DNA of 57,777 nucleotides from Candidatus Microgenomatus auricola (GTDB lineage Bacteria > Patescibacteriota > Patescibacteriia > SBBC01), in the NCBI GenBank assembly GCA_005239865.1, contig SBBC01000033.1:1-57777 (forward strand), read 5' to 3'. Below the pieces are notes generated by a model. The model worked only from the letters and a program-made list of their open reading frames with translations, searched no databases and was not told the DNA's origin. Positions 1 through 57,777 of this stretch are shown here, piece after piece (the first letter of the stretch is position 1; the number at the start of each line of letters is the position of its first letter). Position numbers and translations under genes: made by a program.

Positions 1-84
1 AAGGAATGCGAGTTCCGCTTCAACTACCGACACGCAAATCTCTTTCGAACACTCATGAAACTTGTCAAGGGACTACCCCTCTAA
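1..84 (+). mobile_element. C-terminal end of an IS1595-family (ISXO2-like) transposase, truncated by the window edge
   Basis: Frame 1 translates KECEFRFNYRHANLFRTLMKLVKGLPL*, resembling the C-terminus of IS1595-type transposases (E-F-R-F-N-x-R). Confidence 0.6.
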
Positions 85-207
85 ACTAGTCTTGACCCAT
101 TACAATATGTCTATACCGCGGCAATTCGAGACCTCGATAAACTTTCGACATTTTATGTCAAGACAGATTCATACCTCTTCGATAAGGATGAAAAACAACA
201 GCAGAAT

Positions 208-522
208 ATGATAGGTTCTTTTGGGGGAGAGCAAGGACGAATTAACCCTCCTGAAGTACTCGAAGCGTTTCGTAAGCACGAGCCGATTCCTAGGGACAAG
301 TGTCGGTCCTATGAGGCATACATGCTCCAGTATCTGTCATGGATTTTTGATCTCAACTTATCAGACAGTCTACAAGCATCTGTTTCGTCAGGAATGATTA
401 GCAAAACACTCCGTTATTTGAAAAGTCGTCTTTCACGTGAAGAGTATGGAGTAATCGAGGATACTATTCAGGGATATGTAACGGAGCGAGGGCTCGGTAG
501 TATTCGCGGACCACAAGAATGA
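208..522 (+). CDS. hypothetical protein, 104 aa
   Basis: ORF without antisense competitor; no recognised domain. Confidence 0.4.
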   Translation: MIGSFGGEQGRINPPEVLEAFRKHEPIPRDKCRSYEAYMLQYLSWIFDLNLSDSLQASVSSGMISKTLRYLKSRLSREEYGVIEDTIQGYVTERGLGSIRGPQE

Positions 523-701
523 CGATCAGTAAATGAATAACCGAGTGCGGAGTTACGGAAAAGTAGAAACAGTATTATCGTGGTAGGGACGCTACCAAGG
601 AGGGACTTGATCAATTAAAGTTCGTCTTGACCAATGTTAGTGCGATATGGTAAAAATACTTGTAAGACGATGATAACGATGACAACGACGGAGCAGCGCC
701 G

Positions 702-1385
702 ATGAAAATCGCGGTCGTCATCCCTGCCTTCAACGAAGAGCGGGTGATTGGCTCAGTTCTCAAGCAGCTTCCTCGGAAACTTCCCGGGATTGAGACTATC
801 GATATGATTGTTGTGAATGATGGATCGACCGACGCGACAGAAAACATCGCCAAAACATTTGATGTGGTTGTCCTTCGTCATGTGATCAACCGTGGTCTTG
901 GCGCCACCCTCGGGACTGGTCTTGCGTATGCTCGGGACCACGGCTACGATCTCGTGGTGACTTTTGATGCTGATGGCCAGCATGATCCGGCAGAGTTGAA
1001 AGACGTCATTCAACCCGTCCTTCAGGGACGTGCCGAGGTGGTGGTCGGAACGAGGTTGAAAAAACCGGATGGCATGCCCTGGCATCGACGGATTGGAATT
1101 TGGGCATTTAACCTTATAACCTTCGTACTCTTCGGGGTCTGGACGACCGATTCCCAGTCGGGATTGCGGGTCTTTAGCCGACGCGCGCTCGAGCAGATGG
1201 AAATCGATTTTCAGGGGATGGAAGTTTCCTCTGGATTATTTTCGGAGATCGGGCGGTTGAAGCTTCGTTACGTCGAGGTTCCCATTCAGGCTATTTACAC
1301 CGATTACTCTTTGGCCAAGGGGCAACGACCCGGAAATGGGTTTTCTATCCTCTTCCGATTGCTTTGGCACAAATTCGTTAAATGA
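702..1385 (+). CDS. glycosyltransferase family 2 (dolichyl-phosphate mannosyltransferase-like)
   Basis: KIAVVIPAFNEERVIGSVL... VVNDGSTDAT... FDADGQHDP. Confidence 0.9.
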   Translation: MKIAVVIPAFNEERVIGSVLKQLPRKLPGIETIDMIVVNDGSTDATENIAKTFDVVVLRHVINRGLGATLGTGLAYARDHGYDLVVTFDADGQHDPAELKDVIQPVLQGRAEVVVGTRLKKPDGMPWHRRIGIWAFNLITFVLFGVWTTDSQSGLRVFSRRALEQMEIDFQGMEVSSGLFSEIGRLKLRYVEVPIQAIYTDYSLAKGQRPGNGFSILFRLLWHKFVK

Positions 1386-1386
1386 C

Positions 1387-1743
1387 ATGAGTGTCGAGTT
1401 ACCGTTTCCGCTAACACCGTTCAAGGTAATCCTCAGTATCTTTGTTATTTTTACTTGGACTCGAGTCCTCAAACGATATCATGAGAGAACTTTTACCATA
1501 GGGGAATTCCTAGTATGGACGCTTCTTTGGGGTGGGGGGGTCGTGGCAATATATATTCCAGGGAAGACAGATTTCATTGCGCGTCTCCTCGGTGTTGGTC
1601 GTGGTGCCGATGCGATTTTTACTTTGAGCATTTTGACTTTGTTTTACATTATTTACCGACTGTACGCACAGATTTATGCGCTTCGTCGTGATGTGACAAA
1701 ACTAGTACAACGGCTTGCGCGAGAGCGTACAGAGAGGATGTAG
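1387..1743 (+). CDS. DUF2304-like small membrane protein
   Basis: Follows the GT2 stop directly; hydrophobic helices then RRDVTKLVQRLARER coiled tail. Confidence 0.7.
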   Translation: MSVELPFPLTPFKVILSIFVIFTWTRVLKRYHERTFTIGEFLVWTLLWGGGVVAIYIPGKTDFIARLLGVGRGADAIFTLSILTLFYIIYRLYAQIYALRRDVTKLVQRLARERTERM

Positions 1744-1836
1744 CATCGTTCGTCCGATGCGAATACAGGACTTTATCGTGTTGACACTACATGTTCTCAA
1801 GAGTTCACTTGGTGGTCAGGCAAAAGAGCTTCGGAC

Positions 1837-2991
1837 ATGACGATCGTGCTGGTGACCGAATTTTTTCCGATCACCCTCGGACTCGACGTTCGAGGCGGGG
1901 TTGAAACCGTCAGCGTCTACTGGACTCAGGTTTTGCTGCGTCGGCAACATCGTGTAATTGTACTTGCATCACGCGAGTACGGGACACCAAAACGCAGCTT
2001 GAATGGATCGCTTTCAGTCATCCGATGCGGGTTTCCTCGCGCCTTTAGTCAATCGGGATTTCTTCTCGAGAGACTCAGTTTTTTATTTCACGCGTCACTC
2101 TTGCGACTGCAGGAAAAACCCGATGTGATTATCGGAATGAATTTTCTCGGATACCTACCTGCCTTGGCACTCAGTCGACGATATCGTGTGCCCGTAGTAG
2201 CGGCCTACCATGACGTATGGATTGGCAAGTGGATCAAGAACGTCGGTTTGCTCCCCGGGATTCTCGGTGAGATGTATGAGCGAATGATTCTTCGTGCCGG
2301 GTGGAGTTTTTTTATCGCAAACAGCAACATCACCAAACAAAAATTAATTAGATGCGGTCGTCTTGCTGCCGAACAAATTGCCGTAATCTACAACCCGATC
2401 GATCTTGTTCGGTACCGGTCGCTGCGTGTCAATAAATCTGGTCATCCAACGGTCTGCTATGTAGGTCGTTTGGTCCGCTATAAGCGTATTGATGACCTCC
2501 TGCGGGCATTTGCAGTTGTACATCACTTGATTCCCCTACTCAAAGGTCGAATCATCGGTATCGGACCGGAAGAACAACGATTGCGCAAATTGACCCAAGA
2601 TCTTGGTCTTGAGTCAAGCGTAAACTTCCTGGGGTCACTGCCGAAACACGAAGACGTTATGGTAGAGATCGGACGAGCCCATCTGTTTTGCCTTCCTTCC
2701 GCAGTTGAAGGGTTTGGAATTGTCACCATTGAGGCCATGGCGATGGGGACGCCTTACGTCAACACCGCCATTCCCGCGACGACCGAAATTACCGACAATG
2801 GGATTGGCGGTATTCTTTATCCGGTGGGTGACATTCAGGCATTAGCTGAAGGGATTATCAAGCTCATCAGCGACAAGAACATGAACGAACGTAAGCGACG
2901 TGAGGGCCGTGCATTCGTCGAGCGATATAATCTTGAGTCAATAGGCGCAACTCTTGATCAAGCGCTCTTATCTCTGACCACATCGATCTGA
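1837..2991 (+). CDS. glycosyltransferase family 4
   Basis: GGVETVSVYW, VGRLVRYKRIDDLLRAF, PSAVEGFGIVTIEAMAMGTP. Confidence 0.9.
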   Translation: MTIVLVTEFFPITLGLDVRGGVETVSVYWTQVLLRRQHRVIVLASREYGTPKRSLNGSLSVIRCGFPRAFSQSGFLLERLSFLFHASLLRLQEKPDVIIGMNFLGYLPALALSRRYRVPVVAAYHDVWIGKWIKNVGLLPGILGEMYERMILRAGWSFFIANSNITKQKLIRCGRLAAEQIAVIYNPIDLVRYRSLRVNKSGHPTVCYVGRLVRYKRIDDLLRAFAVVHHLIPLLKGRIIGIGPEEQRLRKLTQDLGLESSVNFLGSLPKHEDVMVEIGRAHLFCLPSAVEGFGIVTIEAMAMGTPYVNTAIPATTEITDNGIGGILYPVGDIQALAEGIIKLISDKNMNERKRREGRAFVERYNLESIGATLDQALLSLTTSI

Positions 2992-3001
2992 CTTCGCAGA
3001 A

Positions 3002-4144
3002 ATGATTTCCTCGCTCCACAATCGTCGAACAGGACAAGAATCTCGCGTTGATCACGACCGTCATTCACATGCCGAACATCCTTCAAAGTCCATTGCGTTA
3101 CTTGTTAGCACCTTCGATGCTTTTAGTGGTATCGACCGTGTGGTCGAACTTCAGGCGATCGAACTGGCGGGGCGAGGCCATCATGTGACAATTATTGCTC
3201 TCGCAGCCACAATGCCAGCACCTCGCGGTACACGTCTACTCACCCTCGGACTTCCATCGTCGACACTGCTCCAACGTCTCTACCGATTATTGATGTTTCT
3301 CGATCAGTCAAAAATCCAGCAGGCGGCTAATCTCCTTAGAGATACTGATATTGTGTACAGTCATCAGTATCCAATGAACCTCATCGCCCTGGAAGCACGA
3401 AAACGCTATGGGTCGACATTTATCTATTATGACCACGGCCTGCCCCCCGCGCGGGTTTTCGGTAGTATCGTTGAACGGGTGTACATTATCCTTTTTCGGT
3501 GGTTCGCCAAGTGGACTGTCCGCCGCGCTGACCGTATAATAACGATCAGCTATTTTCTCCGCCAGGAACTTCAACGACAGACCGGCAAGAAGGCCGAGGT
3601 GATTTACGATCGAATTGACGAACGTCGGTATCATCGAGGCCTTGATCAGGACACGGCCCGAAGATTTATTGGCATCGACGACCGGTTAATGGCGCTATTC
3701 GTCGGTCGCCTCTCACCACATAAAGGAGTTCATCTTCTCCTCCAGGCATGGTCAATTGTCTTTCGGAAAATCCCAAACGTAAAACTCGTGATCGTTGGCA
3801 AGGCAACTTTTCCCCGATATTTACGCAAACTCCACAACCTAGGAAAGGGGATTAACGTCTTGTTCACCGGTGTCGTTTCTGACGAAGACCTTCCGCGATA
3901 CTTCGCCGCCTGCGATATTTACGTCACCGCTTCACTCTGGGAAGGGTTTAATTTACCAATGGCCGAAGCGCACGCATGCGGTAAACCAATCGTTGCCTTT
4001 GACGTCGGTCCCCACAGAGAAATAGCCCGCAAGCGGTCGCGTTTTGTAGCTGCAGGAAACATCACCGAACTCGCCCACGCCATCATCGCGGTCTTCGAAG
4101 AAATACGGGACGATCTTTCGGTTGAACGAAGCGCAAGACCGTAG
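3002..4144 (+). CDS. glycosyltransferase family 4
   Basis: VGRLSPHKGVHLLLQAW; TASLWEGFNLPMAEAHACGKPIVAFDVG. Confidence 0.9.
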   Translation: MISSLHNRRTGQESRVDHDRHSHAEHPSKSIALLVSTFDAFSGIDRVVELQAIELAGRGHHVTIIALAATMPAPRGTRLLTLGLPSSTLLQRLYRLLMFLDQSKIQQAANLLRDTDIVYSHQYPMNLIALEARKRYGSTFIYYDHGLPPARVFGSIVERVYIILFRWFAKWTVRRADRIITISYFLRQELQRQTGKKAEVIYDRIDERRYHRGLDQDTARRFIGIDDRLMALFVGRLSPHKGVHLLLQAWSIVFRKIPNVKLVIVGKATFPRYLRKLHNLGKGINVLFTGVVSDEDLPRYFAACDIYVTASLWEGFNLPMAEAHACGKPIVAFDVGPHREIARKRSRFVAAGNITELAHAIIAVFEEIRDDLSVERSARP

Positions 4145-4152
4145 AGGTCAAG

Positions 4153-5637
4153 ATGAAGCGTACAACTGTTGTGGGAACGTTCCAACTCATCATCCTCGCA
4201 CTCGTTATCGTTTTTGTGCAGTTGTACTACAACGCTGACCATCAATTGCCACCCTGTTGTGATACCGCCCATACGCTAGTTCGGGCAAAGGCGATCACAA
4301 TGAATGAGTCGGTCAGCGGGATCTTGCCATACAACCCTTCATTCAGAGAACCAATGTACGGGGGCTTCATTTCGACCGAATTTCCTGTTCACGTTTTCCT
4401 TTCGCTATTCTATCAAGTTCAACCTGACCTCATTGGTGACCTAGCATTCGGTAAAAAGTTTTTTGTCGGGATGTTTCTCCTACCCGCCCTGTCTATCTAC
4501 ATTCTGGCCAACCGACTTCTCCACTCATCCATCGCCGGTATAATCGCGGTTCTCATCGTATATTTCGCCTACTGGTTTGGCAATGCCTATTGGACTGGTC
4601 ATGTTGCACAAATTCTCGGCATGTTCATTATTCCGTTCTATATATACTTTATTGTTCGCTACGAAGAGGAGGGCATGATTTTTTTCCTCTACTTTCCTCT
4701 GGTCATACTCCTTTTTTCTTTCTGGGTACATGTCTTGACCTTTCTCATTCTCCTTCTCGTTACAGCCAGTTACGCGATGATTAAAATTTTTTCAACTGGC
4801 GGGAAAGCCAAGGCGGCGATCGCCTACACTGCATTTAGCACCGCCACAATTGTCTATTTTTTGCTCGCACCATTAAATCTCCTCCCTCATTTCGAAGTCA
4901 ATGCGATGTACAATCAGTTTGGAAGCATCATCGAAAGTTCATTCGGGGGAGTGGTATTCCTGACGTTATTGATGGTCGGCTCATTCTTCGCCATCCGAAA
5001 AAGAAGAATACTCATAGTCTGGTTCCTCGTAACCTATTTTTTGACCCAATCGACTTGGCTCGGAGTGCCCTTTTTCGGGATTCGTTTCACCGAGTTCATT
5101 ATTACCCCAATCGCCATCATAGTAGTTTATGGTATGAAGGAATCTTTTAAGGCGATTGGAATGAGAAAAACTGGTTCAGTAGCGATGGCGGTTCTTCTCC
5201 TCATCTTTTTGCCCTTCGGCTTGATGCAGCAGGAGAGGTTGAAATCCTGCTACATTGACAATTGCCTGGGCCTCAACCCGACGCAAATCCCGCCAGACGA
5301 TCTCCAGGCGATGTCATGGATCAAAACAAATATCCCCCGAGAAAGCGTTTTTATCGGACCTCAAAAGTTCGGGTACTATCTTCCTTTCATCACCGATAAT
5401 ACCATTGAGTTTCCAGTGCTTGAACGAATTTCAATTTTTACCGCGCCGACGTCAGCTGAACGATGGCAAATTGCAAAGGGTATCGGCATTGACTATATAT
5501 TTTGGGACGCGATCATTGATTCGTACAAGAACGAACACCCCGATTTTAACAACTACGCGATCGAACCCCTTGAGAACGAAAAGTACTTTGCAAAAGTCTA
5601 TGACGAAGGAAACGCAAAAATATTCGCTGTTCGTTGA
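4153..5637 (+). CDS. polytopic membrane protein, putative glycan-related
   Basis: Many hydrophobic segments, soluble C-terminal domain; co-directional in glycan cluster. Confidence 0.7.
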   Translation: MKRTTVVGTFQLIILALVIVFVQLYYNADHQLPPCCDTAHTLVRAKAITMNESVSGILPYNPSFREPMYGGFISTEFPVHVFLSLFYQVQPDLIGDLAFGKKFFVGMFLLPALSIYILANRLLHSSIAGIIAVLIVYFAYWFGNAYWTGHVAQILGMFIIPFYIYFIVRYEEEGMIFFLYFPLVILLFSFWVHVLTFLILLLVTASYAMIKIFSTGGKAKAAIAYTAFSTATIVYFLLAPLNLLPHFEVNAMYNQFGSIIESSFGGVVFLTLLMVGSFFAIRKRRILIVWFLVTYFLTQSTWLGVPFFGIRFTEFIITPIAIIVVYGMKESFKAIGMRKTGSVAMAVLLLIFLPFGLMQQERLKSCYIDNCLGLNPTQIPPDDLQAMSWIKTNIPRESVFIGPQKFGYYLPFITDNTIEFPVLERISIFTAPTSAERWQIAKGIGIDYIFWDAIIDSYKNEHPDFNNYAIEPLENEKYFAKVYDEGNAKIFAVR

Positions 5638-5929
5638 AGAACGGATCGCGACTCTCATAGTTTTTATAGTTGCAGCTTCCTTGTTTATTTGGATCGATGT
5701 TCGCGTTGGTGATATTCCAAAAATTCTTCAATGGGCGGTCTTCCTGCCCCTTCGACTAGGACAACGATTGAGCGCAATGCTTCCGTTGAAGGAAGATTTC
5801 GAAATTCTCCTCTCTATCCTTCTGGGCGTACCGCTCCTTCTTGTGTACTGGGTTTACCTTTACTCCTCGGTTGAGTCGTTTCTTCGCTACCTCATTCGTA
5901 ACGCTAAACAGACAGCAAGCATTGAATGA
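5600..5929 (+). CDS. small membrane protein, 109 aa, start overlaps upstream gene
   Basis: MTKETQKYSLFVEERIATLIVFIVAASLFIWID...; start at internal ATG of listed ORF 5255-5929. Confidence 0.6.
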   Translation: MTKETQKYSLFVEERIATLIVFIVAASLFIWIDVRVGDIPKILQWAVFLPLRLGQRLSAMLPLKEDFEILLSILLGVPLLLVYWVYLYSSVESFLRYLIRNAKQTASIE

Positions 5930-5971
5930 ACTCGTTCGTTGAAACCGGTCGTCACTCGCCGAATGTCGGTT

Positions 5972-8095
5972 CTAGGTTGACGGCGACCGTTCCGGCGTAA
6001 CGTACGCACGCCGGATGAGATGTCGTTCGATGTCCGGGATCGGCACTCGACGAATAGCCTGGATAGCGCTTCGTTTAGCGAGCATCTTGGGAATGCCTCG
6101 CAGGGCGTCCCACTTAGCACGGATGATGACCCTCAAGCGTCGCCGTTTTGCGTAGAGCAAGAAGGTTCCAAACTGGGTGGCGATGATACCCGGCAGGTAT
6201 TTCCACCACAGCGCCGTTGGGAAATCTTTAACCAAGAACCACAGGTTGTTGCGGTGACCGTGGTAGATGGAGAAATCTGAAGACGGCCCCCCGGACGTCG
6301 CGCCCTCTTTGTGATACCCAACCGCCGTTGGGACGTAAACCGCTTCGTAGCCATTCATCCGGAGCCGGAAACCGACGTCTTGTTCGTCGAAATAAGCGAA
6401 GAAATCGTTATCCCAGACTTGACCGTCAGGCGTCATGATTTTACGCAAGCCCTCAGTTCGGTAAAGACCAAGCCCAGAGCATGGACAAAAGAGTGGATAC
6501 CATTCGCTTTTTCGGTTATATCCAAGTCCAGCGGTGGTCATCGCGATACCCAAATTATCAATTCGTTCGCGCTGAAAGTAGTTCATCATCCGTCCAGCTA
6601 CCATCCCAATTCGTTCGTTGACTTCGGCCGGAGCCACAAGATGAGCGATCGTGTCCGCTTCGACCATGAGATCATTGTTCACCATGGCGACGTACTTTAC
6701 CGTCCGATCATTCAAGGCCTGACGGATACCAGCATTATTTCCACCAGCCACCCCTAGATTTTTAACGTTTTGTACTACCTCGATTGTCTGGGCAAACTTC
6801 TCTTTCAGACGGTCACCCTCGCGGTTGTTGGAACCATTGTCCACAATGATGATCTTCAGGTTTGGGTACGATGATTGTTGCAGCGACTCAACACATTCAA
6901 CTGTTTGATCATAGGCGTTCCAGTTCAGGACGACGATGGCGACCGTTGGTTGCTCGCGTTTAGCAAGCAATCCACGTTGTCGCATTTCTTCAAGCGCTAT
7001 GTAGAAACGGTCTTCTGCCATTTGATCTTTTGACCAACGGTGAAGTTCAGACATTCCATCAACGAAATCGATTTGCGGCACGAAATCCAACATGCGTCGA
7101 ATTTTTGCGATATCAGCTCGACTGTGCCGAAAGTCGTTCTTGCGATATTCATGATTCACAACTGGTTCCATCGTCGCGTCGTGGAGTTTAATAAGAAGCT
7201 TTGCTAGTGCCAAAATCTCGATTCCTTGGCCCGTGCCGACGTTAAATATCTGTCCATTGGCTTCGTCCTTTTCATATGCCAGAATGCAAGCCCGGACTAC
7301 ATCGTAGACCGATATGAAATCGCGCGATTCATGGCCATCCTCGATGACAAGTGGCGAATTTCCGTTTTTAATCCGTGAAGAGAAAATCGCAATCACGCCG
7401 GTATATGGATTTGAGAGTGATTGTCGCGGTCCGTAGACGTTAAAAAATCGGAGAATGGTATAGGGGATATCGTATGTACGCGCCACCGACTCGAGCAATT
7501 CTTCACAAGCTTTTTTATTTAATCCGTAAACGAACCTCGGGCGCAACGGCTGGGTTTCGGGGATCGGGGACGGGACCATCACACGTTGGCAGTGTTGACA
7601 ATGAAGCTCCCAGTCTCTCTGTTCTAGCTGTTCAATCGAACGCAAACCTGGAAACTGAAGTCCATGTTCTGGGCAGGTGTGGGCGCACTCGCCGTAGCTC
7701 GTAGCACTTCCGGCAAAAATGATCTTTGGTCGCCAACCGGTTTCAACCAGTATATCAAGTAGTTGTGCCAGTCCACCGAGGTTGACCGAGACGTATTTCT
7801 CAATCTGGTACATTGATTGTCCAGTGCCGACAGCAGAAGCAAAATGGAAGACGGCGTCGACACCATCAAGCGCACTCCGGAGGACTTTGCGATCGCGAAC
7901 ATCGCCTTCAATGAACTCACAGGAAGGACTAAGGTACGTCGGTATGCCGTTTGGATGAATCTGTGGATCGAGGTTGTCGAGAATTCGAACACGATACCCG
8001 GCTTCAACTAACCGATCTGTCAAATGCGATCCGATGAATCCTGCACCACCGGTGATGAGTACACATTTAGGCATAGAGTTGACGATAGAGCTCAA
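5972..8095 (-). CDS. fusion protein: NAD-dependent SDR epimerase (N-terminal) plus GT2 glycosyltransferase (C-terminal)
   Basis: N-term VLITGGAGFIGSHLTDRL..., YGLNKKACE; Cys insertion CAHTCPEHG...CQHCQ; C-term VAIVVLNWNAYDQTVECVESL...VDNGS...FDEQDVGFRLRMNGYE. Confidence 0.9.
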   Translation of the reverse strand: MSSIVNSMPKCVLITGGAGFIGSHLTDRLVEAGYRVRILDNLDPQIHPNGIPTYLSPSCEFIEGDVRDRKVLRSALDGVDAVFHFASAVGTGQSMYQIEKYVSVNLGGLAQLLDILVETGWRPKIIFAGSATSYGECAHTCPEHGLQFPGLRSIEQLEQRDWELHCQHCQRVMVPSPIPETQPLRPRFVYGLNKKACEELLESVARTYDIPYTILRFFNVYGPRQSLSNPYTGVIAIFSSRIKNGNSPLVIEDGHESRDFISVYDVVRACILAYEKDEANGQIFNVGTGQGIEILALAKLLIKLHDATMEPVVNHEYRKNDFRHSRADIAKIRRMLDFVPQIDFVDGMSELHRWSKDQMAEDRFYIALEEMRQRGLLAKREQPTVAIVVLNWNAYDQTVECVESLQQSSYPNLKIIIVDNGSNNREGDRLKEKFAQTIEVVQNVKNLGVAGGNNAGIRQALNDRTVKYVAMVNNDLMVEADTIAHLVAPAEVNERIGMVAGRMMNYFQRERIDNLGIAMTTAGLGYNRKSEWYPLFCPCSGLGLYRTEGLRKIMTPDGQVWDNDFFAYFDEQDVGFRLRMNGYEAVYVPTAVGYHKEGATSGGPSSDFSIYHGHRNNLWFLVKDFPTALWWKYLPGIIATQFGTFLLYAKRRRLRVIIRAKWDALRGIPKMLAKRSAIQAIRRVPIPDIERHLIRRAYVTPERSPST

Positions 8096-9290
8096 TCAGC
8101 TTTGGGAATACTTTTGTAGTATCGAAACGTGTTAGCACTGTTTCTCTCGCCCGGTGGCCGAGACGCTCTCGCAAGGAGTTGTCATTGATCAGACGACGGA
8201 GATCTTTCGTCAATTCCTCAACTGAACCAGGAGAAAAGAGTAAACCGTTTTCACCATCAGTTACCACATCAACATTCCCACCAATCGCACTGGCCACCAC
8301 CGGTAAACCAACGCTCATCGCTTCAAGAAGTGCATTCGGAAGTCCTTCTCGACGAGATGGAAAGATAAAAATATCGCTTGCTTGTAGCGCATTGAAGACA
8401 TCCTTTCGTTCACCGAGAAACAGTATACTCGAGGTTAGGGCGCGTTGTCGAACTTCGTTTTGCAACTGGTCTTCTACGCTATCCAGACTTCCTCTCCCAC
8501 TTCCCACAATCAAAACCATCGCTCGAGAATGCAGATCGGGCGCCGTCGCCCAAGCGCGTACAAGAAGATCAATGCCCTTACGGTGAATTAAGCGACCACT
8601 GAAAGTGATGGCGATTTTGTCGTTTGGAATCTTAAATATTGCACGGAGGGAGTTGCGTGTCCACCGGTCGGCCGGAGAGAATACCTCGGCGTCAATAGCG
8701 TTGGGGATAACCACAAGTTTGTCTTGTAGGAATCCGTGATTCTGGAGCTCAACACTGATTTCTCGACTAATGCCGATAATCCGATCGGCCATCTTCAGGA
8801 TACTATTAATCACTCGGTTAACGATACGATGAATGAACGACGGATGAGCATTGACGTTTGCGCTCGTTTCCACCAGCTCCTTATGAATGTCTCCGGCCGT
8901 AGCAATTTTCACGACGGATTTTTTCCGAAGGAGTCGCACCACGAGAATGGCTACCGCGCCTGCAATTGAAGTGCCACTATGAAGGTGAACAACATCAAAA
9001 CGATGTCGAAGAGCGACGAGTTCCCAACTAGCGGAAAAGGCAAAGATAAACTCATACCAGATTCGACCGTAACCCGATGGCGGAACCCGGTAGACGTCGA
9101 CATGATCAATGACTTCGTGCGCTGGCAGTTCTGGCGAAAGTTTTCTCGTCAAGACGAAGACCGCAGTCCCCTGTTGACGTAGGAAGTTCGTAAGCAAACG
9201 ACATTGGACTTCAGAGCCGCCGATAAACGGTTCATAGCGCTCGATGAGCATGCAGATGCGAGGAATCATCGTTGAAATTCTTTCTGCCAT
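8067..9290 (-). CDS. glycosyltransferase family 4
   Basis: GGSEVQCRLLTNFLRQQG; FSGRLIHRKGIDLLVRAW; PSRREGLPNALLEAMSVGLPVVAS. Confidence 0.9.
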   Translation of the reverse strand: MAERISTMIPRICMLIERYEPFIGGSEVQCRLLTNFLRQQGTAVFVLTRKLSPELPAHEVIDHVDVYRVPPSGYGRIWYEFIFAFSASWELVALRHRFDVVHLHSGTSIAGAVAILVVRLLRKKSVVKIATAGDIHKELVETSANVNAHPSFIHRIVNRVINSILKMADRIIGISREISVELQNHGFLQDKLVVIPNAIDAEVFSPADRWTRNSLRAIFKIPNDKIAITFSGRLIHRKGIDLLVRAWATAPDLHSRAMVLIVGSGRGSLDSVEDQLQNEVRQRALTSSILFLGERKDVFNALQASDIFIFPSRREGLPNALLEAMSVGLPVVASAIGGNVDVVTDGENGLLFSPGSVEELTKDLRRLINDNSLRERLGHRARETVLTRFDTTKVFPKLIELYRQLYA

Positions 9291-11140
9291 AGCGCTAGAC
9301 AGAGGAGCGCCCAGATTTTAATTCCGTGGTGTGCGTGATTCGAAAAATGTTCAGCTAACAAGCGGTCGATGGATGCGAAATTGAAGTATGGCATCGAGCG
9401 GAACGATTGAGAAGATAGAGTTTCTACCACGAACGGTTTCAACGTTCCGCGAATCCAAGCATTTACTGGTAGATCGAAACCACGTTTCCGTTGGTGGAGA
9501 AGTTCGGGCGGCAGAAGATGGCCGAACTGTCGGCGGAGCAGGTATTTCCGCATACCATCGCGAATTTTATAGTCATCCGGCAGCGTGGCCGTGAAATCGA
9601 TTACTTCTTGATCAAGAAATGGTGAACGTGCTTCTAGGGAATTCGCCATAGTCGCGATGTCTGTTTTCGTCATTAACCCTTCGGGAAGGTATAACCGAAG
9701 ATCGAGTGCAGAAACTTGACGTATAAATGAAGTATCGTTTTGAAGGTCACTAATACGAGCAGCAGCCAGCGACTCGGCTGATTTGCTACGTTCGGGGTAG
9801 TATTTGGGTATGAGAACTTGCTGTAATTCTGGGTCAGAAAAAACAGAGAAGAGGTCGATGTACTGACTGACAAGACTCCCGCCGAGAAGTTGACTGCCAA
9901 CTGTCACCTTGCGTCCGAAAGCCGACGGTAAAACCATGCCCACATTCTTCATGACTTTGCCGGCAAGTTGTCGCAGTGATTGGGGTATCCACATGAGGGG
10001 TTGGAGCAGAGAAAGCAGCGAGAATTTTTCGTATCCGGCGAAATTTTCGTCACCGCCGTCCCCCGTTAGCGCAACCGTAACGTATTTTCTCGTTTCTTTG
10101 GCAACGTAGTACGTGGCAATCGCCGAAGAGTCGGCGAACGGCTCCCCATAGTGTCGGAGAAGCTTCGGCAGGACCGCTACCACGTCTGGCTGCATCACGA
10201 ACTCGTGGTGATTTGTACGGAATCGTTCGGCCACCAACCGGGCGAGCGGAAGTTCATTATGGCTTTCTTCCATGAAACCAATAGAGAATGTTTTCACTGG
10301 CTCCGAAACCAACTCAGCCATCAGTGCGGTGACGATGGTTGAATCAAGTCCGCCGCTCAAGAACACTCCAAGAGGAACATCGCTCACGAGCCGAAGGCGA
10401 ACGGCTTCACGAAAACGCCTCTCGAATTCTCGACCGGCTTCGTCAATCGTCAGACCCGAATGTCGCGAGAAATCAAGGTACCAGTATGGCTCAATTGAAA
10501 GTGTCCCATTCTTCCATAGCAATCGATTTCCAGGCGGCAATTTGTGAATTCCTTGGTAGATTGTGAAGGGACTGGGGATGAATTGGAAGCGGAGGTAGTA
10601 TGTCAGCGCGGTCGCGTTAACTTCCGGGGACGGCAACACCTCCAAGAGCGCCTGAAGTTCCGATGCAAAGTAAATTGTATTATGGCGGACGGTGTAGAAA
10701 AGCGGTTTCTTGCCGAATCGATCACGAGCCAGGAGAAGCGTCTGCTTTTTTTTATCCCACAAAGCGAAGGCAAACATCCCACGAAGCTTCTCGAGGCAGG
10801 CAATTCCGTGCTCCTCATAGGCGTGAACGATGACCTCGCTGTCGGTAGACGATCTGAAGCGGTGTCCACGTTCCTCGAGCGGCTTACGGAGTTCTCGAAA
10901 GTTGTATATTTCGCCGTTGAAAATAAGCCAGAGAGCCCCGTCTTCGTTAGACAGGGGCTGGTGTCCGGCTGGTGAAAGGTCAATGATTGCCAGTCGGCGA
11001 AAGCTAAGACCGGCTTGGTTATCGATATACTCACCATCGTCATCCGGGCCACGATGCTTAAGCACGTTGCGCATGCGTCGGAGTTCAGCCGAGTCGATTT
11101 TACCAGGCGAAGATCGTATTATTCCGCTAATTCCGCACAT
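9266..11140 (-). CDS. asnB: asparagine synthase (glutamine-hydrolysing)-type amidotransferase
   Basis: Start set at MCGISG (N-terminal Cys nucleophile after Met removal); SGGLDSTIV ATP-PPase motif. Confidence 0.9.
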   Translation of the reverse strand: MCGISGIIRSSPGKIDSAELRRMRNVLKHRGPDDDGEYIDNQAGLSFRRLAIIDLSPAGHQPLSNEDGALWLIFNGEIYNFRELRKPLEERGHRFRSSTDSEVIVHAYEEHGIACLEKLRGMFAFALWDKKKQTLLLARDRFGKKPLFYTVRHNTIYFASELQALLEVLPSPEVNATALTYYLRFQFIPSPFTIYQGIHKLPPGNRLLWKNGTLSIEPYWYLDFSRHSGLTIDEAGREFERRFREAVRLRLVSDVPLGVFLSGGLDSTIVTALMAELVSEPVKTFSIGFMEESHNELPLARLVAERFRTNHHEFVMQPDVVAVLPKLLRHYGEPFADSSAIATYYVAKETRKYVTVALTGDGGDENFAGYEKFSLLSLLQPLMWIPQSLRQLAGKVMKNVGMVLPSAFGRKVTVGSQLLGGSLVSQYIDLFSVFSDPELQQVLIPKYYPERSKSAESLAAARISDLQNDTSFIRQVSALDLRLYLPEGLMTKTDIATMANSLEARSPFLDQEVIDFTATLPDDYKIRDGMRKYLLRRQFGHLLPPELLHQRKRGFDLPVNAWIRGTLKPFVVETLSSQSFRSMPYFNFASIDRLLAEHFSNHAHHGIKIWALLCLALWQKEFQR

Positions 11141-12006
11141 ATTCGGGCGGTGATTTCGGAGCCAGTCGGGCAACGGCTTGGATGTAAATTCCTCCGCCAA
11201 GGCGATCGATAATCTTCGTTGTTAGACGTCCGAGCATACGAAGCAGCGGCGGGAAGTTGCGGTAAGGGACGTCGAGGGAGTAGGTGGTCACCTCGGCCAG
11301 AAATCCGGCTTGACGCAACGCATTATCCAGCGTGCGTGGTGTGAAAAAGTAGACATGGTGCATTGACGGGCGAGTGGACGGTTGGAAGCGACCCAAACCC
11401 CGACCAAGACGAACGAACAAGTTATAGAACTCGTACGGTACTTCAATCACAACAAGACCAGTCGGTTTTAAGAATGAGGCGATTGTTTTCAGCATCGCTT
11501 GAGGGCTTGGGACGTGCTCCAGAACATGACTCAAGTGAATGACATCAAATGAATGTTTAGAAAATGACGCTTGATCAAGCCAGCCGTGGAAAATATCGAG
11601 CTGGCGTTTCTCCTTTGCTATGGTCACAGAAGAATCGGAAATTTCCGTGCCGCTAACAGTCCAACCTCGCTTCCTTGCTTCCACGAGGAATTCGCCGGTG
11701 GCAGTTCCGACATCGAGAAGCCTGCCAGGTGGTCGCTGTCGCTGTTCAATCTGATCGAGCGCTCGATTGAACTCTCGAATTCTGGATATCGCTAAAAGGT
11801 TTTTTATAGCCGTACTCATTGAGGTATTCTTCACCGGCGTAGAAGTTCCGGTACTCCTGAGCGGTCACTCGCGGGTTCATGAAGGCTAGTCCGCAGTTTC
11901 GACAACGGACCACTGCGTACGGTGGTTGGAGTGCAACCGATTGCGTTGCCGTTCGATCGAAGACCGTCTGGCCACTATGGCATGAATCACACTGAACCAT
12001 TTCCAT
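11127..12006 (-). pseudogene. zinc-ribbon plus SAM-dependent methyltransferase, interrupted by a frameshift at a T6 run (11800-11805 on + strand)
   Basis: ORF 11746-12006 (CDSCHSG...CRNCGLAFMNPR...NFYAGEEYLNEYGYKK) continues in the +1 frame of ORF 11127-11834 (NLLAISRIREFNRALDQIEQ...LLDVGTATGEFL). Confidence 0.75.
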
Positions 12007-12122
12007 TGCGGAGTTGGGATGTTTTAACGATAGTGAAAATCAACTGAACGATATCATCAAAGCAGTTTTTAAAGCCAAGTGGTCACATCGATACCAATCA
12101 CAGCGAACATATACTACGCCAA

Positions 12123-12965
12123 TCAAAATAGTTGACTGAAGCGACTTTGGTGTCCAGTTTTTACAGTCACATAGGCGTAGACCGAGGTTTGTCCGAGACG
12201 TTCAAGCCACCGAGCGAGGCGCCGCCACCCCAGACCGTTACCAGAGGCTACCGGACCAGCAATAATCTTGATAATGGTAAAACCCACCATTTCGAATTCT
12301 TTCAGCCACCGTCGTTGACTGAACGCCCAAAATTCTTGGATGTGATGCCGCGAGACACCATGCGGTGGTGGAAAGAGGTGACGGAGAAAAGGAATCCGCC
12401 GACGCCAAATCTTTTGGTTATTTTCGAAATACTGACCCTCCAATTCTGATTGATGATGTATTTCGCGGGATAGAATCTTTCGTGCCTGTTGCCCACTGAG
12501 CAGCTGCAAAGTAGTCAACAGCAGATTTGGATAGTAGGTTGTCATCCACGCTAGCTTCCAGAAAGTAGTTGGCATAATATGAACGGCAATGCCATCATCT
12601 TTAAGCACAGCGTGAACTCCGCGCAAGACCTTTTGCGGTCGCGACACATGCTCAAGCAAACTAGAAGAAAACACCAGATCGAACGACCGGGGTGGAAATT
12701 GACTATCTACCTCCTCCGCATCACAGACTTGGTAGCTAAGGTTCAACCCCGCCTCATTTTTTTGAACTAAGGGGCTATAATCAGTACTAATTAACTTTTT
12801 TGTCAACGGCGCTAATAATCTAGATTGGTAGCCGTCGCCAGCTCCAAGTTCCAAGGCTTTGGGGAAGGTCCCAGGGGGCACTCGAGCAAAAATTAGTTGG
12901 AACTCTCGATGCCTGTAATCATGTAGATATGTTGACCAGTCGGGCTTGAGGCGCATGAGCAACAT
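12123..12965 (-). CDS. SAM-dependent class I methyltransferase
   Basis: ALELGAGDGYQSRLLAPL; SSLLEHVSRPQKVLRGVHAVLKDDG. Confidence 0.8.
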   Translation of the reverse strand: MLLMRLKPDWSTYLHDYRHREFQLIFARVPPGTFPKALELGAGDGYQSRLLAPLTKKLISTDYSPLVQKNEAGLNLSYQVCDAEEVDSQFPPRSFDLVFSSSLLEHVSRPQKVLRGVHAVLKDDGIAVHIMPTTFWKLAWMTTYYPNLLLTTLQLLSGQQARKILSREIHHQSELEGQYFENNQKIWRRRIPFLRHLFPPPHGVSRHHIQEFWAFSQRRWLKEFEMVGFTIIKIIAGPVASGNGLGWRRLARWLERLGQTSVYAYVTVKTGHQSRFSQLF

Positions 12966-13046
12966 TGAGTGCTAGTAACGGTAACCACTTGTTTATATCA
13001 CGTTTTTTTGTTATCATCAAGCTTCGAATCTTTATCGCACCCAGTC

Positions 13047-14258
13047 ATGCGCATTGTCTATCTGTTAGGAATGTTCGAGTTCTTTGGCGGTCAGGAACTC
13101 TACTTGGCCCGTCAACAAGCCAGACAGGGGCATCAAGTTGCCGTCGTTACTTCCAACACACCCTACCTATTTCCCAATATCGTTGAGCGGTATCGTTTGG
13201 AGGGGTTCCCAGAGCAAATGGCAAGCCACCGGCCAGGCAAGTTTGATTTCGAAGGCCTGCGGATCATCCGGCTCCCCACACTTTTTCACTACCAGGACTT
13301 CGTCGTGGTGCGAGGAGTGAAGAATATCTTGGAAGAACTGCGTCCAGATGTTGTGTTTGGGCATGAACCGCGTACCATTGCCCCCATCCTCGGTGCTCGC
13401 TATAAGCGGCGATTAGGCTATCTTTACTATCTAGACAGTCACGATTTTTTCCATACCGTTCAGAATCATCGCTGGTGGCAACGGTGGCTGCGTTACGCCG
13501 AGTATTTCTGGTGGCGAAGGTGGTTCGTTGACTACGCCCTGCGCCGTGCCGACCGCATTATTGCCGTAGCCGAAGAGTGTCGGAGGTTCCTGGTTGAGCG
13601 ACATGGCATTCCAAATTATCGTATTGAATCCCTGCCGCTCGGCGTGGAAACTGATTTCTTCCAGTACGACGAAACCGCAAGACGTGAAATTCGACAAAAA
13701 CTCAATTGTGGTTCACGAGATGTTATTCTACTCTTTGCTGGCTATATGTTTCGTCGTAAGGCCTTAGAGAGTTTAATCGATCTAATCGCGCAGGTGCGCG
13801 ACTTTCCCTTACGCTTGGTTTATGCTGGCGAGGGACCACCTGACTATTTAAACGAATTGAAACATCACGCCCTCATGAAAAACGTCGCTGACCGCGTGCA
13901 CTTTACCGGTTTTCTTTCCCGAAAAGAGATCGCTCGGTACTATGCTGGGGCTGACATTGGTGTTTGGCCAGGAAACAACTCTTTGGCTATCCTCGAAGCC
14001 ATGGCTTGTCGCCTACCAATCATTATGGCTGATATGCAGCTCGCCCACCTTGTTTCGCATGGAAACGGTTTTGCTGTACCATATGCCGACGTCGGGGCGT
14101 TAGAGCAACGGATTCGAGAATTGGCAGTTAACCGAACTCTGCGCCATGAGATGGGCCAGATGAGTCAAGCGGCGGCCTTAGAGCAATATAGTTACGCCAG
14201 TCTAGCACGGCAGGTATCAGGCTGGATGGAAGCGGACCTGGCCAAGATGAAGCGTTAA
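13047..14258 (+). CDS. glycosyltransferase family 4
   Basis: MRIVYLLGMFEFFGGQELYLARQQARQGHQV; start moved inside ORF 12969-14258; GNNSLAILEAMACRLPI. Confidence 0.85.
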   Translation: MRIVYLLGMFEFFGGQELYLARQQARQGHQVAVVTSNTPYLFPNIVERYRLEGFPEQMASHRPGKFDFEGLRIIRLPTLFHYQDFVVVRGVKNILEELRPDVVFGHEPRTIAPILGARYKRRLGYLYYLDSHDFFHTVQNHRWWQRWLRYAEYFWWRRWFVDYALRRADRIIAVAEECRRFLVERHGIPNYRIESLPLGVETDFFQYDETARREIRQKLNCGSRDVILLFAGYMFRRKALESLIDLIAQVRDFPLRLVYAGEGPPDYLNELKHHALMKNVADRVHFTGFLSRKEIARYYAGADIGVWPGNNSLAILEAMACRLPIIMADMQLAHLVSHGNGFAVPYADVGALEQRIRELAVNRTLRHEMGQMSQAAALEQYSYASLARQVSGWMEADLAKMKR

Positions 14259-15202
14259 GCTTTCTCTCCGGATATTGCGACCGGTAGTTCGAGCACGCGA
14301 ATGTTTTTTAATCCGGCCTCTTCGAACCAGGTAAAAACTTCGTAATCAGTGTGCCACCACTGATACTTCGGCGAGTACCAGTCGAAAGTGTCGAGCACAC
14401 GCCAACGCCAATCGGGCCACGGAGCGGTCGGCAAGATGGCGCGAAAGACGTGGCGCAGGAAGGGAGTTTTGAGGAGGTAATAGTATGGAACCGCGATAAA
14501 GGAAAGGTAGTAGAGCAACCGCCTGGGCAGCCGAGTCGTGATTTTCCGGTAGTATCGTGACATGATGACCGGGAGGTGGCTGTAGTAGTCGTAGACCCAG
14601 ATGGCGATTTTGCCCCCCCTCTTTAGTAGTCGGGGCAGCTGCGAGAAAGCCTTTTTTGTGTCTGGGGTGTGGTGGAGAACACCTATACTGTAGATGGCAT
14701 CAAAAATTTCCGGTTTGAAGGGAAGACGGAAAATGTCGGCTTGAATGATGTGAACCTTTGGGTCTTTCCCGAAGTTGGCGAATGCCGCTTCAACGGCGTA
14801 GGATAAATCAATGCCAATTACTTCACCGCCGTACTTTTTTGCGATTTCCAAAAAACGACCGGTGCCAACGCCGACGTCGAGTACGAGTTTGCCGTCAAGG
14901 TCTGACCGTGTGAAGCTGCACTTCCGCCGGAAGGTATCCTCCGAGTCATCACGTTTGGTATGAGAGTCGATCTGCGTTGTTCGGTTTTTCAGCCACTCCA
15001 GGGAAAAGTTGCCCACGTACTCATCGCTCTCGACAAATCGTGGAATTGATCGTACGACCGAGAAACGGTGCCCGCCGCGAGAACAGCGGAGTTCACCGCT
15101 TTTGATCCCGTCGTCGACTCGTTCGGTCACCTTGAGCGTGAAGTTCCCCCCACACTCCGGACAGGCCAGCCACTGCACCAGACGTTCTTTCATGGGGTGC
15201 AC
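14255..15202 (-). CDS. Trm112-like zinc ribbon plus SAM-dependent methyltransferase
   Basis: WLACPECGGNFTLKV; LVLDVGVGTGRFLEIAKKYG; YSIGVLHHTPDTKKAF. Confidence 0.85.
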   Translation of the reverse strand: MHPMKERLVQWLACPECGGNFTLKVTERVDDGIKSGELRCSRGGHRFSVVRSIPRFVESDEYVGNFSLEWLKNRTTQIDSHTKRDDSEDTFRRKCSFTRSDLDGKLVLDVGVGTGRFLEIAKKYGGEVIGIDLSYAVEAAFANFGKDPKVHIIQADIFRLPFKPEIFDAIYSIGVLHHTPDTKKAFSQLPRLLKRGGKIAIWVYDYYSHLPVIMSRYYRKITTRLPRRLLYYLSFIAVPYYYLLKTPFLRHVFRAILPTAPWPDWRWRVLDTFDWYSPKYQWWHTDYEVFTWFEEAGLKNIRVLELPVAISGEKA

Positions 15203-15263
15203 ACGCTAAAATTTCCTTTCAGTTACTTAGGTACAGGCAGTATACCGGCGTTTCCTAACGCGG

Positions 15264-16358
15264 TCAACGGTCCTGGATGAATCGGAACAGGTAAGTGGCA
15301 ATTTTTTCGCTTGCGTGACCGTGACCATACACAAACCGGTGTTCTCTCGGTTGATCCACACCGTAAAGTGCCCGGAGAATTCGTCGTGGACCAGTTCCAA
15401 CGAGAGTGTTCCAGCCAAGATCAACGGTCTCGGTCCACTCGGTACTGTCACGCAGCGTAACGCATGGAACTTTAAGGGAAAATGCTTCTTTCTGGACGCC
15501 GCCGGAATCGGTCAGGATGACTCGCGCCGAGGACATGAGTCGTAACATGTCGAGATAGCCGACAGGATGGATGAGCTTGATATATTGACTTCGATGAAGC
15601 GCTGGAAGCAGACGGAAGCGATTCAGTGCGTGTTTCGTTCGCGGGTGGATCGGGAAGACGACCGGCTCGCGGATAGCTTGGAGCGCATGGGCCAACGAAG
15701 ACAGCGATCTCCAGTCATCAGTGTTACCAGCACGGTGTATTGTAACGAGAAGGAATTGTTTTAATGTTACACCCAGTTTTTCCAAAACGCGAGAACGCTT
15801 TTTTGCTTTGGGGAGTAATCGGAAGAGGATGTCGAGCATGTTGTCGCCGACGAAGTGTACATGACGCCGAATCCCTTCGCGCTTGAGGTTATCGACTGCG
15901 GTTGGCGAGGGACAAAAGAGCAGGGAGGAGAGGTGGTCGGTGAGCACGCGGTTTAGTTCTTCCGGCATTGCGCGATCAAAGCTTCTCATCCCTGCTTCGA
16001 CATGTGCAACCGGAATCTGAAGCTTTGCGGCGGCCAGGGCACCGGCGAGCGTGGAATTCGTGTCTCCATAGACAAGGATCAGATCGGGTTGTTCAGTCAG
16101 GAGCACTTCCTCGATTTTCGCAAGCATGCGCCCGGTCTGCTGTCCGTGGGAATCAGACCCGACATTGAGGTTGTACTTTGGTTTTGGGAGGGCGAGTTCT
16201 TGAAAGAATTGATCGGACATCTCCCAGTCGTAGTGTTGACCAGTATGGATGATGGTTTCCCGTGCGTGCTTCCTTAAAGCAACAGACAATGTCGCAGCTT
16301 TGATAAACTGCGGTCGCGCACCGATGATAGTGATAATGTGAATGCGTCGTTTTTTCAT
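15264..16358 (-). CDS. UDP-N-acetylglucosamine 2-epimerase family (WecB/WbpI-like)
   Basis: IITIIGARPQFIKAATLS; VYGDTNSTLAGALAAAKL; HVEAGMRSFDRAMPEELNR; LTDSGGVQKEA. Confidence 0.9.
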   Translation of the reverse strand: MKKRRIHIITIIGARPQFIKAATLSVALRKHARETIIHTGQHYDWEMSDQFFQELALPKPKYNLNVGSDSHGQQTGRMLAKIEEVLLTEQPDLILVYGDTNSTLAGALAAAKLQIPVAHVEAGMRSFDRAMPEELNRVLTDHLSSLLFCPSPTAVDNLKREGIRRHVHFVGDNMLDILFRLLPKAKKRSRVLEKLGVTLKQFLLVTIHRAGNTDDWRSLSSLAHALQAIREPVVFPIHPRTKHALNRFRLLPALHRSQYIKLIHPVGYLDMLRLMSSARVILTDSGGVQKEAFSLKVPCVTLRDSTEWTETVDLGWNTLVGTGPRRILRALYGVDQPREHRFVYGHGHASEKIATYLFRFIQDR

Positions 16359-17490
16359 TGTCTAGCTGAAACACAGTTCAGGGTAGCAAGTCCAATCTGT
16401 CCTCTACCGTACGTTGTGTAAAATCCTCTAATCCAACCCTCGGTTTGACCGAACATGTTGTACCACATCTGGTAAGTCGTACCGACCTTCATGACAAACG
16501 GGCCATAAATGAGGAAGTCGATGGCCTGCTCTTGTGACGAACCACGTAAAACAGGTTGACGCTTCCAGAACGTCCATTTTTTGGATTCTTCATTTCAGCA
16601 TAGAAAACATCTTTTGATTCTGGTAAGGTGTTTGGAGAAAACCACATGCGGTACACCGCCCCTTCACGAAGAACTGTTGTGGTATATATATCAGATTTTG
16701 AATCTCTGTTGGTATCGACGAAAAATGCCGGGGAATAAAAAACGGTCCAATCGTAACCATTTGATGATTCCGCGTATTTGATCAGTCTCCCACGGTCTTC
16801 GTCGAGTACATTGAACCACATTTGGTAAAATCCTGAGAATTGTTGGATGATGGTGGGGTCGATATGGTGAAGCTCATAGGAATTCAGATCAAAAACAGGT
16901 CCGAATTTGGCCCAGTGAAGTCCATCCGGGGATGAGGCGTAACCAATTCGGTACCTTCCTCCGACAGCTTCTGCTTCTCCAGTCAGGCCGCGACCGCTGT
17001 ACCACATCTTATATCGCTCACTTTCTGGAGCATTTTCGTCTTTCAGCACGAACGGATAGGCAACGCTTTTGCTGTCCCACGACCCGTTTTCTCCTACGTC
17101 GATGACCGTTCCGAGTTTGGTCCAGTGAACACCGTCCAAGCTTTCGGCGTAATTGATTTTCCATGCAACGACTTCGTCGCTTGAGTACCACATTTTGTAC
17201 ACGCCGTCGGAGTAAAGAACCGAAGGACATTCAACCTCAAGAACCGCACCCCAACTTTCCTCTCTAGTGATAGTCCGTGTGTCATCACTTTCTAACACCG
17301 AGTTTTCGGCAGAGGGAATCCACTCGTTTCGCTTGTGGCAATTCGAAGCGAAAAAACTATCTGTTCCAGTCGACGACTGGAAGATAGACACAGGGAATTG
17401 CAAGAAGAGGAGAAGGGTCCCAAAAGTTTTTACGATTGAGCGGGAACGTCGATCAGGTTGTTGCTGCATTGTCACAAGAGAGCTACCCAT
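16355..17490 (-). pseudogene. secreted beta-propeller protein (GH43/32/62/68-like repeats), interrupted by a -1 frameshift at a T6 run (16577-16582 on + strand)
   Basis: Repeats YKMWYSSD, YKMWYSG, YQMWFNV, YRMWFSP in ORF 16489-17490; continues in the -1 frame as KKWTFWKRQPVLRGSSQEQAIDFLIYGPFVMKVGTTYQMWYNMFGQTEGW... to a TGA overlapping the next ATG. Confidence 0.7.
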
Positions 17491-19342
17491 ACCAACGTTG
17501 TAGCCACTTTTCTAAATTGTACCAACGCCAAAGCGGAGCAGCAAGCGATGCTGTGCCGGTCTGGAACCGTTGCCATTGTATCCGCACCTCTTTCGGATTC
17601 GTGTACTTACCGATCCGCAAGTTGGATGCGGAGAATGACGCCTCGAGGTCATCCGTGAGTTCATGACGGAACCATTCCGTCTGCGGAACGACGAATCCGA
17701 ACTTATCCCGACGACGTCTAATCTGATCTGGAAGAATTTCTCCTAACGCTTTGCGGAGGATGCGTTTTGTCTCCCCTCCGCTCATCAGCATATCGTCAGG
17801 CAGTGAAAGCGTGAATTCCGCCAGTCGATGATCGAGAAAGGGGACGCGGGCCTCGATCGAGAACGCCATCGAATTCCGGTCTTCGTAGTGAAGGAGTGCC
17901 CGTACGCCTGTGGTAGTGAGCAACCGGTAGAGGTGGTTTTTAAACTGATTTTGGAACGGCGAGGGAAGGTCAGGATAGCGGAAGTTCGTAGTTCGAAAAC
18001 GCGGCTCGAGGATGTCGAGTTCAATTCGATTGGAGCGATTGAAAAACCACCGCCCGATACTTGGTGGGAGTACATACAATGCGAAAGTTGGAATGATGTG
18101 AGGAATCGACCGGCGGTGATGGGTGAGCACACCCCACAGCTCTCGTGCAAACCCAGGAACATTTCCGCGACGAAGTTGCTGCGCGAGCAGGGATCCGAAA
18201 ATCGGAATATACCCCGCCAGGATTTCGTCGCCGCCTTGTCCGTCGAGAAGCACCTTCACACCGCGCTGGCGGACTCGCTTCATGATTTCCCACTGCGCAA
18301 AAATACTCATCGAAAGGAACGGCTCTTCCTGATGCCAGAGGAGGCGGTGGAATTCTTGGCGGAAGATTTCTGGATCAGGGAACACCTCGTTTTGCTCCGC
18401 CCCGATCATTCCGTTCACGAGCCGACTGTACTGTCGTTCGTCATAATGTGGGTTGGTTGAACAGGCGGTAAAGGTTTTTTGTCCGAGGTGTACATTTTCA
18501 CTCCGCAAAAGCTTATGGGCAATGAGCGCGATGCTGGAAGAGTCAAGACCGCCGGAGAGGCACGTGCCGATTGGAACATCACCGCGTAGACGAACTCGAA
18601 TGCTGTCAATGAGGAGTTCGCGGAATCGCTCCGCCGCCTCATCGAACGAAACATCAATCTTGGCCTGATTACGGAGCGTCCAATATGGTTTAATTTCCAT
18701 CCCCTGGTCGGTGATGACTGCGTAATGTGCCGGAGGAATTTGCTCGATGCCGCTGAAAAAGGTTTCGGTTGTGTGATCGTGGAACCCGAAGACGAGGTAG
18801 TCGAAGACCACCCGATCGTTCGGTTGAGGAACATTTGGTAGTAAGTGAAACAGGGCTTTTATCTCCGAACCAAAGATGTAGCCGCTGTCGCGCTGTATGT
18901 AATAGAGCGGTTTTTCGCCAAAGCGATCTCGCGATAGCACGAGCCGCCCATTCCTCTTGTCCCTGATTGCCATTGCCCACATGCCGTTAAATCTCTTGAA
19001 GCAGGCGTTGCCCCAGGTGATGTAGGCGGCGAGAACGACCTCTGTATCGCTATGGGAGAGGAATTTCCACTTGACAGATGACTCGAGTTCTTGACGTAGT
19101 TCGAGGTAGTTATAAATCTCTCCGTTGAAAGCGACAGTCACTGACCCATCCGGCGTGGACATTGGCTGATGACCAGCCGGCGACAGGTCAATGATCGCCA
19201 GGCGTTGAAACCCGAGGGCAAGCAGGTCGTCATGATACATTCCCGCGTCATCAGGTCCGCGGTGTCGAAGAAGTTCGGCCGCCTGGCGGACCGCCTGTTC
19301 CCGATGTGTGGGTAATCTGAACTCGCCAACGAAGCCGCACAT
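17483..19342 (-). CDS. asnB: asparagine synthase (glutamine-hydrolysing)-type amidotransferase, second copy
   Basis: MCGFVGEF; SGGLDSSSIALIAHKLL; DGQGGDEILAGY. Confidence 0.9.
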   Translation of the reverse strand: MCGFVGEFRLPTHREQAVRQAAELLRHRGPDDAGMYHDDLLALGFQRLAIIDLSPAGHQPMSTPDGSVTVAFNGEIYNYLELRQELESSVKWKFLSHSDTEVVLAAYITWGNACFKRFNGMWAMAIRDKRNGRLVLSRDRFGEKPLYYIQRDSGYIFGSEIKALFHLLPNVPQPNDRVVFDYLVFGFHDHTTETFFSGIEQIPPAHYAVITDQGMEIKPYWTLRNQAKIDVSFDEAAERFRELLIDSIRVRLRGDVPIGTCLSGGLDSSSIALIAHKLLRSENVHLGQKTFTACSTNPHYDERQYSRLVNGMIGAEQNEVFPDPEIFRQEFHRLLWHQEEPFLSMSIFAQWEIMKRVRQRGVKVLLDGQGGDEILAGYIPIFGSLLAQQLRRGNVPGFARELWGVLTHHRRSIPHIIPTFALYVLPPSIGRWFFNRSNRIELDILEPRFRTTNFRYPDLPSPFQNQFKNHLYRLLTTTGVRALLHYEDRNSMAFSIEARVPFLDHRLAEFTLSLPDDMLMSGGETKRILRKALGEILPDQIRRRRDKFGFVVPQTEWFRHELTDDLEASFSASNLRIGKYTNPKEVRIQWQRFQTGTASLAAPLWRWYNLEKWLQRWYG

Positions 19343-20809
19343 TTATTGTCGTTTTAAACGTTGCAATGCGGACTGGAAAAGATTTTTAACAGCTGCCAAC
19401 TCTCCGGTTTCAACAATCTGGAGAGAAAGAAGCAGCAGGGGAAAAATCGCAATGACCGCGGTCTTGAGAAGGAATGTCGTTGGCTGAACTTCTTGGGGTA
19501 ACAGAAACAAGATTAAGGTAGAGGTGATAAGCAGTAGCCAGGTTAACAATATTTTTCGAGATTCGAAAGGGATCGGGTAGTACTTCTGTGAAACTTGATA
19601 GAGGAGCCAGGCCGAAGCAATGTAAGATAGTAGCGTGGCGATCGCAGCGCCAACCATACCGTAGGGTGGAATCAGGATGAAATTAAGAACGATATTAAGA
19701 ATAGCGGCAGCAACAGTTGTCCAGGCCAAATGTGAAGTTTTTTTGCTGATCGCTACACCAATTGAAACAATGTAGTAACTCCCGTACGCGATAAGTCCGA
19801 GACAAAGCCATCCGACGACGCTGGCTGATCCAAAGAATGCCTCGCTGCTCGTGACCTTGATAATTTCTGGAGCGTAAGCCGTCAGGAGTAATGCCAGGAA
19901 ACCAGCGACAAGGGTGTATAGCGAGAGAACTTTTGCATATGTTAGTTTGGCCTCGGGTTCCTTCGCCAGTGAGAGGGCAAAGGGTCCCCAAGCGAGTTGC
20001 AAGGCGGCGATGCCGAGGCCGAGCACACTCGAGAGTTTGACGCCTAGGGAATAGAGTCCGAGCTCGTGCAGTGAATAGCGGCTAATAAAAAAACGGTCGA
20101 TCAGCGAAAGTGACCAACCGGCGATGGCTGCGGGGATGAGCGGTAATCCAACGGCCAATAGTTTTCGAAGAATTATTACAGAAAAGCGAGCGCTAAGGTT
20201 GCGTTGGGCAAGCGCGAGCGTAATGGCGCCGGTGACAGCCACGCTGACGAACCAAGCAATGAAGTATCCCAGCATACCCGCTTGGACCGGTACGAGCAGT
20301 ATCACTGTCAGGGTGATGGTCAGGATGACTTGGATGAGGATTGATAGCAAATAACGGCTGCGTGCAAACCGGAAACGGAGCCCATTAAGGGCGAAACCAA
20401 GCAGGAGGTTGAAAGGGATAATTGCTAGAGCCAGTTGCACCGGGCCAATATATATTTTGTTCTGAAAAAGTAGCTTCGACCATACCCCACTGAGCGGCAA
20501 GAGGACTAGAATCACTATTGACGACGCGATAAAAATAAACCAGATGGCGGTTGACAACACGTTCACTCTTTCTTCTTCTCGCTCGACCTCAAAAAAGAGG
20601 ATGGCCGCCGCCGAATCGAATCCAAAGGAGAGAAAGGCAATTGCCAGGGACGATACGGTTACGAGCAAATCGATTACCCCGTATTCCGAGGGCGAAAACA
20701 ATCGAGTCAATATCGGAACGAGGGCAATGCCAACGAAGCTCGACAGCGCGCTGCCAAAACCGTAGACAAGCGAATCTCTTGAGAGTTGCAAAATTCTGGA
20801 GCCAATCAT
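19343..20809 (-). CDS. polysaccharide flippase (Wzx/MATE-like oligosaccharide exporter)
   Basis: About 14 hydrophobic segments; LVYGFGSALSSFVGIALVPILTRLFSPSEYGVIDLL. Confidence 0.85.
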   Translation of the reverse strand: MIGSRILQLSRDSLVYGFGSALSSFVGIALVPILTRLFSPSEYGVIDLLVTVSSLAIAFLSFGFDSAAAILFFEVEREEERVNVLSTAIWFIFIASSIVILVLLPLSGVWSKLLFQNKIYIGPVQLALAIIPFNLLLGFALNGLRFRFARSRYLLSILIQVILTITLTVILLVPVQAGMLGYFIAWFVSVAVTGAITLALAQRNLSARFSVIILRKLLAVGLPLIPAAIAGWSLSLIDRFFISRYSLHELGLYSLGVKLSSVLGLGIAALQLAWGPFALSLAKEPEAKLTYAKVLSLYTLVAGFLALLLTAYAPEIIKVTSSEAFFGSASVVGWLCLGLIAYGSYYIVSIGVAISKKTSHLAWTTVAAAILNIVLNFILIPPYGMVGAAIATLLSYIASAWLLYQVSQKYYPIPFESRKILLTWLLLITSTLILFLLPQEVQPTTFLLKTAVIAIFPLLLLSLQIVETGELAAVKNLFQSALQRLKRQ

Positions 20810-20819
20810 GCTGATAAAG

Positions 20820-21893
20820 TCATCGCGGTGGGGACGGCGACTCAAACGAACGGGCGTAGTCCGTAATGAGCTGTTGAGCAACGAGCATTGGATTGTACGC
20901 TCGTTCTATAAACGTTCGTCCCCGCCGTCCCAACCCCTCCCAACGCTCCGGATGCTTGAGGAGATCTTCCAAGACGTTGACAAGAGTGCTAGTTGTCACA
21001 TTGATAACGGGGAAATCTTTTCGCGCATATTCCGGAAGCAAGTCGATATACTCATTCTTGATGTAGCAAAGAAGCGGCTTTCCTAACGCCATCATTTCAA
21101 TTCCAAACGAACCATACCAACCGACCAGTACTTGGTCAACGGTCAGGTGTGCTTGCGCGGCCCGCGCGTAAAGCTCCTTATGGGGGACTCGTTTCGGCAT
21201 ATCAAGCCGGATTTTGTATCCCCGACCTTGAAGTTTAGCCACTGCACGCTCGATATGTTTAGTCCCTTTTATTATTGGGTCAGTCGGAGCATGGAAGAGC
21301 ATTACTTCTTCGCCGGCACGGTAGCTTCGGTAGTGAGGTTTCCAGTTGTTGAGGTCAACCGAGATCGGCGGAGAAAGTTTCGAGTCTGGGGAGAACGCCA
21401 GAAGGTCAGGCGTAGAAACGTATGTTTGCGAAGCGTAGCGGAGAAAATATCTAAGGCGACGACGCTGAACATGATTCGGTGCATGGCGGTGTCCTTTAGG
21501 GTTGAGCCTGGCCGAAAAACAGGCTTCAGTTGGACGGATGTCGCATCCCTGGAAAGTAAAAAAAATTTTCTTCCCGAGCGAATGGAGAATGGGAATGTCG
21601 ATATTGTTGGGGAAGAAGGTGGTGGAAAAATAGAAGTGGAAGACATCAAAGTTTCGGATGGCGAATAGAAAAAACCTGATGGCGCGCGCAAGGTCGATGA
21701 TTTTAGGATACCTTTCAAAGTGAAGGTTATAATCGCTTTGGAAGCCCTGGTTATGTTGGACATAGACAATCACTCGGCTAAAGTGACCGAGCGCGCGCTC
21801 CGCTTGGGAGATAGCCCAAGGGTTACCAACGTCAGTCGGCGCATGGAGAATACGTAAACGGCGTTTGGCGAATGACGTCCCCATAGTCAACAT
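20820..21893 (-). CDS. glycosyltransferase family 4/1
   Basis: LRILHAPTDVGNPWAISQAERALG; YGSFGIEMMALGKPLLCYI. Confidence 0.75.
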   Translation of the reverse strand: MLTMGTSFAKRRLRILHAPTDVGNPWAISQAERALGHFSRVIVYVQHNQGFQSDYNLHFERYPKIIDLARAIRFFLFAIRNFDVFHFYFSTTFFPNNIDIPILHSLGKKIFFTFQGCDIRPTEACFSARLNPKGHRHAPNHVQRRRLRYFLRYASQTYVSTPDLLAFSPDSKLSPPISVDLNNWKPHYRSYRAGEEVMLFHAPTDPIIKGTKHIERAVAKLQGRGYKIRLDMPKRVPHKELYARAAQAHLTVDQVLVGWYGSFGIEMMALGKPLLCYIKNEYIDLLPEYARKDFPVINVTTSTLVNVLEDLLKHPERWEGLGRRGRTFIERAYNPMLVAQQLITDYARSFESPSPPR

Positions 21894-21920
21894 GTGGTTA
21901 CCGTTTGCGCCTGCGCCCGG

Positions 21921-22631
21921 CTACTGCTTTGAGAATACGACAACGGCTTCTGCGCAGTAGTCTGGCAGCTCTTTCCCCAGCTCGTATAATGAATCGCAGT
22001 ATGTCTCGGCCAGAGTTTCCATCTTGTTGTTAGGTAAGGGCTTGAGAAGAATCCCACCGGCGTGGCGCAGGCGATAGCCGGCACGGCGAACAAGGGTTTG
22101 TAGCATATCCGCATCGTAATAGCGTTTGTGCCCGACTCGACGGTCCGCTTCACCGAGCTCATGGAGGTTTCTGATGAGTCCCATATGGAGCCCGATGCGC
22201 CGATGGAGTGATCGTGCATTCGGCACAACGAGTAGACCATACCCACGAGCGGATAACAGCGAATGAATTTTTTTCATCACCGCCAGAGGACTCGGCAGAT
22301 GTTCGAGCAGATCAATCATAATAATCAGATCATAAGGACCACGGGTCGCGAGGCTCTCAATTTCTCCTCTCACAAATTCAAATTGTCGATATTGACTGAA
22401 CCGGCGGCGTGCTATACGAAGATACGTCAAATCCGTGTCGATCATGGAGATCCGCCGAACACATTGGATGATGCTCGATGTACGGAGAAGGCGTTTGATG
22501 ATATCGCCGGTACCGCAGCCAACATCAAGAATAGTTCGAATCTTTTTTCGGCCAAAATACTCTTGAATCCATCGCGCTCGATACTTGCTCATGAAGGAGT
22601 TGAAGCCCTCGTTGTACTGTCCTTGATGCAT
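21921..22631 (-). CDS. SAM-dependent methyltransferase
   Basis: TILDVGCGTGDIIKRLL; MIDLLEHLPSPLAVMKKIHSLL. Confidence 0.85.
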   Translation of the reverse strand: MHQGQYNEGFNSFMSKYRARWIQEYFGRKKIRTILDVGCGTGDIIKRLLRTSSIIQCVRRISMIDTDLTYLRIARRRFSQYRQFEFVRGEIESLATRGPYDLIIMIDLLEHLPSPLAVMKKIHSLLSARGYGLLVVPNARSLHRRIGLHMGLIRNLHELGEADRRVGHKRYYDADMLQTLVRRAGYRLRHAGGILLKPLPNNKMETLAETYCDSLYELGKELPDYCAEAVVVFSKQ

Positions 22632-22643
22632 GTTGAGGAATAA

Positions 22644-23654
22644 TCAGTAGAAGAGTTTTTGCCAGAGCGCTGGATCGGTGGAACGTGAATCACGGTACCA
22701 TTTGAATTCCTCCTCAATTCCGGTTTTAAAATCGACGGTCGGCTGCCAGCCCAGTTCTTTCTTAGCTTTTGTATTGTCCTGACAAAGATACTCGAGGTTA
22801 CCTGGCAAACGAATTCTGCTATTCCTTAAGAGTTTCGATGGCTCTCCCTCTTTGACGTCCTCATGGAGAACACGGCAGCCACTTAAATCTCGAATCAACG
22901 CGGCGAGTTCTTTGATTGTCGTTTTGGTCATCGAGGAAACATTGTAAATGTGGTTGGCAGGTGCCAGCTTGCTGGAGAGGAGCAATTCATGGAACCTAAC
23001 GACATCTTTGACATGGCAGTAGTCGCGGACCTCATGGCCGTCCCCAAATACGACAATTTTTTTATCATGAATACTATGCTTAATGAACAGCGTAAGCACT
23101 CGTCCGAACCATTCACGAACCCCATAGATGATTGAGTACCGTAAACCAATAAAAGGGATGTTGAGGTAATGGGAATAGATATTGCCGAGTAACTCGGTTG
23201 CGTATTTCGACACACCATAGACCCAGTGTGGTTGAAGCGGGGCATCAGATTCCCGTTGGAACCCCCCTTTTGATCGACCGTAGACCCCAGCCGAGGAGGC
23301 GTAGACAACTAGCTTCAGATTTTTACATCTTTTTGCAAACTCTAAAATATTCGTTGTTCCCAAGATATTCGACGTGAGGTCTTCTTGGGGATATTGGATG
23401 CAACGGGTGATTTCGAGCTGTGCCGCCTGGTGATTGATGATATCAACGTTAGTCGGGAGGGAGGCGACGAAAGTTTCGTCCAAGATGTCGCCGAAGACGA
23501 ACTCGACGTTCCTGTTCTTCAAAAGATGATTAATGTTTTCGATGCGACCACTGCGAAAGTTATCGACAACCACAACTTTGTGATGGTGACGAACATACAT
23601 GTCGAGGACGTGGCTGCCGATAAACCCAGCACCGCCGGTGAGGAGTATTTTCAT
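22644..23654 (-). CDS. NAD-dependent epimerase/dehydratase (SDR)
   Basis: MKILLTGGAGFIGSHVLDMY; YGVSKYATELL. Confidence 0.9.
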   Translation of the reverse strand: MKILLTGGAGFIGSHVLDMYVRHHHKVVVVDNFRSGRIENINHLLKNRNVEFVFGDILDETFVASLPTNVDIINHQAAQLEITRCIQYPQEDLTSNILGTTNILEFAKRCKNLKLVVYASSAGVYGRSKGGFQRESDAPLQPHWVYGVSKYATELLGNIYSHYLNIPFIGLRYSIIYGVREWFGRVLTLFIKHSIHDKKIVVFGDGHEVRDYCHVKDVVRFHELLLSSKLAPANHIYNVSSMTKTTIKELAALIRDLSGCRVLHEDVKEGEPSKLLRNSRIRLPGNLEYLCQDNTKAKKELGWQPTVDFKTGIEEEFKWYRDSRSTDPALWQKLFY

Positions 23655-23658
23655 GATG

Positions 23659-24258
23659 TTAATGGGATGTTACGGGTTGGATTATTGAGCGAAACTCGTT
23701 CGTGGTCAGAAAGCTAACGCGCGCTAGTTCAGCACTTTTTTTGTCGTTTTCAGTGTCGCCAACGAAGAGGACATCGTTTGAATTAACGCCCCAGTACTGA
23801 AGGATTTTTTGGAGGTCAGCCCCGGTCGGCTTTGGACCGCTACATGTCTCTTTGGCGATGACAACACTGAACTTATCAGGAAATTTGTTCTCGAGGAGTG
23901 TGCGGACACAACGCTCGGTGTTCATTGAGTATACTGCAAGTTTTTGATCAGTGGCAGTGTGGATGAACTTGTTAACATCGTCGAAAAAAACATGACGGTC
24001 GACAGTGAGTTCGTGCGATGTCACGATCTCGAGCAGTCGACGGAAGAATGTTTCGCCGAATTTCGTACGGGCCCGAAAGAGTTGTTGGTCGAGCGGGGTA
24101 AAGGTAAAACGCTGTCCGGTTTTTTTCAGGACATATTCTGAAAGCTGTTTCTTCAATGCTGTCCAATCAACGCCGAGATCAACGATCGTTCCGTCGAGAT
24201 CGAACACGACTCCGCGATACGCTCCGATCGGTTTCCTTACACCTTTTTGCTTGTCCAT
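23659..24258 (-). CDS. HAD-family hydrolase
   Basis: VVFDLDGTIVDLGVDWTALK; VLFVGDTENDKKSAELA. Confidence 0.85.
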   Translation of the reverse strand: MDKQKGVRKPIGAYRGVVFDLDGTIVDLGVDWTALKKQLSEYVLKKTGQRFTFTPLDQQLFRARTKFGETFFRRLLEIVTSHELTVDRHVFFDDVNKFIHTATDQKLAVYSMNTERCVRTLLENKFPDKFSVVIAKETCSGPKPTGADLQKILQYWGVNSNDVLFVGDTENDKKSAELARVSFLTTNEFRSIIQPVTSH

Positions 24259-25307
24259 TCATCATCCCTGATGAGTTTGTATCCCATATCCATCATTCGC
24301 ACCCAGTACCATCCCGCCGGAATGTTATTGTACGGTTTCATTCCATGTTTCACCGGTTCACCAAGACCGAGCTTGACGTAATAGTACGGCATATTGCAGC
24401 CCGCGAACGAAAAGAAAAAACTAGTCGTAAAAAAGCGGCCCGCATTTACTTCAGTCACTACTACCCGACCCTCTCTAGTTGTCTTGAGATCAGCACAAAA
24501 AATACCGGTGGCATGCGAATCGAGAGCTCGTATACCACTAGTGACCACGTTGTTGACCTCGTCGCTATGAACAGTGACTGCCACAGATGGGCTTGATGAC
24601 TGACCGCTGACCGTGAGGTGGCCGAAGATATATTCGATCCGCTCTCGGGCTTGGGACATGAGTAATTTACCGTTATGCCAGATACTCTGGAAGGCATATT
24701 CCTTTCCGGGGAGAAATTCGCTGACCATGAAATCGCCATACGACAATCCCTTCATCACTCGCCAGTAATCGATCCACATCTTTGCATGATTGATGTTTTT
24801 TACTGGGATTGCACCGCGTGAGCCAGCCCCCCGAATGGCTCGAAGCCATGCTTTTTCGTTATGTTTTAAAATCGTCTGGAGCGCCATTTCCAGGTCATGC
24901 TCGGTTTCAATGAAATACGCCTCTGGGACCGGAACACCTCTTTCCCGGAGGATCCGATTAAACTCCATTTTATTTTGACTCAACTCTATCGTTTCGTAGT
25001 TTGGTAAAAGCGTTTTTGTTTGAATTTCCTGAACGTGCTTGGCAAGGAAATTTACCTCAGCGTCTGGTTGACTATGGAGAAAGTGGATCCGTTCTTGTTT
25101 AATGAGCGTATTAAGCGTCGAGAGATACCGCGGTTCGGTGACCTTCGGCACGACGTATCTTTTATCAACATGAGAAAGCTCGAGGTGGTACCGGCTGACA
25201 TCAGTCCCGACGATGTAGAGTTGCTCTTGTGCTGGGTTGTGTCGTAACGACTCAATGAAATTGTACGCGGCTGATCCGCCAGCGCCGGTAACGAGAATGC
25301 GTTTCAT
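24237..25307 (-). CDS. ATP-grasp domain protein (carbamoyl-phosphate synthase large-chain-like)
   Basis: MKRILVTGAGGSAAYNFIESLRHNP; LRAIRGAGSRGAIPV; VTEVNAGRFFTTS. Confidence 0.8.
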   Translation of the reverse strand: MKRILVTGAGGSAAYNFIESLRHNPAQEQLYIVGTDVSRYHLELSHVDKRYVVPKVTEPRYLSTLNTLIKQERIHFLHSQPDAEVNFLAKHVQEIQTKTLLPNYETIELSQNKMEFNRILRERGVPVPEAYFIETEHDLEMALQTILKHNEKAWLRAIRGAGSRGAIPVKNINHAKMWIDYWRVMKGLSYGDFMVSEFLPGKEYAFQSIWHNGKLLMSQARERIEYIFGHLTVSGQSSSPSVAVTVHSDEVNNVVTSGIRALDSHATGIFCADLKTTREGRVVVTEVNAGRFFTTSFFFSFAGCNMPYYYVKLGLGEPVKHGMKPYNNIPAGWYWVRMMDMGYKLIRDDEWTSKKV

Positions 25308-25317
25308 AGGAATGGTG

Positions 25318-26295
25318 CTAAGTTTTTGAAGGCGTCAGGGCAATGCGAAGAGCGTCGAGCGCGAAGGTCGAATCGCTCCGCTTTCCTTCGCGGAGGTCAT
25401 TTAAGAAACAGAGAATTTCTTCGCGCAAGGGCTCTTTTTTGGCAACGGCGATAACAACCCTATCCGGTTCAGAGAACCGGAGGATGAAGTCGGAATAATC
25501 ACTCGTTTCGATACGGAGTTTTTCGTAACGGCTCTTATAAAATTCAATTTGTTGATTCACGTAGTCCATCTCAAGATATCCTTCGGAACCAGTGATGTTG
25601 AGTTTTCGTATTTTCACTGGCGTAATCCAGTTCGCCTGAATGTAAGCAGAGGTTCCATCGTATTGAAGAAAGAACTCAACAGAATCCTCGCGTCGTTCAG
25701 CGTGGTTACGTTTTTTATGCACCGCGACGTTAGCGGGAAGCCGTCCGAGGATGTAGTTGACAATGTCGATATCGTGGATAGCGAGGTCGACGGCGATGTT
25801 GGCATCTTTGATCTGCGGCGGAAAACCGCCGACACGACGTGCCATAATTGCGGTAAGCTGTCCGAGCTCTCCGCGATCGAGCATCTCTTTTACACGTCTG
25901 ACCGCCGGATTGAATCGTTCGATGTGCCCTACCATGAGATGGAGATTGTTTTTCTTTGCCAGAAACAAGAGTTCTTTTCCTTCTTCAAGAGTATACGCTA
26001 TCGGTTTTTCCAGAAGTACATTGACGTTGTGTTCTAAGCAGTACTTAGCAACATCATGGTGAAGGGTTGTCGGGACACAGACTGAAACAAAATTAGGTTG
26101 CGTCCGCTCTACCATTTCGCGGTAGTCGCTATACTGTGGAACTTTGTACATTGCTGAAATTTCCTTACCGATTTCCGCGTTGGTGTCTGCCACACCGACG
26201 ATTTCGACCTCGGAAATCTCGGCATAGGTTCGGACATGGTTCTTACCCATGTTGCCGACACCGATAACAGCAACTTTAAATTTACCTTTCGACAT
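25318..26295 (-). CDS. Gfo/Idh/MocA-family oxidoreductase
   Basis: KFKVAVIGVGNMGKNHVRTYAEI; LLEKPIAYTLEEGKEL. Confidence 0.9.
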   Translation of the reverse strand: MSKGKFKVAVIGVGNMGKNHVRTYAEISEVEIVGVADTNAEIGKEISAMYKVPQYSDYREMVERTQPNFVSVCVPTTLHHDVAKYCLEHNVNVLLEKPIAYTLEEGKELLFLAKKNNLHLMVGHIERFNPAVRRVKEMLDRGELGQLTAIMARRVGGFPPQIKDANIAVDLAIHDIDIVNYILGRLPANVAVHKKRNHAERREDSVEFFLQYDGTSAYIQANWITPVKIRKLNITGSEGYLEMDYVNQQIEFYKSRYEKLRIETSDYSDFILRFSEPDRVVIAVAKKEPLREEILCFLNDLREGKRSDSTFALDALRIALTPSKT

Positions 26296-26491
26296 GTTTG
26301 CGAACAGGCAAGACGATAGAGGCAACATTTTTCGGGATTACTCCAGATTGAGTGGATAGTAGCCCTAGGGGAGATTTAGTAATTGGTCTCTGTGTAAGCA
26401 TACTGATCGGAAAGATGGAAAGCACTGCGCCTGTTTCCCTTCGGCAATTGATGGAGATATCGAAAATCATTTTTTGTATCTTTCTTTGTGA

Positions 26492-27601
26492 TTAAGATGT
26501 CTGCGAAAAAAATTGGAGAATGCTATTTACCGACCTTCTGATTTCGGTATTTGGTAATTCGGGATAGATAGGAAGCGAGAGTACTTCCGCGGCTGCCCGC
26601 TCCGCAAGCGGAAGGCTTCCACGCCGGTACCCCAGATGACGTAGAGCGGGTTGAAGATGGAGAGGTAACGGATAGTAGATGGCTGTGGGAATTCCTTTCC
26701 TTTGCAGGTAGTTGGCGAGTTGATCCCGGCGCTCTTTCACGCGAATAGTATATTGGTTATAGACGTGGGTTAATCCGGGTACTGATGACGGTGTAACGAC
26801 CGATCGGCAGCTTCTGAGTAAAGAGGTATATAACAGGGCTTTCTTTGCACGGGTAGCATTCCAGGAGGTAAGATGCGGCAGCTTGACATTAAGAATGGCC
26901 GCCTGCAATGCATCTAGTCGCGAACATACCCCGACAAAGTCATGGATGTATTTCACCACAGAACCATGGACCCGCCATTTTCTAACGAAGGCAGCGAGCT
27001 TAGGATTGTTTGTCAATACTACCCCACCATCGCCGTAGGCGCCGAGGTTTTTTGAGGGGAAAAAAGATACACACCCAATGTCGCCGAGCGAACATACTCT
27101 TTTCCCTTGATATGTTGACCCGAGCGCCTGCGCGGCATCCTCAATTACTGCCAGTCGGTATCCCCGTGCAATTTGAAGAATCTCGTGCATCTGGGCGGGG
27201 AGCCCGAAGAGGTGGACCGGAATCAGGACGCGCGTCCGTTTTGTGATCCGTTGCTCGATGGAACCTGGGTCGATATTGAACGTAGTAGGATCTATGTCAA
27301 CGAAGACCGGTTTCGCACCAGCTAGGAGAATCACTTCGGCGGTAGCAAAAAAAGAGAAAGGCGTGGTGATTACTTCGTCGCCTTTCCCAATCCCAAGGGC
27401 AAGGAGCGAAGCAAGGAGGGCGTCGGTTCCGGAATTCACGCCGATCGCATAACGAACACCACAGAATTGAGCCATTGCTACTTCAAATTTCTCAACCGTT
27501 GGCCCGAGGATGAATTCACTTCGTTCGAGGGTCTGGCGGATTGCTTTCTCCATTTCCGGCTTTAACGCAATAAATTGTTTTTGAAGATCGAGAAATTTCA
27601 T
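26492..27601 (-). CDS. DegT/DnrJ/EryC1/StrS aminotransferase (WbpE-like)
   Basis: MKFLDLQKQF; GVNSGTDALLASLLALGIGKGDEVITTPFSF; FPSKNLGAYGDGG. Confidence 0.9.
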   Translation of the reverse strand: MKFLDLQKQFIALKPEMEKAIRQTLERSEFILGPTVEKFEVAMAQFCGVRYAIGVNSGTDALLASLLALGIGKGDEVITTPFSFFATAEVILLAGAKPVFVDIDPTTFNIDPGSIEQRITKRTRVLIPVHLFGLPAQMHEILQIARGYRLAVIEDAAQALGSTYQGKRVCSLGDIGCVSFFPSKNLGAYGDGGVVLTNNPKLAAFVRKWRVHGSVVKYIHDFVGVCSRLDALQAAILNVKLPHLTSWNATRAKKALLYTSLLRSCRSVVTPSSVPGLTHVYNQYTIRVKERRDQLANYLQRKGIPTAIYYPLPLHLQPALRHLGYRRGSLPLAERAAAEVLSLPIYPELPNTEIRRSVNSILQFFSQTS

Positions 27602-28188
27602 TGATTGACTCTCTTTACTATCATATCGTTCTTCACATACTCTCGTTTGCATCGATTGCACCGGCTAGAGTCCTTGTCGGCGAAGTCGAGTTTTGTCCCG
27701 CACTCACAGATCCAGCCTTTTAATTCGGCGGGAACACCATAAACGAGTGCATAGTCAGGGACGTCTTTAGTCACGACCGATCCCGAACCAATAAAAGCGT
27801 GCCGACCAATTGTAATGCCGCAGATAATTGTTGCATTTGCACCAATCGAAGTACCTTCTTTAACGAGCGTCGGTTTGTACTTTCCATACTTCGGGTATTT
27901 TGCTCGCGGGTTGATATCGTTGATGAACACCATTGAAGGTCCGCAGAAAACGTAGTTTTCAAGAGCGACGCCGTCGTAGACTGATACGTTATTCTGGATC
28001 TTGACGTGATGACCTATGACCGCTCGTCCCCCGACGAAAACGTTCTGACCTAAAACACAATTCCGGCCGATGGTGGCACCGCGGCTGATATGACAGAAAT
28101 GCCAGACCTTTGTTCCAGTGCCGATTGAGGCACCTTCATCAACGACGCTCGAGGGGTGAATAAAGGCTGTTGTCTGATCGCTCGGCAT
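27598..28188 (-). CDS. hexapeptide N-acetyltransferase (WbpD/WlbB-like)
   Basis: AFIHPSSVVDEGASIGTGTKVWHFCHISRGATIGRNCVLGQNVFVG. Confidence 0.85.
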   Translation of the reverse strand: MPSDQTTAFIHPSSVVDEGASIGTGTKVWHFCHISRGATIGRNCVLGQNVFVGGRAVIGHHVKIQNNVSVYDGVALENYVFCGPSMVFINDINPRAKYPKYGKYKPTLVKEGTSIGANATIICGITIGRHAFIGSGSVVTKDVPDYALVYGVPAELKGWICECGTKLDFADKDSSRCNRCKREYVKNDMIVKRVNQ

Positions 28189-28192
28189 ATCT

Positions 28193-29101
28193 TTAGTCGG
28201 CCAGAGGTGTGACCGGATGCTGAAATGTTCGAATCGTTTGGCAGAGTTCGATCGCCGGTACCGCCTCCTCGAGTCCAAAGCCACGGCCAGCAAAGATATC
28301 TTCGTAGACGTGAGTATGGAGTTGATCGAAGCCACTGGTGAAGTCGATGGTTTCGCCATCAACAAGCATCATTCGATTCCGATCCTGTCCTGGTTCAAGA
28401 TCGCCTCGGTCGATGGACAAAAACCAGTCAACGTCAGCCCGCTCAAGCTTCAATAATCCGGTGACACGCGTCGGTTCCGATTGTCGGACCTTCACTGATT
28501 GTACTTTGCCGAAGAGCCACAACAGCGTATCGAAGAGATGAATCCCGATGTTTGTGGCTAATCCCCCAGATCGTTCAACTTGCCCCTTCCAGGAGGCATG
28601 ATACCAGTTGCCCCGCGGCGTAATATAACGCAGTTCAACGGCACGCCTTTTGTTTGTAGATGACGACCGCAATTTTTCCCGTAGCGCCACTATGGTGGGA
28701 TGAAGACGGAGTTGAAGAACGGTGTAGACGCGTTGGTGGTGTTCTTTCTCTAGATCGCGGAGAGCATTGATGTTCCATGAGTTGAGGACGATCGGTTTTT
28801 CGCAGATGGCATCAGCCCCGACGCGGAGAGCGAAACGAATGTGCGCGTCATGAAGGTAGTTCGGCGAGCAGATGCTAACGACGTGTACGCGCTCGGAATC
28901 CGGTCCACGGCGAAGTTTTTCCACGTGACGATCAAACCGTTCGAACTCGGTAAAGAATCTTGCATCAGGGAAAAACGAATCAAGAACCCCTACAGAATCG
29001 TGAGGATCAAGAGCGGCAACGAGTCGGTGACCAGTGTCCTTGATCGCCTTCAGGTGTTTTGGCGCGATGTACCCGGCCACGCCAATCAGTGCGAAATTCA
29101 T
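28193..29101 (-). CDS. Gfo/Idh/MocA oxidoreductase (WbpB/WlbA-like UDP-GlcNAcA 3-dehydrogenase)
   Basis: MNFALIGVAGYIAPKHLKAIKDTGHRLVAALDPHDSVG; adjacent to WbpD- and WbpE-like genes. Confidence 0.8.
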   Translation of the reverse strand: MNFALIGVAGYIAPKHLKAIKDTGHRLVAALDPHDSVGVLDSFFPDARFFTEFERFDRHVEKLRRGPDSERVHVVSICSPNYLHDAHIRFALRVGADAICEKPIVLNSWNINALRDLEKEHHQRVYTVLQLRLHPTIVALREKLRSSSTNKRRAVELRYITPRGNWYHASWKGQVERSGGLATNIGIHLFDTLLWLFGKVQSVKVRQSEPTRVTGLLKLERADVDWFLSIDRGDLEPGQDRNRMMLVDGETIDFTSGFDQLHTHVYEDIFAGRGFGLEEAVPAIELCQTIRTFQHPVTPLAD

Positions 29102-29135
29102 CGCTGGTGAGTGTAGAAGAAAAAACTGCGTGGTG

Positions 29136-29921
29136 TCAAGCGCGAATCCTCTCGTGGGAGATTATCTCGAAGGTCACTTGTTGGTTGTTGAGTAGTGACG
29201 ACGCTTCCCGATCGAGGATGAAGGTACAGGCGGGGTGAGTTTGTAAAAAAGAAGCCGGAAGATCATCGCTCGGCGGTTCCTGAAGCGCTCTTTTGATGGC
29301 CAACGATTTGCCGCTGCCTGTCGCCAGAAGAAGAATTTCTCTCGCTTCCATAATAGTTTCAATGCCCATCGACAGCGCCTCATGCGGAACTACGTTTGAA
29401 TTTTTAAAAAAGCGACCATCGCCATTGGCGGCAATAGTGTCGTCACTAAGACGTACCTTCCTGGTTCGTGAGTTTCGTTTTGCTCCCGGCTCGTTGAATG
29501 CAATGTGGCCGTTTCGACCGATCCCAAGGATCTGAAGATCGATACCACCGGTTGCTGCGATTGCCGTCTCGTAGTCGCGGCACTCCCGCTTAGTATCTTG
29601 TGCCATGCCATTCAAAAGGTGGATGTGTGAGCGGGGAATGTTGATGTGCGAAAAGAGATGCTTAAACATGAAGGTTTGATAACTTTGCGGGTGGTACGGC
29701 GGTAGACCGACGTACTCATCGAGGTTAAAGGTGGTGACGTGGTTGAAGTCGATTTCGCCTGCCTTATATCGGCGTACCAGTTCGGAGTAAAGATCGATTA
29801 CTGTTCCACCGGTCGCTAGACCTAAGACGAGATTTGGACGGCGAAGAAGGCGCCCGGCGATAAATTGCGAAGCGGCGATAGCAAGAGTATGCGCGTCGGG
29901 CGTGATGATCACCTTAATCAC
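29136..29921 (-). CDS. nagB: glucosamine-6-phosphate deaminase/isomerase family
   Basis: LGLATGGTVIDLYSELVRRY; FNLDEYVGLPPYHPQSYQTFM; LGIGRNGHIAFNEPG. Confidence 0.9.
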   Translation of the reverse strand: MIKVIITPDAHTLAIAASQFIAGRLLRRPNLVLGLATGGTVIDLYSELVRRYKAGEIDFNHVTTFNLDEYVGLPPYHPQSYQTFMFKHLFSHINIPRSHIHLLNGMAQDTKRECRDYETAIAATGGIDLQILGIGRNGHIAFNEPGAKRNSRTRKVRLSDDTIAANGDGRFFKNSNVVPHEALSMGIETIMEAREILLLATGSGKSLAIKRALQEPPSDDLPASFLQTHPACTFILDREASSLLNNQQVTFEIISHERIRA

Positions 29922-31183
29922 AGTAGCTTTACTCCGGCTGCCTGACCGTAGTTGCGTTCAACTTGGGTTAGTTGAAAAATGCTTTTAAACAAGCGTTCAT
30001 CGCTGTCGGTAAAGGTCACATTTCGTCGTTCCATCACTCGCTTGGCGACCTCAATCGCTTTCTCCAGTCGGTACTCGGAGGGTGATATCGCGTTATCGTG
30101 CCAGGTGAATGATGGGATGTATTTTGGGAGATAGCCGGCACCGAAAACATTGCAAGAGAATCCGACGGTTGCACCGGTGTTGAACATCGTATTGATACCT
30201 GACTTTGAATGGTCGCCCATGATTAGTCCGACGAAGAGTAGTCCAGTTTCGACCTTTTTTCCGTTCAGCACGACGTCAACTGGACGGTAGTTGTTTTTTA
30301 AGTCACTGTTATTGGTGTCGGCACCAATGTTGCACCACATGCCGATGTACGAATGTCCAAGAAATCCCTCATGTTGTTTGTTCGAATACGCATGAATGAT
30401 AGACCCTTCGATTTCTCCGCCAGCCTTGCACATTTCCCCAATGGTTGTTCCAGCATAGATCTTGGCGCCCATTTTTACTTTCGTTTTCTTGCCAATATAA
30501 GCCGGTCCTTGGATCGTTGCGCTTGCCATTATTTCCGCTGCTTCATCGATGATGATTGGACCAGTTTCGGCGTCGAGTACAGCACCAGGTTTGACGACAG
30601 CGTTTTTTCCAATATATACGTTGTTTCGGTCGACGATGTGCGCACCTATATGCACCGTCCCTTCAACTTGCCCGAGGTGATATAGGTATCGTGCGTCGGC
30701 CTCGAGAAGTTCAGCATTCTTATGAATGAACTCCCATGGGTAGTTGAAAAGTGTGGCTGAAACCTCTCGGTCATCCAGTCCTTCTTTATCAAATAGGGGC
30801 GAAGCATTGTTGAGTTCGTTGGCTTCTGCCATCACTAGACGAACAGCAACGACGTTTCCATGCTGATCACGCAGACGGGTATTCGGTGGAAGTTGGCGAA
30901 GGGAAGTAACGACATCTGGAGTAGTCAGGAGTCGACCATTGACAAAAAGCGCGTCGCCTTTGTCGATGTAATTAATCGATGTCTCTCGCGTCGATTGACG
31001 GAATGTCTCCGTGACCTCGGCTCGGCAGATGTAGCCAGGAGGATTTGACGCCCCCCAGAACAATTTGAATCGTTCTCGAAGGGACATCGTGCCCGTGCGT
31101 AATTCAAACACCGGGCGCGAATACGCGAGTGGAAAAAAGTTCTTCACACGATAATCTTCTATAAGGTAAACTGTCTGGTTCAT
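29918..31183 (-). CDS. GlmU-like sugar nucleotidyltransferase/acetyltransferase with left-handed beta-helix (alternative bacterial GlmU type)
   Basis: YLIEDYRVKNFFPLAYSRPVFELRTGTMSLRERF; hexapeptide repeats; LMGDHSKSGINTMFNTGATVGFSCNVFG. Confidence 0.8.
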   Translation of the reverse strand: MNQTVYLIEDYRVKNFFPLAYSRPVFELRTGTMSLRERFKLFWGASNPPGYICRAEVTETFRQSTRETSINYIDKGDALFVNGRLLTTPDVVTSLRQLPPNTRLRDQHGNVVAVRLVMAEANELNNASPLFDKEGLDDREVSATLFNYPWEFIHKNAELLEADARYLYHLGQVEGTVHIGAHIVDRNNVYIGKNAVVKPGAVLDAETGPIIIDEAAEIMASATIQGPAYIGKKTKVKMGAKIYAGTTIGEMCKAGGEIEGSIIHAYSNKQHEGFLGHSYIGMWCNIGADTNNSDLKNNYRPVDVVLNGKKVETGLLFVGLIMGDHSKSGINTMFNTGATVGFSCNVFGAGYLPKYIPSFTWHDNAISPSEYRLEKAIEVAKRVMERRNVTFTDSDERLFKSIFQLTQVERNYGQAAGVKLL

Positions 31184-31192
31184 CGAGTCTGG

Positions 31193-31573
31193 TTACGGTG
31201 AACGCGTTGTACGTACCGTGGAATGACGTTTGGCGCGAAGCAGAAGGATGATGAAACCGATGATAATCACGGCAAGGATTTCTAGAAAAGAATTTCTGGA
31301 GTTGATCGGAACGCCGATTTTTGCCAAAGAGAAAATTGTCATTGAAATAAAGAAGATGGACAGTCCAATTGAGAGCGTGATCCGTTCAGCAACGTCAATG
31401 TCCGACTTACGCCAGAAGATTTGACTCCAGATAAGACCGGGTAGAAAAAAACTATAAAAGAACATGCCTACGTTTCTTATAGGACTCGGGAGAGCAAGAA
31501 GAACGATGATGACAGCGATTGTCAGCCAGAGCGGTAATTGAGAACGAAGAAACGGTAGTTGTTCCGCTATCAT
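31193..31573 (-). CDS. DUF1616-like small membrane protein
   Basis: Hydrophobic; FFYSFFLPGLIWSQIFWRKSDIDVAERITLSIGLSI. Confidence 0.55.
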   Translation of the reverse strand: MIAEQLPFLRSQLPLWLTIAVIIVLLALPSPIRNVGMFFYSFFLPGLIWSQIFWRKSDIDVAERITLSIGLSIFFISMTIFSLAKIGVPINSRNSFLEILAVIIIGFIILLLRAKRHSTVRTTRSP

Positions 31574-31620
31574 GAGTGTGTATTATACCATTGAACGAGG
31601 AGCGGTCAAAGTACGATCGA

Positions 31621-32541
<921 letters not shown>

Positions 32542-32612
32542 GAACCGTGAAGAAGCTACAACACGCGTGCCATCTGCTATGGTATAGTGTAAATTGAGTA
32601 TACTATAAAACA

Positions 32613-34259
32613 ATGACACAGCTCAAGATTTGGCGTAACGAACTCCTGGTAATCGGTGGGCTTGCCACTTTGATACTTATATCTAGTTCCTTGTTATGGT
32701 ACTCATTTCCAGGAAAATTCGATTCGCCAGATGAAAACGCGAATTTTTTTCTTACGCAGCGTTTCGCTCAAGGGTTGTCGTTGAGCATCAAAGAACCACT
32801 GACCGAAATTGCAGACATCGTCGCGCCACGAAGTTTGGTCGTCAGCCAAGGAGCAATTCTACCCGGCAGCTTCTTGGGTCTGATTCTTCTATATGGATTT
32901 TTCGGAAAGATTTTTGGACTTTCGATTCTTGGCTTTTTAACGCCTCTTTTTTCAGCCATTGGCGTTGTTGCCTTCTATGTTTTGGTTAAAAAGTTTTTCC
33001 AACCATCGACTGCCATCCTATCCGCCCTACTCCTCGCCGTCCATCCGGCGTTCTTGTACTGGTCGGCCCGAAGTTTTTTTCATAATGCCCTCTTTTTCGA
33101 TCTTTTCGTTATCGGACTTTCCCTGCTATCTGTGGTGTTGATGAAATCACCATTCGAAGCGATGAGCGAAAGGAAGCGAAAAGCGATATTGTTTGGTTCG
33201 GGTCTGTCGATCGGGGCTGCCGTGGCTGTGAGAACATCCGAGGTAATCTGGATTGCATTGGTATTGGTTTTTTTTATCGTATATTTCCGGACTACCTTTC
33301 TACGCAGCGGCGGTTGGTGGGTATTCCCGTTAGGAATCGCGATTCCACTGATCCCAATTGTTGTTTTAAACGGTCAGCTATATGGCAACCCGTTGTCGTT
33401 CGGTTATAGCATCGGTCTAGACGATGAGACAACAACTCAGGTTGCATCCCCGGCCAGCTCGTTTTTCAGGGCGGTTGAGCTGATTTTTCCGTTCGGTATT
33501 CAATTTGAAACCGCAGCCGTGAATTTTTGGAATTACGGCCTCAAGCTACTATGGTTCCCCTCCCTTCTCACTCTACTCGGCATCTTTATGACTTGGCGGT
33601 CGTCATCAGCACAACAAATGGGTAAGCTCTGGGCGACGACGCTAGGATTCATCTCATTGTGGCTTGTTGTTTATTATGGCTCCTGGGAGTTTCATGACAA
33701 CCCCGACCCAACGAAAATAACGCTCGGCACTTCCTATACCCGTTATTGGCTCCCGCTGTATGCATTTGGCATTCCATACGCAGCGATAGCACTCCGTCGA
33801 CTTCTCACGCTGTCGGTGTTACCATTTTCCATTTGGCACCGGGTTCGACCAGTGATTGTAGTTGTCACCGTGCTCATTGTTGTTCAATTCTCGTCATCCC
33901 TCGTCATTACCGACGATGAGGAAGGACTTGTCGCTGTTCGGACACATACCATAGAATATAGAAACATGGCGGCCCGTGTCGTCCGCGAGACACCGGAGAA
34001 CGCCGTGATCATAGCGGGAAGGGCTGATAAAGTGTTGTTTCCTGAGCGTAAAGTGATATATCGCGTTGACCGCCCGGAGGAATTTGCTGGCGTCCGAAAC
34101 TTGCTTGAAACGGTGCCGGTATTCATCTATGTACCTCCAACCGAAGCGCTTCGTACGGTGAGACGGTTTTGGGAGGAACGAGGATTTCGAATCGAAACCG
34201 AGACTTCGTTGTCGGAGAATGAGTTGTTGCTACGATTATCGTCGGCGAGACGGGGTTAA
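32613..34259 (+). CDS. PMT/ArnT-like membrane glycosyltransferase
   Basis: Polytopic; KFDSPDENANFFLTQRFAQG acidic motif in first loop. Confidence 0.75.
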   Translation: MTQLKIWRNELLVIGGLATLILISSSLLWYSFPGKFDSPDENANFFLTQRFAQGLSLSIKEPLTEIADIVAPRSLVVSQGAILPGSFLGLILLYGFFGKIFGLSILGFLTPLFSAIGVVAFYVLVKKFFQPSTAILSALLLAVHPAFLYWSARSFFHNALFFDLFVIGLSLLSVVLMKSPFEAMSERKRKAILFGSGLSIGAAVAVRTSEVIWIALVLVFFIVYFRTTFLRSGGWWVFPLGIAIPLIPIVVLNGQLYGNPLSFGYSIGLDDETTTQVASPASSFFRAVELIFPFGIQFETAAVNFWNYGLKLLWFPSLLTLLGIFMTWRSSSAQQMGKLWATTLGFISLWLVVYYGSWEFHDNPDPTKITLGTSYTRYWLPLYAFGIPYAAIALRRLLTLSVLPFSIWHRVRPVIVVVTVLIVVQFSSSLVITDDEEGLVAVRTHTIEYRNMAARVVRETPENAVIIAGRADKVLFPERKVIYRVDRPEEFAGVRNLLETVPVFIYVPPTEALRTVRRFWEERGFRIETETSLSENELLLRLSSARRG

Positions 34260-34264
34260 CCTTA

Positions 34265-35809
34265 ATGATTAGTCCTCAACCAAGAACATATCGCTATTCA
34301 ATTTTCATCATCCGTCTTGTTATTTGGCTGATACCAGTCGTGTTGTTGCTGTGGGTTATTAACCAAAATCTCGTCGCTTTCGGGAGCGTCACTTACCGTT
34401 GCACAGCCAACGGATGCGATCGGAAAGTTAAAAACTTTGCCTCTAAAGAACCAGAGAAGCTTGTCGGAACGACGAAAGAAAACGGCGGCGATCAGTACCG
34501 GTTGATAACTGTTGACCCCTTTTATTTCGACATCAAGACGTTTCGTGAAACTCAGCGGGCGACTGTCCGTTTAACATACCAATTTACCGATGGACAAGGT
34601 CGACTCCGACTGGGTGTGATCACAAAAGGAAGTAAAGCGGAGTTTTACGATTTCGCAGATCAGAGTACCCAGTTCGCGGAACTGGAACAAGAGTGGCATC
34701 AGGTTCGTGAGGGGGACATCACGCTGTTTACTCGCCCTGGCACCGGATTACGACTATATTCTTCGATCGAGGACTTTCTACGAGACCCACCAGCTAAGTC
34801 ATCAACTGCGATCTATAACCTTGATCCAACTGGTCTTATTCGATTACCTTCATATATCTCTATCCCAGATAAACGAAAGTACGTGTTTGATATCCGTGGT
34901 ACCCATCTGCTGTATGTTTACGTTGGAAAGGACGAGCCACTCAATCTACAATTTTCTGTCCAGGATATCAATCGCCACGAAGGAAAAGACGACGTGGTTG
35001 TCGACGTCTTTCAGGGATCGAAAGTTATTCAAAACGTTGCTCTTCGTGACGATGGTGATACAAAACGAAGCGGTATTCCCTCCCCCGAAAGATCATTCGA
35101 TGTGACTATCCCCAATCTCTCGGAAGGCGTATATGGCATTAGAGTATCAGCGAACGACGACGCTTTCATTAGGTCACTCACTACTAGCCACCGCCTAATA
35201 GTTTTTGATAAAAAACTCTACTTGGCTGGCAGCAAGGAATATGAAATTCTCGGCGGGATGAGCAATGATCCGATCACGCTGTACGTTAGAGGTACTTTTT
35301 TAAGCGTTTTAACTTCACACAAGAATTCGCTCCAAACAATTACCGTTGGTTCGCGGAAGATCACCCTGACAAAAACATTGCGGAAAGTGACCATCCAATT
35401 ACCGCGCGGGCGAGATTTCGTACCGGTGACTGTTCCAATCCGCGACGTTGTTCTTGAGACCGACGGAACGTTTGTCTTTTCACGAGACCAGCATTTTGAC
35501 GGGAATTCACCGATTGCCACAACTCTCCGGAGCGGTGATGATATTTCCGGATACGACTACGTCTTGGCGTCATATCCACGTGTCTCACAAGAAGGAAGAT
35601 GGTTTATCGCCAAAAAAAACCTCGATCTCGTTCCGGCAGGACGCAACCTCCATTTTCTTATTGTCGGCGATCCATCTCTCGGTGAGTCAAAGGCGTCGGT
35701 ACGTATGAAAGAATTGAGTATTCGTCTTGAGGGCTCAGCTCTGTCACCGAAAAAAATCAGGCATTACATTTCTACCCTTTTTAAACGTGCCCGATCGGGA
35801 GGTGAATAA
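34265..35809 (+). CDS. hypothetical membrane-anchored extracellular protein
   Basis: Single N-terminal TM segment, then a large soluble beta-rich domain. Confidence 0.6.
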   Translation: MISPQPRTYRYSIFIIRLVIWLIPVVLLLWVINQNLVAFGSVTYRCTANGCDRKVKNFASKEPEKLVGTTKENGGDQYRLITVDPFYFDIKTFRETQRATVRLTYQFTDGQGRLRLGVITKGSKAEFYDFADQSTQFAELEQEWHQVREGDITLFTRPGTGLRLYSSIEDFLRDPPAKSSTAIYNLDPTGLIRLPSYISIPDKRKYVFDIRGTHLLYVYVGKDEPLNLQFSVQDINRHEGKDDVVVDVFQGSKVIQNVALRDDGDTKRSGIPSPERSFDVTIPNLSEGVYGIRVSANDDAFIRSLTTSHRLIVFDKKLYLAGSKEYEILGGMSNDPITLYVRGTFLSVLTSHKNSLQTITVGSRKITLTKTLRKVTIQLPRGRDFVPVTVPIRDVVLETDGTFVFSRDQHFDGNSPIATTLRSGDDISGYDYVLASYPRVSQEGRWFIAKKNLDLVPAGRNLHFLIVGDPSLGESKASVRMKELSIRLEGSALSPKKIRHYISTLFKRARSGGE

Positions 35810-35826
35810 TACTGACTAAATTACGA

Positions 35827-36258
35827 ATGGAGATTTTACCAAAAACCAACCCACCCCCCGTCTACCGGAAACTACTCAGTGATATTTTTATTGCGTCGTT
35901 ACTTCTCTATGTCCTTTTTTTTCTTCTTGAGGAATTTTTCTCGGGATTTGTCGTTGATCATATTAATCTCAACGTCCTACTGGCTGTTGTTTTTATCAGC
36001 GGCACCGTGCTCGCCCTGACCCGGACAAAGATTACCGAGTCAACTGGCGACATGACGCGCGTTTACTCGGTATCAACAACACTATTCATTAGCATCGGGG
36101 TTGGTATTCTCGGTGGTGGAATCGTCTGGCTTCGGACCGTGCGAACGCTCGGCTCCCTCGCCACCCCAATTTCATTCTTCATCACCTTTGTGATTACGAT
36201 AATGATTTTTTTTCTCTTGACCGAGGATCACCGAGATCTTCAGGACAAGGACCAATAA
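35827..36258 (+). CDS. hypothetical membrane protein, about 4 TM
   Basis: Four hydrophobic segments; co-directional with 32613-35809. Confidence 0.6.
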   Translation: MEILPKTNPPPVYRKLLSDIFIASLLLYVLFFLLEEFFSGFVVDHINLNVLLAVVFISGTVLALTRTKITESTGDMTRVYSVSTTLFISIGVGILGGGIVWLRTVRTLGSLATPISFFITFVITIMIFFLLTEDHRDLQDKDQ

Positions 36259-36277
36259 GCGGTACGATGCAATATCA

Positions 36278-36769
36278 ATGAAACGCTACATTGTTACCGC
36301 CCTCTTGCCCGAACCTTTGCGAGGCAAACTCGCGGCGCTGCGACGTCATCACGACCGCTTCACGCGGCAGTGGCTGCCGCCGCACATCACGATCATTCCG
36401 CCGTTTGAAACTATTCTTTCCCGCGACGAAATGCAAGCCATCCAGACCATGCCGGTTGATGTCAAGGCGTCGTTCGGTGGTTGGGGTTCGTTCCGGCGCG
36501 ATACCACGAGCGTCCTGTTTTTGAAGATTGTGAACGACGTTTTCGGCGAGCTCCGGACGAAACTCCTGTCGACGCTTCCCGGTCTCGCGCCATACGCCTC
36601 GACTGATACGACGTTTCACGTAACAGTCGTCAGTAGAATTCCCAACGAATTGTTTGATGAGGTCTCGTCAGTTGTGACAAAGCAAGAAATCGCTGGCGAT
36701 TTTACGGTTGACCGCCTGACCCTCTACGAATGGGATGACGAGTATCGGCGGTGGATCGAAGTCACGTGA
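36278..36769 (+). CDS. 2'-5' RNA ligase / 2H phosphoesterase family
   Basis: PPHITIIPPFE and TFHVTVVSR paired H-x-T/S motifs. Confidence 0.8.
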   Translation: MKRYIVTALLPEPLRGKLAALRRHHDRFTRQWLPPHITIIPPFETILSRDEMQAIQTMPVDVKASFGGWGSFRRDTTSVLFLKIVNDVFGELRTKLLSTLPGLAPYASTDTTFHVTVVSRIPNELFDEVSSVVTKQEIAGDFTVDRLTLYEWDDEYRRWIEVT

Positions 36770-36847
36770 GGCGATGACCCAAAACACCAGCGAGGAGCTA
36801 GATCCCTGCCTCCCGCTGTCGCCAGGGGCTGGGGCCATGGTCAGATC

Positions 36848-37642
36848 ATGAAGCGATTCTTGCTTTGGATCTGGAAGGACCCCCGACGTCGGGTGACGAT
36901 CGTCCTCGTCGCGACCTGGCTGGTTGCGCTCACCCGCTTTTCCGAGCCAGTATACGTTTGGGTGCCGCTTTTTGTCGTGAGCGTCGGCGCGGTTGCGGAC
37001 CTGGTGGTCCAACGGATGCTGTTGAGACGGTGGAAATTCCCTTCATCTGCTGGCGTGACTAGTTGGTTGGTGGCACTGATCCTCGACCCGACCACTGGCA
37101 TGGCGCCGATGGTGGCGGCGGTGCTGCTGGCGCTCGGATCGAAATACCTGCTGCGCTTCCGGCGTCACTGGTTCAACCCAGCGGCCTTCGGCATTCTGAC
37201 GAGCGCCTGGATTTTTGATGTGCCGGTGGCCTGGTGGGTAGTCTCCTGGTCGTGGATACCGGCGGCCATGCTCCTGGTTGGGATGTTCTCTATTTTGCAA
37301 CGGCTGAAACGATTGTGGTTGCCTGCAATTTTTTTTGTCATCTACGCGGTCTGGCTTGCGGCAACGAGTGGTAATACGAATCTGGTCTCGCGCACCCTGC
37401 TTGATGGAACAGTCATCCTCTTCGCGGTGGTCATGGTCACGGAGCCAATGACGTCGCCGGCTCACGGCAAATGGCGGTACGGTTTCGGCGCACTGGTGGC
37501 GGCGATGATCGTGCTCTTGATCGCCTTCCGTTTTACCGGCCCCCCCGATCTCTTCTTGCTGTCATTGCTGCTGGCTGACGCGGTCGCCGGAATTTTGCTG
37601 ACGGTCAGGCGATCGCGGCCGACCGTGTCGCCGGCTGCGTAG
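36848..37642 (+). CDS. NqrB/RnfD-like membrane protein
   Basis: RRHWFNPAAFGI and MVTEPMTSPAHGKWRYGFG motifs. Confidence 0.7.
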   Translation: MKRFLLWIWKDPRRRVTIVLVATWLVALTRFSEPVYVWVPLFVVSVGAVADLVVQRMLLRRWKFPSSAGVTSWLVALILDPTTGMAPMVAAVLLALGSKYLLRFRRHWFNPAAFGILTSAWIFDVPVAWWVVSWSWIPAAMLLVGMFSILQRLKRLWLPAIFFVIYAVWLAATSGNTNLVSRTLLDGTVILFAVVMVTEPMTSPAHGKWRYGFGALVAAMIVLLIAFRFTGPPDLFLLSLLLADAVAGILLTVRRSRPTVSPAA

Positions 37643-37684
37643 AGGTTTGCGGGAAACGCGACCAGCGCTACACTACAGCATGGT

Positions 37685-37936
37685 ATGGCACATGAAGACC
37701 TAAAACCCGGCGAAGGCAAGGTGCTCGAAGACAGGCATGTGGCTTTGTACCGCGACGAACACGGGAATCTTCAGGCGGTGAGTTCGATTTGCACGCATGA
37801 GGAATGTGAAGTGGAGTGGAACAACGGAGACAAGACCTGGGACTGCCCTTGCCACGGCTCGCGGTTTACACGAGACGGTCATGTGATCAACGGGCCGGCA
37901 GTGGAGCCGCTCGCCCCAGCAGAGGTTCCGGAGTGA
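37685..37936 (+). CDS. Rieske [2Fe-2S] protein
   Basis: CTHEECEVEWNNGDKTWDCPCHGSRF. Confidence 0.9.
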   Translation: MAHEDLKPGEGKVLEDRHVALYRDEHGNLQAVSSICTHEECEVEWNNGDKTWDCPCHGSRFTRDGHVINGPAVEPLAPAEVPE

Positions 37937-38142
37937 ACGAACCAGCACTAGGTATCTACGAGCACTACAGCGGTACGCAGTACCGCGTTATCGGCGTTGC
38001 ACGTCATAGCGAATCGAAAGAACAGCTCGTCGTCTACCAGCGTCTCGACGACCATGCGCTGTGGACGCGGCCACTGACGATGTTTCTCGAAGACGTTGAG
38101 GTCGAGGGCCGGCGCGTTCCGCGTTTCAGGCGCGTGGGATGA
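37933..38142 (+). CDS. DUF1653 family protein (GTG start overlapping upstream stop)
   Basis: LGIYEHYSGTQYRVIGVARHSESKEQLVVYQRLDD. Confidence 0.75.
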   Translation: MNEPALGIYEHYSGTQYRVIGVARHSESKEQLVVYQRLDDHALWTRPLTMFLEDVEVEGRRVPRFRRVG

Positions 38143-38154
38143 GGCGTTCGCACA

Positions 38155-38484
38155 ATGCCCCGCGGTCAAAACCTTTATTTCCGGATCTACAACGCCGTCC
38201 GCAAGATTCCGCGCGGTAAAGTCGCGACGTATGGGCAGATCGCGGCGCTGATTGGGAGTCCGCGTTCTGCTCGAATTGTCGGCTGGGCGCTGCGGTCGCT
38301 TGATCCAGGAACGAAAGTCCCGTGGCAACGGGTGATCAACGGCCAGGGGATGATCTCGATCGAGAATATGAACTGCCCGAAGGAGCAGCAGGCGCTGGTG
38401 TTGCGGCAGGAGGGCGTTGAGGTCATGCAGCGGGACGGGAATTTTTGGGTGGATTTGGGGAAGTATGGATGGCAGACAGATTAA
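38155..38484 (+). CDS. alkyltransferase-like (ATL) MGMT-family protein
   Basis: IPRGKVATYGQIAALIGSPRSARIVGWALR...VPWQRVIN: Trp replaces the PCHR cysteine. Confidence 0.85.
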   Translation: MPRGQNLYFRIYNAVRKIPRGKVATYGQIAALIGSPRSARIVGWALRSLDPGTKVPWQRVINGQGMISIENMNCPKEQQALVLRQEGVEVMQRDGNFWVDLGKYGWQTD

Positions 38485-38512
38485 AGTTGTTAGTTGAAAG
38501 TTTTAAGTTAAG
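38485..38512. repeat. heptamer tandem repeat x4
   Basis: AGTTGTT AGTTGAA AGTTTTA AGTTAAG. Confidence 0.8.
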
Positions 38513-38517
38513 GTACG

Positions 38518-39015
38518 ATGCATCAACCACCTCCTGACAACCTTCAACTTCCTCCTAAAGCCATGCCCCGCAGTTACATGATTCCCAAAAAATTCGTGCC
38601 AAAGTCAGATAACGGGTATTTCGAGGTATTATCGAAAACCGTGTTTCAGGTGGGATTCAACTGGCGGGTAGTGGAAAAGAAGTGGCCGGACATCCACAAG
38701 GCGTTTCATGGATTCAGGATCGAGCTAGTCGCCAAGATGGATATTGACGACGTTGACGCACTCTTAAAGAACAAACAGATCATTCGGAATGGTCGAAAAA
38801 TCATGGCTGTTATCGCCAACGCGCAGAAGTTTTTGGAAATTAAAAAAAAGCACGCTGCGGTAAAGAAATTCCTACGGTCACTGCGAAAGAAGCCCTACCG
38901 TGAGCGTCGAAAAATCCTGTCGAAAATGTTCGCGGGTATTGGTCCGACCGGCGTGTTTGTGTTTCTCTATACGGTCGATGAACCAGTGCCGCACTGGCAC
39001 CAACGTAACGATTGA
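38518..39015 (+). CDS. DNA-3-methyladenine glycosylase I-like protein
   Basis: FEVLSKTVFQVGFNWRVVEKKWPDIHKAFHGF...NGRKIMAVIANAQKFLEI; actual start may be 38563. Confidence 0.75.
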   Translation: MHQPPPDNLQLPPKAMPRSYMIPKKFVPKSDNGYFEVLSKTVFQVGFNWRVVEKKWPDIHKAFHGFRIELVAKMDIDDVDALLKNKQIIRNGRKIMAVIANAQKFLEIKKKHAAVKKFLRSLRKKPYRERRKILSKMFAGIGPTGVFVFLYTVDEPVPHWHQRND

Positions 39016-39039
39016 CGCGTGACTTTTGACTGCTGACTA
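39012..39039. repeat. heptamer tandem repeat x4
   Basis: TTGACGC GTGACTT TTGACTG CTGACTA. Confidence 0.75.
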
Positions 39040-39088
39040 ATAGGCAGGAGGTTGATTTTTTCTTTATTTTTGTTACAATGCTTGCGTC

Positions 39089-39475
39089 ATGGATCGAGTA
39101 GCAATGAGAAAAATTCAGTACAACAAGTTGATTCGTGACAGGATTCCGCTGGTCATGAAGAAGAACGGCGCGGCGTTCAAGGTCAGAAGGTTGAAGTTAT
39201 CTGCATTCAAGCGTGAACTCTTGAAGAAAGTCGGCGAGGAGGCCAGCAGCCTCCCGCGTCTCAAGAAGAAGGATGACATCACCGATGAGTTGGCTGACAC
39301 GCTCGACGTCATCAAGGAGCTTCAGAGCGTATTCAAGATTTCCAATGCGGATATTCGCAAAGCGCAACAGCAGGCGATGAAAAGGAAGGGCGGATTTCGG
39401 AAGCGGATCTACCTGTACTGGTCGCAGGATACTGGCTACCGGACGAATGAGCGAAGGTATAAAAAACAACAATAG
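39089..39475 (+). CDS. MazG-like / phosphoribosyl-ATP pyrophosphohydrolase-like protein
   Basis: YNKLIRDRIPLVMKKNG...KVGEEASSLPRLKKKDDITDELADTLDVI. Confidence 0.8.
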   Translation: MDRVAMRKIQYNKLIRDRIPLVMKKNGAAFKVRRLKLSAFKRELLKKVGEEASSLPRLKKKDDITDELADTLDVIKELQSVFKISNADIRKAQQQAMKRKGGFRKRIYLYWSQDTGYRTNERRYKKQQ

Positions 39476-39587
39476 GCGCGCGGGTGTCGTATTACGGCTA
39501 TTATGTCACCCTTCTCCCGTAAAACGAGGAGCGTGAGCGACGAAGTTTTACTGATCCCGTACGACGAGCTCTTGTGACAATCCTGGC

Positions 39588-39661
39588 GCAGGTATCGTAT
39601 AATGGTAATACCTCAGCTTTCCAAGCTGATGCCGGGGGTTCGATTCCCCCTACCTGCTCCA
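39588..39661 (+). tRNA. tRNA-Gly(TCC), CCA encoded
   Basis: Acceptor GCAGGTA/TACCTGC, anticodon stem TCAGC/GCTGA, loop TTTCCAA, T-arm GGGGGTTCGATTCCCCC, then TCCA. Confidence 0.95.
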
Positions 39662-39767
39662 AGATTGTCACGGGATCCTCGCAACCAGACGGGCTCGTTC
39701 GTAGCCTCGTCGTTGCGGGACAAGGGGTAGAAGCCCCGCCGAATGGCGGGTCACCCGCTCCAGTGAG

Positions 39768-41396
39768 TTGCCCACCGTGATGAACCAACGCTGGCAGCTC
39801 GTTGGTGTGTTTGCGGTCGTGGTGTTGGTTGCGCTCACGGCGTATTTCTGGAATCTCGGAGTGTCATCGATTGCCAACGCCGACGAGGGCGTGCACGCAC
39901 TGGTCACGCGAGAGCTCCGCGAATCAGGCGACTGGCTGACCTTGCACATCCGCGGGGTCGAGTACTTTCGGAAACCGCCGCTGTCATTCTGGATTCGCGG
40001 CGTCACGCAGTTGGCGCTGGGTGAAAATGAGTTCGCCACCCGGCTGCCGTCGGCGCTGGCCGGCGCGGGGACGACGTTGCTGATCGCGTGGTGGGCCTGG
40101 CTCTGGACGCGGCGCTGGCCGGCGGCGCTCGTCGCTGGGGTCATGTTTCCGCTTTTACCAGTCACGTTCACCCACACCTTTCGCACCGGCGAAACGGACG
40201 GCCTCCTGATATTTTTCCTGACGCTGGCCGCGTGGCTGTTCTGGCGAAGCGTCAAAACACCGTGGCTCGTAGTGCCTGCGGCCGGCGTGATCGGCTTGGC
40301 CTTCATGACGAAATCAGTGGCCGCGGGCGTCGTGCCGATTGGGTTTATGCTGACGTTGTGGCTGCAACGAAAATGGCCATACACTTGGAAGCACGTGGTG
40401 CTGACAGTTGTCCTGTTCCTGGCGGTGATTTTGCCGTGGCACGTTTACGAATATGCGAAGCACGGACAGAAGTTTTGGAACGAGTACGTCGGCTATCATA
40501 TTCTCCAGCGCGTCGAGGAACGGTTGCACGTCACGCCGAAAACCCACGGACCGTTCTGGTACCCGAGCGCGCTCGAACGCGGCATGTTCCCGTGGTCGTG
40601 GTTGGTCGTGCCGGCCTTGGCGCTGGCAATCGTCAGGGTGAGAAAACGCGAGGATGATGCATTCGTCCAGACTTTTCTCTTGGCTTGGGGCGTCGGCACG
40701 GTCGTCCTGTTCTCGCTGGCGGCCACGAAGCTGGCTTGGTACATCGCCCCGGCCTATCCGGCCCTGACCTTGCTCTTGGCGCGATTCCTGACACAACCGT
40801 TCTGGTCGCTGCCGCGCTGGCTGCTTGTGTTGAGCGTCGCGGCGGCAGTCGGTTACCTCATGCGGGTCACTCAACAATTCCAGACCGGTGCCAGCAAGTA
40901 CCTGTCGTTCGACTTCCTGCCCGCCTGGGTGAGCGTCAGCGCGATGGTGGTTGTGGCGGCGGGGGTCCTGACGATGGCCTATCGGAAATCAACGGCCGCG
41001 GGTCAACGGACGCTCAAAGTCATGGCCTTGCTCCTCGTGCTGCACATGGCGCTGGTCAGCGCCGCGCTGTTCTCGCGGAACGTCCGGAGAATCTACGACA
41101 GCCCGTTCCGCGTATTTCGCAACGAGGCCGTGGCGCGCGATCCGAAGGCGAACGTCTACATCTACGACATCGGTTATTATACCAGTCCGCTGGCCCACCT
41201 CTACCTGGTCGGTCCGCGGCAACAGCGGATACTCACGCCGCTGCGGGAACAGCCCGACAAACTGCAAGAAATCTTGGCCAGCCGAGCCGGCGCTTTCGTC
41301 ATTTTTGAGAAGACCAGGGAACATGAGCTAGAGGGACTGGCCGATTTGGAAAAAATCAGTGAATTTGGATCGCTCGCGCTGTACCGAGTTCGATAA
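39768..41396 (+). CDS. GT39-like (PMT/ArnT) membrane glycosyltransferase
   Basis: ANADEGVHALVTRELRESGDWLTLHIRGVEYFRKPPLSFW; polytopic; start may be 39780. Confidence 0.85.
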   Translation: MPTVMNQRWQLVGVFAVVVLVALTAYFWNLGVSSIANADEGVHALVTRELRESGDWLTLHIRGVEYFRKPPLSFWIRGVTQLALGENEFATRLPSALAGAGTTLLIAWWAWLWTRRWPAALVAGVMFPLLPVTFTHTFRTGETDGLLIFFLTLAAWLFWRSVKTPWLVVPAAGVIGLAFMTKSVAAGVVPIGFMLTLWLQRKWPYTWKHVVLTVVLFLAVILPWHVYEYAKHGQKFWNEYVGYHILQRVEERLHVTPKTHGPFWYPSALERGMFPWSWLVVPALALAIVRVRKREDDAFVQTFLLAWGVGTVVLFSLAATKLAWYIAPAYPALTLLLARFLTQPFWSLPRWLLVLSVAAAVGYLMRVTQQFQTGASKYLSFDFLPAWVSVSAMVVVAAGVLTMAYRKSTAAGQRTLKVMALLLVLHMALVSAALFSRNVRRIYDSPFRVFRNEAVARDPKANVYIYDIGYYTSPLAHLYLVGPRQQRILTPLREQPDKLQEILASRAGAFVIFEKTREHELEGLADLEKISEFGSLALYRVR

Positions 41397-41444
41397 TTTC
41401 GCCAACTGTATCCAGAATTACATTAACTGCAGAGGCCAAAGGGG

Positions 41445-41473
41445 TTGACAAAACTATCACACCGACGTACCAT
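41445..41473 (+). promoter_or_regulatory. putative sigma70-type promoter for 3D-domain gene
   Basis: TTGACA-N17-TACCAT. Confidence 0.5.
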
Positions 41474-41487
41474 ACGTAAAGTTTTCT

Positions 41488-41516
41488 AAAACCTGCGGGT
41501 CATCCCGCGAGTTTTT
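41488..41516 (+). terminator. intrinsic terminator/attenuator-like hairpin
   Basis: AAAAC-ct-GCGGG-tcat-CCCGC-ga-GTTTT(T). Confidence 0.55.
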
Positions 41517-41566
41517 GAACCCGGATTTTTCATGCCCAATCCGGCACTTACCAGTAGCGCAACTCC

Positions 41567-42082
41567 ATGATTCGACTACGACGATTTGTCCGACGAAACA
41601 GAAGGAAGTTGTACATTTACATAGCGCTTCTGTCCCTAGCTAATTTTTTAGTCCCGCACCCAGCTTCGGCCAAATCATTGCTGTCAGATGCGGAGACGCC
41701 AGTCGCGGAGGTAGTACCGGAACAGTCAGTGCCGACCATGAGCTGGCGTGAGGATCGACCGCTGTTCCCGGTGCCAGCCAACCTACCGGTGCAACGTACG
41801 GTTTGGGTTACGGCCACCGCCTACACCCCATCAGTTGATGAAACTGACAGCGATCCGCGGACCACGGCTTCCGGTGCAAAAGTAGATGATGGCGTGATCG
41901 CCTTTAACGGCCTATCGTTCGGCACGAAAGTGCGCTTACCCGATCAGTACGGCGATAAAATATTTATCGTCCTCGATCGAATGAGCCCGCGTTACGGTAA
42001 TCGGTACATCGATATCTGGATGCCGACCAAGCAAGAAGCGAAGCAATGGGGCGTGAAGTCGGTCCGGATGGAAATACTTTAA
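41567..42082 (+). CDS. secreted 3D-domain (RlpA/MltA-like) protein
   Basis: VTATAYTPSVDETDSDPRTTASGAK...VLDRMSPRYGNRYIDIWM; N-terminal hydrophobic segment. Confidence 0.8.
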   Translation: MIRLRRFVRRNRRKLYIYIALLSLANFLVPHPASAKSLLSDAETPVAEVVPEQSVPTMSWREDRPLFPVPANLPVQRTVWVTATAYTPSVDETDSDPRTTASGAKVDDGVIAFNGLSFGTKVRLPDQYGDKIFIVLDRMSPRYGNRYIDIWMPTKQEAKQWGVKSVRMEIL

Positions 42083-42106
42083 CATCCTTACCAAGGATTA
42101 CCGACC

Positions 42107-42135
42107 TTGATCGTGTCGGAGATTTTTGGTATGAT
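42107..42135 (+). promoter_or_regulatory. putative promoter for tRNA-Cys
   Basis: TTGATC-N17-TATGAT, about 27 nt upstream of the tRNA. Confidence 0.55.
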
Positions 42136-42161
42136 GGCGGGGCTTCATCACCGAGTCAATC

Positions 42162-42236
42162 GGCCTGGTAGCCAAGTGGTAAGGCAAGGGTCTGCAAAAC
42201 CCTTATTCAGGGGTTCGAATCCCCTCCAGGCCTCCA
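42162..42236 (+). tRNA. tRNA-Cys(GCA), CCA encoded
   Basis: Acceptor GGCCTGG/CCAGGCC, anticodon loop CTGCAAA, T-arm GGGGTTCGAATCCCC, TCCA. Confidence 0.95.
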
Positions 42237-42248
42237 ACAGAAATGAGC

Positions 42249-42284
42249 GGCCTGGTGCGGGGCGAATTCCCCTCGTGGCCTCCA
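42249..42284 (+). other. tRNA-Cys-derived minihelix-like fragment (acceptor plus T-arm only)
   Basis: GGCCTGGTGC-GGGGCGAATTCCCC-TCGTGGCC-TCCA versus parent tRNA-Cys 12 nt upstream. Confidence 0.5.
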
Positions 42285-42288
42285 TCGC

Positions 42289-42647
<359 letters not shown>

Positions 42648-42650
42648 CCG

Positions 42651-42792
42651 TCCCGCACCACTTGCCAAATAATTGTGATTTCTGCGCGAGAGTAGTTCAG
42701 TGGTAGAACGCTTCCTTGCCAAGGAAGAGGTCGGGGGTTCGAGTCCCCTCTCTCGCTCCAAGTAAAGTAATTTCTACTCAAGTGGTGCGGGA
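42651..42792. repeat. 14-bp perfect inverted repeat flanking a complete tRNA-Gly
   Basis: TCCCGCACCACTTG (42651-42664) versus CAAGTGGTGCGGGA (42779-42792). Confidence 0.9.
42686..42760 (+). tRNA. tRNA-Gly(GCC), CCA encoded
   Basis: Acceptor GCGAGAG/CTCTCGC, anticodon loop TTGCCAA, T-arm GGGGGTTCGAGTCCCCT, TCCA. Confidence 0.95.
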
Positions 42793-42920
42793 TCACCCGC
42801 TCCAGGACTTTTCCGTAACATATTGAATGGTACGGGATCACCCACTTTTGGGATATGGAAACCCCGATGAACATCCTGTCCATCTGGGCACTACATGGGC
42901 TGGTGAAGATGGCGGTGCTC

Positions 42921-43835
42921 CTACATCCAGTCGGGCACCGGTTCCCCGCACTTCGCACAGCATCGTGAGCGAAGCACGGGAACGTTGCCGTCTGGGGGTA
43001 GGTATCTAGAGGGAATGAACTCTGTGCTCCCGCATCGAGGACAAGCATGCATTCCGGAGTCGCTGGGAGGAGTATGTTCTTCCGCACGAGTGCGGCCGCT
43101 GCTTTCAACGTCGGGATCGGTTTTCGTTGCTTGCTCCGTTCCACTGGAACCACTTAACTCCACGATGATGAAGACAGTATCGAAACCGAGAACGAGCTTG
43201 TTATTCGGGTTGAAGTGGATGTCGAATTCCCACGTGGAGAGCGAGAGCATTCGGCGCCCATCCAAGATTACCGAATGCCAACAGGTCGGATCGTCGTACT
43301 CCTGCTTCATCACTCCAGTTACCGGATGTTCGTTCGACCGTCCGGTGCCAATGACGAACGCAACGTGAGCACAATCCGGAGAGAAGATTGGACCATCGCC
43401 AACGTCACTGAACGGTCCCAAGGGTTGTTGATCAACGTAGACAAACCATGGACCCGGCGATTCCCGCACAGTGATCGTGTCGTACTCGTCGTCCCCCTCG
43501 ATGGTCCTAAGCGGTGGCGCAGCCTTCGGGCTCCACGCCGCGTAGGCGATGTGACGTGAATCAGGTGAGAATGTTGCGCGCTCGATGTGGCAAGCCCAGT
43601 TTTCCAACACCTTGTCAACGAACATTGCCTCCATGTAATACACTTGCCCACCAGAGATTTCCAAGTTGACATCGAACCGTGCGATATCGATGGTCCGCAT
43701 TCCGTCCGGGGACTTGATTGTTTCGAGCAGAGACACTACCGTGCCCGGAAGGTTTCCTGAATGATCTTTGAAATAATCCCTCGCTTGAGGTCCGAATAAC
43801 ACCTCTTTTCGTATCGGTCGGTTACCACGCATCAC
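42921..43835 (-). CDS. TolB/WD40-like propeller protein with C-terminal zinc ribbon
   Basis: ATFSPDSRHIAYAAWSPKAAP, PIFSPDCAHVAFVIGTG; C-term ACPRCG...CCAKCGEPVP. Confidence 0.55.
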   Translation of the reverse strand: MMRGNRPIRKEVLFGPQARDYFKDHSGNLPGTVVSLLETIKSPDGMRTIDIARFDVNLEISGGQVYYMEAMFVDKVLENWACHIERATFSPDSRHIAYAAWSPKAAPPLRTIEGDDEYDTITVRESPGPWFVYVDQQPLGPFSDVGDGPIFSPDCAHVAFVIGTGRSNEHPVTGVMKQEYDDPTCWHSVILDGRRMLSLSTWEFDIHFNPNNKLVLGFDTVFIIVELSGSSGTEQATKTDPDVESSGRTRAEEHTPPSDSGMHACPRCGSTEFIPSRYLPPDGNVPVLRSRCCAKCGEPVPDWM

Positions 43836-43973
43836 GCATCTCCTTGTTGTTCGAGTCCGCGTTGTATAAGGAACACCCCACTGCTTGCGAGCCTACTTGC
43901 GCTCCTGGTAGTTGCCAATCAGGCCTTGATCCGGCCCCCCGCTCCAGTCATCAACTCGATGTACTGGCTGTAC

Positions 43974-44002
43974 TTGACAGCCGTGTTTTGGGCTGTTAAC
44001 AT
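43974..44002 (+). promoter_or_regulatory. promoter of CsoR-Trx-TrxR operon
   Basis: TTGACA-N17-TAACAT. Confidence 0.7.
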
Positions 44003-44017
44003 ACCCCCCAGGGGTAT
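44001..44017. promoter_or_regulatory. CsoR-family-type operator
   Basis: ATACCCC-CCA-GGGGTAT inverted repeat overlapping the -10 and TSS, immediately upstream of the regulator gene. Confidence 0.7.
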
Positions 44018-44020
44018 ATA

Positions 44021-44290
44021 ATGCCAATTTCCCAATTGAAGAAAAGGTCATCCCGCACGGTCGCGGCGCGAATCCACAAGCTGTCCGGACAACTGGAGGC
44101 GATTGAGCGGATGGTCAATGAGAAACGGTCATGCCACGAGCTGCTAGCACAGATCGAAGCGGTCCGGGCCGGCTTGGCCAGCGTGGCCGCGATTTTGGTG
44201 AATGAGGAGATTTGCCGGATGGCAAAAAACAAGCGGCTGGAGCCGCATGACGTGGTCCAACTTACCAGGACGTTTATTGAGCAAACGTGA
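44021..44290 (+). CDS. CsoR/FrmR/RcnR-family (DUF156) transcriptional repressor
   Basis: ARIHKLSGQLEAIERMVNEKRSCHELLAQIEAVRAGLASVAAILV. Confidence 0.9.
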   Translation: MPISQLKKRSSRTVAARIHKLSGQLEAIERMVNEKRSCHELLAQIEAVRAGLASVAAILVNEEICRMAKNKRLEPHDVVQLTRTFIEQT

Positions 44291-44330
44291 GGACGGAGCT
44301 GGGGATGGCGTTTTGGAATTTTGGGCTCAA

Positions 44331-44358
44331 GAGTAAGGAATTAAGAATTACGAATTAA
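44331..44358. repeat. heptamer tandem repeat x4
   Basis: GAGTAAG GAATTAA GAATTAC GAATTAA. Confidence 0.8.
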
Positions 44359-44378
44359 GGCAGGCGAGGGAGAAAACA

Positions 44379-44702
44379 ATGGCGGAAATTACGTTGACCG
44401 ATCAAAGCTTTGAGCAGGAAGTACTGAAAGAGAGGTCAAAACCAGTGCTGGTGGATTTTTGGGCGAAGTGGTGTGCGCCGTGTAAAATGCAGAGCCCGAT
44501 CGTCGAGGAAATCGCCAAGGAATATGAAGGTAAAGCAAAGGTCGGCGGTTTGGAGGTCGACGAAAATCCGGAATTCGCACAGAAGTTCGGGATTTTGTCC
44601 ATTCCGACGCTCGTGATATTCAAGCACGGGAAGGTCGTCTGGCAGGGCGTCGGCTTGCACCGAAAGGAGCAGATCAAGCAGGCGCTGAATTCACAGCTCT
44701 AA
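44379..44702 (+). CDS. trxA: thioredoxin
   Basis: VLVDFWAKWCAPCKMQSPIVEEIA; IPTLVIFKHGK. Confidence 0.95.
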   Translation: MAEITLTDQSFEQEVLKERSKPVLVDFWAKWCAPCKMQSPIVEEIAKEYEGKAKVGGLEVDENPEFAQKFGILSIPTLVIFKHGKVVWQGVGLHRKEQIKQALNSQL

Positions 44703-45677
44703 ATGTACGATGTGATCATCATCGGCGGTGGCGCCGCTGGATTAACCGCCGCCCTCTATGCCGGCCGGCGGGCGCTAAAAACGCTGGTCTTGTCGCAGGA
44801 TATCGGGGGGCAGGCGTCTCTGACGTCGGAGATCGGGAATTACCCGGGCTTCGAGAGCGTTGATGGACTCGAGCTCATGGACAAATTCCGCAAACAGGCG
44901 GAGAAGTTCGGAGCCGAGGTCCGGCTCGAAGAGGCCCAAAGCGTGGAGCGAAACAGCGATGATTTTACAGTCACGACGTCGACCGGTAAATACGAGGCGC
45001 ACGCCGTGATTCTAGCGTTCGGTTTGACGCACAAGCATCTTGATGTCCCAGGCGAAAAACCGTTGATTGGCAAGGGCGTAGTGTTCTGCGCAACCTGCGA
45101 CGCGCCACTTTACAAAGGGAAAAGAGTAGCGGTGGTCGGCGGCGGGAACTCGGCCATGGACGCGGCTTTGCTATTAAGCAAGCTGTGTCCAGAGGTTCAC
45201 CTGTTGAACAAAAATCCGGAACTTCGCGGTGAACACGTTCTCATGGAACGCCTAAAGAAAACCAAGAACGTCACGGTCCACTACAGTGTGACGGTGGAGG
45301 AAGTACTGGGACCAGAGCGCGTTCAGGGGATCAGATTCACCCAAGACGGCCACGCGCAGACGCTCGACGTGGACGGCGTGTTCGTGGAAATCGGATTCAC
45401 CGTGAATTCTAAACTGGTTGACAATCTGGTCGAGCTTGACGACCGCAAACAAGTCATCATCACGAACGACAACGGGACAAGCATCCCGGGCGTGTTCGCC
45501 GCTGGCGACGTGACCACGATCGAACAAAAGCAGATCGTCATCTCCGCCGGCGAAGGCGCGAAAGCGGCGCTAGCTGCTTATCAGTACTTGCAGGCGCGGG
45601 GACTTAAGAAGAAAGCGGCTAAGATCGACTGGGGCGTGAAGACGCCGAAGCATCATGAGTCCGTTACCGTAGAGTAA
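44703..45677 (+). CDS. trxB: thioredoxin-disulfide reductase
   Basis: IIGGGAAGLTAALYAGR; FCATCDAPL; GVFAAGDVT. Confidence 0.95.
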   Translation: MYDVIIIGGGAAGLTAALYAGRRALKTLVLSQDIGGQASLTSEIGNYPGFESVDGLELMDKFRKQAEKFGAEVRLEEAQSVERNSDDFTVTTSTGKYEAHAVILAFGLTHKHLDVPGEKPLIGKGVVFCATCDAPLYKGKRVAVVGGGNSAMDAALLLSKLCPEVHLLNKNPELRGEHVLMERLKKTKNVTVHYSVTVEEVLGPERVQGIRFTQDGHAQTLDVDGVFVEIGFTVNSKLVDNLVELDDRKQVIITNDNGTSIPGVFAAGDVTTIEQKQIVISAGEGAKAALAAYQYLQARGLKKKAAKIDWGVKTPKHHESVTVE

Positions 45678-45688
45678 CAGACAGTGCG

Positions 45689-46963
45689 GTGTCACCCACA
45701 AATTTTTTCCAGAACGTTATGCATGAGCTTCGTCAGGCCGCCGAGATCGGTCATCTGCCGCAGCACGCACTCGAGATCCTGAAACAGCCGCAACGGATTT
45801 TCCAGGTGGCCATTCCGGTTCGGATGGATAAAGGGACGACAAAAATCTTCACCGGTTTTCGCGTCCAGCACAACGACGCTCGCGGTCCCTTCAAGGGCGG
45901 GATTCGTTTTCATCCGCGGACTGATTTGAGCGAAGTCAAAGCGTTAGCCCTCCTGATGTCAATGAAGTGCGCGGCCGTCAATATCCCTTTTGGCGGGGCC
46001 AAGGGCGGGGTGGCGGTTGATCCGAAATCCCTTTCAGCGCGCGAACTCGAGGACTTGTCTCGGGGCTGGGTGCGGGCGATGTACAAGTACTTGGGTCCGG
46101 AAGTGGATATCCCGGCGCCGGATGTCTATACGACGCCGAAGATCATGGCTTGGATGGTTGACGAGTACAGCCGGTTGACCGGCAAGTGGCAGCCCGGCGC
46201 GTTCACTGGCAAACCTCGGGAAATTGGGGGATCAGTCGGACGCGAATCCGCCACTGGCCTCGGAGGAGCAATCATGTTGAAGGCGCTCTTGCAGAAACTT
46301 CGGCGGTCGCCGAGACAGACGACGGTCGCGGTTCAGGGGTTCGGAAACGTCGGCTACCACCTGGCCGAAGAACTCCATCGGACCGGCTACAAAGTCATTG
46401 CGATTTCCGATTCGCGAGGTGGGATCGCTGACCTCCGTCGCCAGGGGATGGATCCGGCGCACGTGCTGGCCACGAAACAGAAGCGGGGAATGATCGCTGG
46501 CGTGTACTGCGTCGGGACAGTTTGCGATTTCAAGAACTACAAAGCCATCTCAAACGAGGACGTGCTGACGATGAAGGTTGACGTGCTCGTTCCGGCGGCT
46601 CTCGAGAACGCGATCACGAAGGACAACGCCGGTCGCGTCCAAGCCAAGATTATCTTGGAGATGGCGAATGGCGCGATTACTTCGGAAGCCAACGCCAAGC
46701 TCCAGCGGAAGAATACGGTCATCGTGCCGGACATCATCGCCAACGCCGGCGGCGTTGTTGGCTCGTACTTCGAGTGGGTCCAGAACTTGACGAACAGCTA
46801 CTGGCCGGAGGAGAAATTCGAACAACGCTTGAGGTCGGTCATGGAAAAAGCCTTCACCAGCGTGTGGTCGATGGGGACGGAGCTAAAAACGAATCTTCGG
46901 GTGGCTGCCTGGATTATTGCGACGCGAAGAATTGCGCAAGCGATTGAGGCACGGGGATGGTGA
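45689..46963 (+). CDS. gdhA: Glu/Leu/Phe/Val dehydrogenase
   Basis: GPFKGGIRFHP; LMSMKCAAVNIPFGGAKGGV; VAVQGFGNVGYHLAEEL. Confidence 0.95.
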   Translation: MSPTNFFQNVMHELRQAAEIGHLPQHALEILKQPQRIFQVAIPVRMDKGTTKIFTGFRVQHNDARGPFKGGIRFHPRTDLSEVKALALLMSMKCAAVNIPFGGAKGGVAVDPKSLSARELEDLSRGWVRAMYKYLGPEVDIPAPDVYTTPKIMAWMVDEYSRLTGKWQPGAFTGKPREIGGSVGRESATGLGGAIMLKALLQKLRRSPRQTTVAVQGFGNVGYHLAEELHRTGYKVIAISDSRGGIADLRRQGMDPAHVLATKQKRGMIAGVYCVGTVCDFKNYKAISNEDVLTMKVDVLVPAALENAITKDNAGRVQAKIILEMANGAITSEANAKLQRKNTVIVPDIIANAGGVVGSYFEWVQNLTNSYWPEEKFEQRLRSVMEKAFTSVWSMGTELKTNLRVAAWIIATRRIAQAIEARGW

Positions 46964-47111
46964 TGCTCGGGTGGGAAACCTACGGTTTCCCCCTCCGATG
47001 CTCCGCTTTTCCCTGTACGGTGTCGCGCTGCCTCGCTCGTCTAGGGTCCCGTCCTTCGGACACCCTGATCCTCGCTCCGGCGGACGCGACAATTGTCTTT
47101 GAAGTAAATCC

Positions 47112-47537
47112 ATGATGCAGAAACTTCATCACTGGCCACTCAAAGCTGTCCACCCGTGGGTGTCGAAGCACTATCACTACGCCGTGGTTGGCGCTTCGGC
47201 CAATCCGGAAAAGTTCGGGAATATTATTTTTTTCGATCTCAAGAACGCCGGCTTTATGGTGACGCCGGTGAATCCCCGCCTACGCGAACTCGGTGGCGTC
47301 AAGGCCGTATCTCGTCTTCAAGATATGATGCCGAAACCAGAGGTGGCAATTGTCGTCGTTCCGCCTGACGTGGGCATGAAAGTGATTGATGATGCGGTTG
47401 AGGCGGGAGTCAAGAAACTGTGGTTCCAGCCGGGGGCCGAGTCGCCGGAACTCCAAAAGAAAACCGCTGACGCCGGCCTGGACGCGATCACCGACGGCTC
47501 GTGCATCATGGTTGTCCGTCGGCAAATCGAACGGTAG
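47112..47537 (+). CDS. CoA-binding domain protein (YccU-like)
   Basis: YAVVGASANPEKFGNIIFFDLKNAGFMVTPVNPRL; KLWFQPGAES. Confidence 0.9.
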   Translation: MMQKLHHWPLKAVHPWVSKHYHYAVVGASANPEKFGNIIFFDLKNAGFMVTPVNPRLRELGGVKAVSRLQDMMPKPEVAIVVVPPDVGMKVIDDAVEAGVKKLWFQPGAESPELQKKTADAGLDAITDGSCIMVVRRQIER

Positions 47538-47584
47538 TCAATCGCGGATCAGTTCCTAACCTTAGCCAAAAAACAAACCCCGGA

Positions 47585-47613
47585 TTGACCAAATTAATAA
47601 AAAGGGATATAGT
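47585..47613 (+). promoter_or_regulatory. strong putative promoter for candidate large ncRNA
   Basis: TTGACC-N17-TATAGT. Confidence 0.65.
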
Positions 47614-47619
47614 CCTAGA

Positions 47620-48947
47620 TTGTAGTTTTGTTTTTCCACAACCGCAGGACTACATGAGGGATTTTCCCTCTTGAGATCTTTGATAGCGCGAGACAAGCGA
47701 GAAAGCGGTTTTTCCCCCATCCTTCAAGGACGGATGGTCGAAAGGAGCAGAGTACATGACGTGCTCGCTGAAGTTTCCTTCATGAGGATGTTGCCTGAGA
47801 AACCCCGCCATGGAATTCTCGAGTTCCATCCGCAATGACCGGGATACGGTCGCGAGTCCCTTTTGGGCACGGGGAATATCGAGCGTTCGCATGAACAGGT
47901 TTTTTGGGCGATCACTCCACAGCGCATGGAGCAGGCACAGCTGTCCAGGTGCTAGCGGCCCTCCCTCCAACCTGTGAGCCGCGGCGACGTTTCAAAACGC
48001 CGCCGCCGAACTTTCCGTAGCAACAGTTCAAGGAAAGGAACTGATGCATGAACACGGAAAGGGCGCCCCCCAGCTAGGGCGGGCAGTACGTTCCGACAGC
48101 CGTGGGTTCAGTTGGTTTGTTGGTGGCGCAAAGGCCTGACCGTTGTGAACCGACGGTTGTCGCGGTTGACCCAAGGCCAGCGGTGTCGCTGGAAGTCAAA
48201 TGGACTTGGGAAGAACTTACGGAGTTCCGGCACACCGCGGCCTTGGAAGGTTTCACCCAAGCGAGCTTGGTGTCAGGTTGTTTCCTGAAGACCGTGGACG
48301 CTCCACACCATGCACTCTCGGACCGAGAAACGGTCGTTCATAAAAAGCATGTGGTCGCTGGAGGATACGTCAAGCGGTTCTTCGGGACGTTCCCCCGCGA
48401 ACGGCTGACCAGAGTCCGTGAACTTTGGACAACCGTTCGCTCGACGGACCAGCGCAATCCAAGGAGGAGGATTGCAAGCCATGTGTATTCGTGGTCCGTA
48501 AGAAGTTTGGACTGGGAGCCAGGTGCGCCGGGCGAAACCAAGTCCCGGAAGTTCCCGGCGCACCACTCCCGGCACTTCCGCACACCTTGTGCACGTACGC
48601 GGCGGCATGGCGTTCCAATGCCTGGTCAACAAACCCGGAGTCCACGTAGGACACCATGTCGCCGTCTTTTTCACCAGGAAAGGTGAACTGCCACATGCCG
48701 ATGCCGAAGCATCTCTTTCGGACGTACCGGTTCATCCAGAGGCAGAGTGGGTACAAGATCTCCAAGCGCAGTCAGCGCCGCGGCTGGCACCGGGCCAGGG
48801 ATTGCCCGTAAATCGCTTTCAATGCTTGAGAGGCGAGCGTCACCAACACGGTGAAGTGCCCTTTCGCCAAGGTCAGGGCATCAAGATCCGGGGCGCTCGC
48901 CCCGCTGTTCTCCTGAAGGGTTTCCGATTTTCGGCCCCTTCTTTTTT
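47620..48947 (+). ncRNA. candidate large structured noncoding RNA, about 1.3 kb
   Basis: No convincing CDS; dense perfect nested inverted repeats; same-strand promoter and terminator at its ends. Confidence 0.55.
48915..48947 (+). terminator. intrinsic terminator
   Basis: GAAGGG-ttt-CCG-atttt-CGG-cc-CCTTC-TTTTTT; U-tract only on + strand. Confidence 0.7.
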
Positions 48948-48948
48948 A

Positions 48949-48977
48949 TTGCCTCTGGATAGTTCACGGCGTACAAT
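48949..48977 (+). promoter_or_regulatory. putative rnhB promoter
   Basis: TTGCCT-N17-TACAAT, about 13 nt upstream of rnhB ATG. Confidence 0.45.
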
Positions 48978-48989
48978 AGAGGTGATTGT

Positions 48990-49628
48990 ATGGTTGTGCC
49001 TCACACGAAAGAAGAGCAGGCCCTGCGTCAGGCCGGTCACCGACACGTCGCCGGAGCGGACGAAGTGGGCAAAGGCGCATGGGCCGGCCCGCTCGTGGCC
49101 GCGGCAGTCATCCTACCGACCGAGTTCGCGGTCGCCGGCGTGCGCGATTCAAAGCAGTTGAGCCCGCGTCAACGTCAAGCGCTGTTCGTGCGGATTACCA
49201 AGCGCGCAGTCAGTTGGGCGGTCCACGTCGTACCGAATTCCGTCATCGATCGCCGTGGCATCAAGCACGCCAACGTTCAAGCGTTGCAGCAAGCCCTGCG
49301 AAAATTGCACATCCAGCCCGACGCCGCGTTGGTTGACGCGATCCGCGTGAAGCACGGGAAGAAACCGGTCAAGGCGATCATCAAGGGCGACGAAAAGGTT
49401 TTGAGCATTGCGGCCGCATCGATTGTTGCGAAGGTCGTCCGCGATACACTGATGTCCGGTTTCGAACGTCAGTATCCCGGCTACGGCTTTGCGCGACACA
49501 AGGGGTATGGGACGGCAGAGCATGAACTACGTTTGAAAGATCTCGGCCCATCCGACATTCACCGGAAAAGCTTTGCGCCGGTCAAGAGGGTCGGGAAGAA
49601 ACAGACCTCACGGAAAGTAAAACCATGA
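48990..49628 (+). CDS. rnhB: ribonuclease HII
   Basis: VAGADEVGKGAWAGPLVAAAVILP; KQLSPRQR; AAASIVAKVVRDTLM. Confidence 0.95.
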   Translation: MVVPHTKEEQALRQAGHRHVAGADEVGKGAWAGPLVAAAVILPTEFAVAGVRDSKQLSPRQRQALFVRITKRAVSWAVHVVPNSVIDRRGIKHANVQALQQALRKLHIQPDAALVDAIRVKHGKKPVKAIIKGDEKVLSIAAASIVAKVVRDTLMSGFERQYPGYGFARHKGYGTAEHELRLKDLGPSDIHRKSFAPVKRVGKKQTSRKVKP

Positions 49629-50188
49629 CCGAACTCGTCGCCACCGGTCGAACATTTCTTGATCCGGCAAAACTCCTGGAACGCGCCGGGATTGCGCCGG
49701 GCATGCGAGTCGGCGACTTTGGGGTCGGCGGGGCGGCGTACTTCGCCGTGCAGGCGGGAAAGATGATCGGCGAACACGGCCTCGTGTACGGGATCGATGT
49801 GTTCAAGCCGGCCCTGTCGGGAGCGATGAGCAAAGCGAAGCTCGCCGGTTGCAGGAACTTCAGGCCGGTTTGGTCGAACCTTGAAATGTTCGGCGCCGCC
49901 CGCTCGGTTCCGAACGACTCGGTTGATCTTGGCATTCTTGTCAACGTGCTCCATCAGTCAAAAAAGCAAAAGGACGTTTTGAAAGAGTGTGCTCGGATGC
50001 TCAAACCCGGCAGTCGCCTACTGATCGTCGACTGGATGAAGGGCGGCGAGCGCTTCGGGCCAAAACGCGAACAAATCGTGCCGGCTAATCGGGTGGTCGA
50101 CCTGTGTACCCAGGCAGGACTGGCCTTGTTCGACCAGTTCGAGGCCGGTCCGTATCACTACGGGATCGTGGTGGTCAAGGCGGGGTAG
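49625..50188 (+). CDS. SAM-dependent methyltransferase
   Basis: GMRVGDFGVGGAAYFAVQAGKMIGEHGLVYGIDVFK. Confidence 0.8.
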   Translation: MTELVATGRTFLDPAKLLERAGIAPGMRVGDFGVGGAAYFAVQAGKMIGEHGLVYGIDVFKPALSGAMSKAKLAGCRNFRPVWSNLEMFGAARSVPNDSVDLGILVNVLHQSKKQKDVLKECARMLKPGSRLLIVDWMKGGERFGPKREQIVPANRVVDLCTQAGLALFDQFEAGPYHYGIVVVKAG

Positions 50189-50190
50189 GC

Positions 50191-50544
50191 ATGCCGACCG
50201 GCGCAACGCGACTCGGGTGGCGCGGCGAGGAGATCGCGCGTTCTTCCCTCGAGCGGCAGGGCTGGGTGCTCGTACAGAAGCATTTCCGAACGCGCGAGGG
50301 AGAAATCGATTTGGTCATGAAAGACGGCCGGACGTTGGTGTTCGTGGAAGTCAAAACCCGACGCAGCCCGAAGTTCGGTCTACCTGAAGAGTCGATTACT
50401 CCGAAAAAACTGGAGCGAATGTTCGCCGCTGGAGAACGGTATCTGCAACGGCATCCGCATCATGGACCGATTCGATTTGATCTGATGGTCCTTGACTCAA
50501 GCGCGGGGGAGCAAAAAGTTCGACATCACCGGAACATCTCCTGA
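50191..50544 (+). CDS. YraN/UPF0102 nuclease-fold protein
   Basis: LGWRGEEIARSSLERQGWVLVQKHFRTREGEIDLVMKDGRTLVFVEVKTR. Confidence 0.9.
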   Translation: MPTGATRLGWRGEEIARSSLERQGWVLVQKHFRTREGEIDLVMKDGRTLVFVEVKTRRSPKFGLPEESITPKKLERMFAAGERYLQRHPHHGPIRFDLMVLDSSAGEQKVRHHRNIS

Positions 50545-50555
50545 ATGATCGGCTA

Positions 50556-50583
50556 TTGACAGAAAACAGCGACTTGCTATGAT
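50556..50583 (+). promoter_or_regulatory. nusA promoter
   Basis: TTGACA-N16-TATGAT. Confidence 0.6.
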
Positions 50584-50591
50584 ACCAGTAG

Positions 50592-50616
50592 ACGAGCATC
50601 AAGCTCGTTGTTTTTG
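50592..50616 (+). promoter_or_regulatory. hairpin plus U-tract in nusA leader (possible attenuator)
   Basis: ACGAGC-atcaa-GCTCGT-TGTTTTTG, just upstream of ATG 50626. Confidence 0.5.
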
Positions 50617-50625
50617 AGTACCCCG

Positions 50626-52074
50626 ATGGCACAATCACCCCTGAAAGCTGCAATTCAGCAGATCACGGAAGAAAAGAACATTTCGTACGAATCCGTCATT
50701 GAAACGATCGAAGCGGCCTTGGCGGTCGCCTATCGCAAAGATTTCGGCGAGAAGAACGAAAATGTCAAGGTCGAGTTTAATCCGGAGGACGGGACCTCGC
50801 GGGTGTTTGACGTGAAAACGGTGGCGGCGGACGAGTTGTATGAGAAGTATCTGCAAGAGCAGGCCGAGCGGGAGGCGCGAGCGACGGCGGAAAATGAAGC
50901 CGAGAAAGCGGGCCTCAAGACCGAATCGATCACCAGCGAGCCAAAGGAGATGGCCAAGGGAAAATCGGACGAAGGCAGTGCGGACGAAGTAAAGGAAGAG
51001 CGCTTCGATCCAAAGACAATGATCGCCTTAAAGGTGATTCGTGAGAAAAACCCCGATGCTCAACTCGGAGAGGTCATCCGAACGGAACTCTTCCCGCCGG
51101 CGGCGTACGGCCGGATGGCGGCGCAGACGGCGAAGCAGGTCATCATCCAGCGCCTGCGCGAAGCCGAACGCGACACGATGTACAAGGAGTACAAGTCGCG
51201 GGAAGGCAAGATTATCACCGGGACCGTGCAGCGGGTTGAGGGTCGGCTGGTGTTCGTCGATTTGGGACGTGCCACCGCGATCATGCCGCCGCCCGAACAG
51301 ATCGGCAATGAGCGGTATCAACCAGGCGAGCGCCAAAAGGTGTTTCTCGTCTCGGTCAATACGACGCCGAAAGGACCGGAAATCGTTGTTTCTCGCTCGC
51401 ATCCGGAAATGGTGCGCAAACTTTTTGCAATCGAAGTGCCGGAGATCAGCGCTGGCTCCGTCGAGATTCGGGCGATTGCGCGGGAAGCCGGCTCGCGCAC
51501 GAAGATCGCCGTCTTTTCCAATCAGAAGAATATCGACCCGGTCGGTTCGTGCGTCGGGCAGCGCGGCACGCGCGTCCAAACCGTGATTAACGAACTGGGT
51601 GGCGAAAAGATTGACATCATCGAGTGGTCGGACGACCCGATCAAGTTCATTTCGAACGCCCTCTCGCCGGCGAAGATTCTGTCGATTAAAACGAATCCGG
51701 ACGAGCGGTCGGCAATTGCCGAAGTGCGAGAGGACCAGATGTCGTTGGCGATCGGACGGAATGGTCAGAATGTCCGGCTAGCAGCAAAACTGACTGGCTG
51801 GAAGATCGACATCGTTGGTGAAGGTCAGGATCTTGAAGCGCGGATGAAAGAACGCGAGGCAATGGCCGCGGCAAAGTCCGGCGAAGCCTCGCCTGCTGAA
51901 GCGCCAAAAGCCGCCGCCCCGGTGGAAGCTGAAAAAACAGGCGAGCCGGAAACCCCTGCGGCCGAGGAGGCAGTCACTGAAACTCCGAAGGCAGAAACGA
52001 CGGTCGTGGAAATTCCGACCGAAAGGCCAGCTTCGGAAGAGGTCAAGGACCCCGGAAAAGGGAATGACGAATAA
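50626..52074 (+). CDS. nusA: transcription termination/antitermination factor NusA
   Basis: S1 domain GKIITGTVQRVEGRLVFVDLGRATAIMPP; KH domains GSCVGQRGTRVQTVINELGGEKIDII. Confidence 0.95.
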   Translation: MAQSPLKAAIQQITEEKNISYESVIETIEAALAVAYRKDFGEKNENVKVEFNPEDGTSRVFDVKTVAADELYEKYLQEQAEREARATAENEAEKAGLKTESITSEPKEMAKGKSDEGSADEVKEERFDPKTMIALKVIREKNPDAQLGEVIRTELFPPAAYGRMAAQTAKQVIIQRLREAERDTMYKEYKSREGKIITGTVQRVEGRLVFVDLGRATAIMPPPEQIGNERYQPGERQKVFLVSVNTTPKGPEIVVSRSHPEMVRKLFAIEVPEISAGSVEIRAIAREAGSRTKIAVFSNQKNIDPVGSCVGQRGTRVQTVINELGGEKIDIIEWSDDPIKFISNALSPAKILSIKTNPDERSAIAEVREDQMSLAIGRNGQNVRLAAKLTGWKIDIVGEGQDLEARMKEREAMAAAKSGEASPAEAPKAAAPVEAEKTGEPETPAAEEAVTETPKAETTVVEIPTERPASEEVKDPGKGNDE

Positions 52075-52089
52075 AGAATAAGGGATAAA
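52062..52089. repeat. heptamer tandem repeat x4
   Basis: GAATGAC GAATAAA GAATAAG GGATAAA, spanning the nusA stop. Confidence 0.7.
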
Positions 52090-52102
52090 GGAATCATCAC
52101 GT

Positions 52103-54172
52103 ATGAACCTTGAAGTTCTTGCCTTGAGCATCAGCATCATCGGGATTATCTTTGCCTGGTGGCTGACCACCTACGTCCGGAAACAAGGTGAAGGGACCGA
52201 GGCGATGACGAAGGTCGCGCAGGCGATCCGCGCCGGCGCCAAGGCGTTCCTCCGCCGCCAATACAAAACCATCGCCGCGTTGACGATTCTTCTGGCAATC
52301 CTTATTTTTGCCGTTTACGCCATCATCGGCAAGATGAACGTGGCCATCGAAACCAGCAGCGCCTTCTTGTTCGGCGCCTTGTGCTCCGGGATGGCCGGGT
52401 TTACCGGCATGTACGTCTCGGTCCGGGCGAACAGCAAGGTCGCGGCCGCGGCCAACCGCCAGGATTTAAACGCGGCCCTCCGGACGGCGCTGCGGGGCGG
52501 CGCGGTCTCCGGAATTTTGGTGGCCGCCCTGTCCCTGTTGGGCGTAACCGTGCTCTATCTTTTGTATCGCAATGTTTTCCATTTTGATGATCGACAAATT
52601 CCCGAAGCCATTATCGGCTTCGGTTTCGGCGCTTCTTTCGTGGCGCTGTTTGCCCAACTCGGCGGCGGAATTTACACCAAAGCGGCGGACGTCGGCGCGG
52701 ATTTGGTCGGCAAGGTTGAAGCCGGAATTCCCGAGGACGACCCGCGTAACCCGGCGGTCATCGCCGACCTGGTGGGCGACAATGTTGGTGATTGCGCCGG
52801 CCGTGGCGCCGACCTATTCGAGTCGACCGCCGCCGAAAGCATCGGCGCGATGATTCTCGGCGTGGCGCTCTATCCGGCCTTCGGAGTGAAGGGCATTCTC
52901 GTGCCGCTGATCATCAACGCCTTCGGTTTGATTGCCTCGGCGGTCGGCGTCATGAGCGTCAAGGTTAAGCACGATGAGGATCCGATGAAAGCGCTGAACC
53001 GTGGTTACTACGTGACGCTCCTCTTGGCGGTCCTGGTGATGTTCTTTGTGACCAAGGGAATGCTCGGGCCTGCATACCTGTGGTTCTTCAGCGCTGGCCT
53101 GGTCGGTTTAGCCATGAACACGGTTTTCGTGTGGCTGACGCAATACTACACCGATCACAAGTACCGTCCGGTCAAGGAAATCGCTCGCGCCTCGGAGACC
53201 GGTCCGGGCACAAACATCATTTCGGGGCTGGCCGTCGGCTTTGAAAACACCGCTTTTCCGATCATGGCGATTGCCGCCGCCCTGCTCGGTGCCTATAGTT
53301 TGGGTCAGGCCAGCGGACTTGAGCATGGCGGGCTCTACGCGACCGCGATTGCGACCATGGGCATGCTGTCAACCGCTGGATATATCTTGGCGATGGACAC
53401 CTTCGGTCCGATCACGGACAACGCTGGGGGGATCGTGGAAATGGCCGGCGGCGAAGATGCCACGCGGAAAATTACTGATCGTCTTGACGCGGTGGGGAAC
53501 ACGACGAAAGCGCTGACCAAGGGTTACGCCGTTGGTTCGGCCGCCCTGGCCGCCTTCCTGCTGTTCTCGGCGTACCTTGAAGTGGCGGACATCACCGCGG
53601 TCGACTTGTCGAAAGTACCGGTCTTCATCGGCGCCATGCTCGGCGCGATGCTCGTGTTTTTGTTCTCGAGTTTGGCGATTCGGGCGGTTGGGAAGACGGC
53701 CCAGTACATCATTGAGGAAGTCCGGCGCCAGTTCCGTGAGCATCCGGGAATCATGCAGAGCACGGAGCAACCGGACTACGGCCAAGCCGTTGATATCACC
53801 ACACGCGGCGCTTTGCGGAACATGGTCTTTCCCGGCGTGATCGCCGTAGTCGTGCCAGTCATCGTGGGGTTGGTTCTTCGGGCCGAGGCCGCGGCCGGGT
53901 TTCTGATGGTCGCCACCATTGCCGGCGTGATCATGGCGCTGGTCATGAACAACGCCGGCGGCGCCTGGGACAACGCGAAGAAATACATCGAGTCAGGCGA
54001 GTTCAGAGATTCGAAAGGTGAGGTGCAAGGCAAAAAAACACCGGTCCACGCCGCAGCCGTGGTTGGCGATACGGTCGGCGATCCGTTCAAGGATACGGCT
54101 GGCCCATCGCTGCATGTCTTGATCAAGCTGTTGTCGACCTTAACGTTGGTGCTGGCGCCGTTGTTTGTGTAG
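52103..54172 (+). CDS. hppA: membrane-bound proton/sodium-translocating pyrophosphatase
   Basis: GGGIYTKAADVGADLVGKVEAGIPEDDPRNPAVIADLVGDNVGDCAGRGADLFES. Confidence 0.97.
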   Translation: MNLEVLALSISIIGIIFAWWLTTYVRKQGEGTEAMTKVAQAIRAGAKAFLRRQYKTIAALTILLAILIFAVYAIIGKMNVAIETSSAFLFGALCSGMAGFTGMYVSVRANSKVAAAANRQDLNAALRTALRGGAVSGILVAALSLLGVTVLYLLYRNVFHFDDRQIPEAIIGFGFGASFVALFAQLGGGIYTKAADVGADLVGKVEAGIPEDDPRNPAVIADLVGDNVGDCAGRGADLFESTAAESIGAMILGVALYPAFGVKGILVPLIINAFGLIASAVGVMSVKVKHDEDPMKALNRGYYVTLLLAVLVMFFVTKGMLGPAYLWFFSAGLVGLAMNTVFVWLTQYYTDHKYRPVKEIARASETGPGTNIISGLAVGFENTAFPIMAIAAALLGAYSLGQASGLEHGGLYATAIATMGMLSTAGYILAMDTFGPITDNAGGIVEMAGGEDATRKITDRLDAVGNTTKALTKGYAVGSAALAAFLLFSAYLEVADITAVDLSKVPVFIGAMLGAMLVFLFSSLAIRAVGKTAQYIIEEVRRQFREHPGIMQSTEQPDYGQAVDITTRGALRNMVFPGVIAVVVPVIVGLVLRAEAAAGFLMVATIAGVIMALVMNNAGGAWDNAKKYIESGEFRDSKGEVQGKKTPVHAAAVVGDTVGDPFKDTAGPSLHVLIKLLSTLTLVLAPLFV

Positions 54173-54175
54173 TTC

Positions 54176-54235
54176 CCACCCCCTCGGCTACGCCGTACCC
54201 CCTCCCTAATTAGGGAGGGGGCTTGGGGGTGGGAG
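54176..54235. repeat. nested palindrome at 3' end of DUF559 gene
   Basis: CCCACCCCC...CCCCCTCCCTAATTAGGGAGGGGG...GGGGGTGGG. Confidence 0.85.
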
Positions 54236-54590
54236 TAAGCAGGATGCGCTCCAACTTCCGAAGGACGCCCCGGATGTTCCTCATCACTTCGTTATTCCGA
54301 AACCGAACGACGCGAATGTAGCAGGAGCGGAGAAACCGTGTGCGTTCGTGGTCGTAGTCTTTTTGCTCAGGTGCATCATGATTGTCCCCATCAATCTCAA
54401 TCGCCAATCGTTTCGCCGGACAGTAGAAATCAACAATATACCGTCCGATTCCTTCTTGCCGTCTGAACTTGAAGCCATGAAACTGCCGCTGACGCAAATA
54501 CCGCCACAACAACCTTTCGGCATTGGTGGCATGATTTCGTAACGACTTGCGTAGCGACGTGTATTGGTTGAGGTGATATAAACGCGGCAT
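54210..54590 (-). CDS. DUF559 (Vsr-like/PD-(D/E)XK) endonuclease domain protein
   Basis: LRNHATNAERLLWRYLRQRQFHGFKFRRQEGIGRYIVDFYCPAKRLAIEIDGDNHD. Confidence 0.9.
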   Translation of the reverse strand: MPRLYHLNQYTSLRKSLRNHATNAERLLWRYLRQRQFHGFKFRRQEGIGRYIVDFYCPAKRLAIEIDGDNHDAPEQKDYDHERTRFLRSCYIRVVRFRNNEVMRNIRGVLRKLERILLTPTPKPPP

Positions 54591-54617
54591 ACGGTCCTTT
54601 GCCGCGCCACCATAGAC

Positions 54618-54645
54618 ACAATATCGGATTGTTTAATTTCGTCAA
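54618..54645 (-). promoter_or_regulatory. putative promoter of DUF559 gene
   Basis: TTGACG-N16-TATTGT on minus strand. Confidence 0.45.
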
Positions 54646-54810
54646 TACTCGGTATGCGTTGCTTAAACTGCTATCCATCCTGACTATGGTCCTGGCGCCG
54701 TTGTTTGTGTAACGTCAAATCGAACGTCGTTTCCCGGCGCGGGCTTTTAGCCCACGCTGTAGTTTGGTTGGTTAAATATCAAATTTTTCCCATGTACAAA
54801 CCTCTCTTCA

Positions 54811-54845
54811 ACCTATAAGCTAAAAGCTAACAGCTATCAGCTAAC
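54811..54845. repeat. heptamer tandem repeat x5
   Basis: ACCTATA AGCTAAA AGCTAAC AGCTATC AGCTAAC. Confidence 0.85.
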
Positions 54846-54847
54846 TC

Positions 54848-55486
54848 ATGGCTTACCCGATCGCCCGCCACAGCTTGCTCCCCTTCGTTCGCGTGTTCGC
54901 GAAAAACATCGAGGGGATGGAGCGGATTCCGAACGGTCCGGTGGTAGTCGCGGCCAATCACCTCGGCTTGTTCGATCCGTTGTTCATCGGCGCAATCTAT
55001 GTCCAACAGACGAAACAGAAATTGCGTTTCCTCGTGGGTACCGCAAACATGTTCTGGCGCGCACTCGGGTATTTCCTCCAGCACTGGACGAACACTATTC
55101 CGGTTCGCCGCCATCGCGAAGCCGAAGCGGTTGAGCAAGCGGTCATGGCTTTGCGGAGGGGCGAAAGCGTGGCGGTTTTTCCCGAGGGCAAGGTGAACCG
55201 CTTGCCCGCGTTGCTGACCGGAAAGACCGGCGCGGTTCGGATGAGTTTATTGGCACCGGCGCCGATCCTACCGGTCGGCATTGAAAACACGAACGTGCGA
55301 TTGCTGACTATTCTGGGCCGGAGATTTCTCAACCGGCAAGAAGGGATTTCCATCCGTTTCGGCGAACCGTATCAACCGCAGGGCGACGTCAATGAACCGC
55401 ATGCGGTCAGGAAGCTGACTGACGATCTCATGGAGGAGATTGCCCGCTTGAGCGGTAAAGTTTTCCCGAACAGCCATGCCGCATGA
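54848..55486 (+). CDS. PlsC-like acyltransferase 1
   Basis: AANHLGLFDPLF (HX4D); VFPEGKVNR. Confidence 0.9.
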   Translation: MAYPIARHSLLPFVRVFAKNIEGMERIPNGPVVVAANHLGLFDPLFIGAIYVQQTKQKLRFLVGTANMFWRALGYFLQHWTNTIPVRRHREAEAVEQAVMALRRGESVAVFPEGKVNRLPALLTGKTGAVRMSLLAPAPILPVGIENTNVRLLTILGRRFLNRQEGISIRFGEPYQPQGDVNEPHAVRKLTDDLMEEIARLSGKVFPNSHAA

Positions 55487-56138
55487 TTTCCTGCGCCGGA
55501 CCATTCTGCCGCGGCTCGCCCGTCGCGTGCAGGTTGAGGGCTGGGAGCATGTACCGCCAGCCGGACCGTATATCATCGTCGCCAATCATCAGAGCTACCT
55601 CGACGCCGTCCAGCTTGCCTTTCCTTTGCTCGTCGAGCGCAATCAAGACGTCTGGTTTTTGACGACCGAGCGCGTCTGGCGGACGTTTGCCAAGTTTGGC
55701 GGACGACGGTTTCTCCGCTGGCTCGGGATGATCCCCATCCTTAACTCACAAAAAGCCGAGAGTTTGGAGCGGGCCAGCGAAGTCTTGCAGCACCGCGGCG
55801 TCATCGCCGTCTTCCCCGAGGGAAAACGGAACCAGCCGAGAGTTAATCCCGATTGGGAAAAGGTCTTGCTGAAGGGAAAGACCGGGGCGGCGCGGCTGGC
55901 GCTCAAAACCGGCATTCCGGTCGTGCCAGCTGGCATCATTGCGCCACAGGGGTTCACGGCCGGACAGGCGATGAAGAATTACCTGCAGCGGAAGCAACCG
56001 GCCATTGTTCGCTTCGGACAACCTCTGCAATTTTCAAAAACGGACATGCCCGCGGTCACGAAAGACCGGCTCGATCAGGCGACGAAAACAATGATGCTCG
56101 CGATCGCCAAGTTGTGCGGTAAGAGTTATCCTTTTTGA
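55476..56138 (+). CDS. PlsC-like acyltransferase 2
   Basis: VANHQSYLDAV (HX4D); VFPEGKRNQ. Confidence 0.9.
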   Translation: MPHDFLRRTILPRLARRVQVEGWEHVPPAGPYIIVANHQSYLDAVQLAFPLLVERNQDVWFLTTERVWRTFAKFGGRRFLRWLGMIPILNSQKAESLERASEVLQHRGVIAVFPEGKRNQPRVNPDWEKVLLKGKTGAARLALKTGIPVVPAGIIAPQGFTAGQAMKNYLQRKQPAIVRFGQPLQFSKTDMPAVTKDRLDQATKTMMLAIAKLCGKSYPF

Positions 56139-56141
56139 TTC

Positions 56142-56753
56142 ATGGCCTACGTCTCCGCCCGCACAATTCTTTTTCCGCTCTTCCGTAGCCGTCTGGCCGA
56201 GGCCCTCGGCACCGAGCACCTGCCCCAGCAGGGGCCGTACCTCCTGGCAGCCAACCACATTGACTTCCTCGACGGTTTTTTCATTGCCACCGTTGTTCAT
56301 GACACGCGCAGTCACAACGTCTACTTCCTGACAAAGACCCGGAACTACTGGTGGACGAAGGCGACGATTCCGATTGACGCGCAGCACCGGTCCGTGAGCC
56401 TGGACGAGGCATTGGTGTGCCTGCGGCAAGGCAAGGTGATCTGTAATTTCATCGAGGGACAGCGGAATCCGGCTAAGACCTTAGGGTCGGCGAAAACGGG
56501 GACGGCGCGCCTGGCGCTGCATGCCAACGTGCCGGTCATTCCCGTCGGCATCACCGGTCCTTCGAGCAGGAATTTCGCTCAAGCATTGACGACGCTGATG
56601 ACGTCAAAAGGATACGTTTCGCTCCGGTTCGGCCGGGAGCTCGATCTGTCCAGCTTCCGCGGACAGCCGCTGAATGCGGCCGTTCTTGACCATGCGACGC
56701 ACGCCATCATGCGCGCGCTCGCGCCTTTGACTGGCAAGGCCTATGCTGGCTAA
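56142..56753 (+). CDS. PlsC-like acyltransferase 3
   Basis: AANHIDFLDGF (HX4D); NFIEGQRNP. Confidence 0.85.
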   Translation: MAYVSARTILFPLFRSRLAEALGTEHLPQQGPYLLAANHIDFLDGFFIATVVHDTRSHNVYFLTKTRNYWWTKATIPIDAQHRSVSLDEALVCLRQGKVICNFIEGQRNPAKTLGSAKTGTARLALHANVPVIPVGITGPSSRNFAQALTTLMTSKGYVSLRFGRELDLSSFRGQPLNAAVLDHATHAIMRALAPLTGKAYAG

Positions 56754-56812
56754 CCACGCTTTCAGGAAAGTGCGATGATTGTTTTCCATGGCGGTTTTGT
56801 TACACTTATGAT

Positions 56813-57777
56813 ATGGCCTTAACCTGGCAACGGGTTGCGCACCTGCGAACGGACGAGCGGAAGGAGCTGCAGAATCATCTGCTTCGGAAATTCTTCCGGC
56901 ACCAACTGCCGTACTCCCCATACTACCGGCAGCTGTTCGAGCAGCACAAACTCAAGTTTGAAGACATCAAAACCGTCGACGACTTGCAGCGCGTGCCGTT
57001 CACTTCGAAGGCCGATTTAGCGCCGACCGAAGAAGACCGGGCCAAGCCGCGAACGTTTATCTTGCAGCCAGACGAGCGCCTGATCAAGCACCACGCTGCT
57101 AAAAGCACGCTCCTCAAAATCGTCTGGGGGAAAATCACCAAGCAGGACGTCAAAGCCAAACTCGAATGGCAGTACAAGCCGGTCCACATGCACTTCACCA
57201 CTGGTCGGACCGCCCTGCCGACACCATTCGTCTACTCCAGCCGCGACCTCGAAACGTTGAGGGAGACGGCCCGCCGTCTGTTCGACGTCGGCGGCTTTAC
57301 CAAAGACCTTCGAGCCTTGAACGGTTTTCCCTACTCGCCGCATTTGGCTTTTTGGTTGGCCTACTACGCCATGGTGACCGTTGGCATGACGAGCTTGGCG
57401 ACCGGCGGCGGCAAGGTCATGGGTACGCAGAAGATCATTGATGCCATGGAACGGCTGAAGATCAACCTCGCTACGTTCATTCCCGGTTACTGCTACCACC
57501 TGCTGCGCGAGGCGGTTAAGCAGCAACGCGATTTCTCCGATTTGAAGTTTTTGGTGTTCGGCGGCGAGCGGGTGAGCGATGGGTTGCGGCAAAAGGTGCG
57601 CGAGATGACTGATCAGCTCAAAGCGCGGGAAGTGCAGATTTACGCCACCTACGCTTTGACCGAGGCGAAGACGGCCTGGCTGCAGTGCAGCGAGACCACC
57701 GGCTACCATCTGTACCCGGACATGGAATACATCGAACTCGTTGACAAGGACGGTAATCGCGTACGCGATGGCGAGCC
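56813..57777 (+). CDS. PaaK-like AMP-forming CoA ligase, 3' truncated by window
   Basis: Open frame to window end: MALTWQRVAHLRTDERKELQNHLLRKFFRHQLPYSPYYRQLFEQ...FTTGRTALPTPFVYS...YATYALTEAKTAWLQC. Confidence 0.8.
   Translation, partial: MALTWQRVAHLRTDERKELQNHLLRKFFRHQLPYSPYYRQLFEQHKLKFEDIKTVDDLQRVPFTSKADLAPTEEDRAKPRTFILQPDERLIKHHAAKSTLLKIVWGKITKQDVKAKLEWQYKPVHMHFTTGRTALPTPFVYSSRDLETLRETARRLFDVGGFTKDLRALNGFPYSPHLAFWLAYYAMVTVGMTSLATGGGKVMGTQKIIDAMERLKINLATFIPGYCYHLLREAVKQQRDFSDLKFLVFGGERVSDGLRQKVREMTDQLKAREVQIYATYALTEAKTAWLQCSETTGYHLYPDMEYIELVDKDGNRVRDGE

Follow-up and report, generated by a model that had tools for sequence, protein, structure and literature searches.

A hairpin-dense candidate transcription unit upstream of rnhB in Kerfeldbacteria-like Patescibacteria carries a conserved ORF for a basic peptide

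The long gap upstream of rnhB in the genome of Candidatus Microgenomatus auricola is best explained, at what we judge to be about even chances, as an independent transcription unit on the + strand that comprises both a hairpin-dense RNA body and the message of an arginine/lysine-rich, probably helical peptide of ~36 aa. Rather than the purely noncoding giant RNA for which it had been taken in a first-pass annotation made from the sequence alone, the locus is probably a gene of mixed nature that combines RNA and peptide. What has been computed is an excess of structure, promoter-like and terminator sites that are in place in a sister genus as well, and conservation of the peptide at the codon level. 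The RNA body itself is fast-evolving, and its known range is confined to a single family of Kerfeldbacteria-like Patescibacteria.

The window, i.e. the whole stretch of DNA analysed here (57,777 nucleotides), corresponds to a single contig (C50); the genome measures 1.0 Mb. The genes around the locus follow in the order trxB-like, glutamate dehydrogenase (GDH), CoA-binding protein, gap, rnhB and methyltransferase-like, and the gap is bounded, as described earlier, by the CoA-binding stop codon at 47537 and the rnhB start codon at 48990. Both transcription signals that had been placed at its ends were recovered (Table 1): the promoter-like site in a consensus scan (10/12 matches), and the terminator, overlooked by the consensus scanner, by folding, where its stem-loop GAAGGG...CCCTTC followed by TTTTTT forms as drawn. 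An independent unit is further supported by rnhB having a promoter-like site of its own.

Table 1. Sequence features of the locus (window coordinates; G004 and G001 are genomes from two other genera of the same family)
Feature	Position	Strand	Remarks
Promoter-like site TTGACC-17-TATAGT	47585..47613	+	Consensus scan; 48 nt past the CoA-binding stop
Hairpin-dense body of the presumed transcript	47614..48668	+	First 1,055 nt, small ORF excluded; z -8.3; no Rfam match; ORFs without Pfam match; no recognisable gene
Tentative AAGGAGCAGAGTACATGAC ribosome-site-like element with 9-aa ORF (MTCSLKFPS)	47742..47785	+	Weak; common to G004 3704-3720
Hairpin TTCACC-aggaaa-GGTGAA	48670..48687	+	Covers the Shine-Dalgarno region of the small ORF; folds locally
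Small ORF, 38 codons (36 from ATG 48701)	48695..48811	+	Basic peptide MP(MP)KHLFRTYRFIQRQSGYKISKRSQRRGWHRARDCP
Hairpin CGGGGC-GCTC-GCCCCG	48889..48904	+	Upstream of the terminator; GGGCGCTCGCCC found in G004 too
Intrinsic terminator	48915..48947	+	Folds; ~40 nt 5′ of rnhB; terminators of G004 and G001 equally distant
Separate promoter-like site of rnhB, TTGCCT-17-TACAAT	48949..48977	+	Consensus scan; TACAATA conserved in G004

The inverted repeats reported for the interior proved real, all 13 that were re-checked being present at their positions, and the fold merges the three consecutive hairpins claimed at 48177-48227 into a single 24-bp hairpin (48171-48197/48222-48246). When the minimum free energy was compared with dinucleotide shuffles, as the first-pass annotation had proposed, the presumed transcript (47614-48947; 1,334 nt) reached -587.3 kcal/mol against a mean of -502.1 (sd 12.0), i.e. 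a z of -7.1, with the body exceeding this value (Table 1). The reverse strand of the same stretch has a z of -5.75, and neighbouring genes serving as controls lie close to 0 (0.6 for the GDH gene, -0.2 for the rnhB region). Forty-four 1-kb segments drawn at random from this genome have a mean z of -1.2 and a minimum of -4.7 in a background that is rough, with eight shuffles per segment; by the same method, the locus scores -10.8 and -7.9. The structure of the locus is stronger than composition-matched chance, z -7.1 standing against the background minimum of -4.7. Pairing of the two ends of the RNA did not exceed shuffles, and long-range closing helices that seemed to be shared were rejected on this ground. 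Structure is likewise seen in the spacer between GDH and the CoA-binding gene (window 46964-47111), with a z of -3.4 computed over 46901-47100.

Neighbouring genes led to positional counterparts of the locus, which now span three genera of one family; the taxonomic order was represented by only 10 genomes, restricting any comparative test. In G004, which belongs to the same family and another genus, trxB, GDH and the CoA-binding gene are followed by a 1.6-kb gap without a recognisable gene, the first codons of rnhB and the end of the contig. The sole promoter-like site of this gap, TTGACA-16-TATGCT, lies 46 nt past the stop codon of the CoA-binding gene, compared with 48 nt for its counterpart in the window, the gap has a z of -5.4, and a strong terminator stands ~40 nt 5′ of rnhB. 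G001, from a third genus, offers 1.7 kb upstream of rnhB before the contig end cuts it off (z -5.8), with a terminator at an equal distance from rnhB. Outside the family, in G008, rnhB directly follows GDH. Two further members of the family, G002 and G003 (both ~90% complete), yielded none of GDH, the CoA-binding gene, rnhB and the methyltransferase gene, reflecting either loss of the block or an assembly gap; most of the G002 genome was scanned in case the locus had moved, which detected RNase P RNA, tmRNA and rRNA and no recognisable homologue of the locus.

Sequence conservation of the body is another matter. The ~1.05 kb upstream of the small ORF gave no DNA or translated alignment between genera (window versus G004 and G001), although the neighbouring proteins of these genera are ~70% identical, and a structure-profile alignment of the three bodies did not rise above rotated, reversed or shuffled controls. 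Since the bodies are too diverged to align across genera, they provide no covariation. A structured body is thus present in the three genera one by one; a structure conserved across them is a separate claim and unproven. A suggestive exception to the unaligned body is the AAGGAGCAG..TACATGAC element, behind which the window has a very short ORF. The AAGGAGCAGAGTACATGAC element shared with G004 is equalled in score by 6 of 300 shuffles and absent from both strands of 2.3 Mb of genome pieces.

The statement that no ORF between the CoA-binding gene and rnhB is convincing turned out to be wrong at the 3′ end, where an ORF for 36-38 aa, starting at 48695 or 48701, is conserved in the sister genus. 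In an nhmmer search, window 48669-48902 matches G004 4127-4354 (E 8e-11), and the peptides encoded there, MPKHLFRTYRFIQRQSGYKISKRSQRRGWHRARDCP in the window (48701-48811) and MPKSVFLSLRRLQRMFGYKLWKRGKRRGWHRARDGP in G004 (4153-4263), are identical at 22 of 36 positions (tblastn E 1e-14). Codon positions 1/2/3 account for 4/2/10 of the differences in the C-terminal half of the ORF (p 0.006), where the residues kept also exceed those expected if an equal number of changes were placed at random (p 0.0005); taken by itself, the third-position bias is less marked when the ORF is considered in full (p 0.09). G004 also has a hairpin, TTCCTC/GAGGAA, at the matching place over the Shine-Dalgarno region. 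RNAalifold counted 18 double changes among 58 pairs of this 3′ module, which proves nothing given that the alignment holds two sequences and is largely coding.

The peptide is rich in arginine and lysine, with a net charge of ~+10 as read from its sequence, and AlphaFold2 predicts it to be one helix (mean pLDDT 77 from a two-sequence alignment). Searches of Pfam, PHROGs, NCBIfam and the PDB gave no matching family. Searching 381 genomes of the class and 380 of the phylum returned the peptide only from the genome of the window (G000) and G004, and it was not found in G001 despite the structured gap there; weak matches in G033, G034, G054 and G228 were discarded as unrelated or out-of-frame sequence.

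Because the 3′ part holds this conserved small ORF, the purely noncoding label is not supported: codon-level conservation, which the first-pass annotation had itself named as evidence that would count against it, covers 111 nt of ~1,334. Its structured-RNA reading is supported in part, by a strong excess of structure, transcription signals that keep their positions in the sister genus, the lack of an Rfam match or repeated DNA, and counterparts in two other genera. The Rfam search was run at the gathering threshold in the window and at relaxed E-values in the locus without a family matching there, and at relaxed E-values the locus and its counterparts in G004 and G001 gave nothing beyond noise from unrelated small families, including sub-threshold matches to SAM-Chlorobi (22.1 bits, cut-off 35) and PtaRNA1 that were rejected. 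Membership of other known RNA families is likewise unsupported: no tmRNA model, tRNA-like domain or RNase P RNA model matches at the locus, the genome's own tmRNA and RNase P RNA sitting elsewhere (L117 6914-7316 and L135 17940-18403, respectively), and no group II or group I intron family appeared in the relaxed scan. At the DNA level, the locus occurs once in its own genome and has no further copy in 95 relatives, and nothing real resembling it was found among viral contigs, phages and plasmids; two weak matches to the promoter and 5′ end, in G049 and G043, were taken as chance. A protein-coding body or pseudogene is unsupported, as the ORFs of the body lack Pfam matches and show no similarity in translation to G004 or G001. 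Literature searches turned up no account of an RNA of this kind from the Kerfeldbacteria-like group.

OLE, ROOL and GOLLD are large ornate bacterial RNAs for which cryo-EM structures are available (PMC12286853), and it was to these that the locus had been compared. Like them, it is large, with dense predicted secondary structure and a presumed transcription unit of its own; unlike them, it has no Rfam match in three genomes at relaxed thresholds, a body unconserved between genera and a conserved small ORF. The covariance models of all three RNAs went unmatched at the locus, and the comparison stands as one of size, beyond which nothing ties the locus to them. A giant noncoding RNA of conserved architecture and similar scale, with the small ORF as a passenger or minor partner, would account for the length, the structure excess, the independent transcription signals, the body without coding signal and the similarly structured gaps of G004 and G001. 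Against it stand the conserved ORF in the 3′ part and the lack of any detectable conservation of the body by sequence or structure profile. We consider it unlikely, and a new class of giant noncoding RNA is unproven.

Bacterial RNAs with a dual function, i.e. structured RNAs that also encode a small protein, are another precedent. The locus shares with them a small ORF, conserved at the codon level in two genomes, within a structured presumed transcript whose ribosome site lies in a hairpin. Known dual-function RNAs are mostly a few hundred nucleotides long, whereas this transcript would measure ~1.33 kb and its separate RNA function is a candidate only. The same arrangement could also represent a long structured 5′ leader, with a body that solely cis-regulates translation or stability of the small-peptide message and plays no separate role. 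The body and the small ORF do share one presumed transcript, with the ORF at its 3′ end, the Shine-Dalgarno region of the ORF is within a hairpin in both the window and G004, and there may be an upstream mini-ORF. However, 1.05 kb is very long for the leader of a 36-codon message, and the G001 gap is similarly structured without a recognisable copy of the peptide. We regard a leader alone as a distinctly unlikely reading.

Under the preferred reading of a combined RNA and peptide gene, transcription would be driven by the promoter at 47585 and stop at the terminator (48947), yielding an RNA of ~1.33 kb of which the first ~1.05 kb would fold into the hairpin-dense body, while the Shine-Dalgarno hairpin may gate translation of the peptide. 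To judge by its charge, the peptide may in turn bind RNA, most likely its own transcript, acting either as an autoregulator or as a protein that partners the folded RNA. Arginine-rich RNA-binding peptides such as phage N proteins offer a comparison, in that the peptide is similarly short, strongly basic and predicted to be helical; unlike them, it matches nothing in the family and structure databases searched, and its binding is putative. If it does bind RNA, the locus would constitute a compact RNA-protein unit that is directly testable.

Few large structured RNAs have been catalogued in bacteria, and sequence conservation led to their discovery. Should this locus indeed keep its position, transcription signals and structure excess while its sequence drifts, searches based on families would miss such RNAs, above all in Patescibacteria. 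A bolder proposal, which we regard as improbable, is that it represents a very large (1.3-1.6 kb) new class of structured RNA, confined to one family of Patescibacteria and hidden from sequence searches by its fast evolution, whose members encode an arginine-rich protein partner of their own and form a ribonucleoprotein with it.

A scan of ORF-poor structured gaps, covering ~84% of the genome, places the locus in a wider context. It includes RNase P RNA (L135), tmRNA (L117) and tRNAs, all confirmed by Rfam, and therefore detects real RNAs; because atypical genes also passed as gaps, it is a screen rather than an annotation. The scan bears on a further reading, in which the locus would simply be spacer DNA, rich in hairpins and functionless in itself, e.g. 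palindromic elements of the kind that build up in spacers next to small genes evolving fast. In its favour, ORF-poor gaps show a slight average excess of structure in this genome and G002 (mean z -0.9), G002 has small ORFs separated by hairpin-rich spacers in a 4-kb run, and the locus folds well on both strands. Against this, no other strongly structured gap listed in the scan of its own genome is as long, its promoter-like and terminator sites occupy conserved positions and it recurs in three genera. Nor does it contain repeated DNA, some of which is present in many comparable structured gaps, and a repeat element was rejected for this reason. We deem functionless spacer DNA very unlikely, the least probable of the readings considered.

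The run in G002 (L154 15188-19359) consists of small ORFs of unknown function set apart by long spacers rich in hairpins (gap z -2.7 to -4.5), with CCTGAAACGAGTTCAGGATGACA-type palindromes, and has no sequence similarity to the window locus. Several tRNA fragments were encountered elsewhere. Within the window, a tRNA-Gly-like sequence (42603-42666; 43.7 bits, Rfam) that ARAGORN missed lies 20 nt before the intact tRNA-Gly (42686-42760); seemingly without a normal T arm, it may be a decayed duplicate. Directly after tRNA-Cys, a partial repeat of the tRNA's end (gcggcctggtgcggggcgaattcccctcgtggcctcc; 42237-42284) would fit the duplication of a tRNA fragment. Finally, in L145 of the same genome (9340-9730), tRNA-Gln-like fragments that contain GC-rich hairpins flank the intact gene.
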